Notes under the pieces: generated by a model
Told to the model about the DNA's origin: nothing
What the model saw: only the letters and a program-made list of their open reading frames with translations
The model's database searches: none
Shown here: positions 1 through 40,451 of the stretch, piece after piece
How positions within the stretch are numbered: the stretch's first letter is position 1
Layout of the letters: each line of letters starts with the position of its first letter
Source of the DNA: a virus
DNA length: 40,451 bases
IMG/VR virus record: IMGVR_UViG_3300034068_000207
Location: 1-40,451 of that record
Direction: 5' to 3' (one strand)
Program-made: the position numbers and the translations under genes

Positions 1-818
1 AATGCTTCTGCGTCTGGTTCATCCCAGTTGCCCATGTCCTGCCAAACACCTTTAGCGGTCGGGACACTGGTGGTTGGTATGCGATGGGTGGCAAGATCAG
101 CGAACTCTCGATGCCCATGAGCGTTAGACAGGATCGTTGGGATACCCGCTGAGACAGCCTGCAACGGCATGAGACCAAACCCTTCACCACGGGACACCGA
201 CACAAACCCATCCATAGAACGAACCAAATCACGTTCCTGTTCAACAGTTAACCATTCACGATGAATTACCACATTTGGGTAATCCAAGTTCTTTGGCGCA
301 GACAGGTGAGGTGGCACAATCTTGATATGCAGTTCAGCGTCAGGTAGCTGCAACTTGTTAAACACTTCCAGTACTACATCTAAGCCTTTGCGATACCACT
401 CTGAACCGCCGCACATGATCCGGAACTTGCCATCAGGTTTATCTTCAGATGGACACCAAACTGTACGGTCAACGCCCAACGGGATCATATGAACATTGTC
501 GTGGAACTGGGAGAACAAATCATAGTTGTGCATAGAAGGCACAATGATCGTTTCGATCAGCGGGATGTATTCGTAAAACTGTGGTGGCAACCAGTTTGTT
601 TCCCACATGGTTAACACCGATACACGCTGGTCATCAAACCAACCTGCAATCAGGTTAGGTCGTAACGCAAACATCACAGTTTCGGCGCGATCATCAAGTG
701 TTACCTTTTCAGATAACGCTGTCTTCAACCCTTGCACCATTTTCCCGTAACCGATATGCGGGATGTTTACACCTTCAACACTTAAAAGTCGGGAAGTATC
801 CCTGATTCTGCCTGCCAT
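1..818 (-). CDS. Glycosyltransferase, GT4-like (left copy, 3' end cut by the window)
   Basis: This is the 5' part (about 272 codons) of the gene present in full at 39215-40339. The ATG at 816-818 matches the start of the complete copy. The protein is a GT-B-fold glycosyltransferase with the family-4 signature around Glu in SRGEGFGLMPLQAVSAG. It differs from the right copy by one residue (Pro for Ala near residue 20) and otherwise by silent changes. It is truncated only because the window starts inside it. It is the last gene of the left part of the leftward structural unit and overlaps the upstream 94-aa gene by 37 bp. Confidence 0.85.
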   Translation of the reverse strand, partial: MAGRIRDTSRLLSVEGVNIPHIGYGKMVQGLKTALSEKVTLDDRAETVMFALRPNLIAGWFDDQRVSVLTMWETNWLPPQFYEYIPLIETIIVPSMHNYDLFSQFHDNVHMIPLGVDRTVWCPSEDKPDGKFRIMCGGSEWYRKGLDVVLEVFNKLQLPDAELHIKIVPPHLSAPKNLDYPNVVIHREWLTVEQERDLVRSMDGFVSVSRGEGFGLMPLQAVSAGIPTILSNAHGHREFADLATHRIPTTSVPTAKGVWQDMGNWDEPDAEA

Positions 819-930
819 TTTTCTGTTGCTCTCGATTCCACGTTTGCGGCACCATCAATTTTTCTTGGTTGGATACCGTCTTGACGCAACCGTTTATATG
901 CGTCTAAGTCCTTTTCTAGCACACGATCCT
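1..930. repeat. Left copy of 930-bp imperfect terminal direct repeat
   Basis: This segment matches 39522-40451 over its whole length without gaps. I count 18 single-base differences. It carries most of the glycosyltransferase gene and the end of the neighbouring 94-aa gene. Self-overlap of contig ends is what a circular or circularly permuted phage genome gives after assembly, so the non-redundant genome is about 39,521 bp. The differences are almost all silent, so they look like natural strain variation and not read errors. Confidence 0.95.
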
Positions 931-1066
931 TCTGTGCGATGGTTGCTGACCGTGAAGAACCTGTACGGGTAGGCATAAGTTCTGCGCTGAATCCGACTGC
1001 TGACACCTTGCATCCGAAACAACCCTCAACATCCAGGTCAGGATGTGTCTCTTGATGTTTGATCAC
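782..1066 (-). CDS. Small conserved phage protein with CxxC motif (94 aa)
   Basis: The function is not known to me. The start is a GTG at 1064-1066 that overlaps the upstream stop as GTGA, which indicates translational coupling. The N-terminal part contains EGCFGCK, a CxxC pair that could bind metal. The middle is basic and the C-terminal half (VLEKDLDAYKRLRQDGIQP, IDGAANVESRA) is helical. Two differences from the partial second copy at 40303-40451 are silent, so the reading frame is under selection. Its place between virion genes and the glycosyltransferase suggests a late role, for example as a small assembly factor; this is inference. Confidence 0.75.
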   Translation of the reverse strand: MIKHQETHPDLDVEGCFGCKVSAVGFSAELMPTRTGSSRSATIAQKDRVLEKDLDAYKRLRQDGIQPRKIDGAANVESRATEKWQAESGILPDF

Positions 1067-1359
1067 GTTATGTAACTCCCGTATCCTGCTGCTGTTAACG
1101 ATGCTACCTCAGTGGCATCCACCTCAATGTCATGCCCACCGTAGTACACCTTGATCACTGTTGACATGTTAGACGGTTGGTTCTCTGTGTATGACAGGTC
1201 GGTTAACTGGAACACGTTACGACCACGCGCTGTCGGTTGGCGATGTCGAGCCAGCCTGTTAGCAAGACGCTGTTCCTCGGATAGACGGTTTCCTTTGATG
1301 TCAAAGTCAGCCAATACTGGGGTCACGAAGTTGTCGGTTGGTGTACGAAATATAGCCAT
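1063..1359 (-). CDS. Virion-associated protein, paralogue of neighbouring C-terminal module (98 aa)
   Basis: This small protein aligns with the last roughly 90 residues of the upstream 321-aa protein. Both begin near IFR[TV]P, share a [VL][FY][QK]LTD.SYT segment and end in KV[YW]YGG.D...TA.EV..LTA.G[YF]G..IT. The 98-aa gene therefore looks like a stand-alone copy of that C-terminal module, probably from duplication. It abuts the upstream gene (stop and start share 1359) and overlaps the downstream start by four bases. A structural or tail-adhesin accessory role is likely from context; no enzyme motif is seen. Confidence 0.75.
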   Translation of the reverse strand: MAIFRTPTDNFVTPVLADFDIKGNRLSEEQRLANRLARHRQPTARGRNVFQLTDLSYTENQPSNMSTVIKVYYGGHDIEVDATEVASLTAAGYGSYIT

Positions 1360-2324
1360 CAGGTAATACTTGCTCCGAATCCGTCTGCTGTGAGTTCTTC
1401 TACTTCTGCTGCTGTCAAGAAGTGGTCACGCCCACCATACCAAACTTTCTTTACTTGACCTAGATCACGTTGGTCAACAATGGTGTAACTGTTATCGGTC
1501 AGCTTATAAAGGTTTCTTGCTCGAACATTACTTTTAATGTAAGACCCCAAACGGTTTGCCCCATCAAAATCGTTGAAGAATCCGCCAACATACTGGTAGG
1601 TGTATGGCACACGGAAGATGCGCGACTTCACCCAGTCAGCGGTATCGGTTCCTGTTCCGGAACCTGTGGCTGAACGGAAGTATGCGACACCGCCAAGACT
1701 GACCGAAGTTCCTTCGCCTGATCCTGTGGCTGTACGAATGTTGACAACAAGATCAACACCGTCACCTGATCCAACACCTGAACCTGTAGCAACACGGATA
1801 GGGACACGGATGAACGTGACTACAGAATCCCCTGTACCGCTACCCACAGCCGTTCTAACAGGGGTTATCTTGCCAACAGTAGTATCGGAGCCAACACCGC
1901 TACCCGACGCTGTACGAGGCGCGATATGCAAGCCTGTGGAATCCATAGTTCCAACACCAGAACCAGTCGCAGAACGAATCCGAACAGACAGTGCTACCGC
2001 AGTAGCATCACCAACACCACTACCCGTACCCTGCCGTTGGCGTAGCACCTGTGCGACAGACGATGCTGTACCTAAACCGTCGGCTGTAGCAGTAACCGTA
2101 AGAACAGCACGAACACCAAGATAAAATCTGCCACCGGAACGGAACGGGAAACTAAAGTCAGTTAACTGACCCAACCGTATCTGCGCTGAACCATGAGCAA
2201 CAAACGAACTACCATCACCAGAACCAGTCGCAGTACGACCAACAACAGCAAAATAGGTTCCCCGATAAAACGGGTGAGTATTTAAGAACGGTTCTGTAAA
2301 CCCCGCAACAGCAGTTATAGCCAC
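1359..2324 (-). CDS. Repeat-containing virion/adhesin-like protein (321 aa)
   Basis: The GTG start lies at 2322-2324. The first 40 residues resemble a structural N-terminus. Residues about 30-225 contain eight spaced copies of a motif close to R-[TSV]-A-[TSV]-G-S-G-x-G, each followed by a short beta-like segment rich in Val and Ile. Such Gly/Thr repeats suggest an elongated beta-structured fibre or decoration protein. The last about 90 residues form a separate module shared with the next gene. It sits in the structural unit between the capsid gene and the glycosyltransferase. A fibre or host-recognition role is inferred; a capsid decoration protein is an alternative. Confidence 0.7.
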   Translation of the reverse strand: MAITAVAGFTEPFLNTHPFYRGTYFAVVGRTATGSGDGSSFVAHGSAQIRLGQLTDFSFPFRSGGRFYLGVRAVLTVTATADGLGTASSVAQVLRQRQGTGSGVGDATAVALSVRIRSATGSGVGTMDSTGLHIAPRTASGSGVGSDTTVGKITPVRTAVGSGTGDSVVTFIRVPIRVATGSGVGSGDGVDLVVNIRTATGSGEGTSVSLGGVAYFRSATGSGTGTDTADWVKSRIFRVPYTYQYVGGFFNDFDGANRLGSYIKSNVRARNLYKLTDNSYTIVDQRDLGQVKKVWYGGRDHFLTAAEVEELTADGFGASIT

Positions 2325-2338
2325 TAGGGGCTACCTAC

Positions 2339-2707
2339 CTAATCGAGTGACAGCGTGAGCGAAGTGATCTGAAAAGTATCGCCAGCAGTCACAGCCGCCG
2401 AAGACGACAACGCACCAGTCCACAAACAGTTACCAGCAGTAGAAGCATCCCACATAGACCAATGGCTGTACGTTTCCGTAGCAGCAACGTTAGTCCACTC
2501 CAAAGTTGCTGAAGTAGCAATCGAACCCGAAGCAGCAGTAGCCCACGCAGCAACCTTACGAGTTGTCTCAGTAGCAGCCGAAGAAGTACCAGCCTCACCA
2601 GCATCCGCAGTATGCAACTTCACATAAACATTCGTCGGAATAGTCCACGCAGTCTTACCAGTTGTGTGTTCCAGAATCTTTAATTCTGCATAGTTAGAAA
2701 TAGACAT
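2339..2707 (-). CDS. Putative structural protein, beta-sandwich type (122 aa)
   Basis: The sequence opens MSISNYAELKILEHTTGK and is rich in Ala, Thr and Ser with alternating beta-strand patterns; it contains TYSHWSMWDA. I recognise this as the kind of small protein found beside capsid and tail genes in actinobacterial and aquatic phages, but its precise role is not established here. It is the first gene after the capsid terminator, so its expression needs read-through or an unseen promoter. It could decorate the capsid or form part of the tail. Confidence 0.7.
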   Translation of the reverse strand: MSISNYAELKILEHTTGKTAWTIPTNVYVKLHTADAGEAGTSSAATETTRKVAAWATAASGSIATSATLEWTNVAATETYSHWSMWDASTAGNCLWTGALSSSAAVTAGDTFQITSLTLSLD

Positions 2708-2741
2708 ACAAACCTTTCGACAAAAACATCATACACCAAAC

Positions 2742-2787
2742 AAAAAAGTGGGGCGGCCGAGGTCGAGGGGAACCAGGGCCGCCCCAC
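2742..2787 (-). terminator. Rho-independent terminator after the major capsid gene
   Basis: An 11-bp perfect GC-rich stem (2748-2758 pairs with 2777-2787, GTGGGGCGGCC on the leftward strand) is followed leftward by six T residues (2742-2747). It begins 26 bp past the capsid stop codon. It should stop or attenuate leftward transcription and so raise capsid mRNA relative to downstream genes. Confidence 0.88.
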
Positions 2788-2812
2788 ACTTTGGGGTAAC
2801 TAACGCAACTTA

Positions 2813-3781
2813 TTAGGAAGCGTTTGCACCAATGCTTGATGCGCCTTCAATACGACGCAACGAGGCTTCGCGGAAGCGACCGTAGCCACCCAACCAGTAC
2901 CAACCGATTGGATTGAAACGGAGCAAACTGTCCACGACAGGACCACGAACAACCTTTGGAACAACACCGTTGCCATCGATTGCTGAGTAAGCCTTAGCCA
3001 AAGCCTGACGGCCCATGATCAAAGTGCTGTAAACGTCAATGATTCCAGTTGTGCTGGTTCCGTTTGATGCGTTGGCATTCAATGGTGCGCGTGGTGTCTC
3101 AATGAAACGAACCGACTCAAATGTGCCGATTTCGCCATTGTAGATACCTGCTGTGTCCACGTTAACGTGAGGTGCGTTCCATGCAGCGTTACCGGTTTCA
3201 CGACGAAGATCGTATGAAACGTCTGGGTGAATGTAGCCCATGTAGTAGCCGTTGAATGTTGCAACGTTTGCTGAACGCAAAGCTGCTGTCTGCTTACGAA
3301 CATCGTTTGCAGTCAAAATTGCGTCAACCTTGACCGACTCACGGCTTGTTGGAACTGCTGCGCCACCCGTAGCGTAAGCCACGTTTGTGCCTGCACCCAA
3401 AACTGCTTGAACAACTGTGTCAATCGAAAGACCAGCGTTGTAGCCAATCAAGTTTGCGGCAGTTGCATCAACATCAAGGAACGCTGTTCCACGAAGTTTT
3501 GCAGTTGTCTGAACGGTGTTACCGTATTCAGCAAGAGTTACAGTTACTTGGCTGTCACCCATTGTTGCAGGGGTGAGGTCCGAAGTTTCGGTGAGTGTTG
3601 AAGTAGCTGCTGCCAATTCGGAGAAGATCGTGAAGATCACCGAAGAACCAGGCATAGCCTGATTGGTTGCTTGGACATCTGCTGCTTGGTCAAACAACAG
3701 TTCTGAACGGAGAGCGAAATACGCTAACCGGTCGTACGCCGCCTGGTCGACACTGAGTGAACTTGCTTGTGTAATTGCCAC
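2813..3781 (-). CDS. Major capsid protein, N4-gp56 family (HK97 fold)
   Basis: This 322-aa protein forms the icosahedral shell. The region GSSVIFTIFSELAAATSTL, then L.ETSDLTP and VTVTLAEYGNTVQTT, is characteristic of the N4-gp56 major capsid family. Length and position fit: directly after a scaffold-like gene and directly before a strong terminator. A good ribosome site (AAAGGAAAC) precedes the ATG, and a small GGGG-CTA-CCCC hairpin lies just upstream of it, possibly affecting mRNA stability. The neighbouring scaffold (150 aa) is cotranscribed from the promoter at 4401-4431. Confidence 0.92.
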   Translation of the reverse strand: MAITQASSLSVDQAAYDRLAYFALRSELLFDQAADVQATNQAMPGSSVIFTIFSELAAATSTLTETSDLTPATMGDSQVTVTLAEYGNTVQTTAKLRGTAFLDVDATAANLIGYNAGLSIDTVVQAVLGAGTNVAYATGGAAVPTSRESVKVDAILTANDVRKQTAALRSANVATFNGYYMGYIHPDVSYDLRRETGNAAWNAPHVNVDTAGIYNGEIGTFESVRFIETPRAPLNANASNGTSTTGIIDVYSTLIMGRQALAKAYSAIDGNGVVPKVVRGPVVDSLLRFNPIGWYWLGGYGRFREASLRRIEGASSIGANAS

Positions 3782-3832
3782 TATGTTTCCTTTGGGGTAG
3801 CCCCAGAAGGTAGTGCGCCTACTGGAGAGTGA

Positions 3833-4285
3833 TTAGTACTTTTCTGCTTCTGCTCTAGCCTGAGCCATTAAAGCCATCACTTCTTCTGCGGATTTAGCGT
3901 TGTTAAAACGCTGCACATAATCAACCGGTGCATCGCTAGTCTCGCCTGCACGACTGGCCTGAGCCACCCGATTCCATGCCTGCTGTTCGGCAGCCACTTC
4001 CTTTTTTTGTGAAGGTATGAGATTTGCTTCTTCGGCTGCTGCACGGATTGCTTCGGCTGTGAACTCACCGTCGTAGCCTTTAACGAACCATTTGGCACCT
4101 GCCGCATCAGGATCAACTCCTGCTTTAACAAACGCCAACTCTCGTGTGGCTGCTTCGGCTTCTTTGGCTTTCGCCTCAAACGCCTTGACCTGTTGCTCCA
4201 ATTCACGCATTCTGGCGCGTACTGGATCTTTCCGTGCTGCTTGGTCTTGTGCTTCATCCTCAAACTCGAAGTCTGACTCTGACAT
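3833..4285 (-). CDS. Capsid scaffolding protein (150 aa)
   Basis: This acidic, highly charged, almost wholly helical protein has a predicted coiled coil at about residues 25-50 (RARMRELEQQVKAFEAKAKE). It then has a short globular segment (FVKAGVDPDAAGAKWFVKGY) and an Ala/Glu-rich C-terminus ending in AEAEKY. Small coiled-coil proteins directly upstream of the capsid gene are usually scaffolds that guide shell assembly and leave the mature head. The ATG is preceded by GAAGGAG. A leader of about 110 nt separates it from the promoter at 4401-4431. Confidence 0.85.
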   Translation of the reverse strand: MSESDFEFEDEAQDQAARKDPVRARMRELEQQVKAFEAKAKEAEAATRELAFVKAGVDPDAAGAKWFVKGYDGEFTAEAIRAAAEEANLIPSQKKEVAAEQQAWNRVAQASRAGETSDAPVDYVQRFNNAKSAEEVMALMAQARAEAEKY

Positions 4286-4400
4286 GACCCACTCCTTCTG
4301 CCCACACTCTGACCGGAGGGTTCAGAATGGCTGCAAATCTCACCCCTTTTAACGCATCGAAGACGGGGGGCTTCCGATGGGTGTTCTGTTGAACTCTCTC

Positions 4401-4431
4401 AGTATACACACACCCACTGTCGGTGTGTCAA
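4401..4431 (-). promoter_or_regulatory. Leftward promoter with embedded inverted repeat, capsid unit
   Basis: On the leftward strand, TTGACA (4431-4426) is followed after 19 bp by TATACT (4406-4401). The -35 is consensus and the -10 near-consensus, with a slightly long spacer. A perfect 7-bp inverted repeat, ACACACC / GGTGTGT with a 7-nt centre (4408-4428), fills the spacer and overlaps the -35 box, so a bound protein would block RNA polymerase. A very similar repeat overlaps the putative promoter at 18306-18334. The leader before the scaffold start contains a GC-rich hairpin near 4355-4380. Confidence 0.7.
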
Positions 4432-4436
4432 GTACC

Positions 4437-5522
4437 CTATTCGGCTGTGCCAACCGACAGTCTTGTTGCACCAGAGGTTTCACCTTGTGTGCGAGCGAAC
4501 GATCCGCCACCAGCGAACTCACCTACACGGCGACGCTTACGTTTCTCTAGTTCTTGTGCTGCTGCAACATCGGTACCGAACTGTTGACCGATGATCTGTT
4601 CTTGGCTGAGTGCTGTTTCGCCACTGAGTTGTGTTGTCAGCTCACCAAGTTTGCCAATAGCGGTAAACCCTGTTTCGGCTTCTGTCTCAGTGACACCTCG
4701 ACGAGCCAGGTCTTCTGCAAGGCCACCTGTGAGTTGGATGCCTGCTGACTCAGAAGCCCTAGCAGCGATCTTGGCTGCTTTCGCCTGACGAGTTAACAGC
4801 GGTGCTGCTCGTTGAGGATCAAGGAAATATGCGACTAATTCACCTTCGCCAACACCGTACAAGTTTTGCATTTGTGCTTTAACTTGTGGGTCTGCGTCAG
4901 CAACAGCACGGTATCCTTGTTGGACACGTTCGTTTAGTTCAGCGTTGGATACATCACCTTCGATGAAGGCTTGGAAGTCGTCGTTGCCATCATAAAAGTT
5001 TGCTGGCAGACCGTTGGATCGCAAGGTTTCACGATACTGATTTTCTAGTCCGATATATGATGCTGGATCAAGTTCTGCCAAACCTGCTTTTAGTCGGGCG
5101 GCATTACCAGCAAAACGCTTCTTGTATGTCGGTTGGTCACGGACAGCAAAAATAATTGCGTCAGGGTTGTTGATGTTTACAGTTTCTTTAACAATGATTT
5201 CGTTGTAAACATATTCTGCTAAATCGCTTAATCCGTAGGTTGCTAACACAGTGTTAATGGATGATCGTGCGTCTTTGCGCCTATTGAGTCGTGCTGTTTC
5301 GGCTTGTGCGTCTTCACGTTCGCTGGCTTCCCGTATCCGTCTATCTTCATCTGATTCGGTTGGCTTGGTAACAGGGGCTTCACCTGAAGTAGCAGGAGTC
5401 AGCAAACTGTTTCGGTAATCATAAAAATCATTAAACTGCTGTTGCAATTCTTCTGGTGTTGGAACATCAATCATTGGTCCTGGTCCTGGACCAGTCCAAT
5501 TAGGATCACGCATCATTACCAT
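4437..5522 (-). CDS. Virion internal/structural protein (361 aa)
   Basis: I do not recognise an enzyme domain. The N-terminus is Pro/Gly-rich (PNWTGPGPGPMIDVPTPEEL). A charged helical stretch (about 55-85, EDRRIREASERED) follows, then alpha-helical sequence with FAVRDQPTYKKRFAGN and YREtLRsNGLP-like segments. The C-terminus is basic then Gly/Ser/Thr-rich (ELEKRKRRRVGEF). It overlaps the upstream 686-aa gene by one base. Its position in the block between portal and scaffold, with three other large helical proteins, fits an internal or ejected podoviral protein. That is inference from context. Confidence 0.7.
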   Translation of the reverse strand: MVMMRDPNWTGPGPGPMIDVPTPEELQQQFNDFYDYRNSLLTPATSGEAPVTKPTESDEDRRIREASEREDAQAETARLNRRKDARSSINTVLATYGLSDLAEYVYNEIIVKETVNINNPDAIIFAVRDQPTYKKRFAGNAARLKAGLAELDPASYIGLENQYRETLRSNGLPANFYDGNDDFQAFIEGDVSNAELNERVQQGYRAVADADPQVKAQMQNLYGVGEGELVAYFLDPQRAAPLLTRQAKAAKIAARASESAGIQLTGGLAEDLARRGVTETEAETGFTAIGKLGELTTQLSGETALSQEQIIGQQFGTDVAAAQELEKRKRRRVGEFAGGGSFARTQGETSGATRLSVGTAE

Positions 5523-7582
5523 TACGCCACCTTTCCAAATGCGCGAGCCAAAGTCAAACCAATATCCGTAGCCTGATCATTAGCCTGCTTCGTATACTGC
5601 CAACCAAACGAAGGATCAGACTTGACCCTCTTAGTCCAATCCGTCAAAGACAACTGACCCGACTCCTGAGAACCAAACGCCTGCAAATATGGCCCATCAA
5701 ACATGTTGATCTGATCTGGTGTCTGTTCCAACAACTGGGCTGCATACTCTCGATACGTTGAACCAATATCTTCCAAAGTTAAACCAGCATCAAACTGCGA
5801 AGCCAAATGTGGCATAGCACCCTTCCACTTAGATTGCAACTGCTGACGCAAACCCTCCTCAGTCAACACAAGACCAGAACCAGCCATAGGAGTACTAGTT
5901 AAAATAGATTTAATTTGATCATCAGAAATCTTTGTGTTCCATGCTTTACCCAATTGACGGATACGATCAGCGTCAGCACCTTCCAACGCTCGACCAGCCA
6001 AAGCAGGTTGAGCGGCCTGTTGCTTAAACGTTCCTGAATAAACTGCCTGCTTCAAACCTAAACCAGTAACACCTTTACGTGCTGCGTCTGTAGCCAATGC
6101 GGTCAAAGTGGCATCGTCAAAACCAATGTCGCCGTAAGCATCAGCAATTTCTAGTTTCTTTCTATTGACTAAAGACTGTTTGTTTGCTGTGGTTTGTTGG
6201 TCAAAATCGCGAGCGTTTGTTTCAGTTGTTGTGTAATAAACTGTCTGCTTCAGCGCAAGGGCATATGCCTGTCTGCCTTCATCAGTTGTTAAACCTTGAT
6301 ATTTGCCATTCGGCTTAGAAGCCTCGACCATTAAAGCAATCAGGTCAGGACCAAAGTGGGTGGTTGCGTTATCGCTCAACCATTCGTTTGTGTAGGAAGG
6401 AAATGTTTGACGAAGAATATCTTTCCAAGCGTCAGGAGAAACAGCCTTAGGTCTTACTGGTGGGGTCACTCCTCCACCTGTCCCTCCTCCACCGCCACCG
6501 CCACCGCCACCACCCGTGGGTGTAGTTGTGACAGTTGGGATAACCAAACCGCCACGAACACCTGGAGGACCAGCAGTAGTTGCTTTAGTTGGTGCTGTAA
6601 CCGTAGTTGCTTTAAGGTTGTTTATATTACTTGTAGCCGTTACTGGAGCGGGAACAACATTCTGTGTCCCACCCTCTTTGGCAGCCATAGCACTAGTTGG
6701 TGCGCCAACTTGAACATTGACAAGAGCAGCTGCTTCCTGTGGGGTTGCTGTGGACACCTTCTTTGAACGATCCAAAAACCTTGACAACATGTTGCTTTGT
6801 TCTTGGTCACGCAAACGGGTGTACGAAGTAGGTCGACCGAATTTATCTGTTGCTTCAACCTGTTCGGTACTAAATTCAACTTCAGCCAATTTGTTTGCCT
6901 CAGAGATTGCAGCACCAACATTTTTTTCTACGTCAGTCACAGGAACAAAATTTGTCAAAGTTCCTAGATCACCATATTTGCCTAAAACGGTTGGCAGGTT
7001 CTTTGCTCGAAGTTGTTTGACTTTATCTGTAATGGTTGGGATAACTTGTTTCCAAGCAGCAGCCAAAGCCAACTGTTGTTCTGATCCAGTTAACTGTGAT
7101 TCAGCCGTACCGGATGTAGTGAACTTTGTTTTAAGTTCATCAACACGGGCAACAGCCTGATCGTATGCCTGAAGTTCAGGATCGGTAGTGTTTGTTGCGT
7201 TTTTTAACAACTGTTGAGTATCAAAAACTTCTTGCGCTGTCATCAGTTCTGTATCTGCACCAAAGAGTTGCAAACGTTTCGCAGAATACTTTGTTTCCCA
7301 ATCTTTACGCAACTTCAATTTCTGTGGGATAGTTTCGTTGATCAGTTTGAACGCTTGTGTTTTAGCCGAATCCAACTGAGTCTGAGACTTATATTGCACA
7401 AGTTTTGTGTTACCGAAACCAAGTTTTGTGTCGTCGTACAGTTTCTTTGTGTCGGCAAGTTCTTGTCTGATTTCTTCAACCGTCTGAAAAATTGGTGGGG
7501 CAGGAACTTGGTTCTCTGGGGACAACAAAGATTCGCTTGCCTCACCACCACCAAAACTAAGGTCTTGTGGTCGCATAGACAT
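5522..7582 (-). CDS. Large virion protein with polyglycine hinge (686 aa)
   Basis: The protein has three visible parts. Residues about 30-290 are helical and Lys/Gln-rich with coiled-coil character (VEEIRQELADTKKLYDD). Residues about 300-380 are a low-complexity Ala/Thr/Val/Pro linker with eleven consecutive glycines. Residues about 385-686 are a second helical domain. This two-domain layout joined by a long flexible hinge suits a protein packed in the head or portal vestibule and delivered with the DNA. No lysozyme or polymerase motif was seen. It overlaps the upstream gene by one base (TAATG). Confidence 0.75.
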   Translation of the reverse strand: MSMRPQDLSFGGGEASESLLSPENQVPAPPIFQTVEEIRQELADTKKLYDDTKLGFGNTKLVQYKSQTQLDSAKTQAFKLINETIPQKLKLRKDWETKYSAKRLQLFGADTELMTAQEVFDTQQLLKNATNTTDPELQAYDQAVARVDELKTKFTTSGTAESQLTGSEQQLALAAAWKQVIPTITDKVKQLRAKNLPTVLGKYGDLGTLTNFVPVTDVEKNVGAAISEANKLAEVEFSTEQVEATDKFGRPTSYTRLRDQEQSNMLSRFLDRSKKVSTATPQEAAALVNVQVGAPTSAMAAKEGGTQNVVPAPVTATSNINNLKATTVTAPTKATTAGPPGVRGGLVIPTVTTTPTGGGGGGGGGGGTGGGVTPPVRPKAVSPDAWKDILRQTFPSYTNEWLSDNATTHFGPDLIALMVEASKPNGKYQGLTTDEGRQAYALALKQTVYYTTTETNARDFDQQTTANKQSLVNRKKLEIADAYGDIGFDDATLTALATDAARKGVTGLGLKQAVYSGTFKQQAAQPALAGRALEGADADRIRQLGKAWNTKISDDQIKSILTSTPMAGSGLVLTEEGLRQQLQSKWKGAMPHLASQFDAGLTLEDIGSTYREYAAQLLEQTPDQINMFDGPYLQAFGSQESGQLSLTDWTKRVKSDPSFGWQYTKQANDQATDIGLTLARAFGKVA
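6482..6517. repeat. GGT/GGC microsatellite encoding the polyglycine hinge
   Basis: A run of glycine codons (read leftward) encodes eleven Gly in a row, then Thr and three more Gly. Trinucleotide repeats of this kind can change length by slippage without breaking the frame, so the hinge of the 686-aa protein may vary between related phages. Boundaries are approximate. Confidence 0.7.
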
Positions 7583-8370
7583 TAGTTACCACCCAATATC
7601 TGTGAGGTGAAATCGGCAACACGGGCAAAACCATAGGCTTGCGCTTCATCAGGGTTTGCTTGTCCAGGAGCCATCTCAACAAGTGTAGATGTACTTGCCG
7701 TACCAGCAGCTTCACCTCGTTGAACTTGCAGCACCAAAGCGTTTAATTCTTGTTTTGTTAACGCACGACCTAATGTACCCAAAGCCTCACGTTGCAAATC
7801 TTTAGCAAGATCAAGTTTTTGGCTTACACGCCGACCCGAACCTGAAGTGGACACAGGGTTGTCTTGTCGAATGAAGTTTAATGAAGTTCTCCAGTCATAA
7901 CCGTACTGGTTTGATGATTTTAGAATGTCGCTCATAACACGCAGATCTTGTTGACCCAAGCCGGTCGTTGTAGGTTTGACACCCTTCTCGTATAAGCCTC
8001 GCTCATACATTTCTTTCAACAAAGCAGCGCGTTGAGTGCTATCCAGTTTGGTTAGTTCTGTGTAAGTTTCACGAACAATGTCATATGGCGCACGGGCAAT
8101 ACGCCCTTTTTCGTCAACAAGGTTTTGTCCTGCATACAAATATCCTGTGGTCGTACGGCCAACACGCGGGTTATCTGCGCTTCCTTCCAAACGGGTACTG
8201 GTCTGTGGAAGAAAGGCTCCTGTTTCTGGTAATGCTTCTGCTGGCAAAACGTTGGTTGTTACAGGTCGAGGGAAAGGTGTCGCACCTTTCGCTCCCGCTG
8301 TTGTAGTCAAAGGCGCAGCACCGACCCCTAGTGGATCGGCAGGATTAACGGGATCAGGTGTCATGCTCAT
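7582..8370 (-). CDS. Virion-associated protein of unknown function (262 aa)
   Basis: The first about 75 residues are Pro/Thr/Ala-rich and probably disordered (DPVNPADPLGVGAAPLTT). From about residue 75 the protein is helical, with LVDEKGRIARAPYDIV, LTKLDSTQRAALLKEMYERG and a C-terminal LGRALTKQELNALVLQVQRGEA. The disordered start and helical body resemble its two larger neighbours, so it is probably part of the same internal protein set. Its start overlaps the 1517-aa gene by four bases. No catalytic motif was recognised. Confidence 0.7.
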   Translation of the reverse strand: MSMTPDPVNPADPLGVGAAPLTTTAGAKGATPFPRPVTTNVLPAEALPETGAFLPQTSTRLEGSADNPRVGRTTTGYLYAGQNLVDEKGRIARAPYDIVRETYTELTKLDSTQRAALLKEMYERGLYEKGVKPTTTGLGQQDLRVMSDILKSSNQYGYDWRTSLNFIRQDNPVSTSGSGRRVSQKLDLAKDLQREALGTLGRALTKQELNALVLQVQRGEAAGTASTSTLVEMAPGQANPDEAQAYGFARVADFTSQILGGN

Positions 8371-11300
8371 TGGTCAACTTCCGATTGTAGTTCACGTTCC
8401 CAAATCCTTGCGAAATCAGGTGTCTGCTGGATCAATGTTAGCCCAATGGAAGACAAGTAATCACGGAGAGGTTGTGCAGCTTTGGCTGTACCTAATCCTG
8501 ACGGTTGACCGCCACCAGCAACATAGTTGCTGATTGCTTGATCACGATACTGCAAATAGGTTGCCAACGATTTAGCCACATCGTTATCCGCAAGTTTTGT
8601 GTTCTGTACGGCAGAACGCATCTTCTCAATGTTTCTCTCAAATTCACCAACTGTGAATATAGGGACAACAGGGAAACCTGGGTACTTTTCGTTTAACTTT
8701 GTACGCACGTTTTTTAGCCATGCCCTTTGTTCTTCGTTCGGGTATGAACCAACTTGGGCTTTGTAAGCACGGTATTGTGCTGAACCAATACGATATTGGG
8801 CTTGCTCAATGACTTCATTGGCTGTTAAACGCTTACGCGCACCTGAACGGATTTGTCGTTCCCATGTTTGGAAATCAAAATCTGATCCACCAGGAGCAAA
8901 ATATCCTGCGATGGTTGGGTACTGCTGAACCAAATCTTCGTTGCCGCGTTCCCAATCACCGAACTCTTTAGATGCTTCAAGACCGCCCTGTGTTGCTTTG
9001 CTTTTAGACGACAAGTACAGCATGGCATCGTCACCGTAAATGCGAATAAACTCCGATACGGCTGTGTCATAGTTGTTTGTTTGCAACTTGTAAAACTCTT
9101 TGATAAGAGCCGACGCATAAATGTCGCCCTCTTTGGAATCAACAATAAATTCGTTAGATGGTGAAGCAGGTCCGATGAACTGCCCTAATGCTCTCATTGA
9201 GGCAAGGATTCTTGCTTTACCTTTTGCGTCTTCAAGCAACTGTGCTTTACCTTGTTCGGTGCTTGAATCATAATCACCTGATGCAGACAAGGCTCGGACA
9301 ACATCCACATAGGTGTTGGCATAAATCGTTTGCATTTGACCTTCGTTATCAAACAACGCTGATTTAAGTTTTCTTGCCCACGAAGGCACAATCGAAGCAC
9401 TAGTCCCACGACCGTATGGCAACAGAATGCTTACAACACCATCAAAACTAGGGGTGTCAGGAATGATCGCTGAAGCAGCAATCTGACCCACAGGGCCGAT
9501 AGCCGGAATGACGTTTAGACCGATAGATACACGCTTTACTGGTGCTTGCAGTGGGGCGTTTACTCCTGTCAACAGTTTTGCAATTGTTCCTGACATTGGG
9601 AAGTTGAATGAGTATTCGCCTGATGTTGGATCCTTGTAGAAGAACCCTTGTCCGTCTGCGTCAGGGTCAGCGTTAGCCATACCGTTAAAAATTTGTTGTG
9701 CTCGACGAATACGAGTTGGGTCTTCAATAGCGTATTTTGCGTATGTGCCTAATACTTCGCGCCATGCTGCACCGAACGGTACGACGATACGCAAAATGTC
9801 TTCCAAGTTGTTTTTGGATGTGGCATCAAACAAGGAAGTTTTAACCGAATCTAAAGCCATCAAACTTGCATAGTCATCTAGGTCACGGATTGTTCCTGTG
9901 CCGTTGGCTGTTGCAGCAAGTTCCTGAATTTGTTTCCAGTTGTCTTTGCTTCCAACATATTCTGACGGTTTCATTTTTAACCGTTTGGATGCACTCGTAA
10001 TGTCGGACAGCAAGTTTTGTGCTTCGGAAGCAGACAGCGAACCAGCATTACGGCTTATTTGCTCATAGTAAAACTGTCGATACACAGGAGCGCGTTCAAG
10101 TTTATTGACAAATCGCTTCTCGTACAGTTCGTGGAAGAACAGGTTTGTCATGCGATCTAATGCTCTGCCAGCAGGGTTTGATGAATCTTGGACAATGGAC
10201 TGTTCGGCAAGTTTTACTTTCTTAGGCAAAATTCCACTGCCTGCTTTGCTTTCAATAAGGCGCGTAAGTTCAGCCCTTCCCAAAGCAAGTTCTTCAGGGT
10301 CAATTCCAGCACCAGTAAATTGGTTTGTTGAAACACGTTGCAATTGCCATCTTGGGCCTTGTGGTGTGTCAACTACATCTGTAACAACAGCAAGTATTTT
10401 CTCTTTACCTTTGCCACTTAGATCAACAAGCGATCCCCTGCCAGGGCTAGATGGGCCGTCAAGGATTTGGCGTGGGTCAATGTCGTCAGCAAACTCTGCA
10501 AAGGTTTCATTTAACGGTACGCGACGGTATCCAACAGCAAACATCAATTCTTTGTCGCCACCCGTTTTTAGATCAACTCGACCTTTGGCAAGTCGTTCAA
10601 TCCATTCACGGAGAACGTCGTCGTCAATGTTGTTAATCTTGCTTTTGAAAGACCAACCATCTTCTTTGATGATGTTAATTCCGTTGTCAAGATATTTTTC
10701 TAAATCTTTTAACGCTTCTTTGCCTTTAGGGTTGGTTCGCAGATACTTGATTAGGTCGTCTGTTGAGATTCCTTTAGCAACACCGTTCTCAATAGAGTCT
10801 TTAGAAATTTGAATTAACTCATCTCGCAAACCTTTAAGCCACAACTCAGGTGATTCTGATTGAGAAACAATCTTCCATGATCCGTTACGCACAGCACGAA
10901 CCTGAGAAGGAACAATGTCGTCTAACCCTCGACCAAGTTTAAGTTTGGTTGCAGCCTCGTAATAATCAATGGTGTCATCAAACTGTTCTGCCGAATCTTT
11001 GATGAAAGCATCAAAGCGTCGACCAACGATTCTTTCGCCACCCTTTTCCCCCATGACCCAACCGATGTATCGCAACGGGTGATTAAAGAAACCTTCTTTG
11101 CCAATCGTGGCAATACGAACTTGCGCGTCAAACATGTTTCGCATGATGTAACCACCAGTAGCAAGGGTTAGTGGTTTCCAAACTTTGTTTTGAAGGTACT
11201 CTGACATCGCTATAGCAGCTCGCGGATCGCCATCTGCTCTAGCAATCATCGTTTTCAAATATGGGTTTCCTGTCACCCGTCGCACAACACGGACATCAGG

Positions 11301-12920
11301 CAACACATGAGTGCGGTCTAATAGTTCCACAACGGAACCTGGACCATGCAAACGTAACTGTGCTATTTCTGTTGGGGAAAGATTGTCAAATTGCGCTGGA
11401 TCAATTTTGCCTGCCGAAATTAATGCTTGGACAAATCCTGCGTCTGTAGCGTCACCGGCTTCATCAACAAAATATGCTTTGGTTTCATCAACGCTTGCTT
11501 TGGTTTTTAGAAAGATGTCTTTAATAAGATTGTCTGGCACACCTTCGTCTGCCATTAACACTTTGACTGTGGACTCAAATGCGTCACGCGCAGCGTCAAC
11601 ACTTGCCTTACTAGTGTCACTGTAAGCATCAAAGACTTGGCGCATGAGCACCCTGCCTTCGTCGCTTTCCGTAAAGTTGCCCTTAATGGTGTTCAAATAG
11701 TTTCGGTAGTTTTTAATTGCTTTAACACGATCCGATCCCGAACCATGAACAACAAAGTTTTCGGGCATCTCCGTCAATAACCGTGACTGCCTAAACGAGT
11801 TAACACCAGGGATTCGTTCCTTGTACTGAGTACCCCATTTTGCGCCACGAATATCTCGAATATCTTGTGGCAAAGCACGGGCAGAAATTTCATCCAACAC
11901 AGCGGTTTGTTCACCGATAATGCCCAACACTTGATCTGTAGTTTTAGCGTTAGCCAACTTTAACGCTGTCTCGGTATCAATCTTCCCGTCAAATACATCA
12001 AACAAAATCTTTACAGGATCATCCGTTTTCTCGTCAGCGAGAAGCGAAACAAGTCGTTTCGCCCGTGTATCCGTAGTAAAAAACTTCATAAACTTTGAAG
12101 TATCCCAAGCCGCTTTTTCTGTGTCCGTCAAACCAGCCAAAGCCTTATCTGCAACAAGAGCAATCTTCTTAGCGGCTTCTATCTCGTCAACAGTTTGAAT
12201 ACCTTTGATCAACGCACGTTCAGCTTTCAAACCTGCAACAGCTTTACCACCAATAAAGGTAGGGTCAGCAACAACGTTTACTGCCGCATCCAAAAAGCCT
12301 GACAGAATTGAATACTGTTTAGAACCAGGAGTAAAGAACACATCGGCGGCACCACGGCCAACAGTCCATGCAGAACCGTTAATGGTGCCACGAACCTGTC
12401 GAGCGCGTTCAGCCTGCTTCTCAGCAGCTTTACCACCAATAAACCAGCCTTCACCGGCTTCATCAGAGTCAGAAAACATTGTTCCCAAACTTGTGGACTT
12501 AAACCATCCATCAAAACCACCAGGATCGTTCGGTGACGCAATTTGTGAAGCGATGTTTTGTGCAATTTCTGGTGTTGCGTTCAAAGCAGCAAACGACCAT
12601 CGAGCAGTTTCTTTTACATTGTCAAAAACGTTGCGTTCCCACCACGATTTGTTACGTGGTTTAGCAGGATCTAACTGTGCAGGAAGATTTCGTGCTTGTT
12701 GAGTGGAAGCAAGTTCAACCGCTTCAGGTGACGCACCTGCTTTAGCCAAAGACAACACCTGTCCAGGTGTCATCCACGGGTTAGCCCTATAGATTTCTCC
12801 AACTTTTTGTGCTACAACAGGGTTTGCTTTTGTTTTGTTTTGTTCGGCAGATTTGTTTTGGTTGTAGATCAGTTCATTGACACGTTGTTCTGATACGCCA
12901 TCAATCCACGACGAAGGCAT
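8367..12920 (-). CDS. Giant virion protein, probable internal/ejection protein (1517 aa)
   Basis: This is the largest gene and covers about 11% of the genome. The N-terminal 60 residues resemble those of its neighbours (VNELIYNQNKSAEQNK). The rest is mostly helical, with moderately hydrophobic stretches near residues 1110-1180 (VSIGLNVIPAIGPVGQIAAS) that could contact membrane. In short-tailed phages, very long proteins encoded near the portal usually sit inside the head and form a conduit across the host envelope during DNA entry. I see no transglycosylase, protease or polymerase signature. A tape-measure role is unlikely because no tail-tube or chaperone genes accompany it. Confidence 0.75.
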   Translation of the reverse strand: MPSSWIDGVSEQRVNELIYNQNKSAEQNKTKANPVVAQKVGEIYRANPWMTPGQVLSLAKAGASPEAVELASTQQARNLPAQLDPAKPRNKSWWERNVFDNVKETARWSFAALNATPEIAQNIASQIASPNDPGGFDGWFKSTSLGTMFSDSDEAGEGWFIGGKAAEKQAERARQVRGTINGSAWTVGRGAADVFFTPGSKQYSILSGFLDAAVNVVADPTFIGGKAVAGLKAERALIKGIQTVDEIEAAKKIALVADKALAGLTDTEKAAWDTSKFMKFFTTDTRAKRLVSLLADEKTDDPVKILFDVFDGKIDTETALKLANAKTTDQVLGIIGEQTAVLDEISARALPQDIRDIRGAKWGTQYKERIPGVNSFRQSRLLTEMPENFVVHGSGSDRVKAIKNYRNYLNTIKGNFTESDEGRVLMRQVFDAYSDTSKASVDAARDAFESTVKVLMADEGVPDNLIKDIFLKTKASVDETKAYFVDEAGDATDAGFVQALISAGKIDPAQFDNLSPTEIAQLRLHGPGSVVELLDRTHVLPDVRVVRRVTGNPYLKTMIARADGDPRAAIAMSEYLQNKVWKPLTLATGGYIMRNMFDAQVRIATIGKEGFFNHPLRYIGWVMGEKGGERIVGRRFDAFIKDSAEQFDDTIDYYEAATKLKLGRGLDDIVPSQVRAVRNGSWKIVSQSESPELWLKGLRDELIQISKDSIENGVAKGISTDDLIKYLRTNPKGKEALKDLEKYLDNGINIIKEDGWSFKSKINNIDDDVLREWIERLAKGRVDLKTGGDKELMFAVGYRRVPLNETFAEFADDIDPRQILDGPSSPGRGSLVDLSGKGKEKILAVVTDVVDTPQGPRWQLQRVSTNQFTGAGIDPEELALGRAELTRLIESKAGSGILPKKVKLAEQSIVQDSSNPAGRALDRMTNLFFHELYEKRFVNKLERAPVYRQFYYEQISRNAGSLSASEAQNLLSDITSASKRLKMKPSEYVGSKDNWKQIQELAATANGTGTIRDLDDYASLMALDSVKTSLFDATSKNNLEDILRIVVPFGAAWREVLGTYAKYAIEDPTRIRRAQQIFNGMANADPDADGQGFFYKDPTSGEYSFNFPMSGTIAKLLTGVNAPLQAPVKRVSIGLNVIPAIGPVGQIAASAIIPDTPSFDGVVSILLPYGRGTSASIVPSWARKLKSALFDNEGQMQTIYANTYVDVVRALSASGDYDSSTEQGKAQLLEDAKGKARILASMRALGQFIGPASPSNEFIVDSKEGDIYASALIKEFYKLQTNNYDTAVSEFIRIYGDDAMLYLSSKSKATQGGLEASKEFGDWERGNEDLVQQYPTIAGYFAPGGSDFDFQTWERQIRSGARKRLTANEVIEQAQYRIGSAQYRAYKAQVGSYPNEEQRAWLKNVRTKLNEKYPGFPVVPIFTVGEFERNIEKMRSAVQNTKLADNDVAKSLATYLQYRDQAISNYVAGGGQPSGLGTAKAAQPLRDYLSSIGLTLIQQTPDFARIWERELQSEVDQ

Positions 12921-13291
12921 TACAAACCTTCACGGGTAGCAGAATCAATCAGGTCAGCCAAATCATCGTTCGGGTACATAGCGTATATTGCTCGCAATTC
13001 AGCCAATGCTTGATCGCCTGTTGGCATAGGGATACCAGCACCCATTGGTGATGGGCCTGCACCAAACGGTGCGCCAGCGGTAATCGGTTCCGATGGGCGT
13101 TCTGTTGGGCGTGTTAACGAACCTAAAGTCCCTGGAACTGGGCGTTGAATTTGTGGTGCTTGAACATTTGTTGGTGCGCCACCCATTGGAACTGCTTTTT
13201 GTGCGGCAATCTGTTTGCCTGCTTCACCATAGGTTTGACCTGTAGCTGCTTGGATTGCTACGTTATTTTTGCCTGCTTGAACATCACTCAT
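12920..13291 (-). CDS. Small Pro/Gly-rich virion-associated protein (123 aa)
   Basis: The protein begins MSDVQAGKNNVAIQAATGQT, has a Pro/Gly/Ala-rich centre (PQIQRPVPGTLGSLTRPTE; GAPFGAGPSPMGAGIPMPTG) and ends in a short acidic helix (ALAELRAIYAMYPNDDLADL). It starts directly after the portal stop and shares one base with the following 1517-aa gene. A portal-associated or head-completion role is suggested only by position. The composition is mainly disordered and no family is recognised. Confidence 0.7.
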   Translation of the reverse strand: MSDVQAGKNNVAIQAATGQTYGEAGKQIAAQKAVPMGGAPTNVQAPQIQRPVPGTLGSLTRPTERPSEPITAGAPFGAGPSPMGAGIPMPTGDQALAELRAIYAMYPNDDLADLIDSATREGL

Positions 13292-15061
13292 TTAGCCCCC
13301 TAGTTGTGCGAGTAGTTGATCAATTGGTGGTGGACCTGCTTGTGGTGGTGGGCCTGCTTGCATTTGTCCACCCATTCCTGGCATGGCTAGTCCTGGCATT
13401 GTTTCTGGCGCGCCTGCTGGTGCTTGTGCTGCTTGGCGGTCTTTGGCCCGCTGGTCTGTCCGTTTAACAGCGTCGAATAGGGGTACGTCTTGTTCGACGA
13501 CAAGTTTGGTGAGGTATGCCAAATCTTCTGGCTGATACGGGCCTTCAGGATTCGCAGCCTGCTGTTGTATGGATGATAGTAAGGCAGCTTCAACTCCTTC
13601 TGCGATGATGCGGTCATGTTCTAGGTCAGGGTCGGATATGAGTGGGTCCGCTTCACGCGCTGATTCTTTACTCATTAAGCCCGTTCCGAGCCGCTGACCT
13701 AAACCTACGATTAAACTGTTTACGTCTGATCCTGCTGCCGAGTATGCGACATAGTGGAAGTCGGTTTGCCAAATTTTGTTTGGTTGGTATGACTCCATGC
13801 CAGCTGACTGTTTGGCACCCATATAGAATGTTTTGGTGGTGTTGCCCCAATACGCTTTTTCGATTGCAATAGCGATCTTGTCTTCTGCGAACAGTGATTG
13901 TTCAAAGGTTGCTTGTGCTTCTTGAACACGGAAATCTACGGTTGCTGAAAGGACTGATTCTCCGCGACGACCAGTTCGGATATTGGATGCTGATTCACCG
14001 CCGAACTCTGCGGGAATTGCACCCTCTAACCGTTCTTGACGCTCCAACCGATCTAATGCGGTATCGGTCTTATAGCCTGGGTTGAGTTGCAACTGTTGAA
14101 TGTCGCCACCTTTGACAATACCCAACTGTCCTTGTTTGCCGTTTGCTACTTGCATGATTTCAGGGTTTTCGCCTGGTCGTGCAATCAGATATTCTTCAGG
14201 GAAGATACCGCGTTCGATAGCAATTTCGGTTAATGCTTGTAGTCGTGCGCGTGTGTAGTACATGCCCATCACACCGTCAAACTGGCCGCGTGGCTTGTCT
14301 AGGGTGATGCGGTTTGCTACAACAGCCAACGGCATGTTGGTGCGGTTCGGAATCATCTCGATGGTGAGTGCTTCGATACCGGCACGTTCTGATGCGTTTA
14401 GGGTTGGGTTGTCTTCTGCACCCAAAACGACAAGATACATGTAGTCGGGTGCCACATATTCGAGCATGGTGTATTTGGTTGAGCCATCAACTTTGCCCAT
14501 ACGCAATTTACCTAGCACCAGATCGCCATAGTTTTGTAGCAGGTAACTTGCTGTGGCTTTGAATGTAAAGATGCAGTCTTCTGGGACTGGGTTATCTGGA
14601 TCATCGGTGAACGCAGGGTAGGTATCTAGTGGGTTGCGTACAGTCCACGTTGGCATCAAAGTTTTGAAGTCAGGTTTAAGTACAACAGCCGACTGTGAGT
14701 AACCGAGAAGGTGTCGTGCGCGTCGGCGCATCTTCATTTGCATACGGTTGTGATCCCAAATGGAGAGCATCGCCCGTTTACGCATTTTGGCTGTGGACTT
14801 TGAACGGTCTGAGCCTTCTTTGACTGGAGGGAAATATGGGGATGGCATTGTTGACGCGACACGCATCGACATTTGATCCAAGCCCTGTACTAACAGGTTT
14901 GCCACAGACGCTTTAGCGTTTTTGTCTAGTTCGTTTAGTGGAACAATCACATCACCGTTAGCGAGGTCGCGTACACGGCGCATTTGTTCCTGCAAAGGAC
15001 CCTGCGCTCTGCGCCTCTGCTCATAGAGAGCAACGATTTCTTCAGTGGTAAGCAAACGCAC
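13292..15061 (-). CDS. Portal protein (589 aa)
   Basis: Twelve copies of this protein would form the ring at the head vertex through which DNA is packaged and released. The order (terminase, then this gene, then head proteins), the length, and the N-terminal half fit podoviral-type portals: RDLANGDVIVPLNELDKNAK, LVQGLDQMSMRVASTMPSP and RNPLDTYPAFTDD. A long helical segment with QLQLNPGYKTDTALDRLERQ and a Gln/Pro/Gly-rich tail (from about residue 545) complete it. The ATG lies 34 bp after the terminase stop. Confidence 0.88.
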   Translation of the reverse strand: MRLLTTEEIVALYEQRRRAQGPLQEQMRRVRDLANGDVIVPLNELDKNAKASVANLLVQGLDQMSMRVASTMPSPYFPPVKEGSDRSKSTAKMRKRAMLSIWDHNRMQMKMRRRARHLLGYSQSAVVLKPDFKTLMPTWTVRNPLDTYPAFTDDPDNPVPEDCIFTFKATASYLLQNYGDLVLGKLRMGKVDGSTKYTMLEYVAPDYMYLVVLGAEDNPTLNASERAGIEALTIEMIPNRTNMPLAVVANRITLDKPRGQFDGVMGMYYTRARLQALTEIAIERGIFPEEYLIARPGENPEIMQVANGKQGQLGIVKGGDIQQLQLNPGYKTDTALDRLERQERLEGAIPAEFGGESASNIRTGRRGESVLSATVDFRVQEAQATFEQSLFAEDKIAIAIEKAYWGNTTKTFYMGAKQSAGMESYQPNKIWQTDFHYVAYSAAGSDVNSLIVGLGQRLGTGLMSKESAREADPLISDPDLEHDRIIAEGVEAALLSSIQQQAANPEGPYQPEDLAYLTKLVVEQDVPLFDAVKRTDQRAKDRQAAQAPAGAPETMPGLAMPGMGGQMQAGPPPQAGPPPIDQLLAQLGG

Positions 15062-15095
15062 TCCTAAATATGAGAATTAGAACAAAGATACCATA

Positions 15096-17072
15096 CTAAA
15101 TCCAAGAAGGTCGCCACTGTTTCGGTGGGGTAATACCTTGTCGCAGTTTTGGTGCATGTAGTTCAGCAAACCAGTGTGCCATCACAAGGTCAGTACCCGC
15201 CTTTTTGTCTCTAGTCCACGAAGACATCTCCTCAATGAACGCCAAAGTCTTCCAGTTCTCGCGCATCGTAGGCAAACGAACCTGACCAGAACGCCACAAG
15301 TTAGGTAGCAACGCTTCGACACCCAAGTTTTCGTCTAGTTTGTTGCGGCTAGTGGTGTGAGGTATCACGTTTACGGTATGTAATGCCTGCCATTTGCGAA
15401 CAAAGTCGTGTGCCAACAAGAATCGTTGTGCAGCGTTCACTTCCACAATCCAGTGGGAGATTGGGTAGCCGTACTCAAACGACCTGTTCTGCCAATCTTC
15501 CATGATCCCTGAATAGGTGCGCCCCGAAATGTCGTATCCCAACAATCCTTCAGCAGTAAGTTTTACGCGCTCACAATCAATCAGGAATCGCAGGTTGGTT
15601 TCAGGTTGATAGATCCACCATTGGATAGCCCAAAACATTGTTGGTGACGGGTCAACTGAAGCAATCGAAATGAGTGGTGGCTGCAAGTTTTGTGGAATAT
15701 GTCCTGGTCGACGATCATTGTCAATACACCCTGGATACATCACACCGTCAGCACCCACACCGCCGGTAGCCCACACCCGTTCAATGAGGTAGTTGCCTTC
15801 AGCTTGATCTTCTTGCTGATACACCACAGCAAACTTTGCAGGGTTAGAGTGCTTCACATACGACAGGTCTTTCCATGAAAGACGGTACGGGTCTAGCAGT
15901 GGGCCTTCAGGCCATGCTGGTGAACTGTTACGTTTAGACGCTTTACCTGTGTCTAGTTCTTCGTAATACGCTTTGTAGATGAGGTGGTGGTACTTGTGTT
16001 TTTTGAGGGGTTCTTTGTCTTCGGAGATGTCCGTGGTGTCTGACCCGTCGTAGTTGTCTTCGAAATCTTCGTACGTGATTTTGGAGAGGCAGTGGGCGTA
16101 GAGGTCAAGTGGTCCGAGTCTTTGTCCGACAACTGCGAGAAGGCCGCCTGGGTCGACGCGAGCTTCTGCCATTGAGTCCCATCGTTCAATAAGTTTATCT
16201 CGTGCCGCACTTTCTTTAGCATTTTCCGGACTCGCAACGTCGTCAAATAAGCAGAGATCCGCACGGTGGCCAATGAACTCAGACTCGATACCATAAGCAC
16301 TAACAGTAGGTTCCTTGTTGTCCAGTCCACCCATGTCCTCCTGTTCGACAATAAATTCTTCGGCTCGCCACAGGCTACCACTTGTTGAAGGCTTAAACCT
16401 ACCAAAGTCTATGGCAAGACATGCTTCGGCTTTGATGGCTAATCCTTTGTCTATCAGGATCGGGTCAGGGTCTAACGGGAACTGGCGTTCTAAGGTTTCA
16501 CGGATACGGCGCGAATACATTTTTGCCAGTGCTTGTGACACGGAGCCGATCATCACACGAATTTTGCGGTTCTTTACTATCTGCCACACAGCCACATCGT
16601 GGAACAACGTGGATTTGCCTGCACCTGGGGGACAGTTCAACACCACAAACTCTTTATCGTCGTTGTAAAGCCATGCTTCGATCTGGTATGCGGCATCAAC
16701 CTGCCACGGGGAAGGCACACGACCCAAATAGCGTCTACGGAAATAATCAAAATCGGTTAACGCCCGTTGCGCTTCAGGTTTTAGACGGTCATACGGAATA
16801 ACCGGTGGCAAATCGGACACATCCATAACTTTTTGCCATGCGTCAGCTTGTACGCCACCTTCTTTTTTGCGTACTTTAGCCCCATCAAGGTTCGCTAACT
16901 CCAACTCAGCCTTTACTTTACGCTTCTTGGAGTCCCATTTTTGTGCGGTGTTGATATGCACACCAGCGATCTTCGCTGCATCTTTGATTGACATACCTGA
17001 TGCCCGTGCTTGCCAAAACCTTGCAACATCTTGTGGCGGTATTTGTCGTCGCCCACTACGGCCTGCTGTCAT
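15096..17072 (-). CDS. Terminase large subunit with N-terminal helix-turn-helix domain (658 aa)
   Basis: This is the DNA-packaging motor: an ATPase that threads DNA into the capsid plus a nuclease that cuts concatemers. The Walker A motif CPPGAGKST is at residues 147-155, and the Walker B motif with catalytic acid, LCLFDD, is near 273-278. The RNase-H-like nuclease domain starts around IASVDPSPT. Unusually, residues about 10-50 form a helix-turn-helix (SGMSIKDAAKIAGVHINTAQKW) like that of small terminase subunits. No separate small subunit was found, so DNA recognition may be fused to the motor. It overlaps the upstream methyltransferase gene by 17 bp. Confidence 0.93.
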   Translation of the reverse strand: MTAGRSGRRQIPPQDVARFWQARASGMSIKDAAKIAGVHINTAQKWDSKKRKVKAELELANLDGAKVRKKEGGVQADAWQKVMDVSDLPPVIPYDRLKPEAQRALTDFDYFRRRYLGRVPSPWQVDAAYQIEAWLYNDDKEFVVLNCPPGAGKSTLFHDVAVWQIVKNRKIRVMIGSVSQALAKMYSRRIRETLERQFPLDPDPILIDKGLAIKAEACLAIDFGRFKPSTSGSLWRAEEFIVEQEDMGGLDNKEPTVSAYGIESEFIGHRADLCLFDDVASPENAKESAARDKLIERWDSMAEARVDPGGLLAVVGQRLGPLDLYAHCLSKITYEDFEDNYDGSDTTDISEDKEPLKKHKYHHLIYKAYYEELDTGKASKRNSSPAWPEGPLLDPYRLSWKDLSYVKHSNPAKFAVVYQQEDQAEGNYLIERVWATGGVGADGVMYPGCIDNDRRPGHIPQNLQPPLISIASVDPSPTMFWAIQWWIYQPETNLRFLIDCERVKLTAEGLLGYDISGRTYSGIMEDWQNRSFEYGYPISHWIVEVNAAQRFLLAHDFVRKWQALHTVNVIPHTTSRNKLDENLGVEALLPNLWRSGQVRLPTMRENWKTLAFIEEMSSWTRDKKAGTDLVMAHWFAELHAPKLRQGITPPKQWRPSWI

Positions 17073-18297
17073 ACACCGAGTTTACACGTGCTTTGGCTAT
17101 CTCAATATATTCTGCCGATTGCTCGACACCAATGAAGTTGAAGCCTTCCAACACAGCTGCCTTGCCTGTCGAACCTGAACCTGTGAACGGGTCAAGAATT
17201 GTCCCGTTTGGTGGGGTGACCAGTCTGCACAAGTATCGCATTAGGTCTGTTGGTTTCACCGTTGGGTGATGGTTGGCTTGCTTTGCAACACCTTTCTCAT
17301 CAAATGTTCCCATCCCTGTTGTAGTTCGTTCGTCAGGGCGTTTCTCAGCGAATCCGTCTAAGCCTTCGTTGCGATCTTTCTTGCTGGCTTTCGCACAATA
17401 AAAGAACCGTGCAGCAGACTGGTTTGGTTTGTCAGACGGGAATAGTTCTAACACTTCGTCTGAACCGTCATGAATAAAGTTCGCAGGGAAACGACCCACA
17501 TGACTTTGATTTTCCAAACGTGTTGCAGGTCTTGGATTTTGACCAAATGAAAGTTTGTCAATCCCAGTTGCTTCTTTACTCATAGCACCAACATCACGCA
17601 GATTTGGCATTGTCCCACCACCAAGAACTTCGTCACCCACTCTGCATCCGTCAATGTTGATACCGCCAACACCATGCGTCAAAACATTGTTGGCAACAGT
17701 TCCATCTAACGGCTTACGAGCCAACACAATCGGTTCGTGCGCTGGTTTAAGTGCCGTTCCCCAACCATTCCACTCTTTAGCCTCATCTGTAGTCGGTTCA
17801 AGTTTTCCCAACCGTGTCGCACTGGCTGTTTCGTCATAGTTTGTATCACGCTGACCATGAGTGAACTGTTGTTTAGCAATACCCCAATCACCACGATCAA
17901 CTTGCTCACCAGCCAAATTCTTGAATGCTGTTTTATTGGCCGAACCCGTCGTGAGTAATCCTTCAATAGATTTGCTTATGTTCAGCGACTTCGGAAACCC
18001 CGACCCGTACACCCACATAATCTGATCCCTGATCTGAAACCCTGCATCCTCGATAGCACACGCCATACGGTGATATGTCCGTGAACCACCGAACGACAAC
18101 AAGTGTCCACCAGGTTTCAACACACGCAAACATTCCTGCCACACCGTCACATCATAAGCAACACCAGACGCATCCCAAGACTTACCCATAAAGCCAAGCT
18201 CATACGGTGGATCAGTCACAATGCTGTCAATCGAATTATCAGCCAACGTTCGCAACACGTCACGACAATCACCAAGCAACAATTCAAATTCCCTCAT
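17056..18297 (-). CDS. DNA adenine-N6 / cytosine-N4 methyltransferase, DPPY type (413 aa)
   Basis: The enzyme transfers a methyl group from S-adenosylmethionine to an exocyclic amino group in DNA. The catalytic motif TDPPY is at residues 34-38, early in the protein. The SAM-binding motif DPFTGSGSTGKAA with EGFNFIGVEQ lies near the C-terminus, which is the beta-class order. About 230 residues lie between them, including the target-recognition region. The canonical start LLGDCRDVL supports the ATG at 18297. No clear ribosome site precedes it and the predicted transcript start is only a few bases upstream, so it may be translated leaderless. The likely role is protection of phage DNA or a timing signal for packaging. 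Confidence 0.92.
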   Translation of the reverse strand: MREFELLLGDCRDVLRTLADNSIDSIVTDPPYELGFMGKSWDASGVAYDVTVWQECLRVLKPGGHLLSFGGSRTYHRMACAIEDAGFQIRDQIMWVYGSGFPKSLNISKSIEGLLTTGSANKTAFKNLAGEQVDRGDWGIAKQQFTHGQRDTNYDETASATRLGKLEPTTDEAKEWNGWGTALKPAHEPIVLARKPLDGTVANNVLTHGVGGINIDGCRVGDEVLGGGTMPNLRDVGAMSKEATGIDKLSFGQNPRPATRLENQSHVGRFPANFIHDGSDEVLELFPSDKPNQSAARFFYCAKASKKDRNEGLDGFAEKRPDERTTTGMGTFDEKGVAKQANHHPTVKPTDLMRYLCRLVTPPNGTILDPFTGSGSTGKAAVLEGFNFIGVEQSAEYIEIAKARVNSVYDSRP

Positions 18298-18305
18298 ACT
18301 CTGAT

Positions 18306-18334
18306 ACTATACACCTGTTGGTGGGTGTGTCCGT
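18306..18334 (-). promoter_or_regulatory. Leftward promoter with inverted repeat, methyltransferase-terminase unit
   Basis: On the leftward strand a -10 box TATAGT (18311-18306) lies just before the methyltransferase ATG at 18297. The -35 position is poor, so the site may need an activator. ACACACC and GGTGTaT arms separated by 8 nt (18330-18309, one mismatch) overlap the element. Arm sequence, distance to the -10 and the flanking GAC and AGAG match the element at 4401-4431. The predicted start point leaves almost no leader. Confidence 0.5.
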
Positions 18335-18813
18335 TGAGATAGTTTCGTCGGGTTACTAACTCCGGTTCTCCCCTCGCCCACCAACATTAAAAACATCTGC
18401 TACACTCAACATTCACACTCGTCGGGATGACGACAAACCATTACTTTCACGGTCGTACCCTCGTTGCACAGGGCGGGACATTCATCCACGGAAACGTGGT
18501 TCGATGAACTATTAACATGGTTCAAGCAGCGTGATGAACGTCAACTCATTAAATTAAGGTGTCGGCTAAAACTCTTGGCTACGGCGACCTGCTCCCAAGA
18601 GAGCGAACCGTGGGGGGAGCAAACACCATCACAATCTTTGGCCGCCAGCAATTCGTGAGATACACATTTATGTATATATCTCCCAACACGAAACAAACTC
18701 GACCACACACAGTAGTCAGAACCCCACCCCACCTCCAGAGCAGGGTTTCCAAACCACAAAACCACACGCCGACACAAACACTAATATGTATCTATATCCC
18801 CCTGTGCCTCGGC

Positions 18814-18950
18814 ATACCCCCCGTTACCGGTTGGTAGGTTACCCCTGGGTAACGTGGCCGTGTGACCACTCTAAGTGACGCTCACTCTCCGTGGTTGGCT
18901 GACCACAAACACCCCCCACAAGCTACCCGACAGTAACTTACAGGGGGTAT
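18814..18950. other. Structured element: outer stem enclosing three hairpins
   Basis: ATACCCCC (18814-18821) is perfectly complementary to GGGGGTAT (18943-18950). Inside lie three nearby hairpins: GTTACCC-CT-GGGTAAC (18838-18853), AGTGA-CGC-TCACT (18874-18886) and GTGGT-6 nt-ACCAC (18891-18906). Such a multi-branched arrangement is more than expected by chance in 137 bp and suggests a folded RNA or an origin structure. No known RNA family is recognised and the strand is uncertain. Confidence 0.45.
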
Positions 18951-19037
18951 CACAAGTAAAGATAGATCAGTGTCGCCTATCTCTGTAGGTGATGTCGCTG
19001 CCGTGGGGTGGTGGTCGATATTTGTTTTGGTTATGAC

Positions 19038-19066
19038 TTGACAAGTGGGGTGGGTGGCCGTATGCT
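19038..19066 (+). promoter_or_regulatory. Rightward sigma-70-type promoter for the gene island
   Basis: TTGACA (19038-19043), a 17-bp spacer and TATGCT (19061-19066) give a near-consensus housekeeping-sigma promoter. The expected start point is about 19073, roughly 40 nt before the first ATG at 19112. It needs no phage factor, so the rightward genes are probably expressed early. Confidence 0.8.
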
Positions 19067-19111
19067 CAGTGTGTCGGAGTGGTTCCGATTCAACTTAATG
19101 AAGGGGTATTT

Positions 19112-19330
19112 ATGAGACATAATTTTAATGAAGTAGAAGTGGGGCGCGAGTTCGATGTCGCGCTTCATAGGGTGGTTCACGCGATGTATGCGCTTGAATT
19201 GGTGTTGGAGAAGTATGAGGGTGATGAGAACGTTATTTGTGATGGGTATCCGTTCCAATTGTCTTACGATGAGCAAGTTGCTGAGGTTGCTGAGTGGTGT
19301 CGCTTGGTGAGTGAGAAGGTGGCCAAGTGA
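19112..19330 (+). CDS. Small acidic protein of unknown function (72 aa)
   Basis: This is the first gene of the rightward island. I chose the ATG at 19112 because it follows GAAGGGG at good spacing; an upstream GTG frame would start within the leader. The protein is helical and acidic (FDVALHRVVHAMYALELVLE, DEQVAEVAEWCRLVSEKVAK) with no recognised domain. Its stop overlaps the next start as GTGA. Position next to a strong host-type promoter suggests an early host-takeover function; this is inference. Confidence 0.7.
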   Translation: MRHNFNEVEVGREFDVALHRVVHAMYALELVLEKYEGDENVICDGYPFQLSYDEQVAEVAEWCRLVSEKVAK

Positions 19331-19725
19331 ATACGGATTATTTAGTGGTGGAGGGGTTCGGAGACTTTACGCGAGGTCTCAACACTTGCGAACTTGTGAA
19401 GGTGGTGACGCAGTTCGACACCGAGGAGAAGGCACTTGAATATTCTTCGGAGTATTATGAGTCGCAAGTTTGGGGCGAGGATGCCGAGGGGTTCTCATTC
19501 AGTGAAGATATGAGAATGACTTACTTCGTGTTGGTTCGCAATGCCGAGGACTTCGGGGTGGTGAATGAGTACGGCTTGGCTTGGCTTGACCGTGATCCGT
19601 TCATGCTGTCGTTGTGGAGGTGGAGAGATGAAGGCCACGCGATCTATGAGGGTGATGAGTGCAAGGTCACGGGAGATGTCGACTCTTGCAGTTTGTGTGC
19701 GTTGTTGGCCAAGCATATCGGTTAG
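19327..19725 (+). CDS. Acidic protein of unknown function (132 aa)
   Basis: The GTG start overlaps the previous stop by four bases. The protein is strongly acidic with many aromatic residues (YSSEYYESQVWGEDAEGF; DPFMLSLWRWRDEGHAIYEG). The C-terminus has DSCSLCALLAKHIG, a CxxC pair. High negative charge in a small early phage protein is compatible with DNA mimicry or an inhibitory partner role, but nothing in the sequence proves this. No family is recognised. Confidence 0.7.
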   Translation: MNTDYLVVEGFGDFTRGLNTCELVKVVTQFDTEEKALEYSSEYYESQVWGEDAEGFSFSEDMRMTYFVLVRNAEDFGVVNEYGLAWLDRDPFMLSLWRWRDEGHAIYEGDECKVTGDVDSCSLCALLAKHIG

Positions 19726-19769
19726 AGGGTTGCCCAAGTTGCCTCCGTGGGGGGCGTAAGCGTCATGGC

Positions 19770-19798
19770 TTGACTTGGGCGCGATGGTGGGATAGTCT
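19770..19798 (+). promoter_or_regulatory. Second rightward promoter
   Basis: TTGACT (19770-19775), a 17-bp spacer and TAGTCT (19793-19798) lie in the 123-bp gap before the 97-aa gene. A hairpin in the leader (GGGGCGTAA-TGG-TTACGCTCC, about 19808-19828, one mismatch) follows. Part of this gap resembles the gap at 21131-21172. It probably gives extra expression of the downstream genes. Confidence 0.55.
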
Positions 19799-19848
19799 CA
19801 CTGTTACGGGGCGTAATGGTTACGCTCCATTATTGAGAGGGGTTAGAG

Positions 19849-20142
19849 ATGCGAGATAATGCACTATTCATGCCGCGACTTGTCGCGAACGTAAAATTAT
19901 GGGGGGTTATCGACGATGAAGAGCGCGACGCTTTAATTAGTTGGATCACCTTCAAGTTCAAAAATTCAAAACTTGATGCAAAAATCTATCTAGTTGGCGA
20001 CGATGAGGGCGCACCAATTGTCGGGATTCGATTCAATGGTTGCGACATTGACCGAGTAGCTAAAACTTTAGACATCACTGCAAGCGATCTACTATCGCGT
20101 GAAGTTGGTCTAGGCAACCCGTACGAAGTTAGGGGGCAATGA
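19849..20142 (+). CDS. Small protein of unknown function (97 aa)
   Basis: The ATG follows GAGAGGGG with good spacing. The protein looks compact and mixed alpha/beta: EERDALISWITFKFKNSKL, AKIYLVGDDEGAPIVGIRF and a C-terminal VAKTLDITASDLLSREVG. No motif or family is recognised. The stop overlaps the next start as ATGA, so it is coupled to the 117-aa gene. Confidence 0.7.
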   Translation: MRDNALFMPRLVANVKLWGVIDDEERDALISWITFKFKNSKLDAKIYLVGDDEGAPIVGIRFNGCDIDRVAKTLDITASDLLSREVGLGNPYEVRGQ

Positions 20143-20492
20143 TGGAATCAGTGACAGATAATCGGGGTGCAGTGTTGACCCGTGGCAAGTGGGAATCGAT
20201 GACTAATGTGCAATATGAGAATCGGGCAAGGGGGCAGCATTGGTTTAATGAGTCCACTCTACGATTCTTCGGGAGTCGTATCGGTGGCCGTGTATATGGT
20301 GGCCGATTCTTTATAAGTTCGGAGCGCGATAGTTACGGGGCATGGGGTGGCCAACGCCGTTACACGATCCGGATCGTGCGCGACGATGCAGACATCGACA
20401 CTTGGGGGGATCATGGCCAATTTGGGAGCCGTTCAGGTGCTGTCAAGTGTGCAGAGCGTTTAGCAAAACAACTACAACAAGGGGGCTACTAG
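20139..20492 (+). CDS. Basic protein of unknown function (117 aa)
   Basis: Two consecutive ATG codons start it (20139 or 20142); the first overlaps the previous stop. The centre is rich in Arg, Gly and aromatics (FFGSRIGGRVYGGRFFISSE; GGQRRYTIRIVRDDADIDTW) and predicted beta-structured, followed by a short helix (AVKCAERLAKQLQQ). This strand-rich core with an amphipathic helix could bind nucleic acid or protein. No family is recognised. Confidence 0.65.
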   Translation: MMESVTDNRGAVLTRGKWESMTNVQYENRARGQHWFNESTLRFFGSRIGGRVYGGRFFISSERDSYGAWGGQRRYTIRIVRDDADIDTWGDHGQFGSRSGAVKCAERLAKQLQQGGY

Positions 20493-20704
20493 TGTTTACG
20501 GATACCAAAAAACGTTTTATAGATCAGTTCACTATCGGATTCACATTCCATGCAGAGTGTTTTTGTTATGGATGCGGCCGTGTGTTGCCTGATGTCGATC
20601 CCGAGGGCAACGATAAGCACCCGATAGCGACTTGGGATAAAGCCGAGGTTCCCGAGTGGACTTGCGCGAAGTGTGATCTATCAATCCAGGAATGGGGCTA
20701 TTAA
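20492..20704 (+). CDS. Small zinc-ribbon protein (70 aa)
   Basis: The GTG at 20492 overlaps the previous TAG by one base and follows CAAGGGGG. The frame is open further upstream, but that part is out-of-frame overlap with the previous gene. The protein has CFCYGCGR near residue 25 and CAKCD near residue 59, giving two Cys pairs typical of a zinc ribbon. The likely role is nucleic-acid or protein binding; the target is unknown. Confidence 0.65.
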   Translation: MFTDTKKRFIDQFTIGFTFHAECFCYGCGRVLPDVDPEGNDKHPIATWDKAEVPEWTCAKCDLSIQEWGY

Positions 20705-20949
20705 TGAACGGCGTTTATTATGTCGCGCAAATTGCCACCTACTACGGGGTGGTGGGGTTAGCCGATTCGGAATCGGAGGCTATACAAGTGGCAGCAATTA
20801 AGGCAAAAAAATATTTAGATGACGCTGATGCTACTGATCCGATTACCTTTGAGCCGTGGACGGTTGCCGGAATCATAGAATATTTTGACCCTCGCGTAAC
20901 GGTATTAGAGATGGGTTCGGCACAATTCGAAGGTGAAGGGGGTGAATGA
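20704..20949 (+). CDS. Small acidic protein of unknown function (81 aa)
   Basis: The preferred ATG at 20704 overlaps the previous TAA (TAATG); an in-frame ATG 12 bases upstream is possible. The sequence begins MNGVYYVAQIATYYGVVGLA, followed by a helix (SEAIQVAAIKAKKYLDD) and an acidic end (FEGEGGE). No family is recognised. It is coupled to the short membrane-protein gene downstream. Confidence 0.65.
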   Translation: MNGVYYVAQIATYYGVVGLADSESEAIQVAAIKAKKYLDDADATDPITFEPWTVAGIIEYFDPRVTVLEMGSAQFEGEGGE

Positions 20950-21110
20950 TGGATGAATACACATTGACACTAATTGTGATGGGGTCACTAAGCGCTGCGA
21001 TCGCGTTGGGGTGGTGGGTAGGTGCAACGGTGGAGCGCGACAAGTGGAGGCGCAGGGCGCAGATTAGTTGGGAGTTGCGTCGACAGAATGCAGAGCGTTA
21101 CAAATTGTAA
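20946..21110 (+). CDS. Small single-pass membrane protein (54 aa)
   Basis: Two consecutive in-frame ATG codons (20946 and 20949) overlap the previous stop and follow a GGGGG ribosome site. Residues about 6-28 (LTLIVMGSLSAAIALGWWVG) form one transmembrane helix. The remainder is strongly basic (ERDKWRRRAQISWELRRQ) and would lie in the cytoplasm by the positive-inside rule. Small inner-membrane proteins of early phage operons sometimes block superinfection or alter the host membrane; that role is speculation here. Confidence 0.65.
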   Translation: MMDEYTLTLIVMGSLSAAIALGWWVGATVERDKWRRRAQISWELRRQNAERYKL

Positions 21111-21206
21111 TCGGTATCCCGTACCCCGTAGGGGGCGTGTCGTGTCATGGCGACAACGGGAGCGATCTAGTCAACCTGGCTAGACAATACAGATAGGGGT
21201 TATGCG

Positions 21207-21467
21207 ATGAAGGTAGATAAGCAAACTTTAGAGCGTTGGCGCGAGGCCATCGCACCATTGGATACGCCGGAATTGAGAGCGCGATACCTTGCGCGAGATA
21301 TTCCACGCCATCGCCCAAATATGGATATTGACGTTCGATACAAGTACGATCTATTGTGGATCGCGGTTGACAGTGGCAGGATCACTTACGGCGAGTTTGA
21401 GAATTACCTTGACGCGCATATCTCTACGGCGTTGGGTCGTATCGTGCCTAAGTTGGTGGCAGCATGA
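21207..21467 (+). CDS. Small helical protein of unknown function (86 aa)
   Basis: The ATG at 21207 follows AGATAGGGG. The protein is Arg-rich and helical in its first half (LERWREAIAPLDTPELRARY) and continues with YDLLWIAVDSGRITYGEFEN. It is preceded by a 96-bp gap with small inverted repeats and a segment resembling the gap at 19749-19798, so it may have its own regulation. The stop overlaps the next start as ATGA. No family is recognised. Confidence 0.7.
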   Translation: MKVDKQTLERWREAIAPLDTPELRARYLARDIPRHRPNMDIDVRYKYDLLWIAVDSGRITYGEFENYLDAHISTALGRIVPKLVAA

Positions 21468-21826
21468 CCCCTATTCTTTACGATGAATGGGCGGCTATCG
21501 GCTTGGTGAACGGATGGTTGGGGGTTCGTGCCAACGATCCGGCGACATCGACGAAGGCAGCACAGAATTTGAGTGTTCGTGCAGGGTCACAACGGGAGTT
21601 GTTATTGTCGCGTTACGCCGTGGCAGACATGACGGATGAAGAGGCAGGTCACGCGAGTGGCCTTGCCATGCTCCCCAAGTGTTGCTATTGGAAACGGTGC
21701 AGCGAACTACGCCAAGCCGGTTACATCGCCCTAACGGGTGAGGTTCGACATTCATCGGCTCAAGTTGATCAGCAAGTTTGCTCGATCACTCAGACAGGGC
21801 GCGACGTGTTGGATTCTATCCGTTGA
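21464..21826 (+). CDS. Winged-helix DNA-binding-like protein (120 aa)
   Basis: Residues about 38-110 read as a winged helix: GSQRELLLSRYAVADMTDEE (first helices), ASGLAMLPKCCYWKRCSELR (recognition region), AGYIALTGEV (wing), then QVCSITQTGRDVLDSIR. This pattern, a predicted HTH followed by an L..AGYI..TGE..hS turn, is common in MarR-like and phage replication or regulatory proteins. It may regulate this operon or modify host transcription. The specific target is unknown. Confidence 0.7.
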   Translation: MTPILYDEWAAIGLVNGWLGVRANDPATSTKAAQNLSVRAGSQRELLLSRYAVADMTDEEAGHASGLAMLPKCCYWKRCSELRQAGYIALTGEVRHSSAQVDQQVCSITQTGRDVLDSIR

Positions 21827-22083
21827 TGTGGGTTCGGATAGCTCGCCGTACCGGCAAGCGTGTCAGGTTGGTGGTTGGTGAGCGTCATCGTAAACCCTCC
21901 ATTGAGCGTTGGGTAGTTCGACGCAACAACGATGGGCGCACCTGGGCGGGTCCTTACCGTTGGAAGGGCAACACGTTTACCTCTGCCGATAGGTTTTGGT
22001 TTATGTTTGCCAACAAGTCTAGTGCTGTAGCTGCCGTGGAGGGTAACGGATTTGCAGGTGTGACGGTGGTGCAGATAGCATAG
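21826..22083 (+). CDS. Small basic protein of unknown function (85 aa)
   Basis: The ATG at 21826 overlaps the preceding TGA (TGATG), which I prefer to an upstream in-frame start inside the previous gene. The N-terminus is highly basic (WVRIARRTGKRVRLVVGERH), and the rest is aromatic and Gly-rich (TWAGPYRWKGNTFTSADRFW). The charge suggests nucleic-acid contact. It is the last rightward gene, followed within 50 bp by a strong terminator. Confidence 0.65.
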   Translation: MWVRIARRTGKRVRLVVGERHRKPSIERWVVRRNNDGRTWAGPYRWKGNTFTSADRFWFMFANKSSAVAAVEGNGFAGVTVVQIA

Positions 22084-22129
22084 GTTTGGGGATGGCAAAC
22101 CATCGGCGTGAGCCGTGTCATCTCCATCG

Positions 22130-22183
22130 GGATCGCCTCCCCTTGTTACCCCTATTCCGAGGGTTGAGGCGATCCTATTTTTT
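22130..22183 (+). terminator. Rho-independent terminator ending the rightward unit
   Basis: GGATCGCCTC (22130-22139) pairs perfectly with GAGGCGATCC (22166-22175) and is followed by TATTTTTT. It faces the leftward gene ending at 22175, so it also separates the two converging transcripts. The 26-nt loop is long for a terminator. Confidence 0.85.
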
Positions 22184-22297
22184 GCTGATCATCTCGATTG
22201 GTTTATGTTTGTTATCACATACAGGTGGCTGAACAAGACGAATGTAGGTGGTAATCGTTTGTTTGCATTGTGGGCATGACCAGGTTTGTTTGTTCAT
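22175..22297 (-). CDS. 40-aa zinc-finger-like miniprotein
   Basis: The ATG at 22297 overlaps the stop of the cytosine methyltransferase (TGATG). The product reads W-S-C-P-Q-C-K near its start, then YIRLVQPPVCDNKH, giving CxxC plus a later Cys and His that could bind one zinc. Small proteins of this shape are common in actinobacterial phages, though their function is unknown. It is the last gene of the leftward unit; its stop codon lies in the right arm of the opposing terminator. Confidence 0.6.
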   Translation of the reverse strand: MNKQTWSCPQCKQTITTYIRLVQPPVCDNKHKPIEMISKK

Positions 22298-24111
22298 CAG
22301 ATTGCCAAGATATGTTTTGCGATCCATTGGGCTACTGGTGATGCGACTCCGTTGCCTGCCTGCTTATACCGGTGTGAGTCGGCTTGCTCTGTGCCGTCGG
22401 CTTTGTATCTAGTGTGATCATCAGGCCATCCCATCAACCGTTCACATTCAAGTGGCATGAGTCGACGCACCGCCATTGTTGGTTCTAGTACACCTGTGGA
22501 TTGTTTTGTTCCTGCACGGAGCGCGTGATGCACCTCGTTGGTGCTGTCGTTGTATTCATCGTAGGCTACAGCGTGACGATCACCGCCTGTAAGCGTATTC
22601 ATTGGGTCACTTGCACCCCCAATTCCTAAACCATTTCCCTTACCATCTTGTTTGTCACCGCGCTTTCCGGAGTGCCGTGTTGCTTGGTCATGTATCGGAT
22701 AGGCAACGCTCGGTGATTGCTGTGATGCTTTAAGTGTTGGCGAAACGTTCTCGGTGACATTGGCGTTGCTGCCAAACTGTGTATCAAACGCTAAGGTCGG
22801 TTCAGCAACCATCGGTGTATTGTTGCCACCGGTACCCATCATCGCTGATAGCGAGTGCATAACTTTTTCTTGGATTCGTGCTTCTCCACTCATGTGTGCC
22901 TGAAAGAAGATGGGTTCCTCAACTATGGCATGTCCATCTCTTATGGATTCGTGATTGGTTGCTGTTACCCTGGCTTGTAGTGAGCCAACAATTTCTTTGA
23001 CAGGGTTATTTTTCATTTGTACTGGTTCAACGATGGCTGTTGTGGCACGGGTATCACCAACATCAAACGAGTTTAGTGTCGGGTTCACTTGGCCAGGTAT
23101 CCAAGTTTCTGAATCGTCAGAGGTTTGCGCACGACTTGACTTCACATACGGTTCGGTCACTAATTTATTTTCAGCAACATACTGGTTTCCTACACCTTTG
23201 TAATCACGTGCAGCAAGCGCACCGACGACATCTTGTTCAACTACAGCCTGAAACCGTTGCTTATCTGGCATACGTTGCTCATTGGATGTTGTTGTCAATG
23301 CTTCGGCTGTGTCTTTACCATCCCACCATGCGCCATCATCGACGACCATGTTGTAATATTCAGAACCACTCGGTCCACCTGAACCTTTGCTCCATTTAGA
23401 AGTCACACTTGTTCTAAGGATGTCCCCGTCGGGGGTTGTTCCGGCAGCCCATTGACCATCTGTTCCAACGCTCGTTGCAGTCTCAACGGCAGCACTTTTC
23501 CTCGCCGGTTTGCCCTTCGCAAGATTCCCTGGCAAGCTTTTGGCGACAGGTAGTAACGGGGTTGGACATCGGCTGGCAAGGACAGGATCAAAGATAGCGA
23601 TGACGAACACGCGCCTTCGTCGTTGGGGTATTCCGAAGTATTGTGCGTCCAGCACACTCCATTCGATTGCCACCGCCCCTGCTTCAGCCATTTCGTTGAG
23701 GATGATCCCGAAGTCAGCCCCTCCGTTGGAGTTAAGTGCGCCGACGACGTTCTCCCAAATAGAGATTCTTGGATATTGTCCATTAGTTTCCTCCTGTAGT
23801 TCTTTGATAATTCGGATACCTTCGTGAAATAAACTTGACCTACCACCTTCTAACCCTGCTCGTTTGCCTGCAACGGACAGGTCTTGGCATGGTGAACCCC
23901 ATGCGACAACATCAACGACAGGTGCATGAGCAAGGATATGCTTGCCTGTCAGCGTAGATACATCATCCCATTTTGGGACATCAGGCCAATGCTTATACAG
24001 AATGCTGTTGGCATGTTTGTCCCATTCACATTGAAACACTGTTTCCATACCGGCGTTCTCTAAACCCATGTCGAACCCACCAACACCGCTAAACAAACTT
24101 AAAACTTTCAT
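22297..24111 (-). CDS. DNA cytosine-C5 methyltransferase with repeat-filled recognition region (604 aa)
   Basis: The enzyme adds a methyl group to carbon 5 of cytosine in DNA. Visible motifs are I (LFSGVGGFDMGLE, 6-18), IV with catalytic Cys75 (GSPCQDLSVAG), VI (WENVVGA, 119-125), VIII (QRRRRVFVIA, 163-172), IX-like (RRLMPLECERLMGWPDD, 549-565) and X (YKQAGNGVASPVA, 582-594). The start at 24111 follows GGAGGAAACAGG and overlaps the upstream stop. Between motifs VIII and IX are about 370 residues, where a target-recognition domain is usually 100-200. They contain about eight degenerate units ending in V.[EY]P or similar. The likely role is evasion of host restriction. Confidence 0.93.
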   Translation of the reverse strand: MKVLSLFSGVGGFDMGLENAGMETVFQCEWDKHANSILYKHWPDVPKWDDVSTLTGKHILAHAPVVDVVAWGSPCQDLSVAGKRAGLEGGRSSLFHEGIRIIKELQEETNGQYPRISIWENVVGALNSNGGADFGIILNEMAEAGAVAIEWSVLDAQYFGIPQRRRRVFVIAIFDPVLASRCPTPLLPVAKSLPGNLAKGKPARKSAAVETATSVGTDGQWAAGTTPDGDILRTSVTSKWSKGSGGPSGSEYYNMVVDDGAWWDGKDTAEALTTTSNEQRMPDKQRFQAVVEQDVVGALAARDYKGVGNQYVAENKLVTEPYVKSSRAQTSDDSETWIPGQVNPTLNSFDVGDTRATTAIVEPVQMKNNPVKEIVGSLQARVTATNHESIRDGHAIVEEPIFFQAHMSGEARIQEKVMHSLSAMMGTGGNNTPMVAEPTLAFDTQFGSNANVTENVSPTLKASQQSPSVAYPIHDQATRHSGKRGDKQDGKGNGLGIGGASDPMNTLTGGDRHAVAYDEYNDSTNEVHHALRAGTKQSTGVLEPTMAVRRLMPLECERLMGWPDDHTRYKADGTEQADSHRYKQAGNGVASPVAQWIAKHILAI

Positions 24112-24353
24112 CCTGTTTCCTCCAATGTCATAGTGAACCAATCATCCCAAATTTCGCAGGGATGTAAACCTAATTTAATTGCGTAACGATCTGCTTCGTA
24201 AGCATTAAATCGTATTTGTCTTTCAATCCATTTGTATACGGTTGATCGACCGATGCCTAAAATTTCTGCAACATTTGTGTTTGTTGTATCTGGGCCAAAG
24301 GATTTGATAATTTCTGTTGCCAAATATTTGCGATCATATTGTGGGTCTTTCAT
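24108..24353 (-). CDS. Helix-turn-helix protein (81 aa)
   Basis: Residues about 22-45 form a clear helix-turn-helix (NVAEILGIGRSTVYKWIERQ), followed by YEADRYAIKLGLHPCEIW. That second segment is the pattern of actinobacterial and phage regulators or excision-like proteins that sit on specific DNA. It lies between a replication-like small gene and the methyltransferase, overlapping the latter by four bases, and may regulate this block. A repressor role cannot be shown. Confidence 0.78.
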   Translation of the reverse strand: MKDPQYDRKYLATEIIKSFGPDTTNTNVAEILGIGRSTVYKWIERQIRFNAYEADRYAIKLGLHPCEIWDDWFTMTLEETG

Positions 24354-24679
24354 TACTTAACATCGTTTCTGCATGGGCAAGGTTTGACACCTCTGGCTTC
24401 AGTCGGGGACCACCATCCTGTGTTGTCGCATAGCCAGCAACCGACAAGTTGTTTTGGTTTGTTGTGGTCAGGGTTAAACATTGTTCGTACTTCAAATTGG
24501 GTTGGGAATGCGCCGTGTGCGACGCACCGTTCCAATACTTCGGCAGCTTTTTCTGTAGTTGCTTCTAAAAGAATATGATCCCTGCGCCATGCTGCTTCTA
24601 ATGTTCTGCGTTGCGCAAATGTATTTGGGTACATGGCGAGCAGACGGTTGACAAAAATATCTATTTCGTTTGGTGTCAT
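24353..24679 (-). CDS. Putative replication-accessory protein with C-terminal Cys cluster (108 aa)
   Basis: The first 75 residues are helical (EIDIFVNRLLAMYPNTFAQR, LEAAWRRDHILLEATTEKAA). The C-terminus has CWLCDNTGWW and KPCPC, a CxxC...CxC zinc-binding cluster like that of DnaJ-type zinc fingers. Small phage proteins of this layout near recombination genes can act in replication loading, but I cannot assign this one. The start follows GAGGGG, and the stop overlaps the next start by one base. Confidence 0.6.
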   Translation of the reverse strand: MTPNEIDIFVNRLLAMYPNTFAQRRTLEAAWRRDHILLEATTEKAAEVLERCVAHGAFPTQFEVRTMFNPDHNKPKQLVGCWLCDNTGWWSPTEARGVKPCPCRNDVK

Positions 24680-24697
24680 GTTGCCCCTCGGCGTTTA

Positions 24698-24913
24698 TTA
24701 AAGTTCGATGCCTTGTGCGATATGGGTTCGTAGTCTGGAGATAACAGACTCGGCTTGTTTCACTGTCGCTTTAAGTGCGTCAAGTTCTTGTGCTAACGAT
24801 TCAGCTGCATCCATGTAGCGGTCGCGTTCATCTTGTAACGCTTGGTTGGTGACAGCGAGTGCGTCAACTCGATCCTGCCAGTATTCGAGTTCAAACTCTG
24901 TTTCGTTGCTCAT
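24698..24913 (-). CDS. Coiled-coil protein (71 aa)
   Basis: The ATG at 24913 is chosen for its AAGGAG ribosome site; a longer frame begins inside the upstream gene. The protein is almost entirely heptad-patterned helix (ALAVTNQALQDERDRYMDAA, LAQELDALKATVKQAESVIS). It overlaps the WhiB gene by 23 bp. No function is recognised. Confidence 0.7.
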   Translation of the reverse strand: MSNETEFELEYWQDRVDALAVTNQALQDERDRYMDAAESLAQELDALKATVKQAESVISRLRTHIAQGIEL

Positions 24914-25178
24914 GTCGTATCTCCTTACGTTGCAGAGGGGTTGATCCACCCCATATCCCATAATTTATATTGTTCACTACAGCAAAGTCAAGGCAATCCT
25001 TTTTTACTGTGCATTCAAAACAAACTTTTCTTGCTTCACGAATCTTTATATGGTTAATAGCTGCTTCGTCTATTTCCATAAAAAACATTTCGGTGTCAGC
25101 ACCTTTACAGTTTGCATCCTTTTGCCAACCGAAGTCGTTGTCTTTTAATTCAAGGATGAAGTTGTCTAGGAGGCTCAT
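24891..25178 (-). CDS. whiB: WhiB-family transcription factor (95 aa)
   Basis: WhiB-like proteins bind a 4Fe-4S cluster and the host sigma factor to change transcription. The four cluster cysteines are visible as NCKGAD, then CFEC and KKDC (Cys24, Cys53, Cys56 and Cys62 by this start). The conserved turn is YGIWGGST, and a basic C-terminal tail (LQRKEIRHEQR) contacts DNA. The ATG at 25178 overlaps the upstream stop as ATGA. The family is confined to Actinobacteria and their phages, so this is the best host indicator in the window. Phage copies can act as dominant-negative competitors of host WhiB proteins. Confidence 0.92.
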   Translation of the reverse strand: MSLLDNFILELKDNDFGWQKDANCKGADTEMFFMEIDEAAINHIKIREARKVCFECTVKKDCLDFAVVNNINYGIWGGSTPLQRKEIRHEQRNRV

Positions 25179-25696
25179 TTCGTCGTATTCCACGGACTCC
25201 AGCCTGCCACATCAAACAGTAGTTTGCCAGCACGTAAGTTTGTTATCGGGTTCATCAGTTCCTCCTGGGTGCATACTTTCATACGGACACAGACAATTGC
25301 AAGTTTGGTTCGCTCAAAATCCCAGTTGATTCCATTGATCTGTAGGAGTCCTGTATCTGATGGATGCGACATGGTTGCCATGCGAATCAGGTTGCAATCT
25401 TTGTCCACTACAGAGCCGCCGATACGGGTCGGGCAGCCGCCGGATTCTCGAAGGATTATGTGACCCAGTTTCTTCCATGTGTGAGGTGGCCAGCCTGCTT
25501 CGGTGGCTAGTTCTGGTAGCCATGAGATGTCGCCGTGACGGAACACGATGTCAGGTTCAGATGCCTTCTCAGACGCACGGACAGCCACGCTAAGAGGTTC
25601 AAGGGTTGGCAAAGGGGCTTTGGCTGCCGAAACGATGCTGCCGAAGGTGATAATCCCTACCATAGAAACGGCAAATAGCCGTACAAGGTTTCGCAT
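25175..25696 (-). CDS. Secreted lysozyme/transglycosylase-like protein (173 aa)
   Basis: The N-terminus is a signal peptide (LVRLFAVSMVGIITFGSIVS then AAKA). The mature part has features of the lysozyme-like transglycosylase fold: IILRESGG with candidate catalytic Glu84, SDTGLLQINGINW and a final LRAGKLLFDVAGWSPW. It would cut peptidoglycan glycan strands outside the membrane. The ATG at 25696 follows GGAG at good spacing; a TTG four codons upstream is possible. It lies between the recombination genes and whiB, far from the lysis cassette, so it may act in wall remodelling or as a second lysin. Confidence 0.8.
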   Translation of the reverse strand: MRNLVRLFAVSMVGIITFGSIVSAAKAPLPTLEPLSVAVRASEKASEPDIVFRHGDISWLPELATEAGWPPHTWKKLGHIILRESGGCPTRIGGSVVDKDCNLIRMATMSHPSDTGLLQINGINWDFERTKLAIVCVRMKVCTQEELMNPITNLRAGKLLFDVAGWSPWNTTK

Positions 25697-25707
25697 TAGT
25701 GTCTCCA

Positions 25708-25713
25708 ATCATA
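25708..25713 (-). promoter_or_regulatory. Possible extended -10 promoter before the lysozyme-like gene
   Basis: On the leftward strand TGCTATGAT resembles an extended -10 element (TGnTATAAT). The -35 match is poor, and the implied leader is very short. It lies in the only sizeable gap of the early leftward block. Confidence 0.35.
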
Positions 25714-25750
25714 GCAAAAAGGTCGGGTTCCTTACAGGTAAAGGGTTTTA

Positions 25751-25785
25751 CCCCTAGTCCACCGCGATCAGACAATGGCTAGGGG
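25751..25785. promoter_or_regulatory. Inverted repeat, possible operator
   Basis: CCCCTAG (25751-25757) and CTAGGGG (25779-25785) are perfect 7-bp arms around 21 nt. The repeat lies in the 130-bp gap between the resolvase-like gene and the secreted lysozyme-like gene. It has no T tract, so an operator is more likely than a terminator. A smaller inverted repeat (GGTAAA-TTTACC-like, 25737-25753) abuts it. Confidence 0.45.
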
Positions 25786-25837
25786 ACAACTACACGCGCC
25801 GGTTATGAGGGAGCGTACCCTTTATGTTGTTGTTACA

Positions 25838-26173
25838 TCAGTATTCAGTAATGTTTAACAGCTTGATCAAATCTTTTACGGTGAGTACCACGTACTGATC
25901 TTCGGCTTTACCATACCCTCGACGTTTGGCAACCACAACCCCAACTTCTGCGTTGGCATTTATCCGTTCTGTTTCGGCTTCTTTGAGCCAGCCAGAGAAG
26001 TTGAGGGTGTTGTGGGATTTACATTCGAAGACTAGGCGGTTGTCTACCCCTGTGATGTCACCTTTGTCAAGCGCACCTTGTAGGGCGCGTCGTTCACAGT
26101 TCGGATAAAACTGTTTCAGATAGTCAACGATGAGTGTCTCGAAGGCTGTGCCTTTGGATTTGTTTTTGCTCAC
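25838..26173 (-). CDS. Holliday-junction-resolvase-like nuclease (111 aa)
   Basis: The protein has the PD-(D/E)xK nuclease pattern of archaeal-type resolvases and their phage relatives: KGTAFETLIVDYLKQFYP with an early Glu, ALDKGDITGVDNRLVFECKS giving D...ECK, then a helix and VVVAKRRGYGK. It probably cleaves branched DNA made during recombination or before packaging. The GTG start overlaps the annealing-protein stop by four bases, so the three recombination genes form one unit. Confidence 0.82.
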   Translation of the reverse strand: MSKNKSKGTAFETLIVDYLKQFYPNCERRALQGALDKGDITGVDNRLVFECKSHNTLNFSGWLKEAETERINANAEVGVVVAKRRGYGKAEDQYVVLTVKDLIKLLNITEY

Positions 26174-27135
26174 GGGGCAAGAATGCTGATGAGTTCTGAT
26201 GCTTCTTTTTTGGTTAGATCATTGAACGATGTGATAGGTCGTTTCGTGTGGTCTGATGCCATAGAGAGCTGGTCTTCTTTGCTAGTGATACCTGCACCAC
26301 TGCATAACGCACGAAGTTTGCCCAACTGTGGCGGTGTGGCTGATGCGTTTGGTTCTTTGATTTGTGGTGTGCCATTGGCAGGATGGTTGCTCCGTGATGG
26401 CTCGATAACTTCTGCACCCACAAACAGGTCAACCACTGTGGCCAATGCTTCCTCGGTGTTGTATGCAGGGTTGAAGTCATCCATCACTTCAGGTTCGACA
26501 GTAGGTTTCGGTGCGTACAACGCTTTTTTGGCTGTGGCATATGCGGCACGTAACAAATCCATATCGGATTCGCGCAAGTTGTCTAGGTTGACACCGGCAC
26601 TGTTGGCAATTTCGCGCCAATCTAATGCTGCTTCAGCACATGCACCTTTGAACCGTTCAATGTTGTCTGCTGATACTGGTGGGTTGCTGGCAAGTACTAC
26701 AGGTTGTGCTTGGGGTGTTGGTGCAGCTTTAGGCATCGGCTTGGTTGTGCCGTGGGATACATCTTCCCATTCTTGTTTAGTCCACAACGCTAGGCATATA
26801 CCGAATCGCATAGCCGAGTTACGAATAAAGTCTGAGATGAGTTCTTTGAGCAGGTCAGGTTTGTTGTGCATGACTGATCCGATACCGAGTCGGCGCACAC
26901 CTTGCACTGTGAGCCAGCCTGCCATGTGTGCCATGCCGTTCTCAACACGGTACGCAGGTAGACCGTTGGTGTCAAACGCGGTTGGTTCCCAAGTCCACTC
27001 AGGGTCAATCTCGATCAACATTTTGGTGACATCTGCGTGACCTACGAAGTCAAGTTGCATTCCTGCTTTGGGTAGTTTCCCTACGATCTTCGGATCGGGG
27101 ACACCATACTTGCCAATGATTTCTTCCAGTTTCAT
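26170..27135 (-). CDS. Single-strand annealing / recombination protein (321 aa)
   Basis: The N-terminal 150 residues (KLPKAGMQLDFVGHADVTKM, WTWEPTAFDTNGLPAYRVEN, VQGVRRLGIGSVMHNKPDLL, LISDFIRNSAMRFGICLALW) match the phage Rad52/Sak-like annealing fold. Such proteins coat single-stranded DNA and pair complementary strands. A Pro/Ala-rich linker follows, then a small C-terminal helical domain (PQLGKLRALCSGAGITSKED). It lies between a YqaJ-type exonuclease and a resolvase and overlaps both by four bases, as expected for a recombination operon. Confidence 0.85.
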   Translation of the reverse strand: MKLEEIIGKYGVPDPKIVGKLPKAGMQLDFVGHADVTKMLIEIDPEWTWEPTAFDTNGLPAYRVENGMAHMAGWLTVQGVRRLGIGSVMHNKPDLLKELISDFIRNSAMRFGICLALWTKQEWEDVSHGTTKPMPKAAPTPQAQPVVLASNPPVSADNIERFKGACAEAALDWREIANSAGVNLDNLRESDMDLLRAAYATAKKALYAPKPTVEPEVMDDFNPAYNTEEALATVVDLFVGAEVIEPSRSNHPANGTPQIKEPNASATPPQLGKLRALCSGAGITSKEDQLSMASDHTKRPITSFNDLTKKEASELISILAP

Positions 27136-28079
27136 TTGCTTTCCTTTGCTGTGATCCGCATAGTGCGGAAGGTTGATGTTTTCTTAAACTTTGCGTGTAA
27201 TGCTGGATGTTCTTTCTCAAACTGTTTCGCATCAAATGATGTACGTGACGAGTTCTTCCACGATACGACCTGCACCCCGTCAATCGATCCGTACTCTGCG
27301 TCACCGAGCATCATCCCCAACTCGCCTTGCAGCTGGTCGCGTACTGCTTCAGCAGATTTGATTTGCTCTTTAGCAATAGACAAACGCTCTAAAGTGTTGT
27401 ATACCTCATGGCCCAAGACAACAGTGTTCTCATATCCTTCGGGGTACAAAGCCGAAGCATTGTCGTAGGTGGGGTCAGCACCTTCCGGCATCATCCCCAT
27501 GTCAATGAACCCCAAGAATTTGCGTACTGCGTCTATGTGTTGTTGGCGTTCGTCGGATGTGACGGTTTGTGTATGGAATTGCAGTTGAAGATCGGAGTCA
27601 AAAACGATCCATATGATTTCGTTTGCATCAGCGCAGATCGCTTGTTGTACTCCTTGCCATTTCCAATATGGGGGGAGTTGACCGTTCCACCTTTTGTTAT
27701 AGGTTTTCAGTTCATAGATTTTTCCTGACAAATCTTTGCCATCCAATGTTGCCATCAGACGTACACCTTCTTCTTCGTAGCAGTACAAGTCTTGTGGTTC
27801 CGTGATGGTTGCGTTCAGTATCTCTGATGCCCACGACATGAGTGGTCCTTCAAGGATTGTTCCTCGACGCATCGCATCGTTTTGTTCTTTTGGCACGGGG
27901 GGTGTCTTGGCCAAGAGTTCTACTGCGAGGTCTGCTGGTGTGGTGAACCGGTGTTCGTTATGAACAACGGCTGCTACGGATGCTGTGATCCGTGTTTGTC
28001 CTTCATCGTTTTGCCATCGTGCGTTCAACCATTCTTGGCTGCCGTGTGGCGGTTTCGGGATTGTGTATCTTTTCTGCAT
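27132..28079 (-). CDS. YqaJ-type / lambda-exonuclease-like recombinase (315 aa)
   Basis: This PD-(D/E)xK exonuclease would resect double-strand ends to give single strands for the annealing protein. The N-terminal SQEWLNARWQNDEGQTRITA, NDAMRRGTILEGPLMSWASE, ATLDGKD and IYELKTYNKRWNGQLPPYWK (E.K and Q-containing motif, then WQGVQQA) carry the nuclease core. It has a good ribosome site (AAGGAG) and a near-consensus promoter directly upstream. It is the first gene of the recombination trio. Confidence 0.9.
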   Translation of the reverse strand: MQKRYTIPKPPHGSQEWLNARWQNDEGQTRITASVAAVVHNEHRFTTPADLAVELLAKTPPVPKEQNDAMRRGTILEGPLMSWASEILNATITEPQDLYCYEEEGVRLMATLDGKDLSGKIYELKTYNKRWNGQLPPYWKWQGVQQAICADANEIIWIVFDSDLQLQFHTQTVTSDERQQHIDAVRKFLGFIDMGMMPEGADPTYDNASALYPEGYENTVVLGHEVYNTLERLSIAKEQIKSAEAVRDQLQGELGMMLGDAEYGSIDGVQVVSWKNSSRTSFDAKQFEKEHPALHAKFKKTSTFRTMRITAKESK

Positions 28080-28108
28080 GATTTCTCCTTGTCGTTGCAG
28101 GAATGTTT

Positions 28109-28137
28109 ACTCTAGGGGTGTTGCAGAGTAATGTCAA
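28109..28137 (-). promoter_or_regulatory. Leftward promoter of the recombination genes
   Basis: On the leftward strand TTGACA (28137-28132), a 17-bp spacer and TAGAGT (28114-28109) precede the exonuclease gene, with a leader of about 23 nt. It overlaps the end of the 89-aa gene. It needs no phage factor by sequence, consistent with early expression. Confidence 0.75.
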
Positions 28138-28403
28138 GTCTTTGCGATATGGGGAATATCAACAGCTTTAATGTTCCGGATCATCGCTACAGGTATGTGA
28201 AGGATGTGATCCAGGTCGTCGTCTTCTGTGCGTGACTGGTACAGGGTCACATGGTTTTCTTTGCCACCGTCACCTATCGCTAAAAGGTATCCGCAGGAGG
28301 TGATGATGTATTCGGCTTGGTCTATGTCGCTGATTGGTGTCCAACCGATGCCACCGGAATGTGTGTCAGCCCAAGTTATTTCAACAATGGTTTTAGTCGT
28401 CAT
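28134..28403 (-). CDS. Small protein of unknown function (89 aa)
   Basis: Sequence features are a beta-rich N-terminus (TIVEITWADTHSGGIGWTPI), EYIITSCGYLLAIGDGGKEN and a C-terminal AMIRNIKAVDIPHI, which read as a small all-beta barrel. No family is recognised. The gene overlaps the 32-aa frame upstream and its 3' end contains the recombination promoter. Confidence 0.65.
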   Translation of the reverse strand: MTTKTIVEITWADTHSGGIGWTPISDIDQAEYIITSCGYLLAIGDGGKENHVTLYQSRTEDDDLDHILHIPVAMIRNIKAVDIPHIAKT

Positions 28404-28491
28404 CTTCTACGCCTCGATCACCGCAGAACGGTTGTTGTGGTAGGGGTGTCTTGCATGGGCAAGGGTTGTTGCGACGACCGAAGATAGTCAT
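28393..28491 (-). CDS. 32-aa Cys-containing miniprotein
   Basis: The ATG at 28491 overlaps the upstream stop as ATGA, and the frame runs 11 bp into the next gene. The product has PCPCK and a later Cys (PFCGDRG), the minimal pattern of a zinc-binding knuckle. Very short length limits certainty, but the coupling on both sides supports a real gene. Confidence 0.5.
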   Translation of the reverse strand: MTIFGRRNNPCPCKTPLPQQPFCGDRGVEDDD

Positions 28492-28661
28492 TCTGGGTAT
28501 TCAATCACGGACATATCGGATTGTGAATAATGTATGAGCCTGCCATCTTTGCCGATACCAACCCATGTCGGGGCATCTGAGTCGCACAAGCAGCCAACAT
28601 TTTGTTTCGGGTCGTGAACGATGACAGCTTTACAAGCGTTGCATTTAACTTGGTAAATCAT
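28488..28661 (-). CDS. 57-aa zinc-ribbon miniprotein
   Basis: I place the start at the ATG 28661, which overlaps the upstream stop as ATGA, not at the GTG six codons earlier. The protein begins MIYQVKCNACKAVIVHDPK and has GCLCDSD, so two Cys pairs are present (CxxC and CxC). It is probably a one-zinc ribbon; the function is unknown. Confidence 0.65.
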   Translation of the reverse strand: MIYQVKCNACKAVIVHDPKQNVGCLCDSDAPTWVGIGKDGRLIHYSQSDMSVIEYPE

Positions 28662-28834
28662 TGTTCGTCTGGCATCCACGGTTCAATCTCGTCTTCGGGT
28701 ACATCAACAGCAAGCATGAAGGTTTGGCCGTAGCGCACATCATATTTGGTTTGCTGTCCGTCAACAATCACAGATTCGATTGTCCCTGACTCGTCATCAA
28801 TGATTACCCTGTCACCAACATTAAACAGTCTCAT
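28658..28834 (-). CDS. 58-aa beta-barrel-like protein
   Basis: The frame from ATG 28834 overlaps the previous stop (ATGA) and its own stop overlaps the next ATG. The product (FNVGDRVIIDDESGTIESVI, then QTKYDVRYGQ and DVPEDEIEPW) reads as a small SH3-like or KOW-like beta barrel of the kind that binds proteins or nucleic acid. No homologous family is named. Confidence 0.65.
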   Translation of the reverse strand: MRLFNVGDRVIIDDESGTIESVIVDGQQTKYDVRYGQTFMLAVDVPEDEIEPWMPDEQ

Positions 28835-28974
28835 ACAAGGCTCGCTCTCACATCACGAATCTGTTGACGCAAACGCTCAATCTCTGACCTCAACTTTTGT
28901 ATTTCTTCCATACGTTCAGCGATCATAAACGCTGCCGTCTCACGCTGATATAGCATCTCTTTCATTGAACTCAT
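28831..28974 (-). CDS. 47-aa helical miniprotein
   Basis: The ATG at 28974 overlaps the phosphoesterase stop (ATGA) and follows GAAGGGAA. The product is one long charged helix with coiled-coil character (IAERMEEIQKLRSEIERLRQ). An in-frame start further upstream lies inside the phosphoesterase gene and is less likely. No function is assigned. Confidence 0.6.
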   Translation of the reverse strand: MSSMKEMLYQRETAAFMIAERMEEIQKLRSEIERLRQQIRDVRASLV

Positions 28975-29957
28975 TTGTTTCCCTTCGGGTTGTTTGATAA
29001 ATAATCTACGCCACGCCACCTAGCCCAACCATCCCTGATTGGCACTAACTCTAAATTAAAATTACCGTCACCAGGTTCATACTCCACCACAGCAACACCT
29101 TGTTGCCAGTCTTCTGAACGGTACAACGGGCGACCATCCAAGTCATGTCCACCCCTAGTCGAAGGCACAGCCCCATCAGTACGCGCTAAACAGCCAGGTG
29201 ATACAGCCAAGATAGTTCTTGCCCCGTCGTGGTCGTCACGGGTTCGTTCAGCCCATTCGCGCCTGTGGATATGTCCAAAGATCACAGATGTTTTTACGGT
29301 TGACAGGTACTTGTGTGCCGTGGAACCGCCGGAAGCAACCTTGTCTCCGTGGATAACGTGCAGACGTTCGTTGATCCAATGCGCCCCTGTCGGGTATCCA
29401 CTCAGATACGTCACCTCGGACTCATCTAAACGACACAGGTACGGAACAGACATGACAGGCCATTCGTGCGGGACTTTGCCACGACGTAACCCAAATGCTG
29501 CTGCTGCTGAGTCCAACACATAGTTGCCGAGTCGTTCTTCGTGGTTGCCTGCAATCCAAATGATTTTGGCTTGTGGTGCAATCGTACGTAACTGGGCGCA
29601 AAGTTCTGTGGCACGGTCTATCGCTGCTTGTGTGGTACGCGCAAACGCTGGCGTGTAACGGTACTTACCGAACTCGCAAAGGTCAAGGTTATCGCCAACC
29701 AAAATGATTTGATTTGGCTTAGATGCTTTAACGATTCGTAACGCAACCTCGATAGCTTGCTCATCGTGTATCGGTTCTAACGCTTCGTTACCTGCATGAA
29801 AGTAGCCGAGCTGCATGTCTGGCAAGATGACTGCTGTTTGATATTTGTTTGTTGACACAACGCTAGGTGTGAGTTTCGGGACACGATACTGTTTGCCTTG
29901 TTTAATGATCGGCCATGCAGGTTCGTTTGATTTCCGTAGATCATCAGCCAGTGACAT
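28971..29957 (-). CDS. Calcineurin-like metallophosphoesterase (328 aa)
   Basis: The protein carries the metal-binding series of this superfamily: LPDMQLG (first Asp), VGDNLD, AGNHEERL, VIHGDK and FGHIHRREW. These coordinate two metal ions to hydrolyse phosphodiesters. The ATG at 29957 is chosen because GAGGAGA precedes it at 8 nt; the frame extends upstream over the previous gene. Phage relatives are thought to process nucleic acids or nucleotides; the substrate is not predictable. It overlaps both neighbours. Confidence 0.87.
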   Translation of the reverse strand: MSLADDLRKSNEPAWPIIKQGKQYRVPKLTPSVVSTNKYQTAVILPDMQLGYFHAGNEALEPIHDEQAIEVALRIVKASKPNQIILVGDNLDLCEFGKYRYTPAFARTTQAAIDRATELCAQLRTIAPQAKIIWIAGNHEERLGNYVLDSAAAAFGLRRGKVPHEWPVMSVPYLCRLDESEVTYLSGYPTGAHWINERLHVIHGDKVASGGSTAHKYLSTVKTSVIFGHIHRREWAERTRDDHDGARTILAVSPGCLARTDGAVPSTRGGHDLDGRPLYRSEDWQQGVAVVEYEPGDGNFNLELVPIRDGWARWRGVDYLSNNPKGNK

Positions 29958-30207
29958 GTATAAGTTCTCCTCTGCGATAAGAGTTAATCGAACCAACACT
30001 GATCCGATGACCACGGTTTTCTAACACTCGGCTAATTGCCGGTGCAGAAATAGTGTAGTCGTTTAACGCAGCGAGAAGATCGGCTTTGTCTTGGGTGTCA
30101 AGTTTGTTGATGATCTGTAACAGCATCGGCATTCTGCCGCTAACTCGTTTGCTACTTTTTATTTCTTCCATCAGACTTGGCTTCACGGACTTTTTTGGCG
30201 TACTCAA
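29944..30207 (-). CDS. Small helix-turn-helix protein (87 aa)
   Basis: The start is uncertain: a TTG at 30207 follows GAGGGGG at good spacing, and an ATG at 30171 is the alternative (75 aa). Residues about 45-80 are helix-turn-helix-like (LNDYTISAPAISRVLENRGH, then SVGSINSYRRGE), with a turn between two helices that would meet DNA. It may be a regulator of the early leftward genes. It overlaps the phosphoesterase by 14 bp. Confidence 0.65.
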   Translation of the reverse strand: MSTPKKSVKPSLMEEIKSSKRVSGRMPMLLQIINKLDTQDKADLLAALNDYTISAPAISRVLENRGHRISVGSINSYRRGELIHVTG

Positions 30208-30343
30208 CGTTTGCCCCCTCGATTGTTTTGGTAAGTTTTTCTATGATTTCCCACAGTTCGTCAGCTTGGTTTCGTGAAGGTGTGACCTTCAGCAAACTGT
30301 CACGGATAAGCATGAGTTCAACGGTAGTGAATCCCCTCGCCAT
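30152..30343 (-). CDS. Small helical protein (63 aa)
   Basis: The ATG at 30343 follows GAAAGG at suitable spacing. The product is a single helical hairpin (TTVELMLIRDSLLKVTPSRN; LWEIIEKLTKTIEGANVEYA) with a basic tail. No family is recognised. It overlaps the next gene by about 55 bp if the TTG start there is used. Confidence 0.6.
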   Translation of the reverse strand: MARGFTTVELMLIRDSLLKVTPSRNQADELWEIIEKLTKTIEGANVEYAKKVREAKSDGRNKK

Positions 30344-30365
30344 TTGCAAGCACCTTTCAATCGGT

Positions 30366-30572
30366 TTAGTTGTGCTTGGACCTTACATGGTCTGTGAGCG
30401 CAGTGTCAATTCTATCTACTTTGTCTTCTGTCCGGTTCAAAGATTTGTGCATGGTGCGCAGGATGCCTTGTACCACTTGGTGGTCTGCATGGTTTTCTTT
30501 GCCTAGTTTGGCAATAATGATTGCTAACAGACCAAAACTACCAGTAACGACAGCAGCCCAAACAGCATCCAT
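30366..30572 (-). CDS. Membrane protein with coiled-coil tail, possible lysis accessory (68 aa)
   Basis: I start the gene at the ATG 30572, one base past the endolysin stop; the open frame upstream is only an overlap with the endolysin. Residues 3-22 (AVWAAVVTGSFGLLAIIIAK) form a transmembrane helix. The rest is a coiled coil (VVQGILRTMHKSLNRTEDKV). The layout resembles XhlA-type haemolysin or holin partners of endolysins. The position directly after the endolysin supports a lysis role. Confidence 0.65.
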   Translation of the reverse strand: MDAVWAAVVTGSFGLLAIIIAKLGKENHADHQVVQGILRTMHKSLNRTEDKVDRIDTALTDHVRSKHN

Positions 30573-30573
30573 G

Positions 30574-31101
30574 TCATACGGCTTTCGCAGCAACAAAGGC
30601 TGCAACGGCAGGTGGGACTTGGTTTCCTTGTGTATACCGGATATGCCAGGGTTCGGATTGGACTTCGTGTGAGAAGCCGTAGAGGTGTTCGTTGGCGAGC
30701 ATCCATGCAAGTCTAGGGCCTGATGCTGTGGACACATCGACTGCGATACCGAGGTTGTGTTGGCTTTTTCCTGGTGTTGCCAACATCGCCATACCTTTTT
30801 TGAGATACCACTTCTTACCCTCAAACGTTTTCGTGCTTTGACCCACGATTGGTTCCACTTGGTACCTTGTGAGGAAGCCCCGCTTTTGGGTTTCGTAATC
30901 TCGATATGTGTCACCGCTACTAGTCGGTGTCAGTTTGATACCGTCTTTCTCTGCGGCTGCAACCATCGCTTCCCACGCATCAGCAGCACAATGATGCAAC
31001 GTACCACCAATGGTTTTGCGTAGTTTGTCTGCGGCTAGTTTGCCTGGGACAGCGTTCTTTAGATGGTCACAAAGTTTGACCGGCACAACTGGATATGCCA
31101 T
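30574..31101 (-). CDS. Endolysin, M15-family peptidase (175 aa)
   Basis: The enzyme would cut peptide cross-bridges of peptidoglycan at the end of infection. The VanY/M15 zinc site is visible: SQHNLGIAVDV gives His115 and Asp122, and EPWHIRY gives Glu150 and His153. TSSGDTYRDYETQ is the usual substrate-side motif. It has no signal peptide, so it needs a holin; two small membrane proteins are encoded just upstream and another just downstream. Confidence 0.9.
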   Translation of the reverse strand: MAYPVVPVKLCDHLKNAVPGKLAADKLRKTIGGTLHHCAADAWEAMVAAAEKDGIKLTPTSSGDTYRDYETQKRGFLTRYQVEPIVGQSTKTFEGKKWYLKKGMAMLATPGKSQHNLGIAVDVSTASGPRLAWMLANEHLYGFSHEVQSEPWHIRYTQGNQVPPAVAAFVAAKAV

Positions 31102-31105
31102 AGTT

Positions 31106-31342
31106 TTACTTGGCTGGTTTTGCGCCGAACGCGCTGTTGATTTCTTCCATTGTCAACTTGCCGTCGAGCGAGGCCGCGGCGAGCTTCTGGATTACGGCGG
31201 CACATGCGGCGAAACCGGCAAGAGCTGCTGCCTTAAACACGCTTAGTTCTGGAGCAAGAATTGCACTACCGCCAACGATAGCCAATGCTGAGGACAGGAA
31301 CACTGCCACGATACGACCGAGGATGTCTTGTGCTTTCTTCAT
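31106..31342 (-). CDS. Putative holin (78 aa)
   Basis: Residues about 8-30 (LGRIVAVFLSSALAIVGGSA) and 36-56 (FKAAALAGFAACAAVIQKLA) are two predicted transmembrane helices, followed by a charged tail (KLTMEEINSAFGAKPAK). It lies four bases before the endolysin gene. Two helices, small size and the position next to an endolysin fit a class II holin that opens the membrane for the endolysin. Confidence 0.75.
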   Translation of the reverse strand: MKKAQDILGRIVAVFLSSALAIVGGSAILAPELSVFKAAALAGFAACAAVIQKLAAASLDGKLTMEEINSAFGAKPAK

Positions 31343-31506
31343 TCTGATTCCTTTGTGCTAAGAGTTAAAGCTGCGTGAAGCACCAATGATACACCAACCA
31401 CCCAGATGGCTTGCCGGAGTGTTGGGCCTGACAGGGTGATCAAGACTAGACCTGTGCCTGCGTATGTCCATGCGTTGTCTTTGATGAGGTTGGCGAGGCG
31501 TTTCAT
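31339..31506 (-). CDS. Small two-helix membrane protein, possible second holin (55 aa)
   Basis: The ATG at 31506 overlaps the upstream stop and its TGA overlaps the next ATG, so it is coupled at both ends. Two hydrophobic segments are visible (YAGTGLVLITLSG and AIWVVGVSLVLHAALTL). It could be a holin, antiholin or inhibitor working with the 78-aa protein. Confidence 0.65.
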   Translation of the reverse strand: MKRLANLIKDNAWTYAGTGLVLITLSGPTLRQAIWVVGVSLVLHAALTLSTKESE

Positions 31507-32993
31507 GGTCGTCTCATTCTACTACCTGCTGCTGTGAGGGTTGTCCCTGCTGCGATGGCGATGAGGGTTCGGCGTTCTCCTACAGGGATGTTTGATCCTG
31601 TTGGCACATAGTCGTCGAATCCGCCGAAGATGTCTATGGTTTGTTCAAACACTTCTTGGACAGCCAAAGGTGCGTCTTGGATTGCTGCTGTGAGTTCGGC
31701 TATCTGTGTCTCGTCTAGTTGTTGGACTTCGATAGTTTCAAAGATTTCTGTGGCTTGTTCTTCGGTGATGACAGCCAACACTTCAGGGTTGGAGGCGAGG
31801 GCTTCGGCTTGGTCGGCTGTTACTGCGGTGGCAAGGATTTGGGTGATGAGTGCTACTGCTTCTTCGGGGGCTAGGTTTTCGATTGTGTCTACAACGGTGT
31901 CGAACTGTTCTTCGGTGAGGGGGATGTCTGTGTCGCCAGCGTCTAGGAGGGCTTCTACGAGTTCGGGTGGTAATTCCTCAATAAGTTCCATTGGGGGCAT
32001 TAGAGGGGGTTCTGGTGCGTCTAGTGGCATGTCTAGTGGCAAAGGCATGGTGTCGGGTGGCAGAGGCATGGTGTCTGGAGGCTCTGGTAGTAGCCCGACA
32101 AACGGTAGCGTATCGGGTGGATAAACAGTAGGGTATGTGTCCACAGGGTAAGGCATTGTGTCCACAACGTCGGGAGGGAGATTTAATGTTTCTGGTGGAT
32201 ATGTTTCAATCTCTGGTAGTACGAGGGGTGGTATCTCTGGCATGGCTGGCGGCTCTATTTGTGGTAGAGGAACCGTTGCTGGCGGCTCTGGCATTGTTGG
32301 CTCTACTGGGATTGTGGCGATTGTTTGAAGTGTCGTAGTAGTCAAGTTTGGTGGTGCAGCCACAGTCGTAGAGGGTGCAATAGTAGAAGTGGTCGTCGTT
32401 GTAGTCGTGGATGTTGTTGTGGATTCCCATGATGTTGTTGTCTCCTGAATAGTTGTTGTTGTTGTTGGGATTCCGTTAGTTGTGAACGCTTCATCTGGAA
32501 CTATCTCAAACCCTAAGCCGTCAATGTTCCAAGCAAGCATAAGGCACGAACCCCCGCCGTTCTCGTACATGTAGAGGTCTAGTGGTTGGCTGCCTGCAAC
32601 AATGTCTATCTGTCCTGATTCCATCCAAGTGCAACCCTGGTCATTCCAGTCGCCCCATTCGTTACCACCGATGTCAATGATGCCACCGTCATCTGATGCC
32701 AACCAAAACTCTATGGTGTCATGTTCAGGTATTTCGATGAAGCCTGTCATGTGAACCATGAACAAGTCGCCTGTGCAATCTAGGTACGGTTCACCGTCGT
32801 AGGAACGGTTGATGTTGTTTTCCACTTCACTACCGCATTCGGTATAGATGTTGTCTGACCGTGTTGGTGGTATCTCGTCGATGACGTAGTAGGTGGTGTT
32901 GAGTCCTGCTATCGGTTCAGCGTTAGCGGATGGTGCAAACAGTGCGAGTATTGCTACTGGCGCAAAAATCAGCCAACGGTTACTTCGACCCAC
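31503..32993 (-). CDS. Secreted PA14-like surface protein with Thr/Pro-rich stalk (496 aa)
   Basis: Residues 1-25 (RWLIFAPVAILALFAPSANA) form a signal peptide. Residues about 25-170 resemble a PA14 domain (FWLASDDGGIIDIGGNEW; PLDLYMYENGGGSCLMLAWN), a beta fold used in carbohydrate binding. A Thr/Ser-rich stretch (about 175-225) is mucin-like, followed by a long Pro-rich stalk and an acidic helical part. The end (RRTLIAIAAGTTLTAAGSRM, then RRP) may be a weak membrane anchor. It is coupled to the lysis genes. It may coat infected cells or act at release; it could instead be a virion protein. Confidence 0.7.
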   Translation of the reverse strand: MGRSNRWLIFAPVAILALFAPSANAEPIAGLNTTYYVIDEIPPTRSDNIYTECGSEVENNINRSYDGEPYLDCTGDLFMVHMTGFIEIPEHDTIEFWLASDDGGIIDIGGNEWGDWNDQGCTWMESGQIDIVAGSQPLDLYMYENGGGSCLMLAWNIDGLGFEIVPDEAFTTNGIPTTTTTIQETTTSWESTTTSTTTTTTTSTIAPSTTVAAPPNLTTTTLQTIATIPVEPTMPEPPATVPLPQIEPPAMPEIPPLVLPEIETYPPETLNLPPDVVDTMPYPVDTYPTVYPPDTLPFVGLLPEPPDTMPLPPDTMPLPLDMPLDAPEPPLMPPMELIEELPPELVEALLDAGDTDIPLTEEQFDTVVDTIENLAPEEAVALITQILATAVTADQAEALASNPEVLAVITEEQATEIFETIEVQQLDETQIAELTAAIQDAPLAVQEVFEQTIDIFGGFDDYVPTGSNIPVGERRTLIAIAAGTTLTAAGSRMRRP

Positions 32994-33298
32994 GCCAATG
33001 TTTCTTCATCCCACATGTAGTCACCTTCAGGTTTTGGTGTTGGTGCTTGCCAATCATTGTTGGAATCCAACGACCATGAGGCAAACGGTTGTGGTGCTAC
33101 GAACTGGTCTTTGACAGCATCGTATGCGTAGCCTGTGCCTGCGTATTGTTTGCGAATACGGTTTGTGTAACTGGTTTGTATCCAAGTGCCACCAAGTAGG
33201 TTGTTGCACCACTCTGCACCGTTGGTTTCGTGTTCGTCTGCTACAACGATTACTCGTAGGACTTTGTTGTTTGAATCTATTTCTGCAAAATGTGCCAT
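32969..33298 (-). CDS. Small conserved tail-associated protein (109 aa)
   Basis: The sequence opens MAHFAEIDSNNKVLRVIVVA and has NNLLGGTWIQTSYTNRIRKQ and YAGTGYAYDAVKDQFV. It ends in a Trp/Pro-rich part (PTPKPEGDYMWDEETLAWVE). I recognise the pattern as one common in aquatic phages next to tail-fibre genes, of unproven function. It overlaps the next gene by 25 bp. Confidence 0.75.
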   Translation of the reverse strand: MAHFAEIDSNNKVLRVIVVADEHETNGAEWCNNLLGGTWIQTSYTNRIRKQYAGTGYAYDAVKDQFVAPQPFASWSLDSNNDWQAPTPKPEGDYMWDEETLAWVEVTVG

Positions 33299-33307
33299 GA
33301 CTTTTTC

Positions 33308-34153
33308 CTATCCGATTGGGTATCTAATAATAACAATGCCTGAACCACCAGCACCACCGTTTTGTGTGCCATTACCAACTGCACCACCGCCACCACCACC
33401 AGTGTTTACCGTGCCAGCGACACCAGCATTTCCGCCACCGCCCGCACCACCAAGACCGTCAGCAGTGCCTGTTCGAGTGCCGCCACCGCCACCGCCTGCG
33501 TATGTAACAGATGTGCCAGTTATTGAAGATGCAAAACCAGCACCGCCATTACCACCCAAATCTGTAGCCGCATTAATGTCTTGACCTGCCGCAGATGCAC
33601 CACCACCACCAGCCGATGCTTCGTTACCCGAACCACCGTTTGTTATATTGCCTCCCCTAAATCCCTGCCCAGATGTACCCAAACCACCTGATTGACTACC
33701 ACCTCCCGAAAAGCCATTAACTCCTCCACCCGAACCACCATCCTTGTCATCGGTATTACTTCCGCCTCTACCGCCACCAGTAGAAGTAACAGAACTAAAC
33801 ACGCTGTTGCTTCCTTTAGTGTCAACAGCACCGCCACCACCGACAGTGACCGTGTATGAAGTTCCAGCAGTCAAAGACTGTGTGCCAGTTAGCAAACCTC
33901 CTGCACCACCACCGCCACCACCAGCAGTAAGAGGGTTATTTCCTCCGCCACCACCTGCGACAACCAAATACTCAACAGAACCGAGAGAAGCGGATGGAGA
34001 AACACTCAACGTTCCAGTAGATGTAAAAGAATGAACCTTATAGAACACTCCGTTAGCAGAGGCATACGATTCCGTGCCACCCGAAAGAACAGATTGCAAA
34101 GGATATCTAACAGAATCTTTTACATACTTGCTGACCCGTGTTCTGCTACGCAT
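33308..34153 (-). CDS. Glycine-rich adhesin-like tail protein, copy B (281 aa)
   Basis: The protein begins with a short basic head, then HSFTSTGTLSV and VEYLVVAGGGGG, and continues as a Gly-rich body with many GGGG runs, ending in GGSGIVIIRYP. The body probably forms polyglycine helices, as in phage receptor-binding adhesins. It is a tandem paralogue of the upstream gene, with which it shares TSGQGF, SSITGTSV and the closing GGSGIVI motif. It overlaps that gene by one base (TAATG). Confidence 0.8.
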   Translation of the reverse strand: MRSRTRVSKYVKDSVRYPLQSVLSGGTESYASANGVFYKVHSFTSTGTLSVSPSASLGSVEYLVVAGGGGGNNPLTAGGGGGGAGGLLTGTQSLTAGTSYTVTVGGGGAVDTKGSNSVFSSVTSTGGGRGGSNTDDKDGGSGGGVNGFSGGGSQSGGLGTSGQGFRGGNITNGGSGNEASAGGGGASAAGQDINAATDLGGNGGAGFASSITGTSVTYAGGGGGGTRTGTADGLGGAGGGGNAGVAGTVNTGGGGGGAVGNGTQNGGAGGSGIVIIRYPIG

Positions 34154-35025
34154 TATGCCACCGTCACAGTCGTTGAACCAGTCGAAGTAAACGAATGAAT
34201 CGTGTACCCACCCGAAGAAGTAATTGTTCCACCACTCACAGCGACACCTGCCTGTGTTGCGTCAGAAGTGAGGTAACGGAAAATGACGATACCTGAACCA
34301 CCAGCACCTGGAGTATGAGCAGTGGTATCGGAAGCACCACCACCACCGCCACCCGTATTGGCAACGCCGCTTTGTGCATTGTTGACTCCGTTGTCCCCGC
34401 CCTTGCCGCCACCTCCAAGACCTCCAGCACCACCCAAAAATACTCCCGCAACCGAGCCGCTACCACCACCACCAGCACGAGCAACAGAAGTGCCAGTAAT
34501 ACTGGAAGCCAAACCATCGCCACCTTCTGAACCCGTTTCTAAAGCCGCCCCAACATTTTGACCTATTTCACTAGCACCACCACCACCGCCACCAATACGA
34601 CCACCAGAGGTGCCACCACCAAAACCCTGCCCACTGGTTCCAACACCACCCGTGCCAGGAGTACTTGCGGAACCAGCACCACCGCCACCCGAACCACCAA
34701 CGGAACCATTACCACCGTTGGCAAGTCCACCCTTACCGCCACCAGTAGAAGTAACAGAACCAAATACGCTGTTAGAACCAGATGTGTTTGCCGCACCGCC
34801 AGCACCAACCGTCACAGTTGTTGAACCAACAGGCAACAAAGTAATTGAAGTTAAATATCCGCCTGCACCACCACCGCCACCACTACCTCCACTGTCTGCA
34901 CCGCCACCGCCGCCACCGCCACCAGCGACAACAAGATACTCAACATCAACACCCTGCAAAGAAGGATTCAACCAATACTTAACAGAAGTAGAAACCCGTG
35001 ACCGAGTATCGTAACGAAGCACCAT
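34153..35025 (-). CDS. Glycine-rich adhesin-like tail protein, copy A (290 aa)
   Basis: This protein has VEYLVVAGGGGGG near its start, a Gly-rich body with SNSVFGSVTSTGGGKGG, TSGQGFGGG and SSITGTSVARAGGGG, and GGSGIVIFRYL near residue 245. The last residues contain HSFTSTGSTTVTV. In copy B that same HSFTSTG module lies at the N-terminus, before VEYLVVAG. It is probably a tip adhesin that contacts the host surface, though this is inferred from composition. Confidence 0.8.
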   Translation of the reverse strand: MVLRYDTRSRVSTSVKYWLNPSLQGVDVEYLVVAGGGGGGGGADSGGSGGGGGAGGYLTSITLLPVGSTTVTVGAGGAANTSGSNSVFGSVTSTGGGKGGLANGGNGSVGGSGGGGAGSASTPGTGGVGTSGQGFGGGTSGGRIGGGGGGASEIGQNVGAALETGSEGGDGLASSITGTSVARAGGGGSGSVAGVFLGGAGGLGGGGKGGDNGVNNAQSGVANTGGGGGGASDTTAHTPGAGGSGIVIFRYLTSDATQAGVAVSGGTITSSGGYTIHSFTSTGSTTVTVA

Positions 35026-35034
35026 GCTTCGACC

Positions 35035-35397
35035 CTACGAAATCTGGTTGACGTAGCCAGTAAGAAGAATCACATCAGCAGTAGCAGCAAACGCCTTCAC
35101 AACCTTAGTGTTCTGCAAAATAAGACCAGGAACAACAAGAACCAAACCAGACTCAGCCGCAATCGTCAACTCGATATTCCCATCAGCAGCCGTAGCAGTA
35201 CCCCACTCCAACGTGAGTTTCACAGCCGAAGAAGAAGTATTGTTCGCATACAACCAAATCTCATCAAACAAACCAGCAGTAGTCACCGTTGTGTAACAAG
35301 TGTGAACTGTTACCGTGGCAGCAGTAGAGGTGCCAGTGACCTTGATAGCCATACCATCAGTAGAACCCGATAGTTTCTTTTTTGTAAATGTTGCCAT
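35035..35397 (-). CDS. Small beta-rich virion protein (120 aa)
   Basis: The N-terminus MATFTKKKLSGSTDGMAIKV is followed by Thr/Val/Ala-rich strands (TVTVHTCYTTVTTAGLFDEI; KLTLEWGTATAADGNIELTI). It resembles a small structural or decoration protein seen beside tail-fibre genes of aquatic phages. No function is established. It lies between the fibre-like and glycine-rich genes in the leftward unit. Confidence 0.7.
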   Translation of the reverse strand: MATFTKKKLSGSTDGMAIKVTGTSTAATVTVHTCYTTVTTAGLFDEIWLYANNTSSSAVKLTLEWGTATAADGNIELTIAAESGLVLVVPGLILQNTKVVKAFAATADVILLTGYVNQIS

Positions 35398-35406
35398 GAT
35401 TGCTCC

Positions 35407-35910
35407 TTAACTAAAGACTTGGATTGCCATAATGTTTTGGTCATCATCAAAAGTTACTGGTGAAGCCGCAACAGCCCATGCTACACCGTTCGCAGCAGAC
35501 GAATCAGCAGTCAACACATGCGTGTCAGTACCAACAGGCAAACGATTCAACACCGAACCAGTAGTAACCAACAAGTCACCCTTAGTCGTCAACTTAGAAG
35601 CCAACTCATTTGCTTCATCAGCATCATCAGCTGTAAACACCGGATAGATCGTCGCACCAGAACTATGTGCCACAGCAGTCGTATCATCAGCTGCGCGAGT
35701 CAACGTCAAAGTAGAACCCGAAATCGTTGCTGAACACTTCTCCTCAGATGAAGTACCTGGATCAATCACCACATAAAACGGAACACCAGCAGTAGACGGC
35801 CAACCTGTAGTCGCAGTCAACGTAACCGACGTGTCGGCAATACTCAAAGAACTAGAGGTCGTGGTGGATGCCGCAGCACCTTTGTATTGTCGTCTAATTA
35901 CAGCAGCCAT
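35407..35910 (-). CDS. Tail-fibre-like protein (167 aa)
   Basis: Residues about 25-100 share a motif with the 294-aa protein (DTSVTL..., VIDPGTSSEE, LTLTRAADDTTAVAHSSGA). The C-terminal part (KLTTKGDLLVTTGSVLNRLP; TADSSAANGVAWA) matches the repeat found in many phage tail fibres, of the type [TV]KGDL[LI]..TG....LPVG...HVL.AD..A..GV.WA. It likely connects tail and adhesin. Confidence 0.78.
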   Translation of the reverse strand: MAAVIRRQYKGAAASTTTSSSLSIADTSVTLTATTGWPSTAGVPFYVVIDPGTSSEEKCSATISGSTLTLTRAADDTTAVAHSSGATIYPVFTADDADEANELASKLTTKGDLLVTTGSVLNRLPVGTDTHVLTADSSAANGVAWAVAASPVTFDDDQNIMAIQVFS

Positions 35911-35929
35911 AGTTGTCCTTTATCATACA

Positions 35930-37762
35930 CTATCTAACCGAACGCATAATTACCGTACATGTGCCATCCCAATCCCACTCGTTATGGGAATGAGCCGAGT
36001 CCACAGGTTGCCAGCGCACATCTTCAACAATCACCGAATAGGTATCCAAGTTCTCCTGATAGGTGATGACCGATGGGGTTTCCACCAAAGATCGCAAACG
36101 GAACAGTTCGTCATCCACATCAAAAAAGTAGTCTCGACCTTTCACGTTGATCTTATGATGCAACAGCAAAGGGACACTAAAGATTTGTGAACGCAACGGA
36201 GCTGCATACGCCCGACCCATCCAGCGTGTCAGCACAGGACCAACCGTGGCAGTAGCCGAACGTGTCATGGTGAGCCGAACCTCAGCCTCAAAAACTCTTG
36301 TCTCAAACCCATCAAACGTGGATTCCAAACTGTTAGCAATTGACTGTGTGCCAACCGTGGCATACGACCCACCATCAGAAGCCACAGACAGCGCAACCGT
36401 GCCATTTAGCTGTTCGGTACGCAAATCCCATTTAGGAACAAACTTGCTGTCCGGTACACCCCAACGATAGATACCTGAATCAATAGTTCCTGAAGCAACA
36501 AGATCAGTGGCATGTTCACAATAAACGCCTAATCCGGTAACTGTAAACACAGGGCGAGTTCCGTACATGCTGACCGAAGGAACAGCACCCTGACCCGTAA
36601 CCATCAAATCTGCTGCCCATGCAGGCTGGTTGGTGGCAACCTGTGAACTGATGTCCATACGCCCCAAGCCTGTAGATGTCGCATCAAGGTTTTTGTATGA
36701 GAACCAAACAAACCGACCTTGTGAAGCAAACGCATCAACCTGTCCAACCTCGATCAACGGTCCGACAACAAGGTTGCCGTTGTCATCCGATGAAGCAAAC
36801 CTGAACCCTGTGGTTGTGCCGATCAGCACATAACCTAAATACGAATCTATTGCTGTAACGATTTCACCTTCAGGTAGTTCGGCTGCCACAGTTGGTGAAT
36901 CCAGAGCCGATCCATCTGTTTTGATAGTTGTTTTGTAAATCAACGATGTTTGACCTGCGTACCCTGCTGCATAAATATGGTTTTGTCCACCAGCAAACCC
37001 CACCCATGACCAAGTGCTGTTTCCGTGAGTGAACAACCCTGCGCCTGGACCACCTGAACTAATAAAGTTGTAGATCGTGGCACCAGCAGCAGCCATCAAA
37101 CGGCCTTTAGTGTATTTGATTTTAGTAAACGTGTCCGAACCACTAATGTAGGAACTGAACGCACCCGTAGAGGTGTTGGTTACATGAATACCGTGAGATG
37201 CAAAACCAACCCATACGTTGTAACCGTCGCTTGTCATTGAACTAACATTTCCAGCAGGTTCAGAAGTACACGATGTAGGGCTAGCAGTAAGGCTCGTGTA
37301 GAACGTGACGTTGCCACCCGAAGCCACATACAAGCGTGTGCCAGCAACAATAGATTTTAATGTCGCAGCAGCATCAGACAAGATTTGAGTGGTGTCTTTC
37401 AACAACGACAACTTGCCACGATCCCAAACATTCACACCCTTACTAGAACGGAAACGGTATGCTTCAGCGTCAGCAGTATCCGAATAGTTTTGGCCTGCAC
37501 CATAATGCCAAGACGACTGTGAACGCCTCCACAAACCTTGCGGGTTGATAGCAGCCTCACCAGGTTCAGCCGACTGGTCAACCGAGTCACGAACACGCGC
37601 ATCAAACTGGCGTGTGAAATCATTAGATTTTGTGTCAATCAAATATGGTCGACCGTTAACAGCCACAGGGAAAACATACGGAACAAGTTGTGTTGTACCA
37701 GTACCCGTATAAAACGATGCACCACCAAGAAATGGGCTACTAAAATCTAAAACGTATGCCAC
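35930..37762 (-). CDS. Large tail protein, beta-propeller-like (610 aa)
   Basis: The sequence has repeated strand-turn-strand segments (NVWVGFASHGIHVTNTSTGA; YVLIGTTTGFRFASSDDNGN; HIYAAGYAGQTSLIYKTTIK), as in beta propellers. The start MAYVLDFSSPFLGGASFYTG and the C-terminal DYFFDVDDELFRLRSLVETP frame it. It lies one base after the 294-aa gene and is probably a tail hub or fibre-base protein. No enzymatic motif is seen. Confidence 0.78.
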   Translation of the reverse strand: MAYVLDFSSPFLGGASFYTGTGTTQLVPYVFPVAVNGRPYLIDTKSNDFTRQFDARVRDSVDQSAEPGEAAINPQGLWRRSQSSWHYGAGQNYSDTADAEAYRFRSSKGVNVWDRGKLSLLKDTTQILSDAAATLKSIVAGTRLYVASGGNVTFYTSLTASPTSCTSEPAGNVSSMTSDGYNVWVGFASHGIHVTNTSTGAFSSYISGSDTFTKIKYTKGRLMAAAGATIYNFISSGGPGAGLFTHGNSTWSWVGFAGGQNHIYAAGYAGQTSLIYKTTIKTDGSALDSPTVAAELPEGEIVTAIDSYLGYVLIGTTTGFRFASSDDNGNLVVGPLIEVGQVDAFASQGRFVWFSYKNLDATSTGLGRMDISSQVATNQPAWAADLMVTGQGAVPSVSMYGTRPVFTVTGLGVYCEHATDLVASGTIDSGIYRWGVPDSKFVPKWDLRTEQLNGTVALSVASDGGSYATVGTQSIANSLESTFDGFETRVFEAEVRLTMTRSATATVGPVLTRWMGRAYAAPLRSQIFSVPLLLHHKINVKGRDYFFDVDDELFRLRSLVETPSVITYQENLDTYSVIVEDVRWQPVDSAHSHNEWDWDGTCTVIMRSVR

Positions 37763-37763
37763 G

Positions 37764-38648
37764 TTAAACCCTAATAGTTAGTGGGTATTGCCGAGCCAGC
37801 TTAGAAGCCTCAGCAATAATGCGATCACGACGCAACCTCAAAATGTTTGTAACCGAATTAGAAATAGAACCAGCAGGAACCTCATCTGATCTACGAGTGT
37901 CACCTTGCGATTCAATGAAGTTGCGTTTTACTTCACGCACAGACAACATGCGAGCCATCACACCCATCTCAACAATGTCTTCCATGTTTATCGGCATCAA
38001 ACAAACCGACTGAATATCTGACGACGTAGTAGACGCACGAACAAATGGGGCTTTGTATCGAACACGCAAAGTACCTGCCATAGACACCTCATCAAAAGTT
38101 AAAGCAAACCCTGACGCAAAATCGGATGTAGGCAAATCCCTTGACAAACGAACCCCACGCAACACCGGATAATCAGAAGACAAATACCTCAACCGCACAT
38201 CAATCAAATCGATAATCGTGGTTGCGCTAGTCAAGTTAACCTGACGGTCAGAACCGTTGTAATCAACATTCGCCGCAATCACCCGAAACAGGCCGTTGGA
38301 TGGGCTAGACAAATCATCTAGTTCCTGGTTAAACGAATCCAACAGTTGTTGCTGAGGAAAACGTGGGTTCAAAATAGCAAGTGCGCCAGCCGTATGTGCA
38401 GCAGCAGTCGTACCCAAATAGCCTCGCTCAACAGTCAAAGTTTTAGAACCTGACTCAGCAACCCAGACATACATGAGTTCCGAATCAATTTCAAAAACTG
38501 ATCCAGCGCGCAAACCAGCCAAGTCATAAGACATGACAATAGAAGTATCTGACGATGTAACGGTTGTTGCTAACTTGTTCCGTTCCTCAATCGTTCCAGA
38601 TAACAGTTGCCGTGACACCCTGTTGATGAGCGCACCAGCAGTAGACAT
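37764..38648 (-). CDS. Tail or head-tail connector protein (294 aa)
   Basis: Residues about 25-95 contain DTSIVMSYDLAGLRAGSVFE, ELMYVWV and LTVERGYLGTTAAAHTAGAL, a module that is also present in the 167-aa fibre-like protein. The second half has beta segments and a helical C-terminus (LRLRRDRIIAEASKLARQYP). Its place before the 610-aa tail gene suggests an adaptor of the short tail, but function is inferred from context only. Confidence 0.72.
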   Translation of the reverse strand: MSTAGALINRVSRQLLSGTIEERNKLATTVTSSDTSIVMSYDLAGLRAGSVFEIDSELMYVWVAESGSKTLTVERGYLGTTAAAHTAGALAILNPRFPQQQLLDSFNQELDDLSSPSNGLFRVIAANVDYNGSDRQVNLTSATTIIDLIDVRLRYLSSDYPVLRGVRLSRDLPTSDFASGFALTFDEVSMAGTLRVRYKAPFVRASTTSSDIQSVCLMPINMEDIVEMGVMARMLSVREVKRNFIESQGDTRRSDEVPAGSISNSVTNILRLRRDRIIAEASKLARQYPLTIRV

Positions 38649-38762
38649 TTACTTCTTTTTCTTGGCCTTCATCATCGGTTTGTCCATCTTCTTGGCCATT
38701 TTCTTTGCGTCAGCCTTACCTTTGGCGGTGTAAGGGAATTTCATTTTTCCAACTTTAGGCAT
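38649..38762 (-). CDS. 37-aa lysine-rich miniprotein
   Basis: The ATG at 38762 gives a 37-residue, strongly basic product (KFPYTAKGKADAKKMAKKMD, then a Lys/Met-rich end). Its stop is directly before the 294-aa start. Similar basic miniproteins occur in pairs or triplets near tail genes in aquatic phages and may bind DNA or be packaged; here that is inference. Confidence 0.6.
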   Translation of the reverse strand: MPKVGKMKFPYTAKGKADAKKMAKKMDKPMMKAKKKK

Positions 38763-38803
38763 AATCGTTCCTTTCAAGGTTTAGAAAAACAGATTACCAC
38801 ACA

Positions 38804-39064
38804 TCAACAATCCCATTTGCGTAACGCCAAAGCCTTCCGAGTCGGCTTTCCCTTGCTGTCCTTCAACGGACCTGGCATCCCGCCCATACGCGCACAAAAC
38901 GATTTACGTCGAGCAGCCGCTTTAGGTGACTTCGCTGCTTGCTTCGCTGACACAGGTGGTTTCAGATTCATACCTTGCGCTTTGGCAGATGCACGACCTT
39001 TAGCGTTCAAACCACCAGCAGGATTCTTGCCTTCTTTGCGTTGCCAAGCAGCAGTCTTAGCCAC
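38804..39064 (-). CDS. Small basic virion-associated protein, DUF6321-like (86 aa)
   Basis: The GTG start overlaps the upstream stop. The protein is Lys/Ala/Arg-rich with AAWQRKEGKNPAGGLNAKGR, KSFCARMGGM and a C-terminal LRKWDC. I recognise this layout as that of a widespread phage family of unknown function (DUF6321), usually beside structural genes. It is probably packaged or nucleic-acid binding. Confidence 0.78.
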   Translation of the reverse strand: MAKTAAWQRKEGKNPAGGLNAKGRASAKAQGMNLKPPVSAKQAAKSPKAAARRKSFCARMGGMPGPLKDSKGKPTRKALALRKWDC

Positions 39065-39218
39065 GCTTCTTTGCGGCCTTCATGTTGTCAATCAAATTAG
39101 GGTACGGGCGACCAGCAGCTTTAGCCGAAGCCTTCGCAGCAGCCTTCTTCTTTGGGGACAACTTCTTAGATTTCTTTTTAGGGTTTGGTGTATCCCAAAC
39201 TGCTTTAGGTTTCATCAT
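39057..39218 (-). CDS. 53-aa lysine-rich miniprotein
   Basis: The ATG at 39218 overlaps the glycosyltransferase stop (ATGA); a second ATG follows immediately. The product has PKAVWDTPNPKKKSKKLSPK, then KASAKAAGRPYPNLIDNMKA, a phage-type basic miniprotein. It overlaps the DUF6321-like gene by 8 bp. With the two following genes it forms a row of three basic miniproteins. Confidence 0.65.
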   Translation of the reverse strand: MMKPKAVWDTPNPKKKSKKLSPKKKAAAKASAKAAGRPYPNLIDNMKAAKKRG

Positions 39219-40339
39219 GCCAATACTCCTGCGTTTAATAGGACATCTCTGACATTCAACACTACACGATGCTTCATTCCTGGTAACAGTTCCACACGAT
39301 GTTGACCGATGGTGGCTTGCACCCGTTTAGATACCTCAATTTCGCATGTAGGTTCAAACGGTTTCCACACCCCAGTAGACCTGTTGATGGTTGGCTGAAC
39401 GATCTGTAGCACTTGTTCGGCTGCTGTGTCCCAGTTAAACGCTGCTGTTTGTGGGGCTGTCAGGAACGCCTGACGACGGTACTTGTCACGTTTGTTGTAT
39501 AAGTCTTTGATGGCTTCTGCTAATGCTTCTGCGTCTGGTTCATCCCAGTTGCCCATGTCCTGCCAAACACCTTTAGCGGTCGGGACACTGGTGGTTGGTA
39601 TGCGATGGGTGGCAAGATCAGCGAACTCTCGATGCCCATGAGCGTTAGACAGGATCGTTGGGATACCCGCTGAGACAGCCTGCAACGGCATGAGACCGAA
39701 CCCTTCACCACGGGACACCGACACAAACCCATCCATAGAACGAACCAAATCACGTTCCTGTTCAACAGTTAACCATTCACGATGAATTACCACATTTGGG
39801 TAATCCAAGTTCTTTGGCGCAGACAGGTGAGGTGGCACAATCTTGATGTGCAGTTCAGCGTCAGGTAGCTGCAACTTGTTGAACACTTCCAGTACTACAT
39901 CTAAGCCTTTGCGATACCACTCTGAACCGCCGCACATGATCCGGAACTTGCCATCAGGTTTATCTTCAGATGGACACCAAACTGTACGGTCAACACCCAA
40001 CGGGATCATATGAACATTGTCGTGGAACTGTGAGAACAAATCATAGTTGTGCATAGATGGCACAATGATCGTTTCTATCAGCGGGATGTATTCGTAAAAC
40101 TGTGGTGGCAACCAGTTTGTTTCCCACATGGTTAACACCGACACACGCTGGTCATCAAACCACCCTGCAATCAAGTTAGGTCGCAAAGCAAACATCACAG
40201 TTTCGGCGCGATCATCAAGTGTTACCTTTTCCGATAACGCTGTCTTCAATCCTTGCACCATTTTCCCGTAACCAATATGCGCGATGTTTACACCTTCAAC
40301 ACTTAAAAGTCGGGAAGTATCCCTGATTCTGCCTGCCAT
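39215..40339 (-). CDS. Glycosyltransferase, GT4-like, complete copy (374 aa)
   Basis: This is a GT-B-fold transferase. The N-terminal acceptor domain starts after AHIGYGKMVQGLK; FRIMCGGSEWYRKGLDVVL begins the donor half. VSRGEGFGLMPLQAVSAGIP carries the E-x7-E-like sugar-nucleotide site of family 4. The last about 60 residues (KPFEPTCEIEVSKRVQATIG) are an extra beta-rich tail. Phage enzymes of this kind glycosylate capsid or tail proteins, phage DNA or host surface; placement among tail genes favours a virion or surface target. The left copy at 1-818 is the strain-variant repeat. Confidence 0.87.
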   Translation of the reverse strand: MAGRIRDTSRLLSVEGVNIAHIGYGKMVQGLKTALSEKVTLDDRAETVMFALRPNLIAGWFDDQRVSVLTMWETNWLPPQFYEYIPLIETIIVPSMHNYDLFSQFHDNVHMIPLGVDRTVWCPSEDKPDGKFRIMCGGSEWYRKGLDVVLEVFNKLQLPDAELHIKIVPPHLSAPKNLDYPNVVIHREWLTVEQERDLVRSMDGFVSVSRGEGFGLMPLQAVSAGIPTILSNAHGHREFADLATHRIPTTSVPTAKGVWQDMGNWDEPDAEALAEAIKDLYNKRDKYRRQAFLTAPQTAAFNWDTAAEQVLQIVQPTINRSTGVWKPFEPTCEIEVSKRVQATIGQHRVELLPGMKHRVVLNVRDVLLNAGVLA

Positions 40340-40451
40340 TTTTCTGTTGCTCTCGATTCCACGTTTGCAGCACCATCAATTTTTCTTGGTTGGATACCGT
40401 CTTGACGCAACCGTTTGTATGCGTCTAAGTCCTTTTCTAGCACACGATCCT
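39522..40451. repeat. Right copy of 930-bp imperfect terminal direct repeat
   Basis: This is the second copy of bases 1-930, offset by exactly 39,521. Differences are spread from position 177 onward of the repeat and are densest at 474-762. The one amino-acid change seen is Pro (left copy, base 761) versus Ala (right copy, base 40282) in the glycosyltransferase. This copy contains the complete 5' end of that gene. Confidence 0.95.
40303..40451 (-). CDS. 94-aa CxxC protein, second copy (3' part only)
   Basis: This is the C-terminal part of the gene at 782-1066, cut by the window end. It matches with two silent differences. It overlaps the glycosyltransferase start by 37 bp, as in the left copy. 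Confidence 0.7.
   Translation of the reverse strand, partial: DRVLEKDLDAYKRLRQDGIQPRKIDGAANVESRATEKWQAESGILPDF

Follow-up and report, generated by a model that had tools for sequence, protein, structure and literature searches.

Microdiversity is known to fragment assemblies of phage genomes (PMC6487183), and the work describing COBRA traces contig breaks to variation within populations and notes that a contig may extend into closely related sequences at both of its ends (PMC10914622). The IMG/VR record IMGVR_UViG_3300034068_000207, whose whole stretch of 40,451 nucleotides is referred to here as the window, is very probably a product of this kind: a circularly mapping phage genome assembled from a sample with more than one strain, and running past its own start on the other haplotype.

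The first 930 bases of the window (1–930) align without gaps to the last 930 (39522–40451) at an offset of 39,521 and with 98.1% identity, collinearly and in the same orientation. Exactly 18 mismatches separate the left-end copy (haplotype A) from the right-end copy (haplotype B), all of them substitutions, at positions 177, 327, 360, 474, 510, 537, 555, 621, 642, 653, 663, 666, 711, 729, 753, 761, 848 and 896 of the left copy. Bases 1–176 do not differ between the copies, and another 34 bases are common to both after the last difference, up to the end of the overlap. Our recount of the overlap and of its differences is identical to that given earlier in the sequence-only reading. Comparison of the window with itself found no further long repeat joining the two end regions.

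The right-hand copy belongs to a complete glycosyltransferase gene of 374 aa (39215–40339, minus strand; GT4-like, Pfam Glyco_trans_1_4, PHROG 2170), which spans the junction of the closed circle. Its profile matches exceed the curated cut-offs (42.7 bits against PF13692, cut-off 27; 41.4 bits against PF00534, cut-off 26.4), on which grounds the product is predicted to be a GT4-type glycosyltransferase. The truncated second reading at positions 3–818 (minus strand) is the same gene and not a second one: haplotype A holds its first 272 codons, cut by the contig end, together with the adjoining part of a 94-aa gene (782–1066, minus strand; PHROG 24600), which lies directly upstream of the glycosyltransferase and is doubly covered only to position 930. 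Downstream of the glycosyltransferase, the DUF6321 gene (38804–39064, minus strand) served as synteny marker on the far side of the junction. The missing 3' part of the left glycosyltransferase copy is exactly the sequence found to the left of the right copy, and intact 374-aa and 94-aa genes result from either joint, 39521 to 1 or 40451 to 931.

The same locus in related phages agrees with such a closure. A search of IMG/VR using the glycosyltransferase recovered 50 related loci, and the gene is single-copy in every one of them. Both flanks follow the order predicted by the closed circle in 38 of these loci, with the 94-aa gene directly upstream and the DUF6321 gene or a 294-aa gene at most 3 kb downstream; in the remaining loci a contig end interrupts the order or a marker is lacking. 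Close relatives, including G001, G002, G003, G004, G005, G008 and others, are uninterrupted across the junction. These data thus support a circular map of about 39,521 bp that holds a single glycosyltransferase gene, and the proposal that the genome closes on itself is borne out by the intact genes and by the gene order of relatives, as is the warning that an annotation counting two glycosyltransferases would be wrong. A real duplication, leaving the genome with one glycosyltransferase copy at each end, had been offered as the alternative. The deposited contig does contain both copies; however, the left one is cut precisely where the sequence preceding the right one would continue it, and two copies were found in none of the 50 related loci and in none of the ten near-complete relatives, which makes a duplication very unlikely. 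We also note that ten of the 50 contigs terminate within the glycosyltransferase gene, against some six or seven expected by chance when roughly estimated from the lengths of gene and contigs. As the search query was that same gene, we do not regard it as a special hot spot of breakage.

The distribution of the differences bears on their origin. Sixteen of the 18 fall in the glycosyltransferase, where 15 are synonymous and one, at position 761 (codon 20), replaces Pro of copy A with Ala in copy B; the two in the 94-aa gene are both synonymous, so that 17 of 18 are silent, again in agreement with the earlier count. Under random placement over the 184 synonymous and 632 non-synonymous sites of the glycosyltransferase part, the probability of at least 15 synonymous changes among 16 is 2.6e-9. 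The two glycosyltransferase copies have a dS of 0.086 and a dN of 0.0016, with a dN/dS of 0.018. This strong silent bias reflects constraint on the glycosyltransferase protein, that is, ordinary purifying selection, and it is in this sense that the description of the two ends as selected holds. We read it as a property of the glycosyltransferase because the end mismatches of relatives are not always silent, the open frames examined in G013, G008 and G012 displaying conservative or single changes.

Could the differences have arisen as errors of sequencing or of the consensus near the contig ends? Low coverage is frequent in such positions, and the Ala codon of copy B at position 761 contrasts with Pro in all close relatives compared. 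The codon pattern, from which a read-error origin had already been judged unlikely, argues strongly against errors, as does the presence of both alleles of every site elsewhere: across all loci compared, they recur in other contigs at 18 of 18 sites. Errors as an explanation are extremely improbable, being refuted for the set of 18 sites as a whole, although an error is still conceivable at individual sites such as 761. In the twelve nearer contigs 14 of the 18 sites show both alleles, and at the other four (537, 653, 761 and 848) one allele is confined to more distant relatives. The alleles also occur in mosaic combinations: in close relatives of over 93% identity, all four combinations are observed for 32 of 153 site pairs, which means either recombination or recurrent mutation. 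Because both alleles recur elsewhere in such combinations, the 18 differences as a set are natural variation of the population.

The population itself is recombining or richly polymorphic. A RecE-like exonuclease and a single-strand annealing protein are among the phage's gene products, which makes recombination plausible. The sequence-only reading had assigned the two ends to two co-existing, selected lineages; two strain versions are indeed what we find, but two fixed lineages are not required, since the alleles at the 18 sites are mosaic. Strain mixture within one sample is seen in this phage group in dataset 3300042475, where contigs L023 and L048 both end within the glycosyltransferase and overlap by 402 bp with 96.8% identity.

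The same recombination genes and mosaic alleles would also suit a heterozygous terminal redundancy, in which the window would be a real headful-packaged virion molecule, excised from a concatemer where two co-infecting strains had recombined. Its 930-bp overlap amounts to 2.4% of the genome, a plausible size for headful redundancy, and molecules whose terminal redundancies carry different alleles have been described from crosses of T4. The ends of one molecule, however, would be invisible in a bulk-read assembly of a permuted population, and the simpler reading can do without one. We regard a heterozygous redundancy as highly improbable; if true, it would show in a natural population the kind of heterozygote familiar from T4 crosses. 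Our literature searches yielded no work dealing directly with terminal-redundancy heterozygotes.

Overlapping ends are common among the near-complete relatives. Seven of ten display an overlap of their own ends, of 113–235 bp and much shorter than that of the window, and in five it is imperfect: G013 (235 bp, 6 mismatches), G008 (192 bp, 1), G004 (155 bp, 2, in the major capsid protein region), G012 (131 bp, 1) and G010 (115 bp, 2). The overlaps of G007 (127 bp) and G011 (113 bp) have no mismatches; 127 is a usual largest k of SPAdes. They lie at several map positions other than that of the window, and such variety is expected of a circularly mapping genome broken wherever the assembler failed. 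This bears on yet another explanation, a linear genome of T7-like type that ends in a fixed direct terminal repeat with diverged copies. A repeat is present at both ends of a near-genome-length contig, and the single read-through in relatives is not decisive against it, short-read assemblies being known to collapse terminal repeats. Fixed terminal repeats are, however, copied from one another in each cycle and stay identical, whereas the copies here differ at 18 sites; the overlap both begins and stops within coding sequence; and the overlaps of relatives lie at other places on the map, as in the capsid region of G004, even if these may themselves be assembly products. A fixed terminal repeat accordingly retains very little probability.

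What could be the mechanism behind the imperfect overlap? Under strain mixing, the assembler would go once round a circle of some 39,521 bp and 930 bp beyond its start, with the glycosyltransferase region following strain A at one end and strain B at the other. The 18 differing sites kept the contig from being recognised as circular, and it was left as 'linear'. That both haplotypes were present together in the sequenced sample is an inference, as is the origin of the break in a branching of the assembly graph. A point against this account is the length of the overlap, 930 bp compared with at most 235 bp in the relatives. The breakpoints fit a simple k-mer bubble incompletely. In close relatives the base immediately to the left of the overlap varies, but so do about 11% of the sites in the region, and a bubble gains little from it; on the right, both copies share 34 bases beyond the last difference, and the close relatives compared show no polymorphism at position 931. 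That both breaks arose exactly from a simple k=127 bubble is therefore rejected, the left base being polymorphic and the right one not.

The window encodes the major capsid, portal and terminase proteins of a tailed phage. Because its nearest annotated phage matches are only about 25–27% identical (terminase and glycosyltransferase), the phage belongs to an uncultivated group, encountered in this analysis solely in IMG/VR. The DUF6321 gene, normally a neighbour of the glycosyltransferase, is missing from that place in G013 (IMGVR_UViG_3300027733_000095; 38671–38924) but occurs with 93% identity at another place in that genome, between the metallophosphoesterase and the 496-aa gene. Some other relatives lack it, or have it at a varying distance, and it may be a mobile single gene. 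Repeats of CCACCG type (plus strand; read from the minus strand, they would be rich in glycine) lie within positions 33308–35025 in neighbouring 281- and 290-aa genes, which have in common a 100-nt stretch of 75% identity, and a shorter run lies at 6456–6514 within a 686-aa gene. Two DNA methyltransferase genes (17056–18297 and 22297–24141) have different best PHROG matches (67 and 116). A 1517-aa protein (8367–12920) is without a PHROG match, and its best stretch is only 21–46% identical in near-complete relatives, against 65–100% for portal and terminase.

As a whole, the finding reflects what strain mixing ordinarily does to an assembly. For curation, it means that the record is best handled as a complete genome with a circular map of about 39,521 bp and one glycosyltransferase, rather than a linear fragment with two. 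More broadly, exact-match end tests overlook complete genomes in strain mixtures, as the frequency of imperfect overlaps among relatives illustrates (five of ten). The window resembles the circular phage contigs of IMG/VR, which are of near-genome length with the same sequence at both ends (exact over 127 bp in G007 and 113 bp in G011), but its overlap is imperfect and would be missed by such a test. It likewise resembles the strain-variant breaks of de Bruijn-graph viral assemblies, where the graph branches at variants and contigs end in related sequences (PMC10914622, PMC6487183); unlike in the usual breaks of this type, the overlap is long and both ends lie in one contig, which permits the two strain versions to be compared site by site.

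What the first reader, a model, noticed from the sequence alone, without database searches (positions are those of the whole stretch)
22297..24111. Cytosine-C5 methyltransferase whose recognition region is an array of about eight degenerate units
Between motif VIII and the C-terminal motifs lie about 370 residues. Units start with a Leu-containing turn and most end in V-x-[EY]-P or similar: around residues 269-292, 295-320, 342-363, 374-400, 417-438, 456-472, 503-518 and 526-544 (for example GALAARDYKGVGNQYV, PTLNSFDVGDTRATTAIVEP, HSLSAMMGTGGNNTPMVAEP, NTLTGGDRHAVAYD). Multi-specific phage C5 methyltransferases carry several recognition segments in this place. Here the segments are much smaller and look like beads made by repeated duplication, so one enzyme might read several sites or a variable site.
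Basis: partly seen in the sequence, partly recalled or inferred. Interest (0 to 1): 0.75.

Follow-up and report, generated by a model that had tools for sequence, protein, structure and literature searches.

The report
Phage methyltransferase with nine swappable recognition cassettes
A freshwater-type phage encodes a cytosine DNA-methylating enzyme whose DNA-reading part is a string of about nine small modules, drawn from a pool of 30 or more modules that related phages mix in different sets, probably so that one enzyme protects the phage against many bacterial restriction enzymes.

Summary
ORF 22300-24111 (-), 604 aa, is a C5-cytosine methyltransferase with an intact catalytic core (res. 1-175) and C-terminal motifs (544-604). 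In relatives, core and C-terminus keep their length while the middle runs from 101 to 487 aa. It is assembled from a pool of at least 30 recurring cassettes: 64 different arrangements among 76 proteins. Enzymes with 97.5% identical core DNA carry different cassette sets. Cassettes are under strong purifying selection (dN/dS 0.03-0.11). Some relatives have a single unit in an enzyme of M.HhaI size, so one unit can evidently serve as a whole recognition domain. One cassette family is homologous to a recognition segment of phage SPbeta's MTase, from the known multispecific group, with the same residue spacing. The most likely function is anti-restriction: one catalytic core, many alternative TRDs. 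The claims of "much smaller" segments and "repeated duplication" are not: unit size equals known TRDs, and no recent duplicates exist. AlphaFold could not model the array. Specificities are unmeasured. Verdict: new variant of a known kind.

The parts
23587..24111 (-). catalytic core, residues 1-175 (SLFSGVGG, GSPCQD, ENV, QRRRR motifs)
   Evidence: Pfam PF00145 match 1-173; invariant columns in alignment A1
23458..23586 (-). conserved leader, residues 176-218, before the array
   Evidence: conserved positions P188, K199, K201 etc. in A1; present in single-unit relatives too
   Evidence: recurs as a block in L003, L008, L013
23239..23340 (-). cassette H, residues 258-291 (anchor A271-L)
   Evidence: recurs in L011, L018, L020, L031, L042, L081
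23155..23238 (-). cassette R, residues 292-319 (anchor A298-L)
   Evidence: recurs in L008, L009, L022; unit HMM E 6e-9
23026..23154 (-). cassette A, residues 320-362 (anchor T345-L)
   Evidence: 29 of 64 architectures; unit HMM E 8e-6; dN/dS 0.14
22918..23025 (-). cassette B, residues 363-398 (anchor S377-L)
   Evidence: recurs in L003, L004, L043
22801..22917 (-). cassette C, residues 399-437 (anchor S420-L; Arg at -8 of the anchor, MGTGGNN after it)
   Evidence: recurs in L003, L013, L030, L043; unit HMM E 5e-7
22702..22800 (-). cassette D, residues 438-470 (anchor T459-L; Asn at -8)
   Evidence: 37 of 64 architectures, 28 neighbour contexts; dN/dS 0.10
22564..22701 (-). cassette E, residues 471-516 (anchor T506-L; NG at -13/-12 and DRH at +5 to +7)
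   Evidence: same spacing and DRH as the second TL-centred segment of SPbeta MtbP; absent in L003, which is otherwise nearly identical here
22483..22563 (-). cassette F, residues 517-543 (anchor A530-L)
   Evidence: 22 of 64 architectures; dN/dS 0.09
22300..22482 (-). C-terminal motifs IX-X, residues 544-604
   Evidence: second Pfam piece; constant length in relatives
24108..24353 (-). 81-aa helix-turn-helix protein whose gene overlaps the MTase start; possible regulator
   Evidence: weak HTH matches; 4-base overlap

Best explanation
A phage orphan C5-cytosine methyltransferase with one catalytic core and a tandem array of about nine alternative target recognition domains (TRDs), each a TL-centred unit of about 37 aa. 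Each TRD probably docks in turn against the core and brings a different short cytosine-containing site to it, so one enzyme methylates several sites and shields phage DNA from several host restriction enzymes. Related phages tune the set by gaining, losing and exchanging whole cassettes by recombination. Shown by sequence: the array, the shared unit profile, cassette turnover, horizontal exchange, purifying selection, single-unit relatives, and homology of one cassette family to a recognition segment of SPbeta's MTase. Inferred: that each unit reads its own site, and the anti-restriction role.
For: Core and C-terminus constant, middle 101-487 aa. 64 arrangements in 76 proteins. Near-identical cores with different arrays: L057/L058 and L012/L017, core DNA 97.5% identical; window vs L003 differ by H+R in place of G and by gain of E, with the shared parts identical or nearly so. 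Horizontal exchange: cassette S 95% identical in L023/L043 while the core is 74%; L012/L054 array pS 0.07 vs core 0.18. Purifying selection: array dN/dS 0.03-0.11, core 0.02-0.11. Single-unit relatives of 330-345 aa, e.g. L130 with cassette M alone and L167 with an L-type unit. SPbeta MtbP second segment vs cassettes scores 64, best of 60 shuffles 48; cassette E repeats its NG...T-x4-DRH spacing. Published: TL motif at the centre of each TRD (PMC2413257); Bacillus phage MTases carry tandem TRDs with multiple targets (PMC8936443; PMC5923457).
Against: No methylation data. AF2 left the array (res. 190-551) at pLDDT 20-30, and even the single unit of L130 below 50, so a TRD fold is not shown. The first SPbeta segment does not match the pool above chance (40 vs shuffle max 46). 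Several units lack the textbook TL (anchors SV, AL, SL). Which of the nine are functional is unknown.
Confidence: 0.75

Rival explanations
1. Only one or two units are active TRDs; the rest are passengers or linkers kept by recombination.
For: Known multispecific enzymes carry few TRDs; array not foldable by AF2.
Against: Shared cassettes all show dN/dS well below 1; the same cassette occurs in many positions and also alone.
Confidence: 0.13
2. The units act together as one extended DNA-binding surface that reads a long or variable site, or gives processive, low-specificity methylation.
For: Many similar TL units in a row with short linkers.
Against: Enzymes with a single unit exist; unit number varies about tenfold without change in the core; units diverge strongly from each other, which a uniform surface would not need.
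Confidence: 0.09
3. The middle is a disordered decoy or spacer whose length varies neutrally.
For: Low AF2 confidence.
Against: Strong purifying selection and exact cassette recurrence across lineages.
Confidence: 0.03

Closest known systems
Multispecific C5-MTases of Bacillus phages (SPbeta/phi3T/SPR/H2 group; SPbeta MtbP read here)
   Same: Phage-borne orphan enzyme; several TL-centred segments in tandem between motif VIII and IX; segment size about 40 aa; one segment homologous to cassettes E/I.
   Different: Two segments in SPbeta (triple specificity reported for SPR, title cited in PMC8936443), against nine here; here the pool has 30 or more cassettes and rapid set turnover.
M.HhaI / M.HaeIII (single-TRD C5-MTases with solved structures)
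   Same: Core and C-terminus homologous; best Foldseek matches of L130, E 7e-20; TL-centred TRD (PMC2413257).
   Different: One TRD; no array.
Array-bearing C5-MTases in isolated phages (Akkermansia phage Chantilly, Pseudomonas phage D14E, Pasteurella phage Pm86)
   Same: By eye about 5-7 TL-type units each between VIII and IX; annotated only as DNA-cytosine methyltransferase or methylase.
   Different: More distant cores and mostly different cassettes.
Type I HsdS / exchangeable TRD systems
   Same: Modular, exchangeable recognition domains.
   Different: Works like it only in the sense of swapping; from general knowledge these are unrelated proteins with large TRDs, two per subunit.

Membership tests
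C5-cytosine DNA methyltransferase (PF00145) | Catalytic and cofactor motifs (SLFSG, PCQ, ENV, QRRRR) and C-terminal motifs in order | tested here: met
   183 bits, cut-off 22; invariant columns around S5-G9, P74-Q76, E120-V122, Q163-R167, and the C-terminal block
Multispecific phage C5-MTase | Phage-borne, no cognate endonuclease | tested here: met
   virus record; no endonuclease family found for the neighbours scanned; not every ORF was scanned
Multispecific phage C5-MTase | Two or more TL-centred recognition segments in tandem between motif VIII and IX | tested here: met
   nine anchors, mean spacing 37 aa; unit profile with controls
Multispecific phage C5-MTase | Segments homologous to those of the characterised enzymes | tested here: inconclusive
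   second SPbeta segment: score 64 vs shuffle max 48 against the pool (50 against the window itself); first segment: 40 vs 46, not above chance
Multispecific phage C5-MTase | Methylates more than one target sequence | not testable with these tools
   needs a methylome
TRD fold of M.HhaI / M.HaeIII | Unit folds as the small-domain recognition loops around TL | tested here: inconclusive
   array and single unit modelled below pLDDT 50
   no within-array pair above about 70% identity among the distinct arrays compared

The most novel reading that the evidence does not exclude
A natural combinatorial TRD library: one methyltransferase core with up to about ten independent recognition cassettes, the set being rewritten by recombination faster than the core evolves, so that a phage population carries a changing multi-site anti-restriction repertoire encoded in a single gene.
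Probability: 0.55. Interest if true: 0.78.

Novelty: new variant of a known kind. Interest (0 to 1): 0.6.

Why it matters
If each cassette reads its own site, this is a large natural collection of interchangeable TRDs of about 37 aa with an existing single-unit chassis. The residue-to-base code of C5-MTases could then be worked out cassette by cassette. It would also show how phages keep pace with diverse host restriction systems with one gene. Eight searches of the open-access literature found multispecific Bacillus phage MTases, but no description of arrays of this size or of a cassette pool; subscription literature was not searchable.

Tried and rejected
Ungapped BLOSUM self-alignment of the single protein: not significant. 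AlphaFold on the full protein with 26 sequences and on the single-unit relative L130 with 30: core good, unit region unmodelled; Foldseek on the latter only confirms the M.HhaI-type core. Strict cassette order: a hand-made regular-expression count suggested that 133 of 136 cassette pairs keep one order; an unguided ungapped-BLAST count lowered this to 97% collinear for close cores and 79-86% for more distant ones, so order is biased, not fixed. A gapped-BLAST version was discarded because it merges collinear blocks and so counts mostly the exceptions. Two single cassettes against isolated phages by tblastn: almost no hits, so these cassettes look specific to this environmental group at that sensitivity. 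Prediction of actual target sites from the published N-TL/C-TL trimers: only hints (Arg -8 in C, Asn -8 in D, DRH in E), not claimed. Diversity-generating retroelements or inversion systems: no reverse transcriptase or invertase among the ORFs scanned; not examined further.

Full report
What is there. The ORF at 22300-24111 on the minus strand (stop 22297-22299) encodes 604 aa. Residues 1-175 and 544-604 are the two halves of a C5-cytosine methyltransferase (PF00145, 183 bits, cut-off 22), most like M.HhaI among solved structures. The window is a virus record with a WhiB-like protein, a YqaJ-type nuclease and an annealing protein nearby. The gene follows a small helix-turn-helix gene with a 4-base overlap.

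Is the array real? In this protein alone, self-alignment is no better than shuffled sequence. A profile of the unit finds 351 matches in the middles of 76 relatives and none in shuffled or reversed copies (seeded from the same proteins). When each of 29 cassette families is left out in turn, the families as a group still score above windows with the same anchor from other ORFs (p = 2e-5). The common core is roughly [GED][ED][VI][AS]P-T-L-x-A-x-G. In some relatives, two units of one array are 50-68% identical to each other over 22-32 aa. In the window protein the anchors are at 235, 271, 298, 345, 377, 420, 459, 506 and 530, nine units.

What varies. In 107 distinct middles of relatives the length is 101-487 aa while the flanks stay constant. 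Tokenising 76 of them by recurring cassettes gives 64 distinct arrangements; cassette D alone occurs in 28 neighbour contexts. The window reads W-H-R-A-B-C-D-E-F; its neighbour L003 reads W-G-A-B-C-D-F, with nearly identical sequence in the shared parts. Proteins with 97.5% identical core DNA have different sets (L057/L058, L012/L017). In other pairs a cassette, or the whole array, is more alike than the core (L023/L043 cassette S 95% vs core 74%; L012/L054 array pS 0.07 vs core 0.18). So whole cassettes are exchanged and the array turns over faster than the core. Junctions lie in short shared linkers (VxEP, VAY), as where cassette E sits between two VAY motifs in the window and is absent in L003.

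Order and duplication. Shared blocks keep their relative order in 97% of cases for close cores and 79-86% for more distant ones (50% expected at random). A hand-made count that suggested nearly fixed order was too optimistic. No array has near-identical duplicates. The picture is exchange of distinct modules, not recent beads by duplication; an ancient common origin of units is likely.

Is each unit a TRD? Four lines point that way. (1) Relatives of 330-345 aa, the size of M.HhaI, have exactly one unit: L130 carries cassette M, which others carry inside arrays, and L167 an L-type unit. (2) Each unit has one TL-type anchor, as do TRDs of known enzymes, where the residues on both sides of TL contact the bases (PMC2413257). 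(3) SPbeta's MTase has two TL-centred segments of the same format. The second is homologous to cassettes I and E (score 64; best of 60 shuffles 48), and cassette E in the window repeats its NG...T-x4-DRH spacing. The first segment does not match above chance. That tandem TRDs give Bacillus phage MTases several targets is published (PMC8936443; PMC5923457); that SPbeta belongs to that group and reads GGCC and GCNGC is from memory. (4) Shared array blocks have dN/dS 0.03-0.11, like the core, so the units do something. These estimates are somewhat low-biased because only recognisably similar blocks were compared. Fold evidence is missing: AlphaFold2 left the array and even a single unit unmodelled, which may reflect shallow alignments as much as anything.

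Function. An orphan phage enzyme with many exchangeable TRDs is best explained as broad anti-restriction. That step is inference from the known multispecific enzymes. Rivals (few active units; one composite binding surface; neutral spacer) are less well supported, as detailed in the fields.

Generality. Isolated phages of Akkermansia, Pseudomonas and Pasteurella have MTases that by eye contain about 5-7 units, annotated only as cytosine methyltransferases or methylases. I found no open-access description of arrays of this size or of a cassette pool, but the classic TRD papers (PMC450048, PMC457134) are not held. Hence: new variant of a known kind.

Noticed in passing
window 17056-18297 (-): A second DNA methyltransferase of the N6/N4 class (PF01555, E 8e-34) whose match spans residues 23-402 for a 221-position profile, i.e. 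with a large internal insert.
   Followed up: no
L173:580-2463 (Mycobacterium phage Bombitas): The related MTase is split into two adjacent genes, the second starting with TL-type units; other mycobacteriophages in the hit list have an HNH gene between the halves.
   Followed up: partly
window 22309-23049 (-), P0001 residues 355-601: PHROG family 864, labelled DNA primase, matches the array and C-terminal part at its positions 828-1051 (E 4e-20), suggesting primase-MTase fusions or a mislabelled family.
   Followed up: no
L092:1900-2787, L114:2501-3397, L141:2501-3397: Very short relatives (296-299 aa) with a single compact unit of the form F-Y-x-S-x-G-x-Q-D between leader and motif IX; possibly the minimal natural form.
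   Followed up: partly
L070:3966-6128 and L078: Largest arrays (middle 486-487 aa); their cores differ little (pS 0.10) but their arrays much more (pS 0.37) in spite of nearly the same cassettes, a sign of array-wide recombination.
   Followed up: partly
window 20139-20492 (+): Small protein of family DUF7447 (PF24239, E 1e-14) in the opposite-strand gene cluster next to the MTase.
   Followed up: no
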